Source: a virus
DNA: 35,236 bases
Reading direction: 5' to 3' (one strand)
IMG/VR virus record: IMGVR_UViG_3300035703_000252
Location: 1-35,236 of that record
The translations under genes were made by a program, and so were the position numbers. This document shows positions 1 to 35,236 of this stretch, piece after piece (the first letter of the stretch is position 1; every line of letters starts with the position of its first letter). Under the pieces are notes generated by a model, which saw only the letters and a program-made list of their open reading frames with translations, was not told the origin of the DNA and made no database searches.

Positions 1-165
1 ACGACCGGCTTCAGCTGCCACGCATTTGGATTTCTCGACTTTGACTAGGGCCTTGAATCGCTCGGACTCGCCTGTGGCGGCCCGATGTGAGTCCTGCCAC
101 TGTTTGAGTGCAGCAGGATTAGTGATGTAATAACCGGATTCGTGTTTGACTAGATTTATTTTCAT
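1..165 (-). CDS. N-terminal part of an early protein, cut by the window edge
   Basis: An open frame starts at the ATG at 163-165 and runs leftward off the window with no stop, giving 55 residues (MKINLVKHESGYYITNP at the start). I do not recognise the family. If the window ends are joined, this frame continues without a stop through one Arg codon (35234-35236) into the reading frame at 34871-35233, making one protein of 176 residues. It lies 34 bp downstream of the preceding leftward gene, with a small TTCG-loop hairpin between them. It is probably transcribed from the promoter at 384-412. Confidence 0.6.
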   Translation of the reverse strand, partial: MKINLVKHESGYYITNPAALKQWQDSHRAATGESERFKALVKVEKSKCVAAEAGR

Positions 166-178
166 GGTCGTGTCCTTA

Positions 179-192
179 GGCCCCGAAGGGCC
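179..192 (-). other. TTCG tetraloop hairpin between early genes
   Basis: On the minus strand the sequence is GGCCC-TTCG-GGGCC, a five-pair stem with a stable UUCG loop, lying between the stop of the 51-residue gene and the next ATG at 165. No T-run follows, so it is more likely an mRNA-stabilising, processing or pausing element than a classical terminator. Function is inferred. Confidence 0.45.
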
Positions 193-199
193 GTATTTG

Positions 200-355
200 T
201 TAGAAATTCCAAGGGGTGGCGTTGTTCTCGGCTGCGATTTTGCGGGCCTCGCGCTTGCCGCTCACTTCCACGGTTTTCACGTGGTCGCGACCTTGGATTT
301 CGCGGCTGATGATGACTAGCTTGCGCTTGGTCGTAGAAACGTAATGTGCATACAT
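200..355 (-). CDS. Small early protein of unknown function (51 aa)
   Basis: A short basic protein beginning MYAHYVSTTKRK. I chose the start at 355 because GGAG lies seven bases upstream on the minus strand and the sigma70 promoter at 384-412 would place transcription initiation about 20 bases before it. Longer in-frame extensions would begin upstream of that promoter. No transmembrane segment or known domain is visible. The protein is Lys/Arg rich with a central VKTVEVSGKREARK stretch. The position right behind a strong promoter suggests an early gene, possibly a host-takeover or anti-defence factor, but that is only inference. Confidence 0.6.
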   Translation of the reverse strand: MYAHYVSTTKRKLVIISREIQGRDHVKTVEVSGKREARKIAAENNATPWNF

Positions 356-383
356 GGCATATCTCCTGTGATGTCGAACCTTT

Positions 384-412
384 ATTGTAGCACAGGCCCG
401 AAGGCCTGTCAA
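384..412 (-). promoter_or_regulatory. Sigma70 promoter with palindromic spacer
   Basis: Reading leftward: -35 TTGACA (407-412), 17-bp spacer, extended -10 TGCTACAAT with the hexamer at 384-389. The spacer and -35 contain a perfect inverted repeat ACAGGCC-TTCG-GGCCTGT (392-409). This could be an operator or a short hairpin ending the upstream transcript. It would drive the 51-residue gene and the gene running off the window. Confidence 0.75.
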
Positions 413-416
413 GTCC

Positions 417-644
417 TTATTCATCAAGCGACCGCACCGACGCCACAAACACACACGCCTCGACTATCAACACGGCTTCCTCGATGCGCTGTTTGACCCA
501 TCGCCGGTGCTCGTCCGACGGGGCCGAGATACCACGGACGGCATCGCCGTGCGCCCCGTAGATGGCTAAATCATCTAGCGAGGGCCGCCAATCGTTTTCC
601 GTGATATGTTTCGCTGGCGTAAACTGGTTCACGTAGACTTTCAT
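417..644 (-). CDS. Early protein of unknown function (75 aa)
   Basis: The start at 644 is chosen because its ATG overlaps the TGA of the preceding gene as ATGA, indicating translational coupling; an in-frame ATG at 656 is less likely. The product begins MKVYVNQFTPAKHITENDW and has a hydrophobic stretch near the C-terminus (EEAVLIVEACVFVASV, roughly residues 54-69). That is too short and too charged at its edges for a confident membrane helix. I recognise no family. It is the last gene of a three-gene coupled cluster with 641-946 and 943-1239. Confidence 0.6.
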   Translation of the reverse strand: MKVYVNQFTPAKHITENDWRPSLDDLAIYGAHGDAVRGISAPSDEHRRWVKQRIEEAVLIVEACVFVASVRSLDE

Positions 645-946
645 AGCGCCATCCACAGCTCAGTTAAATCGCCTACGAATCTGAATCTGATTAAGGTCGC
701 CCCCGCCGATAGATTCTCCTCGATGTCGTTTGCCAGTATTCCCGAAGCGGCGTCACCATTTCGGCGGATGTAAGCAAGCACATCCTGAGGGTCCGCATCG
801 GACGCATCCCACTCGACATTTTTGCCTTCCTCGAAACACACGCGGTTGGCGTGGTCGACGTCAGTCACTTTGAACATCCGCATGCCTACGAACTCGAAGC
901 CCTCAATGCTATCGGTCCACATCAACTCCAATTTAGTCAGGATCAT
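641..946 (-). CDS. Early acidic protein of unknown function (101 aa)
   Basis: Starts MILTKLELMWTDSIEGFEFV and is strongly acidic in its middle (EEGKNVEWDASDADPQD). Its ATG overlaps the TGA of 943-1239 as ATGA, and its own stop overlaps the next start in the same way, so the three genes form one coupled unit. Small acidic early phage proteins are sometimes DNA mimics or inhibitors of host enzymes. Nothing here proves that, and I recognise no family. Confidence 0.6.
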   Translation of the reverse strand: MILTKLELMWTDSIEGFEFVGMRMFKVTDVDHANRVCFEEGKNVEWDASDADPQDVLAYIRRNGDAASGILANDIEENLSAGATLIRFRFVGDLTELWMAL

Positions 947-1239
947 AACGCACCTCTCATGTCAACAACAGCGAATTCAGCTGCTTGGATTTCAAACGCC
1001 ACGTGCATACCGTCTTCGTTGCCTGTGGTCCAACTAAGCCCATTGACCGCAGATTGAGGATCAAGCAAATCCCATAAAGCATTGGTGTCGGACGGCGACA
1101 GATCGCAGTCGTACATCCTGCGCAGATAGTCTCGGGCCATAGCTGGGTTCGCTGTGATGAATACGTCGACTGGATTGCTGTCATGACACACGCCACGACA
1201 GGCCATGAGTGTTACCGTGATTCTGAGTTTAGTTACCAT
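943..1239 (-). CDS. Early protein of unknown function (98 aa)
   Basis: First gene of the coupled trio 943-1239 / 641-946 / 417-644. The ATG at 1239 is preceded by GCGAGAGCAAC, the same unusual leader seen before several other leftward genes. The product begins MVTKLRITVTLMACRGVC, with three cysteines in total and a mixed acidic C-terminal half. No motif is recognised. It lies 73 bp downstream of the 177-residue early gene, and a GC-rich hairpin (1284-1303) sits in that gap. Confidence 0.6.
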   Translation of the reverse strand: MVTKLRITVTLMACRGVCHDSNPVDVFITANPAMARDYLRRMYDCDLSPSDTNALWDLLDPQSAVNGLSWTTGNEDGMHVAFEIQAAEFAVVDMRGAL

Positions 1240-1283
1240 GTTGCTCTCGCTTAATTTAAGTTACGGTGAATAGCCACCATTGA

Positions 1284-1303
1284 GGCCCCACACCATGGGG
1301 GCC
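1284..1303 (-). other. GC-rich intergenic hairpin
   Basis: GGCCCC (1284-1289) pairs with GGGGCC (1298-1303) around an eight-base loop, and a second short arm pair (AGCCA/TGGCT) flanks it. It lies just past the stop of the 1313-1846 gene. No T-run follows on the minus strand, so termination is uncertain; attenuation or RNA processing is equally possible. Confidence 0.4.
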
Positions 1304-1312
1304 GCTAGCTGG

Positions 1313-1846
1313 CTACGCTTCGTATTTGGCTAGGCGGTCGGCCACCCATGCCACAACACGCGGGTCTTGCTTCTTGTAGGCTGCGCGGATGCGGTTCCCG
1401 CAGTTCATGCGACGTGCCCCGAGATTCAGGTGGGCGTATTTGGCCTCTAACACCACGTAGTCAATCGAGAGCAATTGCGACGCCACCACCATGACCTCCT
1501 GCCAATCGAGGTACTCCAATGCGCGGGCCACTGGGTCGCCGTTGTTCAGCGATTTCTTGCCGGACTTGGCTATAGAGAGCATGTAGCGCTCGCGGTATTT
1601 CTTGAGCTGTTCGGTCATCTTGCTGGCGGTGACTTCCTCGTCTTCCAGCTCAGCGTCGATTTCGTCAAGCTCGCTGGCGTCGACCAACTCCATGTCTGCG
1701 TGACGGGCCTTGAGCGTAACTTCAGGTTCATCACGTAACGCCAGTGTGTACCAGCCTTTGTTGAGGCCCTTAACTAGCCACAGGTCGTCGCCCTCGTCGG
1801 CTACCCGTACGATTGCGTCAATTGCGAAAGGAATGTTTGTGTTCAT
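1313..1846 (-). CDS. Early protein with AKYAHLN/RMN-GNRIR domain (177 aa), paralogue of 34284-34784
   Basis: The start at 1846 is supported by GGAG seven bases upstream and by the promoter at 1874-1902; earlier in-frame ATGs fall inside the promoter and repeat region. Residues about 1-55 look like a small beta domain (IVRVADEGDDLWLVKGLNKG) and residues 56-80 are very acidic. The C-terminal part (about 95-160) carries SLNNGD, AKYAHLN-G, RMN and GNRIR motifs, shared in order with the protein encoded at 34284-34784. I recall this domain only in phage proteins of unknown function. The conserved Asn/Arg-rich block could bind nucleic acid, which is inference. Confidence 0.75.
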   Translation of the reverse strand: MNTNIPFAIDAIVRVADEGDDLWLVKGLNKGWYTLALRDEPEVTLKARHADMELVDASELDEIDAELEDEEVTASKMTEQLKKYRERYMLSIAKSGKKSLNNGDPVARALEYLDWQEVMVVASQLLSIDYVVLEAKYAHLNLGARRMNCGNRIRAAYKKQDPRVVAWVADRLAKYEA

Positions 1847-1873
1847 GGTCGTTCTCCGTTGGTTGATTCGTTT

Positions 1874-1902
1874 ATTGTAGCACACGTTGGATCTTGTGTC
1901 AA
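1874..1902 (-). promoter_or_regulatory. Sigma70 promoter for the early leftward genes
   Basis: Reading leftward: -35 TTGACA (1897-1902), 17-bp spacer, extended -10 TGCTACAAT (hexamer 1874-1879). The extended -10 segment TGTGCTACAATAAA is identical to that of the promoter at 384-412. It lies directly beside the TGGACC repeat cluster and 27 bases before the ATG at 1846. Confidence 0.8.
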
Positions 1903-1924
1903 GTACACCATGCCTAACCACATC

Positions 1925-2300
1925 GGTCCACGGATCGGCTCGGCCCAGAGGCCGCGTCCGACGCGGGCGGTCCAGCTGGTCCACCCCAGTCCCTCTCTCT
2001 CCGGACATCGGGGGAATTCGGAAAAGTCCCCGCATCCGATGGCGTCCGCCGCCGACCCTCTCGGTCCATGGACCAGCTGGACCAGCTGGACCGGCCCCGT
2101 CCGACGCGGCCTCTGGCGTGGTCCCATGGTGGACCGGCGGTGGACCGTCCATGGTCCGGTGGTGTTCAGCCTTGCGTCCCATGCAAGAACCATGCCAGAT
2201 GTGCGTCCGATGGGCCGTGGACCGCGTGGACCGAGCTAAACTACGTGGCCCATCAGTCGGATTGCCGTCGCCGCCACGCGATTTGCCGCTTGGCGGTCCA
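1925..2300. repeat. TGGACC/GGTCCA repeat cluster, possible replication origin
   Basis: Twelve exact copies of TGGACC or its complement GGTCCA lie in 376 bp, at 1925, 1969, 1978, 2063, 2069, 2078, 2087, 2130, 2141, 2218, 2227 and 2295. Chance expectation at equal base frequencies is about 0.2. Several are spaced by exactly nine bases as TGGACCAGC units (2069, 2078, 2087; also 1969/1978 and 2218/2227). The stretch 1903-2235 has no supported gene, is very GC rich and holds a long inverted repeat. Iteron-like repeats in the noncoding space at the head of the early block suggest an origin or a protein-binding control region. This is inference from structure only. Confidence 0.7.
1943..2117. repeat. 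Long imperfect inverted repeat (about 40-bp arms)
   Basis: The arm at 1943-1982 and the reverse complement of 2079-2117 match at about 36 of 40 positions, sharing AGAGGCCGCGTC and GGTCCAGCTGGTCC. The 96-bp loop contains another weaker nested pairing (CGGACATCGG near 2002 with CCGATGGCGTCCG near 2036). It can form a cruciform or, if transcribed, a large hairpin. It overlaps the TGGACC cluster. Confidence 0.75.
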
Positions 2301-2592
2301 TGTCGAATAGCGTCACAACACTATCACCATATATCGCTGAATCTTCGGCACGGAATACATGCACCTCAAATCCAGCCAATAGCCACTCGTTATCGACCAG
2401 CGGCAGGAAATCGACATGGCCCCAATCAAATACCACGGTCGGCCACGGTTGAGCTGTTGCCACGCAGGTCATATCATGATGATCGTGATTGGTCGTCACT
2501 CGACCGCCATGTAACGCAGCGATTGCGGCTGCGGCGCTATTTACCGGACTAAATGCATCTGAATTGAATACTGGTTGATTGGTCGTGTTCAT
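2236..2592 (-). CDS. First leftward early protein, unknown function (118 aa)
   Basis: The start at 2592 (MNTTNQPVF) is chosen because GAGGA lies seven bases upstream and the promoter at 2638-2666 lies just before it; the longer frame to 2637 would begin within the promoter. The protein has an Ala-rich N-terminal third (residues about 20-30), a His/Asp cluster TNHDHHDMTC near residue 40, and a WGHVDFLPLVDNEWLLAG segment. The His/Asp cluster might bind metal, but no family is recognised. As the promoter-proximal gene of the leftward block it is likely among the first expressed. One TGGACC repeat falls inside it. Confidence 0.65.
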   Translation of the reverse strand: MNTTNQPVFNSDAFSPVNSAAAAIAALHGGRVTTNHDHHDMTCVATAQPWPTVVFDWGHVDFLPLVDNEWLLAGFEVHVFRAEDSAIYGDSVVTLFDMDRQAANRVAATAIRLMGHVV

Positions 2593-2637
2593 ATTTATAT
2601 CCTCATTGATTGGTCGGCCCATCGCCGCCATACCCAA

Positions 2638-2666
2638 ATTATAGTCTGACGGGCCGCTAAATGCAA
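2638..2666 (-). promoter_or_regulatory. Sigma70 promoter at the head of the leftward block
   Basis: Reading leftward: -35 TTGCAT (2661-2666), 17-bp spacer, -10 TATAAT (2638-2643). The -10 is a perfect consensus, but unlike the other promoters here it lacks the upstream TG. It lies 45 bases before the ATG at 2592. Confidence 0.75.
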
Positions 2667-2681
2667 GTCAGCTGCGACGAA

Positions 2682-2708
2682 CTGCAGCTCCGGAGCGATG
2701 AGCTGCAG
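2682..2708. repeat. Perfect 9-bp inverted repeat upstream of the early promoter
   Basis: CTGCAGCTC (2682-2690) and GAGCTGCAG (2700-2708) form a perfect dyad around nine bases, 16 bp upstream of the -35 at 2661-2666. The position fits an operator or activator site for that promoter, or a hairpin in the divergent control region. It is followed by a GC-rich stretch (2710-2800) with a GGGG-TACG-CCCC dyad and no supported gene. Confidence 0.5.
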
Positions 2709-2833
2709 GACGACGGCCCCGCAACAGCGGCTCGGACGGGGTAGGGCCAAACAAGGCAGGAGGTAGGGGTACGCCCCGCTCAAACGACGGGTCCCCGCCG
2801 ATCTTTTAGGAGCCACGAACGTTCTCCGACCAT

Positions 2834-2910
2834 CCGATATTGGTGTCTATTACACATACCTCCCCGTCCTTTGTTCCGATATTGGTGTCTATTGCACGTG
2901 CTCCCCGTCC
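2834..2910. repeat. Two direct repeats in the divergent control region
   Basis: Copy 1 (2834-2869) and copy 2 (2876-2910) share the 18-base block CCGATATTGGTGTCTATT and end in CTCCCCGTCC. Their starts are 42 bp apart, about four helical turns, so bound proteins would sit on the same DNA face. The segment CTCTCCCCGT recurs near 2978. They are probable binding sites for a regulator or replication protein. A short leftward frame across them encodes a repeated IDTNIG motif, which the DNA repeat explains. Confidence 0.65.
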
Positions 2911-3026
2911 CCCTGTTTTTGCGCGCCTCTTCATCCCAGAGCGACGGTATATCCTTTTCTCCATGGTGTTATACGCCCTCTCCCCGTGGCTCTCTCGGAC
3001 GGGTCCCCCGAGTCGGTGTATGTGTC

Positions 3027-3122
3027 CCGACTCCCTCGGACGAGGCCGACGGCGGCCCGCCGAGACCCATCCGCGTCGGGGCCGAGCGCGCCCCATGGCG
3101 TCGACCCATCCGAGGGAGTCGG
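3027..3122. repeat. 14-bp inverted repeat upstream of the late promoter
   Basis: CCGACTCCCTCGGA (3027-3040) and its exact complement TCCGAGGGAGTCGG (3109-3122) flank a 68-bp GC-rich loop. The left arm can instead pair locally with GAGTCGG at 3010-3016, giving two mutually exclusive structures. The right arm ends 28 bp before the -35 of the rightward promoter. The region 2711-3150 holds no gene I can support. Confidence 0.6.
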
Positions 3123-3150
3123 CATCCCGTCTGTGTTTGGCTTAAAATAC

Positions 3151-3179
3151 TTGACTCGACGGCACAGATGTGGTATACT
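3151..3179 (+). promoter_or_regulatory. Rightward sigma70 promoter of the virion block
   Basis: -35 TTGACT (3151-3156), 17-bp spacer, extended -10 TGGTATACT (hexamer 3174-3179), followed by AG. The core TGTGGTATACTAG is identical to the promoter before the major capsid gene. It lies 29 bases before the first virion gene at 3209 and is the only rightward promoter seen before it. Confidence 0.85.
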
Positions 3180-3208
3180 AGTACCATCGAAATAATATCA
3201 GGCGGACG

Positions 3209-4081
3209 ATGATGATCACCGAAACTATTAAAGCCCTCTCGGCAGTAGCACAAACAATGCCGATGAACGTGTCGAACATGGCGTCGGTTACGTTCTTTGC
3301 GCAAGCCAACCCGTCCGTCGCAGGTCACGCCTGCGCTTTCGAGTACTCGCTAAACTCCACAGACGGCACAGACGGTAATTGGGTCGCCCTTCCGGTCGCC
3401 CGCGTCGCGACAACAGCAACGGTGGAGTCGGCATCAGGCACATTAGCCACAAATTCATCACACGCGTGGCGGGCAAACGTGATATCGATACCTTGGGTAC
3501 GTGTCCGCGTGACCGCACACACAAGCGGCTCAATGATGTGGTTCGGATTTGCGAGCGATATCGCGGCATCGGAACAAAACATAACTGTCAGTGGCAGTCC
3601 TCAAATGCAAGGCTTCGCGGCGCACGACGCCGTTATTTCCGGTAACCCAGTGCGAATCGGGGCACGGGCAGTCACGACAAACTATACGCCAGTTGCGGCA
3701 GGTGATGTGGCGGATATTTCTACGACGTTGACGGGCGCTCAGGTAGTTAAACTGAACGCCCCCTACGGTGGCCAATGGCGTTACAACGGTACACTGACCA
3801 CTACAGCAGACGTTGCTCTACGGGCAGCACAGGGGGCGGGGATATTCAACGCTCTCACGGATTTGGTGTTGCAGAATACCAACGCAACAGCCACGTTTGT
3901 CTACATCAAAGATGGCAGCACGGTGATATCAACGCTGTCGTTGCCGGCCAATATGACAGCCCCGATTTTGATACACCTAATTACGCCGCTTCTGTCCACC
4001 GCCAACGCCGCACTAAACATCGCCGCCGCAACAACTGGCGCTAACGTGTTGGTGACCGCCAGCGGGTTTAGCGGCGCGTAG
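3209..4081 (+). CDS. Putative virion protein, first gene of the late block (290 aa)
   Basis: The start is at the first of two tandem ATGs, with AGGCGG six bases upstream. The protein is rich in Ala, Thr, Ser, Val and Asn, has one Cys (near residue 42) and few charged residues. It has alternating beta-like segments (WVALPVARVATTATVESASG; IPWVRVRVTAHTSGSMMWFGF) and a C-terminal half of short Thr/Ala/Asn-rich strands ending ANVLVTASGFSGA. This is typical of beta-sandwich decoration, head-fibre or tail-associated proteins. There is no signal peptide. Placed directly before the terminase genes under the late promoter, a structural role is likely. I do not recognise a specific family. Confidence 0.65.
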   Translation: MMITETIKALSAVAQTMPMNVSNMASVTFFAQANPSVAGHACAFEYSLNSTDGTDGNWVALPVARVATTATVESASGTLATNSSHAWRANVISIPWVRVRVTAHTSGSMMWFGFASDIAASEQNITVSGSPQMQGFAAHDAVISGNPVRIGARAVTTNYTPVAAGDVADISTTLTGAQVVKLNAPYGGQWRYNGTLTTTADVALRAAQGAGIFNALTDLVLQNTNATATFVYIKDGSTVISTLSLPANMTAPILIHLITPLLSTANAALNIAAATTGANVLVTASGFSGA

Positions 4082-4082
4082 A

Positions 4083-4277
4083 ATGAGCACCGCCCTCAAG
4101 GCCGTGACCAAGGTAGGTCCGGTGACGAAAAAGGACGTGCTACACGACACAGCCTTGGGGGTGAGGGAGAGAATTCTGAATGAGCGACTTATATCTATCT
4201 ATTTGCGAGACCAACACCGAATCGTTAGGGAGTCTATTAAAGAACTCCAACGAAGTGATTGCTCGGAACAAGGATAA
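4083..4277 (+). CDS. Possible small protein overlapping the small terminase gene (64 aa)
   Basis: An ATG one base after the previous stop opens a 64-residue frame (MSTALKAVTKVGPVTKKDVL). Its last 98 bases overlap the terminase small-subunit frame, a longer overlap than any other in this block, and no clear Shine-Dalgarno precedes it. The first half has plausible codon use and would otherwise be a 98-bp untranslated gap in a tightly packed operon. It could be a real short gene with a long overlap, or noncoding. The product is a charged, helical, unrecognised protein. Confidence 0.4.
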   Translation: MSTALKAVTKVGPVTKKDVLHDTALGVRERILNERLISIYLRDQHRIVRESIKELQRSDCSEQG

Positions 4278-4758
4278 CGGCTATCAGGATTTAGATCCGA
4301 AGAAGAAAGCTTTTGTATTCGAATACATAGAGGCTTATGATTTAGCTAAAGCCGCATCCTCTGTCGGCGTTTCACGTGAAACAGCACGGAAGTGGCTACG
4401 TGAGCCATTGGTGTCAGCGTTTCTAGCCGAATGGCAACAAGAAATGGGACAACGTTCCGTAATATCACGGGATTTTGTAAACCAGATGTGGCTTAAGTTA
4501 CTTCCTAAGGTAATGGGCGAGGAGGAAATCGCAAAGGTGGACAAGGACGGCATGCAGTATAGTGCCAAGGAGTTCGACGCCGTTGCAGCTACTCGCGTAA
4601 TTACCGAGCTATCTAAGTCAACGAACTTCTACAATGAAGGATCGGGAAGTAAGGCAGCAGTAACCGTTAATATCGATTTGTCCGCGTTGGGTATACAGTC
4701 TCAACAGAGCGTTGGCGTAACAATAGAGGGCGTGACAGATGCCAGCAATACTGATTAA
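4180..4758 (+). CDS. terS: Terminase small subunit
   Basis: The 192-residue protein has a helix-turn-helix at about residues 52-73 (KAASSVGVSRETARKWL) preceded by DPKKKAFVFEYIEAYDLA, the pattern of phage terminase small subunits of the terminase_2 type. It would recognise the packaging site and recruit the large subunit. GGGAG ten bases upstream supports the start at 4180, although the first 40 residues are poorly conserved-looking and a later GTG cannot be excluded. It is followed by a small overlapping gene and the large subunit at 4941, the usual order. The C-terminal tail (VTVNIDLSALGIQ) is the likely contact region for the large subunit, by analogy. Confidence 0.85.
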   Translation: MSDLYLSICETNTESLGSLLKNSNEVIARNKDNGYQDLDPKKKAFVFEYIEAYDLAKAASSVGVSRETARKWLREPLVSAFLAEWQQEMGQRSVISRDFVNQMWLKLLPKVMGEEEIAKVDKDGMQYSAKEFDAVAATRVITELSKSTNFYNEGSGSKAAVTVNIDLSALGIQSQQSVGVTIEGVTDASNTD

Positions 4759-4948
4759 GATTTTCAAGGGAATCATCATCCACTTAGCGACCAAATACGC
4801 AGCTGAGTTGATCGTGAAACACACGATTGTTGCGCTCGAAAAAGCCGCTAAAAGCAGCTCAACAACCGTAGACGATGATATTGTCGCTGTTATCAAAAAA
4901 GAGCAAGATTTCATCGTAGCGGCCATCAACGGTCCGATTAATGGCTAA
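4739..4948 (+). CDS. Small protein between the terminase subunits (69 aa)
   Basis: The start overlaps the end of the small terminase gene by 20 bases and the stop overlaps the large terminase start by eight, so the three genes are translationally linked; GAGG lies nine bases upstream. The N-terminal half (MPAILIKIFKGIIIHLATK onward) is hydrophobic and amphipathic with lysines, and the C-terminal half is an acidic helix ending FIVAAINGPING. It might be a packaging accessory or a membrane-active peptide. No family is recognised and neither role is shown. Confidence 0.65.
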   Translation: MPAILIKIFKGIIIHLATKYAAELIVKHTIVALEKAAKSSSTTVDDDIVAVIKKEQDFIVAAINGPING

Positions 4949-6281
4949 CATCAGTCTACCTAACCAGTGGTCCGCTAGGCCGTACCAGCAGCCTCTAATG
5001 GGATATATGTTCCAAGGAGGCATGGAACGCAAGCGGGCCGCATGCGTGTGGCACCGACGCGCGGGTAAGGATAGCTGCTGTCTGAACTTAGCCGCTGTTG
5101 CTACGCAGATGAGAGTCGGGACAGTTTGGCATATGCTCCCTACTCTCAAGCAAGGCCGTAAAGCCATATGGGATGGTATTGACAAGAATGGTCGTCGAAT
5201 GATTGACCAAGCCTTCCCAGAAGAACTGCGAGCCGCCACAAATAACAGCGAAATGAAGATTACCCTAAAAAACGGGTCAATCTGGCAGGTGGTAGGTAGC
5301 GATAACTATGATAGTCTTGTGGGCACTAACCCCGTAGGCGTAATTTTCTCTGAATTTTCGATTTCAGATCCAGCGGCATGGGATTACATCCGCCCGATTC
5401 TTGCGGAAAACGACGGGTGGGCGATGTTCATATACACGCCTCGCGGCAAAAACCACGGTAAGACCTTGTACGACATGGCGACCAGTAACCCCAAGTGGTT
5501 CACGTCCCTATTGACGGTAGAAGACACGTTTAATGCCCAAGGTAGAAATGTGATTCTGCCTGAGCACATAGAAGAAGAACGTGCAGCTGGGATGTCCGAG
5601 GAGAAAATCCAACAAGAGTTCTACTGCTCATGGGACTCAGGTATGGAAGGCGCGTTCTACACGGCTGAACTAAATAAAGCCGAGTCCGAAGGAAGGATAG
5701 GCGATTACCCGTGGAATCCAGAGTTGCCATGCCAAACGTGGTGGGATATAGGGTTCAGGGATCAGACGTGTATCTTAATCACACAACGCGGGACCGACGG
5801 AAAGCCTGTCATAATCGATATGATTGTCGACCGCAACAAGCCGCTCGACTTCTATGTCCGCCAGCTAAAAGAAAAAATGTACATATATGAGGAGCATTGG
5901 GGGCCGCACGATTTCGGCAACACGGATTGGGCCACAGGCAAGACTCGCATCGAAATGGCGGCAAACTTAGGCATCCATGTTGAAACCGTTGAAAAATTAT
6001 CAGTACAGGACGGCATCGATGCTACTCGCGCTATGATTCGTACTTGTCGATTCAATAAGCCGAAAGTGCAGCGTCTGCTGGACGGGCTGTACGCATACCG
6101 CAGAGAATGGGATGAAAAATCGCAGCGATTCCGCGACAATCCATTGCACGATTGGGCATCAGACATATCGGACTCAATGCGATATCTATCAGTAGGCTGG
6201 CGGGATTATATGCCGTCATCAGGTTTAAACGGAAGAAGGGCGCGAATGCCCTTTAGAGTTAACAAGTCACTCGGGAGATAG
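4941..6281 (+). CDS. terL: Terminase large subunit
   Basis: This is the ATPase and nuclease motor that pumps DNA through the portal. Residues 37-44 (WHRRAGKD) form the Walker A-like motif typical of podophage terminases. GVIFSEFS at about 132-139 is the Walker B with its catalytic Glu. The C-terminal RNase H-like nuclease is marked by WDIGFRD near 267-274 and by HDWASDISDSMRYL near 402-415. The length of 446 residues is on the short side but both domains are complete. It sits directly before the portal gene. In a Z-genome phage this motor must translocate diaminopurine DNA. Confidence 0.92.
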   Translation: MANISLPNQWSARPYQQPLMGYMFQGGMERKRAACVWHRRAGKDSCCLNLAAVATQMRVGTVWHMLPTLKQGRKAIWDGIDKNGRRMIDQAFPEELRAATNNSEMKITLKNGSIWQVVGSDNYDSLVGTNPVGVIFSEFSISDPAAWDYIRPILAENDGWAMFIYTPRGKNHGKTLYDMATSNPKWFTSLLTVEDTFNAQGRNVILPEHIEEERAAGMSEEKIQQEFYCSWDSGMEGAFYTAELNKAESEGRIGDYPWNPELPCQTWWDIGFRDQTCILITQRGTDGKPVIIDMIVDRNKPLDFYVRQLKEKMYIYEEHWGPHDFGNTDWATGKTRIEMAANLGIHVETVEKLSVQDGIDATRAMIRTCRFNKPKVQRLLDGLYAYRREWDEKSQRFRDNPLHDWASDISDSMRYLSVGWRDYMPSSGLNGRRARMPFRVNKSLGR

Positions 6282-6283
6282 GC

Positions 6284-7912
6284 ATGACACCGGACAACAT
6301 AAAACGCCGACTGGCCATACTTGAATCGGAAAGATCAAACATACAGTCGGTATGGGATGTGATTGAGCGCTTTGTTGCTCCTTATCGCGGGTCGTTTTTT
6401 AATGACAACCGCCAAGAAAACGCTGTGGAGTGGCGTAAACGAGACGTGTATGATTCCACAGCTATCGATGCTGCCCAGATCCTAGCGTCATCGATTCACG
6501 GGTCTTTGACAAGCCCATCTATCCGCTGGTTCGATCTTCGGTTTCGCAATGACGAGCTTAACGCGAACGTGACGTACCGCGCATGGCTGGAAGAAGTGGC
6601 CAAACGGATATACGCCGCGTTACAAGACTCTAATTTCAACCTAGAAATCAATGAAGTATACACGGATTTGGTTACGTTCGCCAGTTCTCCGATTATCATG
6701 GAAGAAGGCGACAATGATGAATTGGTATTCAACAGCATCCCAGTAAAAGAATGCTTTTTCGAAGAAGACCATAACGGACAAGTCGTGTCCTTTTATCGGC
6801 GTTTGTCGTGGTCCCCAGTAACCATGGCGGAGCGATTTGGCGTGGATGCCTTGCCTCAAAACGTGCGCGAAGCCCTTGAATCCAACTCTGATGCGCGTAG
6901 TACACGCCAAGATGTAATATTCTGCGTATACAAAAGGGTACTAGGACCGAACGAATCTGAAGCCGACATATTCAAACCCATGGCCGAGAGCATTCGACCA
7001 TACCAGTACAAATACATCATACGCAAATGCGGCAGTATCTTGAAGTCAGGCGGATACTACGAGAGACCCGTTTTTATCCCTCGTTGGCGCAAGACATCCG
7101 AGAGCAAATGGGGTAACAGCCCTTCCTTCACTGCATTGCCGGATATTTTGACCCTGAATCAGTTGGTAGAATTGATTTTGAAGGCCACCGAAAAAGTAGT
7201 AGACCCCGCCATAATCACCACAGAACGCGGTCTGCTGTCCGACGTCAACCTCGGAGCGGGCGAATTGACCGTCGTTCGTAACATCGATGACCTTAAACCG
7301 TTCGAGTCACGTGCCAGATTCGACGTTTCTGAATTACAACGCGAAAAGCTACAGGCTTCGATACGTTCTGCGTTCTATGTGGATCAATTGCAATTAAAGC
7401 AAAGCCCAGCTATGACGGCTACGGAAGTCCAAGTGCGCTATGAGTTAATGCAGCGATTATTGGGACCTACCCTTGGACGTATTCAGAACGATCTTTTGTC
7501 GCCTATCATTGAGCGTTCGTTCAACATCCTATATCGTAAGGGGCGATTCCCCGATATGCCTGAGGGCCTGTCTCTCAGGGACTTGGACATCGAATACGTC
7601 GGACCGCTTTCCCGCGCCCAGAAAGTCGACACGGCAGCCGCCGCAGAGCGTTGGCTAGCCACCATGGCGGGGTTGGCGCAATATGATCCGACTGTTCTGG
7701 ATGTGTTGGATACTGACACAATTGCCAGAGACATGGCGGATGTATTGAACGTACCGGCCAAGTACATTCTTGACCAAGCGAAAGTGACCTCTAAACGCAA
7801 GAAACGCGAGCAAGTACAAGCCAGAGCACAACAAGCCGAACTAGCTAAGGTCGAAGGGGAAGCCGCTCAGGCGCAAGCAACAGCACAACAGATGGCTGGG
7901 GGTGTCCAATGA
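6284..7912 (+). CDS. Portal (head-tail connector) protein
   Basis: The 542 residues are close to the roughly 536 of T7 gp8, and the sequence has the hallmarks of the podophage head-tail connector family: an N-terminal RRLAILESERSNIQSVWDVIERFVAPYRG segment, then LASSIHGSLTSPSIRWFDLRF, and a C-terminal Ala/Gln-rich helical tail (QARAQQAELAKVEGEAAQAQ). It forms the dodecameric ring at the packaging vertex. GGGAG lies six bases upstream and the gene begins two bases after terL stops. The Gln/Ala-rich end probably forms the helical barrel reaching into the capsid. Confidence 0.9.
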   Translation: MTPDNIKRRLAILESERSNIQSVWDVIERFVAPYRGSFFNDNRQENAVEWRKRDVYDSTAIDAAQILASSIHGSLTSPSIRWFDLRFRNDELNANVTYRAWLEEVAKRIYAALQDSNFNLEINEVYTDLVTFASSPIIMEEGDNDELVFNSIPVKECFFEEDHNGQVVSFYRRLSWSPVTMAERFGVDALPQNVREALESNSDARSTRQDVIFCVYKRVLGPNESEADIFKPMAESIRPYQYKYIIRKCGSILKSGGYYERPVFIPRWRKTSESKWGNSPSFTALPDILTLNQLVELILKATEKVVDPAIITTERGLLSDVNLGAGELTVVRNIDDLKPFESRARFDVSELQREKLQASIRSAFYVDQLQLKQSPAMTATEVQVRYELMQRLLGPTLGRIQNDLLSPIIERSFNILYRKGRFPDMPEGLSLRDLDIEYVGPLSRAQKVDTAAAAERWLATMAGLAQYDPTVLDVLDTDTIARDMADVLNVPAKYILDQAKVTSKRKKREQVQARAQQAELAKVEGEAAQAQATAQQMAGGVQ

Positions 7913-8151
7913 CACCTAAAGACATCGCTATAATGGAAGCAAAAGAAAAACTAGCAAGGAAAGCGTCTGTGTTCAAGCAGGTGTTCAACACTCCTGACGG
8001 AAAACAGGCACTGAACATCCTAGAACAGGAGTTCAATCGGTTAGACATTTTTGAAAAAGGAGCACCTGACGCCACAGCATATAACTTAGGACGCCGTGAC
8101 GTAGTGGTGTATATCAACCAACTTTTGAGGTATGGCCAAAATGAAGATTAA
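7909..8151 (+). CDS. Bbp19-like small virion-associated protein (80 aa)
   Basis: The sequence FKQVFNTPDGKQALNILEQEF followed by PDATAYNLGRRDVVVYINQLL matches, as I recall it, the small Bbp19-type proteins encoded between portal and scaffold genes in many podophages and siphophages. The exact role is unknown. The start overlaps the portal stop (ATGA) and the end overlaps the scaffold start, which is consistent with stoichiometric co-translation. Confidence 0.75.
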   Translation: MTPKDIAIMEAKEKLARKASVFKQVFNTPDGKQALNILEQEFNRLDIFEKGAPDATAYNLGRRDVVVYINQLLRYGQNED

Positions 8152-9100
8152 AAATGCGTTTTTACGCGCCAAATACATGGAACAATCAGACGGGGACGGA
8201 GATAAAGGCGGCGGCAACGGCGGGAACAACACTCCTCCGCCGAACCCATTCAATGGCGTTGCTCCTGAATACGTCGAAAAATTGACTGCCAGCGGTATTA
8301 AGGACATCCCCAGTCTAGCCAAGCAGTTTGCAGATTTACAGTCCCATCTAGGGACCAGCATCCGCATTCCGAGCGAACACGCGTCAGATGAAGACCGAGC
8401 GAAATTCATCGAAAAGATTCAACGGCATGCGCCGAATCTTATCCCGCGTCCGGATAAAACGGATCCTAAGGCTATGGGCGATTTCTATAAATCACTCGGC
8501 AGACCTGAAGACCCATCGAAATATCCGGTCGAAGTGCCTGAAGAGATCAAACATCTAGTGAGTCAGGACCGTTTGACCCAATTGCAGAAAATCGCGTTTG
8601 ATAGCGGCCTATCCGCAGATCAATTCAAAGCCATGGTTGATGCTGACATCGGTATGACCAAATCTCAATGGGAACAGAGCAAGTCAGCGGCGGAAGCCGA
8701 CAAGGCGAAGCTGAAAGAATTATGGGGCGATGCATATTCCCGCAACACCAAGGTAGTAGTCGACATGGCTAAAGCCACCGGTGCGCCCGAAGCTTTGGTC
8801 CAGATGGCTGAGGCGGGTGAGTTGACAGCTGAAGTAGCTAACTGGATTTACCAATTAAGTGCACAGGTCAACACCAAAGAAGGTACTACATTTAAGGATA
8901 GCGGCGGATCAGGCGTCATGACGCCAAGCGAAGCTCAGGCCCGTATCGATGAAATCATGGCGAACCGGTCTCACCCGTATTGGGTAGCCAGTCACCCTGA
9001 TCACAAACGCGCGATCAAAACTATGATCGAGTTGGGCGGGTACGCTGACCCCCAAGCGTCACGTGACATCAACAACCTTCGCGCCAACCGGAGCGCGTGA
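8141..9100 (+). CDS. Capsid scaffolding/assembly protein
   Basis: This is a highly charged, largely helical protein of 319 residues just before the major capsid gene, as expected for a podophage scaffold (T7 gp9 position). It has a Gly/Asp-rich linker near the N-terminus (DGDGDKGGGNGGNN), then GRPEDPSKYPVEVPEE and long Lys/Glu helices, and ends with the HPYWVASHPDHKRAIKTMIE segment that recurs near the C-terminus of many such proteins. I prefer the ATG at 8141 because GAGG at 8127-8130 is ten bases upstream; the in-frame ATG at 8132 is only one base from it. The scaffold guides procapsid assembly and leaves before maturation. Confidence 0.82.
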   Translation: MKIKNAFLRAKYMEQSDGDGDKGGGNGGNNTPPPNPFNGVAPEYVEKLTASGIKDIPSLAKQFADLQSHLGTSIRIPSEHASDEDRAKFIEKIQRHAPNLIPRPDKTDPKAMGDFYKSLGRPEDPSKYPVEVPEEIKHLVSQDRLTQLQKIAFDSGLSADQFKAMVDADIGMTKSQWEQSKSAAEADKAKLKELWGDAYSRNTKVVVDMAKATGAPEALVQMAEAGELTAEVANWIYQLSAQVNTKEGTTFKDSGGSGVMTPSEAQARIDEIMANRSHPYWVASHPDHKRAIKTMIELGGYADPQASRDINNLRANRSA

Positions 9101-9125
9101 TTTCGCTCGAAACTTGCGCGAAATA

Positions 9126-9154
9126 TTGACAGGAGAGATCGGGTGTGGTATACT
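9126..9154 (+). promoter_or_regulatory. Sigma70 promoter for the major capsid gene
   Basis: -35 TTGACA (9126-9131), 17-bp spacer, extended -10 TGGTATACT (hexamer 9149-9154). The -35 is a perfect consensus, and TGTGGTATACTAG is the same core as the promoter at 3151-3179. It lies in the only long gap of the virion block and would boost capsid and tail expression. Confidence 0.87.
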
Positions 9155-9260
9155 AGAGGTTTCGGGTAGCCACGTTCGGTCCGAACCTAATAAGTAATCG
9201 GGTAGCTCAATGAGTCCGGTGAATGACTTGGATATCGTTCAACTTACATAGGAGGCCAAA
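9155..9260 (+). other. Structured 5' leader of the capsid mRNA
   Basis: About 100 noncoding bases separate the promoter from the capsid ATG. They contain the dyad GTTCGG-T-CCGAAC near 9173-9185 and an alternative pairing of GGTTTCGG with CCGAACC. The leader ends in a perfect AGGAGG five bases before the ATG. A stable leader would raise mRNA lifetime and translation of the most abundant virion protein. Function is inferred. Confidence 0.45.
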
Positions 9261-10124
9261 ATGGCTATCACTATTAGTAACGTTTACGTTCAAACATTCG
9301 AACGAAACGTACGACACTTAGCCCAACAGGGCGACACTCTGTTACGTAAATTCATTACCGAAGTTAGCGGCACGGGTGAGAAACACAACTTCGAAATCTT
9401 AGGTACTGCCGCCGCCACACAGAAAACATCGGCTCGTACTGCGACCCCAACTTCCGACTTAGCTTGGTCGCGCCGTACTGCGTTAGCCAGCACTTACCAT
9501 GCAGGTGAAACGGTCGAACAGGAAGACCCAGTACAAATGATGGTCGATCCTAACTCCAACGTGACGTCGGCGCTAGCTATGGCGATGAAGCGCAAAGTCG
9601 ACGACATCATCATTGCCGCTGCCACCGGCGCTGCTTTGAACGGGGACAACACCACGACTGCTTTCACTGCAGGTCAAACCATCGGTGACGGCACAGGTGC
9701 TATCACTCTTGATTTGATCTATCAAGTGCAAGAGAAATTCTTGAAAAACGACGTCGACCCTGATGAGAAAATCACCATGGTGATCGGACCTACTCAGCAG
9801 CGCGCTATGTTGAAGATGATGCAGGTCACGTCTGGTGATTATATGAACATGAAAGCCCTAGCCACCGGCTACCTTCCGTCGTTCATGGGGTTTGATTGGG
9901 TTGTTTCTAATCGCCTGTTGATCCCAGCAGCGAACCAACTGGACTGCTTGGCGTTCACCAAGAAAGGCATCGGCTTGATGGTGAACAAAGATATCACGGC
10001 CCGCGTCGCGGAAGACCCGAGCATCAGTTTCGCGTGGCGTATGTATACGCATATGACCATGGGCGCGGTGCGCGTGGAAGATAAGCACGTCGTCCGTGTT
10101 CGCGTAGCAGATACAGCACCATAA
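9261..10124 (+). CDS. Major capsid protein
   Basis: The 287-residue protein starts MAITISNVYVQTFERNVRHLAQQ and matches the P22/podophage-type coat pattern: an N-arm with RNVRHLAQQGDTLLR, a central DDIIIAAATGAA and NDVDPDEKITMVIGPTQQRAMLKMM segment, and a C-terminal AWRMYTHMTMGAVRVEDKHVV strand. It forms the icosahedral shell with the HK97-like fold (inferred from family). It has its own promoter, a structured leader and the best Shine-Dalgarno in the window, fitting the highest expression. It follows the scaffold gene as expected. Confidence 0.9.
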   Translation: MAITISNVYVQTFERNVRHLAQQGDTLLRKFITEVSGTGEKHNFEILGTAAATQKTSARTATPTSDLAWSRRTALASTYHAGETVEQEDPVQMMVDPNSNVTSALAMAMKRKVDDIIIAAATGAALNGDNTTTAFTAGQTIGDGTGAITLDLIYQVQEKFLKNDVDPDEKITMVIGPTQQRAMLKMMQVTSGDYMNMKALATGYLPSFMGFDWVVSNRLLIPAANQLDCLAFTKKGIGLMVNKDITARVAEDPSISFAWRMYTHMTMGAVRVEDKHVVRVRVADTAP

Positions 10125-10136
10125 TGGAGTAATGAC

Positions 10137-10313
10137 ATGTACGCAACTCATCCAAATCGCTATACATTGGAGCAGATCCACAAGCTACACGAGCAAGGCG
10201 TATCGGTGGAAGACATCAGCCGCCAAACTCAGGTAGAGCAGGAAGGCATTTTGGTGCATTTGGCTAAGGATGTGCCTGAATCTAAAACCAAACCTGAAGC
10301 CAAGGACAAGTAA
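10137..10313 (+). CDS. Small protein after the capsid gene (58 aa)
   Basis: The frame begins MYATHPNRYTLEQIHKLHEQ, with GGAG seven bases upstream, and ends at a TAA two bases before the tail tubular A start. The segment from residue 10 to 42 (TLEQIHKLHEQGVSVEDISRQ) has the spacing of a helix-turn-helix. The C-terminus is a Lys/Glu-rich tail (PESKTKPEAKDK). Short proteins at this position occur in related podophages, but the function is unknown. It could be a DNA-binding regulator or a head-completion factor. Confidence 0.7.
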   Translation: MYATHPNRYTLEQIHKLHEQGVSVEDISRQTQVEQEGILVHLAKDVPESKTKPEAKDK

Positions 10314-10315
10314 TA

Positions 10316-10894
10316 ATGTCAAGCAAGATTTCGATTTGTAACCAAGCGCTTTCTGAGGTGGGATCGGATCCGATTTCATCTATGGACGACGGTACGGTTG
10401 CGTCGGAATCTTGCTTAACTCATTATGATGCCGTCCTAAAAGAATTACTCGAGAAAAGATATTGGTCCTTCGCCATGCGCCGTAGGACGCTCGATCCTTT
10501 GACCAGCGCTCCGCAATATGGGTTCAAAAACTCATATTCCGTCCCATCTGATTGTGTTCGGATAAAAGGAATAGAATCGGGGGACGGACGCACGTACACC
10601 GGCTGGGTCAACGAAAATGGTCAGATATACACGAATTTTTCAGATGTCAATATCAACTACGTTTCTAACTCTACTCCACCAGAGCGCTTTACGGGTTCTT
10701 TTGAGTCCGCCATGGTATACTTGTTGGCTTCCCGTCTTGCTATCCCGATAGCCAAAAGCCGTGAGCTGCGTAACGATCTACTCAGCATAGCTCGGGTGAA
10801 GATAGATGAGGCATGCGCCGAAGACGGGGCTAATTCCTCGCCCACATCCATCATGAAATATTCATCTAAACTTGTTAATTCAAGGCGGATGTGA
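10316..10894 (+). CDS. Tail tubular protein A (T7 gp11-like)
   Basis: The 192 residues match the size of T7 gp11 (196). The features are an N-terminal ICNQALSEVGSDPISS, then LTHYDAVLKELLEKRYWSFAMRR, the PQYGFKNSYSVPSDCVRIKGI strand region, and a C-terminal helical part (AMVYLLASRLAIPIAKSRELRNDLL). This pattern is typical of tail tubular protein A, the dodecameric adaptor between portal and nozzle. It is followed immediately by the nozzle gene, as in T7. Confidence 0.88.
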   Translation: MSSKISICNQALSEVGSDPISSMDDGTVASESCLTHYDAVLKELLEKRYWSFAMRRRTLDPLTSAPQYGFKNSYSVPSDCVRIKGIESGDGRTYTGWVNENGQIYTNFSDVNINYVSNSTPPERFTGSFESAMVYLLASRLAIPIAKSRELRNDLLSIARVKIDEACAEDGANSSPTSIMKYSSKLVNSRRM

Positions 10895-13008
10895 TGAGAG
10901 CATACACCAGTCAAACAAGATTTTCAGCGGGGGAATTAAGCCCCCGAATGCATATGCAATCCGACACGGAGTACTATAAATTCGGTGCGTCCGCCATCCG
11001 GAACATGGTAGTGACCCAGCAGGGTACGGTCAAACGCCGACAAGGGACTGAGTTCATCCAATCATACGAAGGAACATATGCACGAGTCCTCCCCTTTCAG
11101 TTGTCACCTGATTCGTCGGCTGGGACTCCGTTCCCATTGGTGGTGTCTGATGACGGGAAATTGCGAATTGAAGGCGCTTTTTCTGATACCATGGGCATAA
11201 TCCTCAACGCCAATGCCACATTCGATCTTGGTTCAGCCAATTGGACCACAAACGGCGTAGGAATTGTTGAGTTTGAAACGGGGGCGGTATTCGTCACTCC
11301 AAGTACGTCTGTTGACCAAGATACGGTCATTTACCAGGCCGTCAATCTGGCTGAATCAGGCGAATACCTAATACGTTCTAGCTCAACGTCATATGAGATA
11401 TGGCCCAGCCCTAGTAGAACTATCATAGTAGGCACATCAGCTGGTGCATCTGATATATCAATTTCTTACTTCGAGGGGGACTGGTACATGTTTACGGTAG
11501 CCAGCCCGTCTACCGTGTACATAGGTGTAAAGATCTTCGGGGGAGACTACACCATCAGCGAAGAGGGCCAATCGTATGGGACTCAGACGGTAACGATTCT
11601 TGATGTCGAGCTGCGCAAAAGAAACGTAGGATCTGCGTCCTCTTTTGTCACACATTCGTACGACAAAGAGGACATACGGGACTTAAGATATGCTATGGTC
11701 CCCGCCCGTAATGCTATGTACATGGTCACGCCTAAAAAAGAACCCATGGTACTCGAATACAATAGCGGCACATCATCTTGGAGTTTCGGTCCCATTCCTT
11801 TCACGCACAAGCCTTCATCGTGGACAGCTGGAAACTATCCACGGTGCGTGACGTTTTTCCAAGGACGTAGTTGGTGGGCTGGCGTGTCTAGTCACCCCGA
11901 AACTGTTTGGGCCAGCGTTTCTCTCTCATATCAGGACATGAAAACAGGTCCAGCCGCTGCGGACGGACTAGAATTCACCATCAACGCTAAGGGTCGCATC
12001 GAATGGATGGCGGGCGTACGGGAGCTGCTAGTCGGAACCGAATTCGGTGAATATGTGATACAAGCCCAGAATGGCGTACTCCAACCTAGTGACATTGGCG
12101 TATATCTACAATCCGCAGACGGCGGATCGAGTGTCGCCCCTCTGCCTATAGGCAGTGCTGCTATGTTTGTTTCTTCGGACATGCGGAAAATAAAATTCGC
12201 CCGATACACTCGCGACGATGAATCGTGGATAACCCGCGATGCCACGGTCCACGCGGAACATATGTTCCAGAGAGGTATAACGGAAATATGCTACTCCCGA
12301 AATCCTGATAGCATCTTGTGGGCGGCAACCGCAGACGGGAAACTAGCAGCCGCCACTGTTTTCAGTTTCGATCAACCATTGGCGTGGCACCTTCATGACA
12401 TAGGCAGTCGCGTCATTTCGGTATGCAGTTTGCAGGAAAACGGTATGTCCACCGTGTATTTAGTGACATACCGTTCTGCTGGACTGGCATTAGAACGGAT
12501 GTCGACAGGCCCAGCGCTAGACAGCAGATATGCTAAATCTTCCAATGTCGATTTCAACGCTGTGTCGGGCCTGACCCATTTGTCCGGCATGGTTGTCGAT
12601 GCCAACTTGGATGGATTCCATTACGAGGGACTAACTGTGTCCCCGACTGGTACTCTCGACCTGCCTATATATTGTTTCACGGCCTACGTGGGTTTGCCGT
12701 TTAATTCTCACCTCAAAACCCTTCGCATGGATTTCGCTTTAAGCGCTGGGTCATCGGCCTCACTCAGGAAAACCGCGTCATCGGTTGAATTAGCTGTGCT
12801 TGAGTCCACTAGGCCCTTGGTGAATGGGACATCTATCTTGAACAGGCTGCCCAGTCTTATCATAGACCAACCCAACCCTCAATATACGGGTATGTTGACT
12901 TATCCTTTGATGGGGTACAACAACGGCGAGATAACCATAGAATCAAAAGGCCCATATCCGCTTGAGATATGTGGCATATTTCCAAAAGTCGAGGGCAGCA
13001 CACTATGA
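10894..13008 (+). CDS. Tail tubular protein B (T7 gp12-like nozzle)
   Basis: The 704-residue protein begins MRAYTSQTRFSAGELSPRMHM and continues with AIRNMVVTQQGTVKRRQGTEF, the conserved start of podophage nozzle proteins. Later segments (FFQGRSWWAGVSSHPETVWASVS; MAGVRELLVGTEFGEYVI) are beta-propeller repeats typical of the family. It forms the hexameric tail nozzle. The ATG at 10894 is preferred over the GTG at 10891; it overlaps the previous stop and has AAGG eight bases upstream. Its stop overlaps the next start as ATGA. Confidence 0.88.
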   Translation: MRAYTSQTRFSAGELSPRMHMQSDTEYYKFGASAIRNMVVTQQGTVKRRQGTEFIQSYEGTYARVLPFQLSPDSSAGTPFPLVVSDDGKLRIEGAFSDTMGIILNANATFDLGSANWTTNGVGIVEFETGAVFVTPSTSVDQDTVIYQAVNLAESGEYLIRSSSTSYEIWPSPSRTIIVGTSAGASDISISYFEGDWYMFTVASPSTVYIGVKIFGGDYTISEEGQSYGTQTVTILDVELRKRNVGSASSFVTHSYDKEDIRDLRYAMVPARNAMYMVTPKKEPMVLEYNSGTSSWSFGPIPFTHKPSSWTAGNYPRCVTFFQGRSWWAGVSSHPETVWASVSLSYQDMKTGPAAADGLEFTINAKGRIEWMAGVRELLVGTEFGEYVIQAQNGVLQPSDIGVYLQSADGGSSVAPLPIGSAAMFVSSDMRKIKFARYTRDDESWITRDATVHAEHMFQRGITEICYSRNPDSILWAATADGKLAAATVFSFDQPLAWHLHDIGSRVISVCSLQENGMSTVYLVTYRSAGLALERMSTGPALDSRYAKSSNVDFNAVSGLTHLSGMVVDANLDGFHYEGLTVSPTGTLDLPIYCFTAYVGLPFNSHLKTLRMDFALSAGSSASLRKTASSVELAVLESTRPLVNGTSILNRLPSLIIDQPNPQYTGMLTYPLMGYNNGEITIESKGPYPLEICGIFPKVEGSTL

Positions 13009-13445
13009 CAATTCCTATGGCGTTTAAGATCGGAAGCAGCCTCTTTTCGGCGATGGGATCTTTTTCCTCCGCCTCAGCAGCTAGACGTGAAAGCCGCATA
13101 CAGGCTGAACTGGAGTCGGCTAAAACTGAAGAAGAAATCAGGCGTACGGCCCGCGAACAGGGTCAAATACAATCACTGACTAGGGCTATCACAGGCGCAA
13201 GCGGGACGACGGGAACTGGGTCCCAATCGATATACCTGAAAGACATGCAAGCCGAGCAGAGCAGAGAGCTTAATTGGCTGCGAAAAGTGGGCGCGTCGAA
13301 TGTTTCAGCTATAAGAAGGCAAGGCAACTCCATCGCCTCGCAACACACCATGCAAGGGGTAGGTTCTATTTTCACCGCAGGTATCGACGCACTTTCTTTG
13401 TTCAGCAGCAAGGCGAGAAAAGGGAAAGGGAATGAGACTGCCTAA
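13005..13445 (+). CDS. Internal virion protein (T7 gp14-like)
   Basis: The start at 13005 overlaps the preceding TGA (ATGA) with GAGG ten bases upstream. The 146-residue product has a small-residue-rich N-terminal segment (FKIGSSLFSAMGSFSSASAA), a charged helix (ESRIQAELESAKTEEEIRRTAREQ) and a second Gly/Ala-rich hydrophobic segment (TMQGVGSIFTAGIDALSLF). This matches the membrane-inserting core protein class of T7 gp14, ejected into the host outer membrane. Its position before two large core proteins supports the call. Confidence 0.8.
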   Translation: MTIPMAFKIGSSLFSAMGSFSSASAARRESRIQAELESAKTEEEIRRTAREQGQIQSLTRAITGASGTTGTGSQSIYLKDMQAEQSRELNWLRKVGASNVSAIRRQGNSIASQHTMQGVGSIFTAGIDALSLFSSKARKGKGNETA

Positions 13446-15561
13446 CTCCGGATCAGGTCCGGTGCGGGGGTTCAGCGGCCCCAGTATAGCTTCCGTAGCC
13501 TCCGCTGAAGGAGCAGGATTCCAGATGTTGGCTGGCGTGTCTGCCGGAGCAGCTCAAGCATATCAGGAATACCAGCAAAGAAAATTAGACATGGAATCTA
13601 GGGACGCCGCTCTTAATATGAGTAAAGGCATGTCCGAATTCCAAGAAAAATTCGCGGGGAAAGATTACATCCCGATTGAGGATATCCCAGAGAGCGTGAA
13701 AATATCTCGCACTCGTCGCCAAGTGAATCCAGATGGGACCGTGGAAGATGTGTTGATAGACAAGGTGCCTGCATATGAAGTCATGCCGGAATTGTTGAAA
13801 CAACACCAGAAAGCAATGGCCGACACCAATGCTGAGTTGATCTCCGATCCGGATGCCCGCAAGCAATGGCGCGACAGAGCGCAACAGGTCTTAGACGAGG
13901 ACTACATTCGCGAGCTAACGCGGTCGCGTGAAATGCAATCTAAGTTCATTGAAGATCGGACCATAGCCGATATAGAAAACGCTGTCCAGTCTGGGAAATT
14001 TGAGTTAGCGAAAGAATTAGTATCAGGGTTCGACAACCCCTTGCTGGCCAACAAAGCTAATGAATTAATTGCAAAGACGGAATACTTAGATGGCGTCGAG
14101 CGGCTTGTTTTAGATAGAAATGCTGACATAGACCAGATTGAATTGAAGATATCTGAGTTGTCCGATCCTGATATCGCTGTCCCCCTGTCTAACCAAGAAC
14201 GACTAGCGAAAATCAACGCACTAGAAGCGAATAGAGAACGCGTAATGGCCTCCACGTTGGCCGCCATGGAGCGCGACCGTCAATTAACTGTGTCTAACAC
14301 TTGGCTTGCTATAGATGCGGGGGACGCAAAAGTAGATGAGTCCACGGTCGACAACTTGTTCGAAAATAAGTTGATCGACGGCGGGACCAGAACTGCTATG
14401 ATTCGCGCCATACGGGACGTAAGAAAAACAGCCTTAGATGCGCAGGTCGGCATGGTGGAATTGGATCGCATAGCAGCTGCTGGGTACGGTATCGACCCTA
14501 AAAACAAAGAATTGCGCAGGCTGGTGGACATGCGGTACGAACAACAAGCCAATGAAACAGGTGACCCATGGACTACGGCCACGCAATTCATGCGTCAGTA
14601 CAAGGTTGTGCCTACCCAAATCGCAGGCATGTTCAGGTCTGCCAACCGCGCCGAATCACCGGAATTAGCGAGGGCTGTTCCACTGTTCATGGAGGCCCAA
14701 GACTACGCCCCCGAATCTTTGAACGATTTCTCCGACAGCGACGTGGACGTACTGGAAAACGTAGCCGCCAATGTCCGGCTAGGCATGGACCTCCCGTCGG
14801 CGATAGCCACCACACAAAAATGGGCCAGCTTGACTCCCGATGAAAAACGCACGTTAAAGGACAACGCCAGAAAGTCGTGGGATGCCAACAACGCTGCGTT
14901 AGATGACATGGTATCCAGTCATCCCGCCTACGATAAGCCGTGGAGCATCCGTTCACCGGAAGTTTCAGGTATCATGAGACAGGAGTTCGATAGTTTAGTC
15001 GAGCGCGTTCTGCCTACGGTGGGATTCGACATGGCCGTGGCCCAGCGGAAGGCATTCGGGAGAATAACTAAATCGTGGTCCATGACCGACGTCAATGGCG
15101 ACTATAAACTCATGAAAAACATGCCTATTGCCCCGAAGGAAGATGTCAGGTCCGCCATATCATCCGCGTACAAAGGATATTTGGATGCCCTTAAAGCCAC
15201 AGGTGTTGAATACAGCGATTCGGATATTAAAATAGCGTCTGATTCTCTCACTCAAATACAGCTCAATCGCGGCGAAAAGCCGACATACCAAGCATTTGTG
15301 GTGTTAGATCCTGAAACGCAAGAGATCGAAATTCTGCCGCGATTTGAATGGGACCCCAAGAAGATCGAAAGTAAGCGTAAAGAAAAAATTCTCAATGAAG
15401 CCAAACAGAAGCGACAATTAGAAATCGAAAAACGCGAGTTCGAGCAGGGCATTAAAACCGGCACATGGCGTGAGGTAGCTGAACTGTCGAAAGCTAGGCG
15501 CGAAAAGTTGATGGAACAAGAGCGCCAAGCATATGAGGACCGCAAAAATGCTGACCAATGA
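13432..15561 (+). CDS. Internal virion protein (T7 gp15-like)
   Basis: The 709-residue, mostly helical and charged protein begins with the segment GPSIASVASAEGAGFQMLAGVSAGAAQAYQEY and is comparable in size to T7 gp15 (747). It would be ejected with DNA and form the periplasmic part of the translocation channel. It lies between the gp14-like and gp16-like genes, the T7 order, overlapping the first by 14 bases. The C-terminus is a long Lys/Glu coiled-coil (EKRKEKILNEAKQKRQLEIE-type). No enzymatic motif is seen. Confidence 0.8.
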   Translation: MRLPNSGSGPVRGFSGPSIASVASAEGAGFQMLAGVSAGAAQAYQEYQQRKLDMESRDAALNMSKGMSEFQEKFAGKDYIPIEDIPESVKISRTRRQVNPDGTVEDVLIDKVPAYEVMPELLKQHQKAMADTNAELISDPDARKQWRDRAQQVLDEDYIRELTRSREMQSKFIEDRTIADIENAVQSGKFELAKELVSGFDNPLLANKANELIAKTEYLDGVERLVLDRNADIDQIELKISELSDPDIAVPLSNQERLAKINALEANRERVMASTLAAMERDRQLTVSNTWLAIDAGDAKVDESTVDNLFENKLIDGGTRTAMIRAIRDVRKTALDAQVGMVELDRIAAAGYGIDPKNKELRRLVDMRYEQQANETGDPWTTATQFMRQYKVVPTQIAGMFRSANRAESPELARAVPLFMEAQDYAPESLNDFSDSDVDVLENVAANVRLGMDLPSAIATTQKWASLTPDEKRTLKDNARKSWDANNAALDDMVSSHPAYDKPWSIRSPEVSGIMRQEFDSLVERVLPTVGFDMAVAQRKAFGRITKSWSMTDVNGDYKLMKNMPIAPKEDVRSAISSAYKGYLDALKATGVEYSDSDIKIASDSLTQIQLNRGEKPTYQAFVVLDPETQEIEILPRFEWDPKKIESKRKEKILNEAKQKRQLEIEKREFEQGIKTGTWREVAELSKARREKLMEQERQAYEDRKNADQ

Positions 15562-18500
15562 TCAAAAAGTATCACTAGCTGGCGTGGGCTACGTTCCTTC
15601 ATCCATTGACACCGGTGAAGTCCCTGATGCTTTTGTGACCGAAGGAAGCAGACAAGAGCGTGATGCGAAGTTTTCTGATATTCAAGCTGCTCTGGCTGCC
15701 GAATTGCGGCTACGCGATGATAAATTGGCGTCATTCCAGATGACTAAGGATGCCAGTTCGCTCGATGTGTGGTCTGCTGCGTTTGCCCGAGAACACTCCA
15801 TCGGGTCGTGGGCTGCACGTCAACCTATGCCGGATTTCCCTGTCGACCCGCAATACGACCCGTTCCGTGCGTCTGATTCAGGTTCCACTGATATCGACGG
15901 CTATGAAAGCTGGGCAGACTTGTTTGTGGAAAGCACCTCAGCCGAAATGACCGGAGTCATCAAGAGTCGGATCGACAAGGAAAACGAAGACCGTAGGATA
16001 TTAAGCGAGGGGGGCTTCGAGGGGGCGGTGGCATCCATAGCTGCTTCTGTCACCGATCCTATAAATCTGTTGTCTATCGCGATAGCGCCAGAGGTATCAG
16101 TGCCTCGGATCGTAGCGGTGGCCACAGCTACTGCTGCCGCCAATGAAGCATCGCTTCAAGCGACCCAATACACTCGTACAAACGTAGAGACAGCAGCGAA
16201 TATCATCAGTTCAGCATTGGTGTCTGGCGTTTTAGGTAAAATATCTAACAATATGACTGCCGCACAACGGGAATCCATAGAAAAACAACTGATCGGTGAC
16301 TTGACAGGGACTCCTCCTACGTCCATGGGATCTAAATCGGTCGGCGCTGCTCAGGTCGGCCCGACTGGCGATGAAGTGGTGATCAACGGCCCGCTATCAT
16401 ATATAGCATCTAAAATGAGCAAAATCACGCCATTGGGCCGTACGTTGCTCAGTAAATCGGATACCGTTAGATCTATCGCACAGAAAATGGTAGACAGCGG
16501 CATCGCGCTGAAAAACTCATATGTCCCCACTTCAGCTGAATCGCTGATACGACTCGATTATGCCAGATTCGACGTGGCTGCGCTGAAGGTCAGGGATTTA
16601 CAGCGCCGATTCGTAGAGCGCACTGGTGCGGCGTCCGATGAATTCAGTATCCAACTCATAAACGCCATGCGGAGAGGCGACCAGTCTACCCACCCCGAAA
16701 TCACAGCGGCGGCGGGTTTTCTTCGTAAGGAAATGGATTCATTATGGGATAGAGCGTTCAACGCTAAACTGGCAGGCACTGGGTATATGGCTCCCGATGG
16801 CCAAGGCGGCGATGTTTGGACTAAAGTGACCACTACCACGGCGGGTTCCTACATGACTCGCCGGTATGACCTTGGCGTGATAAGGAACGACCCCGAGGGA
16901 TTCAAGCGCGCATGGGCGGATGCTCTCACAGAACAACGTCAACGAGAAGGTGTGCGCCCATTGACGTCATCGGAAATGTATGAGGTCACGAACGACATAT
17001 ATGAGAAAATCATCAAATTAGGCGACGGAGACATACACTTCACCTCTGGGCCATCTGGATCAGCAATGTTCTCCCAAAGGGTGGATGTCAAGGATGACTT
17101 TTTGGAGGACTATCTGGTCAAAGATTGGGAACAATTGTTCTACGGCTACGCCAAGGGTGTGTCCCCCCGCGTCCGATTGTCTGAGACGTTCAACGATAAC
17201 TTCGACTTAAAAGCCACATTGGGGGCGGTGCGAGATGAATATTCAGATAAAATCAACGCTGTCGACAAGCAAATCGATTCGGCGTCGAATCCGAAAGAGA
17301 AGGCTTCCCTTGTTAAACAGAAAACCGAATTGACTAAAGAATTGGAGTCACACCTGCGCGATTTGGAGGTGATGAGGGATCGTCTTCTTAATGCTACTCA
17401 GGAAGTGAATTGGATGAACCCTGAGAACAGAGGATTGTTGTCTGCGTTGAGAGCAGCCAGATCGTGGAATGTGGTCACATCGCTGTCCAATATTATAGTG
17501 TCTTCTATCCCTGACCTAGCCCGTCTGATCACATACCACGGTGGAACCAAGGTAGCCAAAGCGTTTGTGCGGAGCGCATTCACAAAGAACATCATGCGCA
17601 GCACCATACCGAACGATGAATTAGCTCGACTTGCTTCTGCCATGGAACGCGCCAATACTTATCGCCTCCAACATGTGACAGAACTCGAAGATGGCATAGT
17701 TTACACAGCAGCTGACAAATACGCACATAAGGCGGCTGACATTGCCATGACGGTGACAGGCAGCAAGCATTGGAATTCCACCACTAAAACCATAGCTGGA
17801 TATCTGATAGGAGACAAAATTGGTCGAGCATTGGCGTCTGACGATCGTGCCTTGTTAAAGCATATGGGATTAACTGATGATGCAATAGACGTCGCTCAGG
17901 CAGAATTCAAGAAAAATGGCACCGATGACGACGGCCTCATCAACCTCGGTCTGGATAGGTGGTCCGATAGAGAAGTAGTCGAGAATGTGGAAGCATTCGC
18001 AATCAAAGAAGCTAACAGGCTCATAGTTACCCCATCTGCGGGAGATAAGCCAATATTTATGACTACGGAGATGGGACGGACGATTTTCCAATTCATGTCA
18101 TTCATAGTGGCAGCCACCAATAAAGTCATGCTTCCCGTTGCTCAGGAGCGCGGTATTCGCCCTTGGGCCGAGATTTCCTTGTCGATCGGGCTAGGTTCAG
18201 CCGTATATGCCATAAAAGAAAAAATCGCTGGGCGTGAACCTAGTGACGACCCTGCAGTGGTGTTAACGGCGGCTATCAACAACACAGGTTTAGCTGGATA
18301 CGCGGGCCAATTGGCGGCCATCGGCGGTTCCATCGGCGGCATCGAGCCGATGGGGAACACGTCGAAATACCACACTGTGAACGGAGTGTCGAAATACCTC
18401 GGCCCTTCCGCTGGGCTAGTGGACAACGTGTTGAAGTCTATCAACAGCAACACATCGGCCGACGCTAGAGCCAAAGCCATGAGGAAGTTGATGCCGTTGC

Positions 18501-18589
18501 AAAACCATTTCATTTTGAGAAAAGGATATGACGAAATGGAAAAAGAAGTAGCCGAGGCGATCGGCAATTCATCCGGTCCAAATTATTAG
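15548..18589 (+). CDS. Large internal virion protein (T7 gp16-like)
   Basis: At 1013 residues this is the largest gene product, shorter than T7 gp16 (1318). I see no lytic transglycosylase domain at the N-terminus, unlike T7. Hydrophobic segments near residues 145-195 and a C-terminal region (FQFMSFIVAATNKVMLPVAQ; ISLSIGLGSAVYAI; GYAGQLAAIGGSIGGIEPMG) resemble the membrane-associated end of gp16-like ejection proteins. The ATG at 15548 is chosen over 15533 because GAGG lies nine bases upstream. It probably forms the inner-membrane channel through which the genome enters. Confidence 0.78.
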   Translation: MLTNDQKVSLAGVGYVPSSIDTGEVPDAFVTEGSRQERDAKFSDIQAALAAELRLRDDKLASFQMTKDASSLDVWSAAFAREHSIGSWAARQPMPDFPVDPQYDPFRASDSGSTDIDGYESWADLFVESTSAEMTGVIKSRIDKENEDRRILSEGGFEGAVASIAASVTDPINLLSIAIAPEVSVPRIVAVATATAAANEASLQATQYTRTNVETAANIISSALVSGVLGKISNNMTAAQRESIEKQLIGDLTGTPPTSMGSKSVGAAQVGPTGDEVVINGPLSYIASKMSKITPLGRTLLSKSDTVRSIAQKMVDSGIALKNSYVPTSAESLIRLDYARFDVAALKVRDLQRRFVERTGAASDEFSIQLINAMRRGDQSTHPEITAAAGFLRKEMDSLWDRAFNAKLAGTGYMAPDGQGGDVWTKVTTTTAGSYMTRRYDLGVIRNDPEGFKRAWADALTEQRQREGVRPLTSSEMYEVTNDIYEKIIKLGDGDIHFTSGPSGSAMFSQRVDVKDDFLEDYLVKDWEQLFYGYAKGVSPRVRLSETFNDNFDLKATLGAVRDEYSDKINAVDKQIDSASNPKEKASLVKQKTELTKELESHLRDLEVMRDRLLNATQEVNWMNPENRGLLSALRAARSWNVVTSLSNIIVSSIPDLARLITYHGGTKVAKAFVRSAFTKNIMRSTIPNDELARLASAMERANTYRLQHVTELEDGIVYTAADKYAHKAADIAMTVTGSKHWNSTTKTIAGYLIGDKIGRALASDDRALLKHMGLTDDAIDVAQAEFKKNGTDDDGLINLGLDRWSDREVVENVEAFAIKEANRLIVTPSAGDKPIFMTTEMGRTIFQFMSFIVAATNKVMLPVAQERGIRPWAEISLSIGLGSAVYAIKEKIAGREPSDDPAVVLTAAINNTGLAGYAGQLAAIGGSIGGIEPMGNTSKYHTVNGVSKYLGPSAGLVDNVLKSINSNTSADARAKAMRKLMPLQNHFILRKGYDEMEKEVAEAIGNSSGPNY

Positions 18590-18597
18590 GAGTCAAC

Positions 18598-21219
18598 ATG
18601 ACTATCGCTACTCAGGAAACTCAGGTCGAATACACAGCCACAGGCACACAGGCTATGTTCGATTTCGGGTTTAAAGTGTATCAATCCTCGGATTTAAAGG
18701 TGTATGTCAACGGGACGCTTCAAGTCGGTGGATATGTGGTTAACGGGATCGGAGACAATTTCGGTAACGTGATGTTTACAGTGGCCCCCGTGGCCGGTAC
18801 TATCATCAAAATCGTTCGCCGCACTCCCAAGATCCAAGAGCTGGTGCTCAGGGAGTTCCAGCGGTTCCCCGCTCAATCGGTCGAGCGAAATTTTGATCGC
18901 ATCGTGTCCATGGTGCAGGAATTAGCTACCGAAGATTCTAACATCAAGAAAGAACTGGACGACTTCATAGAGTTCACAGAAGACATGTTGGCCAAGCCTG
19001 CTTCTGTGTACATAGGCGACCAGCCGCCGCCGTACATGTACAACGGTATGCGGTGGTACAATCCGTCCGTTCCCATTACGTACATATACTACAAAGACGG
19101 TGACTCAGGGCAGTGGGTCGAAGAAGCTTCTCGTCCTGTTAGCGACGGCAGCAGAATATCGTCTCTCGCCATGTTACCTCTTGAAGGCGTCCACGGTGAT
19201 TCCCGCTATGTCGTATCCTTCTATGAAGGTTGGGCCGCCATGGCTGATCTGCCCAGAGGCGGCGGGAATTTCGTGTGGAACAGCTTTTTGCCGAAATCGA
19301 GCCATAATGGCATCACAGTGTTCGATCCGCTTTCGTTTGCGACATGGGACGGCTCTCGCGTCGGGCTGTCCGCCATTACAACATGGTCGAGCGCGGGGGT
19401 TGGGTGCTGGGTCCGTTCCGATCCAAAGTACCATATTTTCGAAGCGGGCGGCGGTGACGGCATCTATGATGATTCAATTATCCTGCAACGGCTTCTAGAC
19501 ATAGCCCCTCCTGCAAGCACAGTCTGGGTCAACGGAGCTAAGGTTCTACTGGACAGCAACATCATCGTAACTGATCTCCGCACATTAGCAGGCGATTGGA
19601 AGAACCCAGACATGGCTGGGCCTGCTAATGCGCAATATTTTAACGTAGCTACTTCAGCTATCATGTTGAACCAGACATCAACAATCCGTGTCAGTCAGTC
19701 CTCTTCTGTTCGGAATCTATTGGTGTACCGTAAAGGCATGACGTTCCCAACAGCTAATGATTTTGCATTTGCTGGCACAGCGTTCGATGCAGTATCTAGT
19801 ACAGCTAACTTATCTGAACTGTTAGTGATGGGTTTCGAATACTTGTTCAAAGGTTCAGGTCAACGATACGTTATTGACAGAGTGTTTGGCGATAACAAGA
19901 ACGGGATAGAGATCGTCGGCAGCCCAGATGTTTGCTATATCAGCCGTTGTCACATGTGGCCCTTCTCTGCTAACACAGGTATCTATCCTAATACAGGTGT
20001 TAACCGCTCTGGTACAGCGTACAAGTTCAAGGATGTAGGCGATTGGATTAAGGTCTCAGACTGTTTCAGTTATGCGTATCTAACAGGATACGAATTAGAA
20101 AACGTAAACAGTATGACTCTGGTATCCTGCTCAGCAGACCATAACTTCCCTAACGATCAAGTTGGGACAAGTCGTGGTTTCTGGATTAAGGGTGACTGCC
20201 AAGATATCCAATTACAGAATCCACAAGCTGCTGCACAGAATATTGGTATCGAAGTTGCTACAACAGATGGAACCTTTAATACATCCATTATGGGTGGAGC
20301 TACGTGGTCTAACACTGAGCACAGTGTCTTAGTTACATCTGGTTCAGCTCGTATTGGCGGTGGGATTACTCTTCGTAACTCTCAATACGCAGTAGGTGTC
20401 GCGTCTGTAGAAAGTTTTGTCGATGTCGATGACTGCCTGATTAAAGGGATCGTTAACCCGTTTGTTGTCCCCGTCGGCACTACTCGTGTACGTATCGGTG
20501 AAAACATTCGGTACGAAGGGATACAGGATGGCATCTTAAACACCATTAACGTAGGGACGCCTGCTGTCGCATCCAATGGAGTTATTGATATCCCGTTTGG
20601 CGCTAAGGTTGTTACGATCACCGGAACTAACCAGATATCATTTATCCGTAACTACTACACAGGGCAAAAGGTAGTATTAGTGTTCAATGACAGCGGTGTT
20701 GTTATCAATAGTGGTGCTTCTGGTGTGCATGGTATTCGCCTGCAAGGAGGTGTGTCATTCCACACGAAGTTGGGGAGCACCATTACACTGATGCACAACG
20801 GAGACCAATGGTTCGAGCTATCTCGTTCCAACACCACGGATAATATCCAATCATACTTACCGGTTGTGGCAGGCTCCACGACGGCGGGAACAGGGACTTA
20901 TACTACGCAAGAAGGTAGATTCTATGAGCTGGGGGAGCTAGTATTTTTCACGGCGTCCGTCAACTACTCCGGCCATACTGGAGCTGGCGGCATTCGCATA
21001 TCATTACCGCATAACTTAGGCAATCTAGGTGAACGAGTGCCGTTGACAGTTTACTACAGTAGTCTGTCGGTGGGGGCCGCCAAGGAATGCGCAGCCTTCG
21101 TCGGGACGACAGGCAACATGTTAGCTATTCGTGCGCTCGATCCTGCAGGCGGCGGCGCGATCGAATTTTTTGATGCCGCTGCAGCAATTAACATCAGTGG
21201 ATTTTACCGGAGGGCGTAA
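18598..21219 (+). CDS. Tail fibre/spike with T7-fibre N-terminus and beta-helix body
   Basis: The first 150 residues (TQVEYTATGTQAMFDFGFKVY; VVNGIGDNFGNVMFTVAP) match the T7 tail-fibre attachment domain. After a linker, residues about 290-640 form right-handed beta-helix repeats starting DGIYDDSIILQRLLD, typical of phage tailspike polysaccharide-degrading enzymes. A beta-rich C-terminal domain follows (about 730-873). AGGAG lies five bases upstream. Bases about 19650-20830 are AT-richer and use different codons from their flanks, suggesting that the receptor-binding part was acquired by recombination. The polysaccharide substrate cannot be told. Confidence 0.85.
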   Translation: MTIATQETQVEYTATGTQAMFDFGFKVYQSSDLKVYVNGTLQVGGYVVNGIGDNFGNVMFTVAPVAGTIIKIVRRTPKIQELVLREFQRFPAQSVERNFDRIVSMVQELATEDSNIKKELDDFIEFTEDMLAKPASVYIGDQPPPYMYNGMRWYNPSVPITYIYYKDGDSGQWVEEASRPVSDGSRISSLAMLPLEGVHGDSRYVVSFYEGWAAMADLPRGGGNFVWNSFLPKSSHNGITVFDPLSFATWDGSRVGLSAITTWSSAGVGCWVRSDPKYHIFEAGGGDGIYDDSIILQRLLDIAPPASTVWVNGAKVLLDSNIIVTDLRTLAGDWKNPDMAGPANAQYFNVATSAIMLNQTSTIRVSQSSSVRNLLVYRKGMTFPTANDFAFAGTAFDAVSSTANLSELLVMGFEYLFKGSGQRYVIDRVFGDNKNGIEIVGSPDVCYISRCHMWPFSANTGIYPNTGVNRSGTAYKFKDVGDWIKVSDCFSYAYLTGYELENVNSMTLVSCSADHNFPNDQVGTSRGFWIKGDCQDIQLQNPQAAAQNIGIEVATTDGTFNTSIMGGATWSNTEHSVLVTSGSARIGGGITLRNSQYAVGVASVESFVDVDDCLIKGIVNPFVVPVGTTRVRIGENIRYEGIQDGILNTINVGTPAVASNGVIDIPFGAKVVTITGTNQISFIRNYYTGQKVVLVFNDSGVVINSGASGVHGIRLQGGVSFHTKLGSTITLMHNGDQWFELSRSNTTDNIQSYLPVVAGSTTAGTGTYTTQEGRFYELGELVFFTASVNYSGHTGAGGIRISLPHNLGNLGERVPLTVYYSSLSVGAAKECAAFVGTTGNMLAIRALDPAGGGAIEFFDAAAAINISGFYRRA

Positions 21220-22685
21220 TGGCATTACCTAATTTTCCAAACAACCCGACTATCGGCGACATTAAGATCGTAGGAGACGCGACCTATGAATGCGTCGCTA
21301 CGTTGCCTGATGCGATATGGCGTCTCCTATCACGAGAAGACAAGACTGGAACCGCGCCGACGTTGATTAATGTACCGTTCCAGTATCCGACAATCGCAGA
21401 CGCAATGTTATCCGTAAAAAACAAGCGGATCCCAGTGGGAGCAACTTGTACGATAAAAGTGGGGAACGGTTCCTACGTTCTCCCTTCTACGCTACTGTTG
21501 AACCATCCTGACGGCGACCGGTTAAGAATTGTGGGGAATGAGACAGATGAGACGCAGTGTGTCCTGACTCTACCGTCTGGGGTTCAGCCCACATTCGATA
21601 TGGTGGTTGTAAGTAACGGACACAGGCTAGGATACTTCAACGGTTTCTACATTAACATCGACGTTAAAGCGACGAACTACACTGGGCTACTGGCGGTCAA
21701 CGGCGCGTTCATCAATTGTGGCACCAAGGTACGGGTTAATAACTTCTACTACGGCATAGCTGCAAGGGTAGGTTCTGAAATCATATGTAACAACGCCAAG
21801 GTATATAACTCTGGTGATGTGGGGATATGGGCGTACATCAACTCTACGGTCCAATGTAATAATGCGATTTCTAACGGAGCTGTTGACGCAGCTAACAACT
21901 TAGGGTTCGGCATCCAAGCCGAATTCGGTTCAAGCATTGAGTGCACTGCCGCGAGTGCTAGCGGTTGCCGGATTGCGGGGATCGCTGCGCTTTCTAACTC
22001 TCTCGTCAGAGCGCACAACGCTAACGCCAGCAGCAACCTAGGTTCTGGTTTCTATGCATCAGCGGATGGTCACATCGAAAACCACAACGCCACGGCAAAC
22101 AGCAACACTAGATATGGCGAAGAACGGGTGCTCAACGGCACTATTGCCGGTAGCACGGTCACACTGTCGAGCAACGCTCTGGGTTCAATCTCCCCGTACG
22201 CCTATTTCGACAACAGCGGAGGCTTGGGTGCGCGTATTGCATCTAACGGTGATTTACGTGTTGACACCAATGGAGCTAATAATGTCTATTTCAACACGTC
22301 AGGCGGGGTGCAAACGCAGGTAGCTCACGCGTCAAGCTCAAATAGCTGGCCGCTTTTGAGAGGCAGTGCGCTAAATCAACCGGGTATTGAGTCAGCGGGG
22401 TTGGCCGCCAACATAGACCATAACATAAGGCCCAAAGGAACCGGTCGGGTATTCCTCGCATCGCAACGGCCTAACTACGTTGCTGTGTCTGGTGCGTCCG
22501 CAGGTGGCGTTCCGCAAGTTTCACCGGAAGGTTCCGACCCTAATTCGGACATTCTGATTAAGGGGAAAGGCACTGGGATGGTGCGACTAGGAAACCACTT
22601 TGCGGGATCGCCCGCTCCAAATGGTTATATTGAATTCAAGCTGGAAGACGGCGCTATTGTTCGCATTCCAGCGCAACGGGTGTGA
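21219..22685 (+). CDS. Second tail spike protein, beta-helix type (488 aa)
   Basis: The start overlaps the previous stop (TAATG) with GGAGG five bases upstream. A short N-terminal anchor (PNNPTIGDIKIVGDATYECV) is followed by a beta-helix: FQYPTIADAMLSVKNKRIP, GNGSYVLPSTLLLNHPDG, and many Asn/Ala-rich rungs (about residues 190-300). The C-terminal part carries two similar copies of a K-G-T/K-G-x-V strand motif (IRPKGTGRVFLAS; ILIKGKGTGMVRLG) seen in other phage tail proteins. It may bind the first spike and degrade or recognise a surface glycan. No catalytic residues can be assigned. Confidence 0.75.
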   Translation: MALPNFPNNPTIGDIKIVGDATYECVATLPDAIWRLLSREDKTGTAPTLINVPFQYPTIADAMLSVKNKRIPVGATCTIKVGNGSYVLPSTLLLNHPDGDRLRIVGNETDETQCVLTLPSGVQPTFDMVVVSNGHRLGYFNGFYINIDVKATNYTGLLAVNGAFINCGTKVRVNNFYYGIAARVGSEIICNNAKVYNSGDVGIWAYINSTVQCNNAISNGAVDAANNLGFGIQAEFGSSIECTAASASGCRIAGIAALSNSLVRAHNANASSNLGSGFYASADGHIENHNATANSNTRYGEERVLNGTIAGSTVTLSSNALGSISPYAYFDNSGGLGARIASNGDLRVDTNGANNVYFNTSGGVQTQVAHASSSNSWPLLRGSALNQPGIESAGLAANIDHNIRPKGTGRVFLASQRPNYVAVSGASAGGVPQVSPEGSDPNSDILIKGKGTGMVRLGNHFAGSPAPNGYIEFKLEDGAIVRIPAQRV

Positions 22686-22707
22686 TGCGTAGGAATGGGA
22701 GATAAAC

Positions 22708-23019
22708 ATGGAGACAAGAGAGGCGGTGCGAATGGATGATTTACATAGAATGTTGGGCCGCCTCGCGGCCCAAATGGAGACTGTGATCGAACAGCAAAAC
22801 GATCTAAGGGAACAGACTGTTGACCTGCGTATACAGGTTCAAAGAGTGCATTCCGATCAGGAGGCAATCAGGAAAAAGCTAGAACACGAGGTCATACCAG
22901 ACGTAGAGGACTATGCTAAGCTGAAACAAAGAGGGATAGGAATACTAACTGTCGTAGGTGCATTGGGAGCCGTCCTTGGCACTGTCGGCGAGAAAATTCT
23001 CTCTGCCTTATTTAAGTAA
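22708..23019 (+). CDS. Coiled-coil protein with C-terminal membrane helix, holin or spanin candidate (103 aa)
   Basis: Residues about 8-70 form a long heptad-rich coiled coil (LAAQMETVIEQQNDLREQTVDL). Residues 76-96 (GIGILTVVGALGAVLGTVGE) are a single membrane helix near the C-terminus. The layout resembles DUF1515-type phage membrane proteins near lysis genes. As the last late gene, with no other clear holin in the window, it is the best candidate for membrane disruption, but the class is unproved. GGGAG lies six bases upstream. Its stop abuts the stop of the opposing lysozyme gene. Confidence 0.65.
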   Translation: METREAVRMDDLHRMLGRLAAQMETVIEQQNDLREQTVDLRIQVQRVHSDQEAIRKKLEHEVIPDVEDYAKLKQRGIGILTVVGALGAVLGTVGEKILSALFK

Positions 23020-23475
23020 TCAGGCAGCGGATACCAAGTCCGCCATCCTTTTTGCGCGAGCGGGGGAATCCGCCCGCGCCCATTTGGAGTTCATCATTTC
23101 TTTGGCCGCCTCTCGGAACAACCGCGCTTCCATGTGGCGCAAGGTGTTCTTGAATCCCAGTAGGCCGCTGACCCCCAACTGGTATGCCATACATATCAAC
23201 ACCATCTGCACTACGTTAGGCATCCTAACGATGGGCGGGAATTTAGCTATCAGTTCGTCGCACACGTCGTCCACGGTGGCTACCAGCATGGCGTGGGCAG
23301 CTGGCTCCGGCATGCTAAACACGTACATATCCAAGGGTGCATCCTTGGGGCCGATTTTTGTTCCATATCCAATCGTCGGATAGCCATTGCTGCAATAATA
23401 AGGCTTCAGCCGATATCCCTCATCGACTTTCAGTGTCTCAACCGCACGGTTTTTAGCTACTTTTATCATGTCCAT
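23020..23475 (-). CDS. Endolysin, T4-type lysozyme (GH24)
   Basis: The 151-residue protein has the GH24 muramidase active-site region: E19 in VDEGYRLKPYY, then C28, then T34 in GYPTIGYG. The spacings equal E11-D20-T26 of T4 lysozyme, with Cys replacing the Asp as in many phage GH24 enzymes. It cleaves peptidoglycan. There is no signal or anchor segment, so it needs a holin. I chose the ATG at 23475, which has GGAG seven bases upstream, over 23493. It is the last gene of the leftward replication block, not part of the late block. Confidence 0.88.
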   Translation of the reverse strand: MDMIKVAKNRAVETLKVDEGYRLKPYYCSNGYPTIGYGTKIGPKDAPLDMYVFSMPEPAAHAMLVATVDDVCDELIAKFPPIVRMPNVVQMVLICMAYQLGVSGLLGFKNTLRHMEARLFREAAKEMMNSKWARADSPARAKRMADLVSAA

Positions 23476-23758
23476 GTTTTTTCTCCAGTTCAATGATGAA
23501 TGCTGCGCAGCTCATGACTGCTGCTAAGTGGTGGAACCCGTCCTTGTCCATCGTCTCCCCCGCCATGTAAGCGAAAGTGTGACGGAGCAGGGCGGCTTTA
23601 TACCGTTCGATGCCGTCTTGGAGTAGCGCCCAATTGCCAGCTCCATATTTCGCTGCTCCGATCGTCAAATTGGTGACCATGGCTTCGATAGCCAATGGCG
23701 GTAGCAGGTCATATCGCAATTTACCGCTGTCGAACTTAATGCCTACCGCGTTTTCCAT
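23453..23758 (-). CDS. DUF5664 protein (dATP/dGTP diphosphohydrolase N-terminal-like)
   Basis: The 101-residue sequence has the family pattern KFDSGKLRYDLLPPLAIEAM, GAAKYGAGNWALLQDGIERY, LLRHTFAYMAGE and DGFHHLAAVMSCAAFIIEL. This is the small helical domain known as DUF5664, which as I recall Pfam renamed after phage dATP/dGTP diphosphohydrolases. Here it stands alone, downstream of purZ-mazZ-datZ. It could be a second nucleotide pyrophosphohydrolase or a partner of the short MazG-like protein. It overlaps the nuclease gene by 16 bases and the lysozyme start by 23. Confidence 0.75.
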   Translation of the reverse strand: MENAVGIKFDSGKLRYDLLPPLAIEAMVTNLTIGAAKYGAGNWALLQDGIERYKAALLRHTFAYMAGETMDKDGFHHLAAVMSCAAFIIELEKKHGHDKSS

Positions 23759-24186
23759 TCGATCTTCTCCTCTGTTATGATTCGGGCTAGTTCGACATAG
23801 TCAATCGAACCGGCCCATATGGTTGTCGCGTTCAACAGCGCGACGTTCCACGTGAGCTTTTCACTGAGCACGGAATCCATGTTAGACTCTTTAACTCTTA
23901 TCAAGGCATAGCTTGGAGTATCGCTGACATGAATCCCGACTAAAACATATTGGTGGTGTCCACCGGCTTTGATTCTTTCGCGAAACCACGCCTTCTGCGT
24001 ATTCCGGATTTCAATGGCTCCGTTAACTTTAGCTACTTTGAGTTCAATGAAACCGTCTGTGTTGTGCCCGAAATAGTGCGTGTCAGGTATACCAGCACTG
24101 GTAGCATGCGATTCAATCTGGCTAACATGGAACCCGAGCCTGCGCAATTCGACCCCCAGTTTACGGCGTACGTTGCTTTCTTTCAT
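23743..24186 (-). CDS. VRR-NUC type nuclease, PD-(D/E)XK fold (147 aa)
   Basis: AGIPDTHYF (P34, D35) followed by FIELKVAK (E48, K50) is the PD...ExK active site with the VRR-NUC spacing. The N-terminus SNVRRKLGVELRRLGF is also typical. Family members cut branched or free-ended DNA, so roles include Holliday-junction-like resolution or host DNA degradation. The gene starts within the datZ stop (ATGA) and so is translated with the Z-genome cassette. The C-terminal half is unfamiliar. Confidence 0.82.
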   Translation of the reverse strand: MKESNVRRKLGVELRRLGFHVSQIESHATSAGIPDTHYFGHNTDGFIELKVAKVNGAIEIRNTQKAWFRERIKAGGHHQYVLVGIHVSDTPSYALIRVKESNMDSVLSEKLTWNVALLNATTIWAGSIDYVELARIITEEKIEWKTR

Positions 24187-24722
24187 TCTGTCCAGTCCTC
24201 ACTCATGACTTGCTCACGTATTTCATGTAAGACCAACCCCATTTTATCCGCAGTGAGTTCGCTCAACTCTGGAAAGGCGTACCGAGTGTTGATCAGCATA
24301 GTGTCGTACGCGTGGTTTAATTGTTGCAGTACTGCCTTGGCTCTCCGGCCCGTACCGAAGTTGGTCAAAAAATGTATACTATCTAGTAGGTCGGCTGCCT
24401 TCAAGAAATAGCGGTATTCTATGGGCAACAATTTAGACGAGCCTGACACCATTTTATCCAACTCCAATGGGTCAAACCCCAAGTCTCTCATCTTGGTTTT
24501 AGTGGGAGTAGGTATATCGCCTAGCACAGCCTCTTCCATGTCGTGGGCTAACGCCGCCGCAGTGATGGTGGCCGCTACCATCGATACCGGAGCTATTGCT
24601 GCCATCGACGCCGCGATAATGGCGACATTAAAGCTATGTTCAGCTACCGACTGAGGACGCGTAGTTGGTACTATCGTCCACCGTTGAGTGTGTTGGAGTC
24701 TCATTTTGTCACATAATTTCAT
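24183..24722 (-). CDS. datZ: HD-domain dATP triphosphohydrolase, DatZ candidate
   Basis: In Z-genome phages DatZ removes the triphosphate from dATP so that adenine is not incorporated. The 179-residue protein is YfbR-like: VAEHS gives H29, AHDMEEA gives H60-D61 and E64, GDIPTPTK follows, and KAADLLD gives an Asp near 111. These are the metal ligands and catalytic residues of the HD fold. It is coupled by ATGA overlaps to the MazG-like gene before it and to the nuclease gene after it. The dATP specificity is inferred from context beside purZ; an ordinary YfbR-like nucleotidase would look similar. Confidence 0.87.
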   Translation of the reverse strand: MKLCDKMRLQHTQRWTIVPTTRPQSVAEHSFNVAIIAASMAAIAPVSMVAATITAAALAHDMEEAVLGDIPTPTKTKMRDLGFDPLELDKMVSGSSKLLPIEYRYFLKAADLLDSIHFLTNFGTGRRAKAVLQQLNHAYDTMLINTRYAFPELSELTADKMGLVLHEIREQVMSEDWTE

Positions 24723-24982
24723 TTTCTCGTCCTATATGTTCTTATGGCCTGTGCCACTATCGCCAACAAAAAGTTCTGTACGTCGCCCGCTTCCTGAATT
24801 ACGTCATTCAGTCCGCCGTCTATCATGGCGTCTTCGAGTTCGGCTATTTCTTCTTTCAGCTTAGCCATCAGTGTCAAGGGATCCACGTCGGTGATGTCGC
24901 CCTTATGACGGTTCATCACCATTTTAACAGAAGCCATCGAATTGACGGCTTCTGATGCATCCCTGATTAAGGGATTGTCCAT
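24719..24982 (-). CDS. mazZ: MazG-like nucleotide pyrophosphohydrolase, MazZ candidate (87 aa)
   Basis: The all-alpha NTP pyrophosphatase signature is present: E44, E45 and E48 in LKEEIAELEDA, then E64 and D67 in QEAGDVQNFL, which bind magnesium. In the Z pathway MazZ converts dGTP to dGMP, the substrate of PurZ. At 87 residues it is very short. The gene starts in the purZ stop (TAATG) and ends in the datZ start (ATGA), so the three are translated together. Substrate is inferred from this context. Confidence 0.82.
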   Translation of the reverse strand: MDNPLIRDASEAVNSMASVKMVMNRHKGDITDVDPLTLMAKLKEEIAELEDAMIDGGLNDVIQEAGDVQNFLLAIVAQAIRTYRTRK

Positions 24983-26025
24983 TACTTGTATCCTCTGTAT
25001 TGAGCGTATTCAACGATGTCTGACTGCTTAGGTCCGTACCCGAAGTAGCGCATGGTGCAGTGTGCGCCGACATCATATTTCGCTTTTTCAATTACATTGG
25101 CCACTTTCATCGCGGTCTCGTGATCGTAATTGCAGAAATTGAGGAATACTTCATCTGGACGGCATGCCATCAAAGCTTCACGGATTTGTTGCTCGGAGAA
25201 TGTGAACACGCGACGCACTCGCTTGGTGACAGTAGTCAATTCCTGTTCCACTCCTAACTCGTCCCATGACGTCTCTACTTGATCAGGGTAGATGTGACCT
25301 GAGAAACCGTCCGCCGTGTTTCCGACTCTAATGGGGTGGACACGGGCTGTGCCGACGACTGTAACATCGAAGCTGTGGGGAATGCCGCAGTCCGCAAGGA
25401 ATCGGGCCGGTGTGCAGTCTCGGCTCGTGCAGTAGGGCCAAAAACCTGCGTTAAGTCCAAGACTATAACCTTGAGCGCCTTCGGCGAGAATGAAGTTCGA
25501 TGCATATATTATACTTAACCATTCTGATTGAGTTACGACACAACCTTCGAATTCGGTGCCTTTTAACCGGACGACGGCGCGGTGGTCGTTTTGCGGATTG
25601 CGACTGATTTTCGATACCAGCGCTGCGCCGCTGCCCTGCATAGTGCTGCTGATATGCGACAGCGTTTGGCGTTCTTGTTCAGCGTGGGACTCATCCAACA
25701 CCACAGCGTCTTGGTGGATGACCAACCGAACGCCTTCTCGGCTGAAGATATCAGCGCTATCATAGAACTCTTCACGTAGACGATCCAAACTGAAAATCGA
25801 ACCCGCACCTAGCATCACGTTGCGCAGATTCGGGGATACGATGCCATTAGGCAAAACTTTGTGCATCCACTTCCGGCCAGCCGCGTTAATATATGTGTGA
25901 CCAGCGTTAGGCATATTGGCGTTGATAACTGTGTCTGGCTTGTCGCGTTCAGCGATGTAGCCAGCGATGAGGCCTTTGCCCGTCGAACCGAATTGTAAGT
26001 CTACGATTAGTGTAACTTTAGTCAT
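24982..26025 (-). CDS. purZ: PurZ, succino-2-aminodeoxyadenylate synthase
   Basis: This is the key enzyme of diaminopurine genomes: it joins aspartate to dGMP with ATP, a branch of the adenylosuccinate synthetase family. The 347-residue protein is shorter than bacterial PurA (about 430). The PurA loop GDEGKG is GSTGKG here (residues 13-18), so the catalytic Asp is Ser, the change known in phage PurZ enzymes. NAGHT (40-44) keeps the family His, and VMLGAGSIFSLDRL aligns with the PurA dimer and ligand region. AGGAAAC precedes the start. It lies next to mazZ, datZ and the PrimPol gene. Confidence 0.93.
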   Translation of the reverse strand: MTKVTLIVDLQFGSTGKGLIAGYIAERDKPDTVINANMPNAGHTYINAAGRKWMHKVLPNGIVSPNLRNVMLGAGSIFSLDRLREEFYDSADIFSREGVRLVIHQDAVVLDESHAEQERQTLSHISSTMQGSGAALVSKISRNPQNDHRAVVRLKGTEFEGCVVTQSEWLSIIYASNFILAEGAQGYSLGLNAGFWPYCTSRDCTPARFLADCGIPHSFDVTVVGTARVHPIRVGNTADGFSGHIYPDQVETSWDELGVEQELTTVTKRVRRVFTFSEQQIREALMACRPDEVFLNFCNYDHETAMKVANVIEKAKYDVGAHCTMRYFGYGPKQSDIVEYAQYRGYK

Positions 26026-26034
26026 GATTGTTTC

Positions 26035-28362
26035 CTAAATGTCGCGTCCAGTTATGTGTTTAAATCTCTCGACTGCCTCGTCTAGCGTTGGCAATTCGAA
26101 TACCCGAACCCGAACCCCGTCAGGGAACAGGCTTGCGGAAGGGCGTGTGGTTTTAAGGCCATACTCTTCCATGCGGCTGTAGAACATAGGCTTATTGAAG
26201 ATAGAACGCGGTTCGCGCCGTTTGGCGTTACACCAATTCTCATAATTCTCAAACAGCCCTGCTCTATCGGCCAATCTTGGCCATGCTGATTTGCCGTCAA
26301 TGTCGGCACTCATATTGGCATAATCCATGACATTGATGCTACCGGCCTCCAATTGGTCGGCCCACCACTCAACCACTGTGTCACGATAAGAGGCAGCGTA
26401 ACGGTTGCGCTGGTCTATCAGTAATTCCGTTTCCGGTGCGCGCTGTAGGTTATTAGTGATTTCACGCTCCATCAAGTCGTACATCATGGCTTCGATTCCG
26501 CCATTGTCCATTTCGGAGTAGATGTCGCGGAACCACTTCATGTCTTTAACGCGGTGGTTAGACGCTTTGAGAACGAACCAACGACGTGATTGCGGCCCAG
26601 CTGGGATGAACCAATCCTCGTTTGACGCCATGGCAACATGGCACATGTTGCGGTAGTTGTACGCATCCATGCCTTTGCGCTCACATAACAAAGTCTTCTC
26701 AGTCACCAGCGCTTTAAGAGCACCGGCATGGCGTTTGTCGCCGCCGTAAATCACCTCATCTGCGAATACCAATAGCGCGTCCTGCATATGGGCGTTGAAG
26801 TCACCTGTCAAGTGTTTGTCGTGAGTCAAATGCTTATAATGGCGTCCGACTGTGCGGCCCATGGCTTCGACAAAAGTACCCTTACCGCAACCTTCGTCGC
26901 CCTTCATTACGATAGCGACGCCTTTCGGGTTAGCTGGATCTTGGTAAAAGTCAGCCATCCAATCCAGAATCCACTCAAAGTAAGAGGTGTTCCCGTCGCA
27001 AATTACTTCAAGAATGTGCTGGCGGAGTTTGCTCCAATTTCCCTTAATGGGATTGACACGCCATCCGCGCCACAAATTGTACGCCAGCCCCGATGGCGTT
27101 TGGAATTCTTCCGGCTTATCGGGCCGGAACTCGACCCCGCCAGTGAACTCGCGACGGCGCTCGTCTGCCAGCCAAATGGCGGTTTTTGGTACTGCCTTGG
27201 TCTGCCCGTTATTACTCGCGACTGAAATCTTCTTATTCATGGTCAGACTTTTGAAGTCATCCAGCGTAAGGAACGTCAAATCCTTGTCGGGGTCAGCGTT
27301 AATGGAATTGGCGATGATACGAACCTTGCCGCCAATCACAGCCACGCCATACTCTTTGTTCAACTCATCGATCAAGACATCGTATTCGCCTTTGACGGAG
27401 AAATCCACCTCATCGACTAGTTGCGGCTTGGGCACGAAACCGAATCGCTTGGCGTGGTAGTAGATTGTGCCGATGCGGACTGGGCCATATGACTTGAAGC
27501 CCGACCAGCGCACATGGCATTCACCTTCTTTGTATCGCTCGCCTTTCTGTGACCAAGCATCCCAACAGCGCAAACCCTTCTCATCTGGATGTTGAGAGTG
27601 AATAGCTTGTCCGATCCGCAACCAGTCATCGTAGGCGAGATTGTCGGGGTTGATCGTCTGCAGCATGTCCCAGATTTCACGCAGAGTGTGCAGCCTTTCA
27701 ACGTCGTCTTCGTCTAGGTTTTCGTTCCCTCGGCCCGTGCCACGTGCGTTCTGTAGATCCCATGGGTCGCCCAGCAACTCGCCGATCCAATCCGGAGCAT
27801 CAGGCACAGAGCCAAACTCTTCCCACTCGTAAGCTTCGCCGTCGATTTCAGATGGCCACGCAACGATGTGCGAACGGCATTGGCCGTTGCCGCCGCGCGT
27901 GTCGACGCCGCGCCCGATTTTAGCCGTGGAAGATGAACCGGACTCGAACCAATTAAACAGAAAATGCTTACCGCCGCTCGGAGTCCGCTGAATAACACCT
28001 TTAATCTTACCGTGGTCTTTTTCGATGGCGGCAAGTGTATCATACCCTGAAAACCCATTCTTGTCTACCTTATCCACGTCTATGGCGAAAATGCCGTCTT
28101 CAGCTCCGCATGCCAAGCCGACGTTCCAACCCCAATATTTGCCTTCGGGTCCGAACCAGCCAGCTACAGTGGCAGGGTCCTTGGATGCGTGGCTGTATGT
28201 GAGGCCATCTTTCTTTTCTGGTATTGCTTTCCCGTTAGGTCTGATTGGAATAACATAGAACCCCTGCTCCGCGTAGTAGACAGCTGCTGCCAGCACCCGA
28301 TGCGGGAAGCTATCTAGAGCAGCTATCTGCTTTACGGCCAGCGGGTCGATTTTCTTCATCAT
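26035..28362 (-). CDS. PrimPol-helicase fusion
   Basis: The 775-residue replication protein has three parts. Residues about 20-185 are an archaeo-eukaryotic primase-polymerase domain (FYVIPIRPNGKAIPEKK; FAIDVDK metal motif; TPSGGKHFLF). Residues about 230-305 are a PriCT-like domain (YDDWLRIGQAIHSQHPD). Residues about 390-640 are a superfamily 3/DUF5906-like helicase with Walker A GDEGCGKGT near 484-491 and Walker B ALLVFADE near 528-535. It would prime and unwind the phage genome. Its start overlaps the DNA polymerase stop (TAATG), so the two are made together. Confidence 0.87.
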   Translation of the reverse strand: MMKKIDPLAVKQIAALDSFPHRVLAAAVYYAEQGFYVIPIRPNGKAIPEKKDGLTYSHASKDPATVAGWFGPEGKYWGWNVGLACGAEDGIFAIDVDKVDKNGFSGYDTLAAIEKDHGKIKGVIQRTPSGGKHFLFNWFESGSSSTAKIGRGVDTRGGNGQCRSHIVAWPSEIDGEAYEWEEFGSVPDAPDWIGELLGDPWDLQNARGTGRGNENLDEDDVERLHTLREIWDMLQTINPDNLAYDDWLRIGQAIHSQHPDEKGLRCWDAWSQKGERYKEGECHVRWSGFKSYGPVRIGTIYYHAKRFGFVPKPQLVDEVDFSVKGEYDVLIDELNKEYGVAVIGGKVRIIANSINADPDKDLTFLTLDDFKSLTMNKKISVASNNGQTKAVPKTAIWLADERRREFTGGVEFRPDKPEEFQTPSGLAYNLWRGWRVNPIKGNWSKLRQHILEVICDGNTSYFEWILDWMADFYQDPANPKGVAIVMKGDEGCGKGTFVEAMGRTVGRHYKHLTHDKHLTGDFNAHMQDALLVFADEVIYGGDKRHAGALKALVTEKTLLCERKGMDAYNYRNMCHVAMASNEDWFIPAGPQSRRWFVLKASNHRVKDMKWFRDIYSEMDNGGIEAMMYDLMEREITNNLQRAPETELLIDQRNRYAASYRDTVVEWWADQLEAGSINVMDYANMSADIDGKSAWPRLADRAGLFENYENWCNAKRREPRSIFNKPMFYSRMEEYGLKTTRPSASLFPDGVRVRVFELPTLDEAVERFKHITGRDI

Positions 28363-30242
28363 TATTTTTGTTCTCCGTTCTTAGCGGCCCACCAATTCTT
28401 ACCCGCACCGTCAAGATCTAGTATTAACGGTACGCGGAATTTTATGTCATTTATGTTTTCAATTGCTTCTTTTACCCGTTTGAACACTGGACGCCAGTTG
28501 GGGTCCATGGCCATGGAATAACTATCGTGTGTATTCAGGATCAGATGCCCGTCATTGCCCATGGCTTCTCCGCATTTGATCCAATTGCGTTTGTTAACAT
28601 CGGCTGCGGTGGCCTGAATCAACAGGCCCGATGCCTTGTATGACTTGTACCCCTTGGGGAATCTTAGCTTGCGACCTGCTCTGGTTCTAACGTACTCGCG
28701 CTGTTCGGCCACCGATTTCGCTCGGTCCGCCAAGTCTTTAACGCCCTGCACCCGCGAGTGATACAGGTCTATTGCTTTATTCGCTTCTGGTCCAGCTTTC
28801 CGGTATCGGATTACTTTGCCGCTTTTGTCGGTGAATTGATCCCATTGCCATGGCATCCCCATCTTTGCGGCTGTGGCACCACGGCCTTGGTTGAAAATCA
28901 TAGACAGATTCAATTGCTTGGCGTTAGGTTGACCACTGTATGTCGCATTGCGAGGCAATCCAGTCATGTCGCCTACCCACTGGTGGAAGTCGAGGCTAGG
29001 CTGTTTAGCATATGCTTGGACGAGCGAGTCGTTATACGCGGATACTAGGTGAGCGAACACGCGCACTTCGAATGAGGCTAAATCCGTCTCCACCCACACC
29101 ATGCCTTCAGGCGGAAGAAAACAGGGCTTGACGATAGATGCGATTTTCTTGTTGCGGGCCGGTATCTGTTGCATGGCTGGCTCGGTGTAGCTCAGACGAC
29201 CTGTGCCCGTGCCACCATCATCGCCCTTGGCTTGGTTTATGGTGGGGTAGACCACACCATGATGCGCATGTTCGATTATGTGCTTACCTAAAAACACGTC
29301 CCGAGTCTTAATCAAAGACCGGATCGACGTGATTAGACTTGCGGCTGGGTGAGACATATCATGCATTATGTCACCCTTAAACGATGGCTGGCCCTTGTCA
29401 GTGGTTCCGATTTGCGTCCCATCGTTCGCAATCCATGCACCGACAGTCGCATCCCACTTAGGGTCGAACAGCTTGCAAATCTGCGGGCCGCTGTTGACGT
29501 TGATGCTGAATCCTGCGATGTCGTTCAATTGGCGTTGCAAGATGCTGATTTCGTCTGTCAATGCGGGCTGGGCAGCGGCGGCAGCGTCGACATCTACTCG
29601 GATTCCACGCATTTCAGCTCTCACCAATTCAGGGAAGACCGATTGCTCAAACTCCACGATGTTGCGTATCCCTTGACGTTCGATCTCTTCTTCTTGCCAC
29701 AGGTACAGATCTAACGTAACGCGAGTATCCTTTCTTGCGTAACGTTGAACAAGCTCAGTAGGCAACTCGGTAATTCGTGCCATAATCCTATCTTTGGACA
29801 TGCGAGAGTCACCGAAGATAGTACGCGCCTCTTCATAGAATCGTTCGTCTTTACGCATTTGAAGGTACTTATTACCGAGAGCATCAAGACTGTACCCTTC
29901 TGGTCTACTGCGTGTCCACGGAAATACAGTTGATTCGTGTTCGTTGATGAGACATGCACGAACAACAGTACACCGGACTCTTTCAAGTGGAAGTTTAACT
30001 CCAATAGTGTCGAGCATTTTTGTATCAAAGCTCGCGTAATGGGCAGCGATCTCACCTTTAAAGTGCCGCAGCTCGTCGTTGAGGTATTGAGGGATTTCTG
30101 GTTGGAGTCTAAGGTCCCATGCATAGTCTCTATCCTCGGTGCTTATGCTGATCATGAACGGCCTGTCTTTCGGGTATTTAGTCCCAGTCGTTTCAGTATC
30201 GATAGCAAAAATTGGTAGGTCGCGTAACGTTGGAAAATCCAT
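28362..30242 (-). CDS. dpoZ: Family A DNA polymerase with 3'-5' exonuclease, DpoZ candidate
   Basis: The 626 residues correspond to a Klenow-like enzyme without 5' nuclease. Exonuclease motifs: D15-x-E17, D73 in AHYASFD, and YARKD near 168-172. Polymerase motif A is ETDLASFEVRV (D387), motif B is NAKQLNLSMIFNQG (K442), and motif C is NTHDSYSM with D573. Motif C reads HDS instead of HDE, and the motif B positions equal to R754 and F762 of Pol I appear to be Gln and Leu. DpoZ polymerases of Z-phages favour diaminopurine over adenine; that preference is inferred from co-location with purZ. GAGGG precedes the ATG. Confidence 0.9.
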   Translation of the reverse strand: MDFPTLRDLPIFAIDTETTGTKYPKDRPFMISISTEDRDYAWDLRLQPEIPQYLNDELRHFKGEIAAHYASFDTKMLDTIGVKLPLERVRCTVVRACLINEHESTVFPWTRSRPEGYSLDALGNKYLQMRKDERFYEEARTIFGDSRMSKDRIMARITELPTELVQRYARKDTRVTLDLYLWQEEEIERQGIRNIVEFEQSVFPELVRAEMRGIRVDVDAAAAAQPALTDEISILQRQLNDIAGFSINVNSGPQICKLFDPKWDATVGAWIANDGTQIGTTDKGQPSFKGDIMHDMSHPAASLITSIRSLIKTRDVFLGKHIIEHAHHGVVYPTINQAKGDDGGTGTGRLSYTEPAMQQIPARNKKIASIVKPCFLPPEGMVWVETDLASFEVRVFAHLVSAYNDSLVQAYAKQPSLDFHQWVGDMTGLPRNATYSGQPNAKQLNLSMIFNQGRGATAAKMGMPWQWDQFTDKSGKVIRYRKAGPEANKAIDLYHSRVQGVKDLADRAKSVAEQREYVRTRAGRKLRFPKGYKSYKASGLLIQATAADVNKRNWIKCGEAMGNDGHLILNTHDSYSMAMDPNWRPVFKRVKEAIENINDIKFRVPLILDLDGAGKNWWAAKNGEQK

Positions 30243-30256
30243 GTCTCATCCCTCTA

Positions 30257-30544
30257 TCAAAAAGGAATGTCGTCATCGAAATCGATGTCGTCGCTTGCTT
30301 TCTTCGCTGGAGCGGACACGGGCTTATTGACACTGGCGTCATCTGCTGTGAAAGCTAAACTGATGAACCGGTCTACGCCATTTTTCATCATCTTAGTCCA
30401 CGCTGATAGCCAGAATTTAGACACCGCGCCACAGTGAGGGCAAGCTAACTCACAATGGCCTTTTGAATTGGGGGATTTCTCGCTAGTTCTCTTGTCGTTC
30501 TTGAACAGGACACCGGAATTGAGGTTGTTGGATTGTTGGTTCAT
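30257..30544 (-). CDS. Small protein with SSB-like acidic tail (95 aa)
   Basis: The N-terminal region SGVLFKNDKRTSEKSPNSKG followed by WLSAWTKMMKNGVDRFISLAF follows a pattern found in small phage proteins of unknown function. C31, C35 and C38 (CELACPHC) may hold a metal. The C-terminus DIDFDDDIPF is an acidic tail of the single-stranded-DNA-binding-protein type, which usually docks partner proteins. It lies directly upstream of the polymerase gene. It may be a replication accessory or a second ssDNA-binding protein. Confidence 0.65.
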   Translation of the reverse strand: MNQQSNNLNSGVLFKNDKRTSEKSPNSKGHCELACPHCGAVSKFWLSAWTKMMKNGVDRFISLAFTADDASVNKPVSAPAKKASDDIDFDDDIPF

Positions 30545-30560
30545 ATCTCTCGCTCACAGA

Positions 30561-30576
30561 GGGGGCCGAAGCCCCC
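30561..30576 (-). other. TTCG tetraloop hairpin between ssDNA-binding-type genes
   Basis: On the minus strand GGGGGC-TTCG-GCCCCC forms a six-pair stem in the 47-bp gap between the 264-residue gene and the 95-residue gene. No T-run follows. It probably stabilises or processes the polycistronic mRNA and lets the upstream gene be more abundant than the polymerase genes. Confidence 0.5.
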
Positions 30577-30591
30577 GTTAATGGTGGTGTA

Positions 30592-31386
30592 TCACAGGCC
30601 CATGTCATCGTCGAAATCGGCGGGATTGACCGTCTTTTCAGTGCGACTAGCTTGCGGTGCGGGTTCTGTACGTGAAACCGTGCGCTCACCAGCTTTGATC
30701 ACTTCATATAGGCGTTCGGCCGCAGAGTACATAGCTTTGCTGACGAAACCTTTTGGCGTGATTTTCCAGTTGAAGTAGTCTTGACCTTCTTTGTTTTGGT
30801 CGTCGACGACTTCCAATTGGTAGATCTTGCTGAAGCGATCGCCGCCAGCCATTTTAACCAAGGTATTGAAGTTGCGGCTGACTTTGGCTTGCGATTTTGA
30901 CATCGACAAGACCGCTTCTTCGAACAGCGGTTTTTCCAGAGTCGAACCGGCCTTCAGCACCATGACGAAGTGGGTGTAAGTGTCAACCACTTCCCAATCG
31001 TTCGGCACTTCTTGCTCCATCTTAGCGGCGTTAGCCAGCTCTTCTGAAGCGTACGACCCGCCGAAGCCGCCGCCCTTCTTGATGTCTTTCCACAGTAACC
31101 ACTCTTTAGTGAAGTATACTGGGATGAACAGAATAGGGCCGTTGTACAGAGCATTGCTGCCTGTGTTGAACGCCATGCCAGCTTCAGCGCCTTCGATATA
31201 TTCAGGTTTTTTCTTGTTGTGCTGCGGTGACAACTGCTGAATGATCTCAATGCGAGGGATTACGATGTCATTGGAGCTAACGTTCTCAGACCCACGGCCT
31301 GAATCCGCGTTCATCCACTCTGGGCGCTCTGATAACACCATAGTGTCGATTACTGCTACTTCGTTCGATTGTTCTGCTTTGCTCAT
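30592..31386 (-). CDS. Putative single-stranded DNA-binding protein (264 aa)
   Basis: The acidic end NPADFDDDMGL and the placement just before the polymerase genes suggest the phage ssDNA-binding protein. The middle contains beta-rich aromatic segments (GPILFIPVYFTKEWLLWKD; YTHFVMVLKAGSTLEKPLF; YFNWKITPKGFVSKAMY), which could be an OB-like core as in T7 gp2.5-type proteins. That fold is inferred, not shown. A GAGAGCAAGAAA leader precedes the ATG. The tail shares DFDDD with the next protein. Confidence 0.62.
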   Translation of the reverse strand: MSKAEQSNEVAVIDTMVLSERPEWMNADSGRGSENVSSNDIVIPRIEIIQQLSPQHNKKKPEYIEGAEAGMAFNTGSNALYNGPILFIPVYFTKEWLLWKDIKKGGGFGGSYASEELANAAKMEQEVPNDWEVVDTYTHFVMVLKAGSTLEKPLFEEAVLSMSKSQAKVSRNFNTLVKMAGGDRFSKIYQLEVVDDQNKEGQDYFNWKITPKGFVSKAMYSAAERLYEVIKAGERTVSRTEPAPQASRTEKTVNPADFDDDMGL

Positions 31387-31408
31387 TTTCTTGCTCTCAG
31401 TTCTGGCA

Positions 31409-31819
31409 TTAAGCCTTGGTTAATGAAGCTTGCGTGAAAAAAGAAATGTTGATGCAGTCGGAAGGGTAATCCTCTCCTGCCTCAATTCGCTCTTTTACGA
31501 AGCTCTTCAATGTAGAGGCGTTGACCACTGGTTGGATCAATGCCTCGTACCCGTTGTCGACCAGCCATTGCTTTAAGCCATTGGGGTCGATAGTCGAACA
31601 GGACATCTGCGACGAACAGGTGATGCGGCCTAGGCCTTTCACGTTGACAGTGCTGATGCCTTCTTCTTCCATTTTAGCTGGGATGGTTTTTTGACGCAAC
31701 TCAGTCAGTTCATCTTGGAACGGCTTGATAGCGGCGGTCATTTGGTCGATAGTGTCTTTGAGGTGCTTAAAGCGCTCGGCTAATTCGCCGTAGGTAGCTG
31801 AAGTGTCTAACTTTTTCAT
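31409..31819 (-). CDS. Unknown replication-block protein (136 aa)
   Basis: The N-terminal 55 residues are a probable coiled coil (GELAERFKHLKDTIDQMTAA). The C-terminal half has short beta segments (STVNVKGLGRITCSSQMS) and a compact part with LKQWLVDNGYEALIQP and LKSFVKERIEAGEDYP, ending ISFFTQASLTKA. It is the first gene after the promoter at 31864-31892 and precedes the putative ssDNA-binding protein, so a replication or recombination accessory role is likely. I do not recognise the family. Confidence 0.65.
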   Translation of the reverse strand: MKKLDTSATYGELAERFKHLKDTIDQMTAAIKPFQDELTELRQKTIPAKMEEEGISTVNVKGLGRITCSSQMSCSTIDPNGLKQWLVDNGYEALIQPVVNASTLKSFVKERIEAGEDYPSDCINISFFTQASLTKA

Positions 31820-31863
31820 GTCTATTGCTCTCGTCAGTGGCCGCCCCGTGCGACCGAATTATC

Positions 31864-31892
31864 ATTATACCACACCGGACGGGTCCTGTCTA
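31864..31892 (-). promoter_or_regulatory. Sigma70 promoter of the replication operon
   Basis: Reading leftward: -35 TAGACA (31887-31892), 17-bp spacer, extended -10 TGGTATAAT (hexamer 31864-31869). It precedes the 31409-31819 gene by 45 bases and would drive the whole chain down to the lysozyme, including the polymerase, PrimPol and purZ cassette. No terminator is seen between here and 23020. Confidence 0.82.
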
Positions 31893-31920
31893 TAGGCCCG
31901 TGCCCAATCATAAGTCCCAA

Positions 31921-32094
31921 TCATCCATTGCTGCTGCCTCGTACTTGGCGTCCGTCCTTGATCACAATATGTGAGTGGTCTTTGAACACATATTTCACGC
32001 TGTTGTACGTGCGAACCACTCGCACAGCTTCGTCTTCCAATTTAGATTCAGGTTGACCGAGCATTTTATCCGCGATGTTAGCTTTAGCCATCAT
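31921..32094 (-). CDS. Small protein coupled to the helicase gene (57 aa)
   Basis: The frame begins MMAKANIADKMLGQPESK, with its ATG overlapping the helicase TGA (ATGA), and ends RQVRGSSNG. It has a charged first half and a basic beta-like second half (VRVVRTYNSVKYVFKDHSHI). Translational coupling to the helicase suggests a helper of that enzyme. No family is recognised. Confidence 0.6.
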   Translation of the reverse strand: MMAKANIADKMLGQPESKLEDEAVRVVRTYNSVKYVFKDHSHIVIKDGRQVRGSSNG

Positions 32095-33608
32095 TCTCCC
32101 TCCGCACCGAAATTGGTGCCTTTTTTGATGCCGTCGCGAACTTCCATCGCGAGGTCGTGTTTCTTAGCTAGGGCCTTCAAAATCATATGGTCGGCCTTAA
32201 CGTCCATCACAATGTCATGGTACACCACAGAGTTGTGCTGCCCGCGACGGTGATTCCGGTCCTCCGATTGCATACGGTCCTCATATGAGAACGTATTGGA
32301 GTAGTAAAACGTGTGGGTTGCGGCTATCCATGTTTGGCCCATCCCGCCTACTGTGGCGTTGGCGACCATGAATTTAGCCTTCTTCCCGTTCTCGAATTCG
32401 CGGGTATACATAGCTCGGTCATCCAGAGACACGCCCCCGTGGAAGGGTAACGCAGTCCCTTCGCCGTACGTTTCATTCAGCTTTTGTGTGATAAGCTCCA
32501 ATTCCGGTCTGAACCGCGCCCAGATGATGGCCTTATCGCCAGCGTCGATCACTTGCTCACACAACTCCAATAGGACTTCTAACTTCGGGTTCTTGCCGTC
32601 AATCGGCCTCACCTTGTAGCTGTTAGTCTCATCGTCATCGTGCGGGTAAAATCCGCCGCAAATCTGTTGGTATCGAGTCAGGCGATCCATTACCGTGGAC
32701 ACGGTTAATATGTCCCCGTTCTGCTCTGCCATAAATTCTTTGTGTAATTGATCCATCACCGCTTTCTGCTCACGCGTCGGCTTAACTACAATCGGCGGGC
32801 TATAGATTTTAGGCGGCATGTGCGGCATCGCTTCTTCTTTGGTGACGATATCGCAATATGGGCGGATTTTGTCCATCAAATTAGGTACGTTCTGGAACCC
32901 GATAACCGTGCGGTTCTGGAATCCACCCATCACACAATACATGTTGCGGAACAATACAAAAGACTTCATACCTAGAATCGACGGGTCGAGGAAATAGAAT
33001 TGACTGAACAAGTCCTGTATCCCCTGTGTGATTGGCGTACCAGTCAGTATCATGCGGAATTTACATGCATGGGCGATCTTGAACGCTTTCTTTGTGCGGT
33101 CGGCGGCATGGTTTTTGATGCGACTGGACTCGTCGCATACTACCATCGCAATGCGGTTCTCAAGGAACTCCATTACTCGCTCAAACGCTTTTCCTTGAGA
33201 CAAGGCCTCGACTCCGATAATCAAAACACGGAGACCGTCTTTTTCACGTTTCATCCACTGGTGGAAAGCGGCGTCCCCGCCAGATTCGTAGATGAACGGG
33301 TTAACTGGGCACGGCGCATGTTTTTCAAATTCCACTAGCCACACACTTTTGATCGATGTGGGGCAAATGATGACTGCGGCATCGATTTTGTTCTCGAATT
33401 TGGACGTCATGTAGCGGGCGCACATCACGTTGATTGTGCTGAATGTCTTGCCCGCGCCCATGGCGTGAAATAGGGCATACGCCTTGGATTTGAACGCGGT
33501 CACTATCGCTTTACGTTGGAACGGCGACGGCTCATTTTTATATGGGAATCGGTTTGCGGTTTGACACTTGTTCTGGCAGACGCCATCTTTGCAGTTAGGA
33601 CAGGGCAT
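32091..33608 (-). CDS. SNF2-like superfamily 2 helicase/translocase
   Basis: The 505-residue protein starts with a Cys cluster (CPNCKDGVCQNKC, C3, C6, C11, C15) that likely binds zinc. It then has Walker A MGAGKT (50-55), motif Ia ICPTSIKSVW, Walker B CDESSRIKN near 157-165, motif III LTGTPI, and C-terminal motifs IIWARFRPELELI and the SNF2-type DRNHRRGQ near 449-456. Phage SNF2-like proteins act as DNA translocases in replication, recombination or fork remodelling. Its start overlaps the preceding stop (TAATG). Confidence 0.87.
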   Translation of the reverse strand: MPCPNCKDGVCQNKCQTANRFPYKNEPSPFQRKAIVTAFKSKAYALFHAMGAGKTFSTINVMCARYMTSKFENKIDAAVIICPTSIKSVWLVEFEKHAPCPVNPFIYESGGDAAFHQWMKREKDGLRVLIIGVEALSQGKAFERVMEFLENRIAMVVCDESSRIKNHAADRTKKAFKIAHACKFRMILTGTPITQGIQDLFSQFYFLDPSILGMKSFVLFRNMYCVMGGFQNRTVIGFQNVPNLMDKIRPYCDIVTKEEAMPHMPPKIYSPPIVVKPTREQKAVMDQLHKEFMAEQNGDILTVSTVMDRLTRYQQICGGFYPHDDDETNSYKVRPIDGKNPKLEVLLELCEQVIDAGDKAIIWARFRPELELITQKLNETYGEGTALPFHGGVSLDDRAMYTREFENGKKAKFMVANATVGGMGQTWIAATHTFYYSNTFSYEDRMQSEDRNHRRGQHNSVVYHDIVMDVKADHMILKALAKKHDLAMEVRDGIKKGTNFGAEGE

Positions 33609-34111
33609 TAGCGTTTGTCTCCTTTAAGCATCTTGAACATGTTGCGCGCTATTTCACCCGCCATGTGTGGAACGGCGCGGTCGTCACGTATCATTCGAAT
33701 GTTGTCAGCATAATAACCCACCACTTTATCTCGGCACATGGCCTTGAACGCAATACCCTGACGGTATTCATCAGGCCACGACTCAAGTCTCAACAAGTGA
33801 ACGATGCGACGACTGAATTCAATGGGGTTGGCATCGAGCGAATTTACGTTGAACGAGGGCTGTTTGCATTGCGCGATTTCAATGCGTTCCATGTCTGGGC
33901 GGTCGACTGACACGGTTTTATTCAATAGAGGGTGGTATTCGTTGAAGGCTTCGCAGATTTCACGGTGGATATCGCGTATTTCAGCACGGAGTTTCAAGAC
34001 TTCTCTTTGTGCCGACATCGATGTTTTAATTAAAGCTTGATTGGTGTTTTGTGCTAAGGTGAGTTGCTCGGTAAGACGGCGCTTTTGGTTACGACCAAAT
34101 CGTTTGCTCAT
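33608..34111 (-). CDS. Basic coiled-coil protein of unknown function (167 aa)
   Basis: The N-terminus is very basic (MSKRFGRNQKRRLTEQL), then a coiled coil to about residue 55, and a folded C-terminal half (NPIEFSRRIVHLLRLESWPDEY; GYYADNIRMIRDD). It could bind nucleic acid. A GCGAGAGAAAC leader precedes the ATG. It sits between a terminator and the helicase gene, so it may depend on readthrough from the promoter at 34827-34855. No family is recognised. Confidence 0.65.
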   Translation of the reverse strand: MSKRFGRNQKRRLTEQLTLAQNTNQALIKTSMSAQREVLKLRAEIRDIHREICEAFNEYHPLLNKTVSVDRPDMERIEIAQCKQPSFNVNSLDANPIEFSRRIVHLLRLESWPDEYRQGIAFKAMCRDKVVGYYADNIRMIRDDRAVPHMAGEIARNMFKMLKGDKR

Positions 34112-34132
34112 GTTGTTTCTCTCGCTATTGCT

Positions 34133-34158
34133 AAAAATGACGCCCCCGAAGGGGCGTC
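34133..34158 (-). terminator. Rho-independent terminator
   Basis: On the minus strand GACGCCCC-TTCG-GGGGCGTC (stem 34139-34158) is followed by A and five T residues (complement of 34133-34137). It lies after the 34284-34784 gene and before the 34111 start. It is the only hairpin in the leftward block with a clear T-run, so it would divide early from replication genes, allowing partial readthrough. Confidence 0.8.
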
Positions 34159-34180
34159 AACGTTACGGACACGACCAAGT

Positions 34181-34247
34181 ACCCATAAGGATGGGGTCTG
34201 TTGCGCTCCCCCGAACCCCTTCAGAGGCAGACCCCATACCAATGGGT
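34181..34247. repeat. Nested inverted repeats in the gap 34112-34283
   Basis: The 20-bp arms 34181-34200 and 34228-34247 are complementary at 16 positions (six plus ten paired bases around a four-base mismatch), with a 27-base loop. Each arm is also its own small hairpin (CCCAT-AAGG-ATGGG and CCCAT-ACCA-ATGGG). The structure can therefore be one long stem or two short ones. It lies between the 34284-34784 gene and the terminator. It could be an RNA switch, a processing site or a DNA-binding site. Confidence 0.65.
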
Positions 34248-34283
34248 CCTACAGATAACGCACTGTAGGCTGCGCAACGGGGA

Positions 34284-34784
34284 TTACTCTGCGGTCGGCT
34301 CAGTTTTAGCGGCAGCCAAAGCTTTCGCTTGGCGTTCAGCTTCTTTCTGCGCTTTAACAGCAGCAGCCTCGGCTTCGCGGGCTTCAACCTTTTCGCGGAA
34401 TGGGGCGGCCAATTGTTCGATGTAAACAGTGCCGCTCACTGATTCAGGCTCTGTGCCGACGTCTTTCGCCGCGTAATATGCCTTGTCCAGCTTGTTCAAT
34501 ACGCCACGGATTCGGTTGCCTAAGTTCATCCGTTGTTGGCCGATGTTCAGGTGGGCGTATTTGGCACGTAGATCGTCGATATCAGTGGCCGAAACTTCCG
34601 CTGCCAATTCATACGCTTCATCTAACGTCAGACCACTCATTGCGGTAGCAACGCGGTCGCCGTTGTTTAAAGATACCGAGCCAGACGCTGATTTCGCTTT
34701 CTGGTATTTCTCGGTGTTGGCCGCAATGCGGGTTTTAGCAGGTACAGATTCGGTTTGTGCGACAGCTTGTTCTAAATCACTCAT
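34284..34784 (-). CDS. Early protein with AKYAHLN/RMN-GNRIR domain (166 aa), paralogue of 1313-1846
   Basis: The central part (about residues 35-100) carries SLNNGD, LRAKYAHLN-G, QQRMN and GNRIRG motifs, matching the 177-residue protein at 1313-1846 over about 65 residues. The C-terminus is a long Ala/Lys/Glu helix (EAREAEAAAVKAQKEAERQA), unlike the acidic N-terminal extension of its paralogue. GGAG precedes the ATG, and the promoter at 34827-34855 lies 43 bases upstream. This strong promoter followed by a terminator suggests high early expression of this gene alone. Function is unknown. Confidence 0.75.
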   Translation of the reverse strand: MSDLEQAVAQTESVPAKTRIAANTEKYQKAKSASGSVSLNNGDRVATAMSGLTLDEAYELAAEVSATDIDDLRAKYAHLNIGQQRMNLGNRIRGVLNKLDKAYYAAKDVGTEPESVSGTVYIEQLAAPFREKVEAREAEAAAVKAQKEAERQAKALAAAKTEPTAE

Positions 34785-34826
34785 TTCAATTCTCCGGTTC
34801 GGTGGTCGTCCTCATGACGAACCATT

Positions 34827-34862
34827 ATTATACCATGGGAGGGCTTGGCGGTCAAGCCCTCC
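34827..34862 (-). promoter_or_regulatory. Sigma70 promoter overlapping a perfect 10-bp inverted repeat
   Basis: Reading leftward: -35 TTGACC (34850-34855), 17-bp spacer, extended -10 TGGTATAAT (hexamer 34827-34832). GGAGGGCTTG (34838-34847) and CAAGCCCTCC (34853-34862) form a perfect dyad that covers the -35 and half of the spacer, a position where a bound repressor would block RNA polymerase. Confidence 0.83.
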
Positions 34863-34870
34863 GTCCTAAA

Positions 34871-35233
34871 TCATACGCCACCGCCTTGGCGTAATTTGTT
34901 TTCAGTACGGGCAAGATTAAGCAAGCTTTTTGCGGTAGCTCTGAACCCTCTAGTGTCGGGATAGTGTTCAAATCTATGCCCTTCTGGGTATCGAGGGAAA
35001 TTGCATTGCCACATAAAATTGCTGCTCCAATATTCCCATACACTGTAAGCGTCTAGACCTTCTCCCCAGTAGTCCATGCCACCTCCAACACACCACAGGC
35101 CGCTTACTCTGCTACCTTGCTTATATGCGAGCTGTGTTGGTTCGCAGTGTTCTTCTTGCCAAGCGTCTTTAAAAACTAGCGGGGCAACTTCAACAAGGCG
35201 CTTGCTCAGTTTTTTCTCTATTCTAGCTTTCAT
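34871..35233 (-). CDS. Early protein of unknown function, probably the C-terminal part of a gene crossing the window edge
   Basis: The frame has 120 residues from the Met at 35233 to a stop at 34871 (MKARIEKKLSKRLVEVAPLV onward). It is Trp and Tyr rich in the middle (GGGMDYWGEGLDAYSVWEYW). No ribosome-binding site can be seen because the window ends three bases upstream. Joining the window ends puts it in frame with the 55-residue start at 1-165, so the true product is probably 176 residues and this Met internal. No family is recognised. Confidence 0.6.
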   Translation of the reverse strand: MKARIEKKLSKRLVEVAPLVFKDAWQEEHCEPTQLAYKQGSRVSGLWCVGGGMDYWGEGLDAYSVWEYWSSNFMWQCNFPRYPEGHRFEHYPDTRGFRATAKSLLNLARTENKLRQGGGV

Positions 35234-35236
35234 ACG

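What the first reader, a model, noticed from the sequence alone, without database searches (positions are those of the whole stretch)
23453..30242. Complete 2-aminoadenine (Z) genome cassette in one operon of a podovirus
The sequence shows purZ, a MazG-like gene and an HD phosphohydrolase gene in a translationally coupled chain, with a family A polymerase and a PrimPol-helicase immediately upstream on the same strand. From established work on Z-genome phages (PurZ, MazZ, DatZ, DpoZ), this set is sufficient to replace A by Z. The genome therefore probably contains diaminopurine instead of adenine and should resist many restriction enzymes with A in their sites.
Basis: partly seen in the sequence, partly recalled or inferred. 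Interest (0 to 1): 0.85.

Follow-up and report, generated by a model that had tools for sequence, protein, structure and literature searches.

The report
Phage operon for 2-aminoadenine (Z) DNA
This uncultured virus carries, in one operon, the full known set of enzymes that lets some phages build their DNA with 2-aminoadenine instead of adenine; it is a new, divergent relative of already described Z-phages, with one extra nucleotide-trimming gene swapped in.

Summary
A 35,236-bp IMG/VR virus contig carries a minus-strand chain DpoZ > PrimPol-helicase > PurZ > MazZ-2 > DatZ > VRR-NUC-like nuclease > DUF5664, mostly with overlapping stop/start codons. PurZ and DpoZ pass NCBIfam's curated cut-offs for the Z-specific families (369 vs 300 and 835 vs 500 bits). 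Almost every published catalytic and specificity residue of PurZ, DatZ and DpoZ that I checked is kept. Gene order matches Alteromonas phage ZP6 and Vibrio phage phiVC8 (60.9% and 55.7% PurZ identity): a new, divergent member of a known kind.

Two refinements. The 'MazG-like gene' is the MazZ-2 type, for which I found no reported assay; its motif and predicted fold fit a MazG-type pyrophosphohydrolase. No other of 67 PurZ loci compared pairs MazZ-2 with DUF5664.

A side result: ten viral contigs lack MazZ between PurZ and DatZ, and all carry DUF5664, suggesting it can replace MazZ. Actual Z content is inferred, not measured.

The parts
28362..30242 (-). DpoZ, family A DNA polymerase of the phiVC8-like clade with 3'-5' exonuclease
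   Evidence: NF038380 835.1 bits vs cut-off 500; best PDB match 7pbk, phiVC8 DpoZ, E 5.6e-215; exonuclease residues D26/E28/D85, clade residues L455, F459, G548, S583 and the three insertions kept
26035..28362 (-). PrimPol / PriCT-2 / helicase-like protein
   Evidence: Prim-Pol PF09250 5.3e-24, PriCT_2 2.6e-18, DUF5906 9.9e-25; phrog_1156 DNA primase 1.6e-93
24982..26025 (-). PurZ, 2-aminoadenylosuccinate synthetase
   Evidence: NF038379 369.4 bits vs 300; best PDB 6fm1, phiVC8 PurZ, E 3.5e-113; Ser replaces the PurA catalytic Asp13, dGMP/ATP pocket residues largely kept
24719..24982 (-). MazZ-2, MazG-like pyrophosphohydrolase (predicted dGTP to dGMP)
   Evidence: PRA-PH 1.3e-5 over cut-off, MazG 7e-4 just under it; tblastn finds only ZP6 and phiVC8-group phages; acids E45, E48, E64, D67 invariant in 13 homologues; AF2 pLDDT 94.5, MazG-type chains head the fold list, with S-2L MazZ 7ody at rank 10
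24183..24722 (-). DatZ, HD-domain dATP triphosphohydrolase
   Evidence: phrog_7076 5.5e-29; best PDB match 6zpa S-2L DatZ, E 7.1e-12; all 13 published catalytic, phosphate-contact, specificity and conserved residues kept
23743..24186 (-). VRR-NUC-like nuclease, conserved neighbour of Z operons
   Evidence: phrog_2165 7e-13; homologous to ZP6 'nuclease', phiVC8 p23 and phage Bm1; found in 67 of the 94 sequences then held
23453..23758 (-). stand-alone DUF5664 (dATP/dGTP diphosphohydrolase N-terminal domain) in the slot where ZP6 and phiVC8 have DUF6378
   Evidence: PF18909 1.7e-25; ZP6/phiVC8 position holds DUF6378; groups with ordinary Vibrio phages, 83/85
30257..30544 (-). small ssDNA-binding protein upstream of DpoZ
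   Evidence: phrog_7364 1.6e-11

Best explanation
It is a working Z-genome cassette of the phiVC8/ZP6 type. DatZ destroys dATP; MazZ-2 (helped or backed up by the extra DUF5664 protein) turns dGTP into dGMP; PurZ joins dGMP to aspartate to make 2-amino-adenylosuccinate; host enzymes finish dZMP and phosphorylate it to dZTP; DpoZ prefers dZTP over dATP and builds DNA with Z opposite T, with PrimPol-helicase priming and unwinding. Shown here: gene content, order, coupling, family membership, diagnostic residues. Inferred: the activities, the order of steps in this phage, and the Z content of its DNA.
For: NCBIfam curated cut-offs passed for PurZ and DpoZ. The closest solved structures by sequence are phiVC8 PurZ, phiVC8 DpoZ and S-2L DatZ, not PurA, Klenow or YfbR. 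Residue tests against published lists: PurZ S23, N49, A50, T132, R146, Q190, V241, TTVT loop, N305/F306 all kept; DatZ 13 of 13 including W20, I22, P79; DpoZ F459 (the only residue change shared by both DpoZ clades), L455, G548 and the insertions kept. MazZ-2 metal-binding acids invariant. Same gene order in ZP6 and phiVC8 and in many IMG/VR relatives.
Against: No Z has been measured in this virus, and the ZP6 paper text holds no mention of HPLC, mass spectrometry or digestion either. MazZ-2 activity is untested in the papers read. One PurZ pocket residue differs from S-2L (G130 is Ser, as in ZP6). The palindrome proxy for restriction escape was inconclusive.
Confidence: 0.92

Rival explanations
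1. Ordinary nucleotide-salvage operon: the synthetase is a normal PurA that uses IMP, and the MazG and HD proteins are housekeeping phosphohydrolases; the DNA is normal A-DNA.
For: PurZ is a PurA homologue (PF00709 7e-25), and DUF5664 is common in phages, including six in which no PurZ was found.
Against: PurA equivalog scores are far under their cut-offs (98.8 vs 395.6 bits) while the PurZ model is well over its own; the catalytic Asp is Ser; the polymerase is DpoZ.
Confidence: 0.03
2. The cassette is intact but replacement of A by Z is partial, as with the S-2L genes in E. coli.
For: Only 12.1% of plasmid A was replaced by the S-2L triad in E. coli (PMC8342488).
Against: That test had no DpoZ; this operon includes DpoZ with all clade features. 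PMC12884076 states that these phages show complete replacement.
Confidence: 0.08
3. DUF5664 rather than MazZ-2 is the main dGMP supplier here and MazZ-2 is becoming redundant.
For: DUF5664 of phage Wayne hydrolyses dGTP and dATP (PMC12884076); ten MazZ-less PurZ viral contigs all carry DUF5664.
Against: MazZ-2 in the window keeps all its invariant residues. The window's DUF5664 belongs to another branch than those of the MazZ-less viral loci, and Wayne DUF5664 is about ten times slower on dGTP than on dATP.
Confidence: 0.2

Closest known systems
Alteromonas phage ZP6 (Mareflavirus, MK203850) Z operon
   Same: Same order DpoZ > PrimPol > PurZ > MazG > DatZ > nuclease; PurZ 60.9% identical; window PurZ groups with ZP6, L010 and L011 (99/98)
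   Different: ZP6 has DUF6378 as last gene, the window has DUF5664; no near nucleotide match of the right-hand 20 kb to any record of the phages collection
Vibrio phage phiVC8 (Enhodamvirus) Z operon
   Same: Same order, MazZ-2 type, DpoZ clade; pathway established for this phage in the literature (PMC12884076)
   Different: PurZ 55.7% identical, an additional small ORF p24, DUF6378-like last gene
Cyanophage S-2L Z-cluster (datZ-mazZ-purZ)
   Same: Same three functions in the same order
   Different: S-2L uses MazZ-1 and a non-selective PrimPol without DpoZ
Acinetobacter phage SH-Ab 15497
   Same: PurZ, DatZ, DpoZ, and DUF5664 as a domain
   Different: There DUF5664 is fused to DUF550 (385 aa) between PurZ and DatZ; in the window it stands alone at the operon end beside MazZ-2

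Membership tests
PurZ | Score above NCBIfam NF038379 cut-off (300 bits) | tested here: met
   369.4 bits
PurZ | Ser in place of PurA catalytic Asp13 | tested here: met
   FGSTGKG; Ser at the S-2L S23 column
PurZ | Uses dGMP, aspartate and ATP/dATP | not testable with these tools
   Pocket residues kept; one substitution G130S shared with ZP6
DatZ | Metal ligands H34, H66, D67, D119 and phosphate contacts R19, K81, K116 | tested here: met
   all identical
DatZ | Adenine/deoxyribose specificity residues W20, I22, P79 | tested here: met
   all identical
MazZ-2 | Lies between purZ and datZ and groups with the phiVC8-like set | tested here: met
   tblastn hits only ZP6 and phiVC8-group phages
MazZ-2 | Four conserved acidic residues and an R83 counterpart | tested here: met
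   E45, E48, E64, D67 and R84/R86 invariant in 13 sequences
MazZ-2 | MazG-type all-alpha NTP-PPase fold | tested here: inconclusive
   AF2 pLDDT 94.5; MazG-type chains head the Foldseek list with E 0.05 or worse; profile match to 2p06 2.3e-4 and to MazG-related 2yxh 1.5e-3
DpoZ (phiVC8-like clade) | Score above NF038380 cut-off (500 bits) | tested here: met
   835.1 bits
DpoZ (phiVC8-like clade) | L455, F459, G548 and insertions 1-3 | tested here: met
   alignment to phiVC8 DpoZ
DpoZ (phiVC8-like clade) | Prefers dZTP to dATP | not testable with these tools
   needs enzyme assay
Z-genome phage | A replaced by Z in virion DNA | not testable with these tools
   metagenomic contig; no virions
DUF5664 of the PurZ-operon type | Groups with DUF5664 of other PurZ operons | tested here: not met
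   groups with ordinary Vibrio phages at 83/85, outside the PurZ-operon group (88/95); neither branch reaches the starred level

The most novel reading that the evidence does not exclude
The dGMP-supplying step of PurZ phages is interchangeable: a stand-alone DUF5664 protein can take over from MazZ. Ten viral contigs have PurZ running straight into DatZ with no MazZ found anywhere in the record, and every one carries DUF5664. The window, with MazZ-2 plus a DUF5664 taken from ordinary phages, would be a both-present stage. [quoted passage not shown]
Probability: 0.5. Interest if true: 0.45.

Novelty: new member of a known kind. Interest (0 to 1): 0.3.

Why it matters
It adds a divergent podovirus (PurZ 61% identical to the nearest isolate) to the list of predicted Z-DNA phages and shows that the nucleotide-pool part of the cassette is assembled from swappable parts. 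MazZ-2 and stand-alone DUF5664 from such operons are the untested links: assaying them would say how Z-phages obtain dGMP, which matters for producing Z-DNA in cells and for annotating metagenomic phages.

Tried and rejected
Palindrome avoidance as a sequence test of restriction escape: the window has 12 G/C-only 6-base palindromes against 59 expected while A-containing ones are near expectation (0.90), but six control phages in which no PurZ was found also avoid G/C-only ones (0.31-0.73), so it does not discriminate. Megablast of the right-hand 20 kb found no near relative in the phages collection. A significant Foldseek match for DUF5664: none; that model rests on 19 diverse sequences and no MazG likeness can be claimed or excluded; its VIA-align job was not collected. 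Tree-corrected test of 'MazZ absent with DUF5664': the raw Fisher p of 1.4e-6 ignores kinship; at most four independent pairs exist on the tree, too few for significance. A sequence profile of DUF5664 against solved structures gave nothing meaningful.

Full report
What the sequence holds. The window is an IMG/VR virus record of 35,236 bases. From 30242 down to 23453 the minus strand encodes DpoZ, a PrimPol/PriCT-2/DUF5906 helicase-like protein, PurZ, an 87-aa MazG-like protein, an HD phosphohydrolase, a 147-aa nuclease and a 101-aa DUF5664 protein. Stops and starts overlap by 1, 1, 4, 4 and 16 bases, with one 9-base gap between PrimPol and PurZ. A small ssDNA-binding protein precedes DpoZ. Portal, major capsid, tail and T7-type internal virion proteins on the plus strand support a podovirus.

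Family membership. PurZ scores 369.4 bits against the curated PurZ model (cut-off 300) while the PurA equivalogs stay far below their own cut-offs; the polymerase scores 835.1 bits against DpoZ_1 (cut-off 500). By sequence the best solved structures are phiVC8 PurZ (6fm1), phiVC8 DpoZ (7pbk) and S-2L DatZ (6zpa).

Residue tests. Residues were taken from PMC8342488, PMC8065100 and PMC8599892. In PurZ, Ser stands where PurA has its catalytic Asp, and the dGMP and ATP pocket is kept except for a Gly-to-Ser at S-2L position 130 that ZP6 shares; Q308 of S-2L is Asn as in phiVC8, and the column of S-2L R244 holds Thr in both the window and phiVC8. In DatZ all 13 listed residues are identical. In DpoZ the exonuclease acids, the pre-motif TGR, R440, L455, F459, G548, S583 and the three clade insertions are present; R161 is Lys, a variation the paper reports.

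The MazG-like protein. tblastn with it finds only ZP6 and phiVC8-group vibriophages, so it is MazZ-2. Over 13 homologues the acids E45, E48, E64 and D67 (an EExxE...ExxD pattern in the window) and R84/R86 are invariant. The AlphaFold2 model (pLDDT 94.5) is a three-helix protein whose Foldseek list is headed by 2p06 and MazG-related chains, with S-2L MazZ at rank 10, but none at a significant E-value, which is not unexpected for a short helical protein; VIA-align gives 2p06 Z 10.2 over 79 residues, under the level the tool trusts for helical bundles. A profile search adds weak sequence support (2p06 2.3e-4; MazG-related 2yxh 1.5e-3). I found no assay of a MazZ-2 protein in the papers read.

The extra gene. 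In ZP6 and phiVC8 the gene at the operon's end is DUF6378-like (PF19905; phiVC8's is below the cut-off); here it is DUF5664 (PF18909, 1.7e-25). [quoted passage not shown] in SH-Ab 15497 it is fused to DUF550 (PMC12884076). The window's copy lies with DUF5664 of Vibrio phages 1.054.O, PVA1 and SBP1 (83/85), outside the group formed by most stand-alone DUF5664 of PurZ operons (88/95); 642 phage records hold a relative. The window's PurZ groups with ZP6 and two viral contigs (99/98), all three MazZ-2 plus DUF6378. So the simplest history is a swap of DUF6378 for a DUF5664 from ordinary phages; that is an inference from moderately supported branches.

Survey of relatives. An alignment search of viral contigs found 212 stretches encoding PurZ relatives, of which 80 loci were kept. 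Profiles of nine families over all loci show, in the operons with PrimPol, a stable order DpoZ > PrimPol > PurZ > X > DatZ > nuclease > Y. X is MazZ-2, MazZ-1 or absent; Y, where found, is DUF6378 or DUF5664. In ten viral loci without X (L013-L016, L025, L028, L034, L040, L052, L068) the PurZ stop meets the DatZ start (gap -11 to +14 bases), and no MazZ-2, MazG or DUF550 match was found in the whole records. Those whole-record searches did ring in some relatives that carry MazZ but missed others (BUCT555 for PF04447), so their sensitivity is limited; the direct PurZ-DatZ junction is the stronger evidence. All ten carry DUF5664 and none DUF6378. An eleventh, a distant Desulfobulbus contig (L090), also lacks MazZ and has DUF5664 between PurZ and DatZ. 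Raw Fisher p is 1.4e-6, but the PurZ tree needs only four changes, so the association is suggestive, not proven. The window is the only MazZ-2 plus DUF5664 case among the 67 loci of the tree.

How it most likely works. DatZ removes dATP; MazZ-2, possibly helped by DUF5664, yields dGMP; PurZ makes dSMP; host enzymes yield dZTP; DpoZ incorporates it. The activities rest on characterised homologues; nothing was measured for this virus. The claim of restriction resistance is reasonable from the literature but was not testable here.

Verdict. Observation confirmed, interpretation supported, kind already known. New are the member itself, the MazZ-2 plus DUF5664 combination, and the lead that DUF5664 may replace MazZ.

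Noticed in passing
L013-L016, L025, L028, L034, L040, L052, L068: PurZ operons in which no MazZ was found; the PurZ stop meets the DatZ start and DUF5664 is always present downstream.
   Followed up: partly
L056:8053-8367, L083:8061-8486, L084:5398-5667: Gene between PurZ and DatZ that matches neither MazZ-1 nor MazZ-2 (phrog_2831, unknown function; one PurZ clade, 99/89): possibly a third kind of dGMP supplier.
   Followed up: partly
window 1364-1444 and 34485-34565: 73% identical 81-base repeat inside ORFs near both contig ends; minus-strand small genes at both ends suggest the contig is a circularly permuted, nearly complete genome.
   Followed up: no
L002 (phiVC8 18000-39422): GATC is almost absent (2 seen, 77 expected) although A-containing sites should be protected by Z; ZP6 32 vs 138. 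An ordinary Klebsiella phage also avoids it (6 vs 135).
   Followed up: no
L090 (Desulfobulbus sp. Tol-SR contig): PurZ-like, DUF5664, DatZ-like and DpoZ-like genes together on a contig of a bacterial genome assembly, perhaps a phage or prophage.
   Followed up: no
window 23453-23758 (phrog_2252, phrog_5033): These PHROG families are labelled 'endolysin; inhibits RNA polymerase' but match DUF5664 proteins, so phage records annotated from them may carry a misleading name.
   Followed up: no
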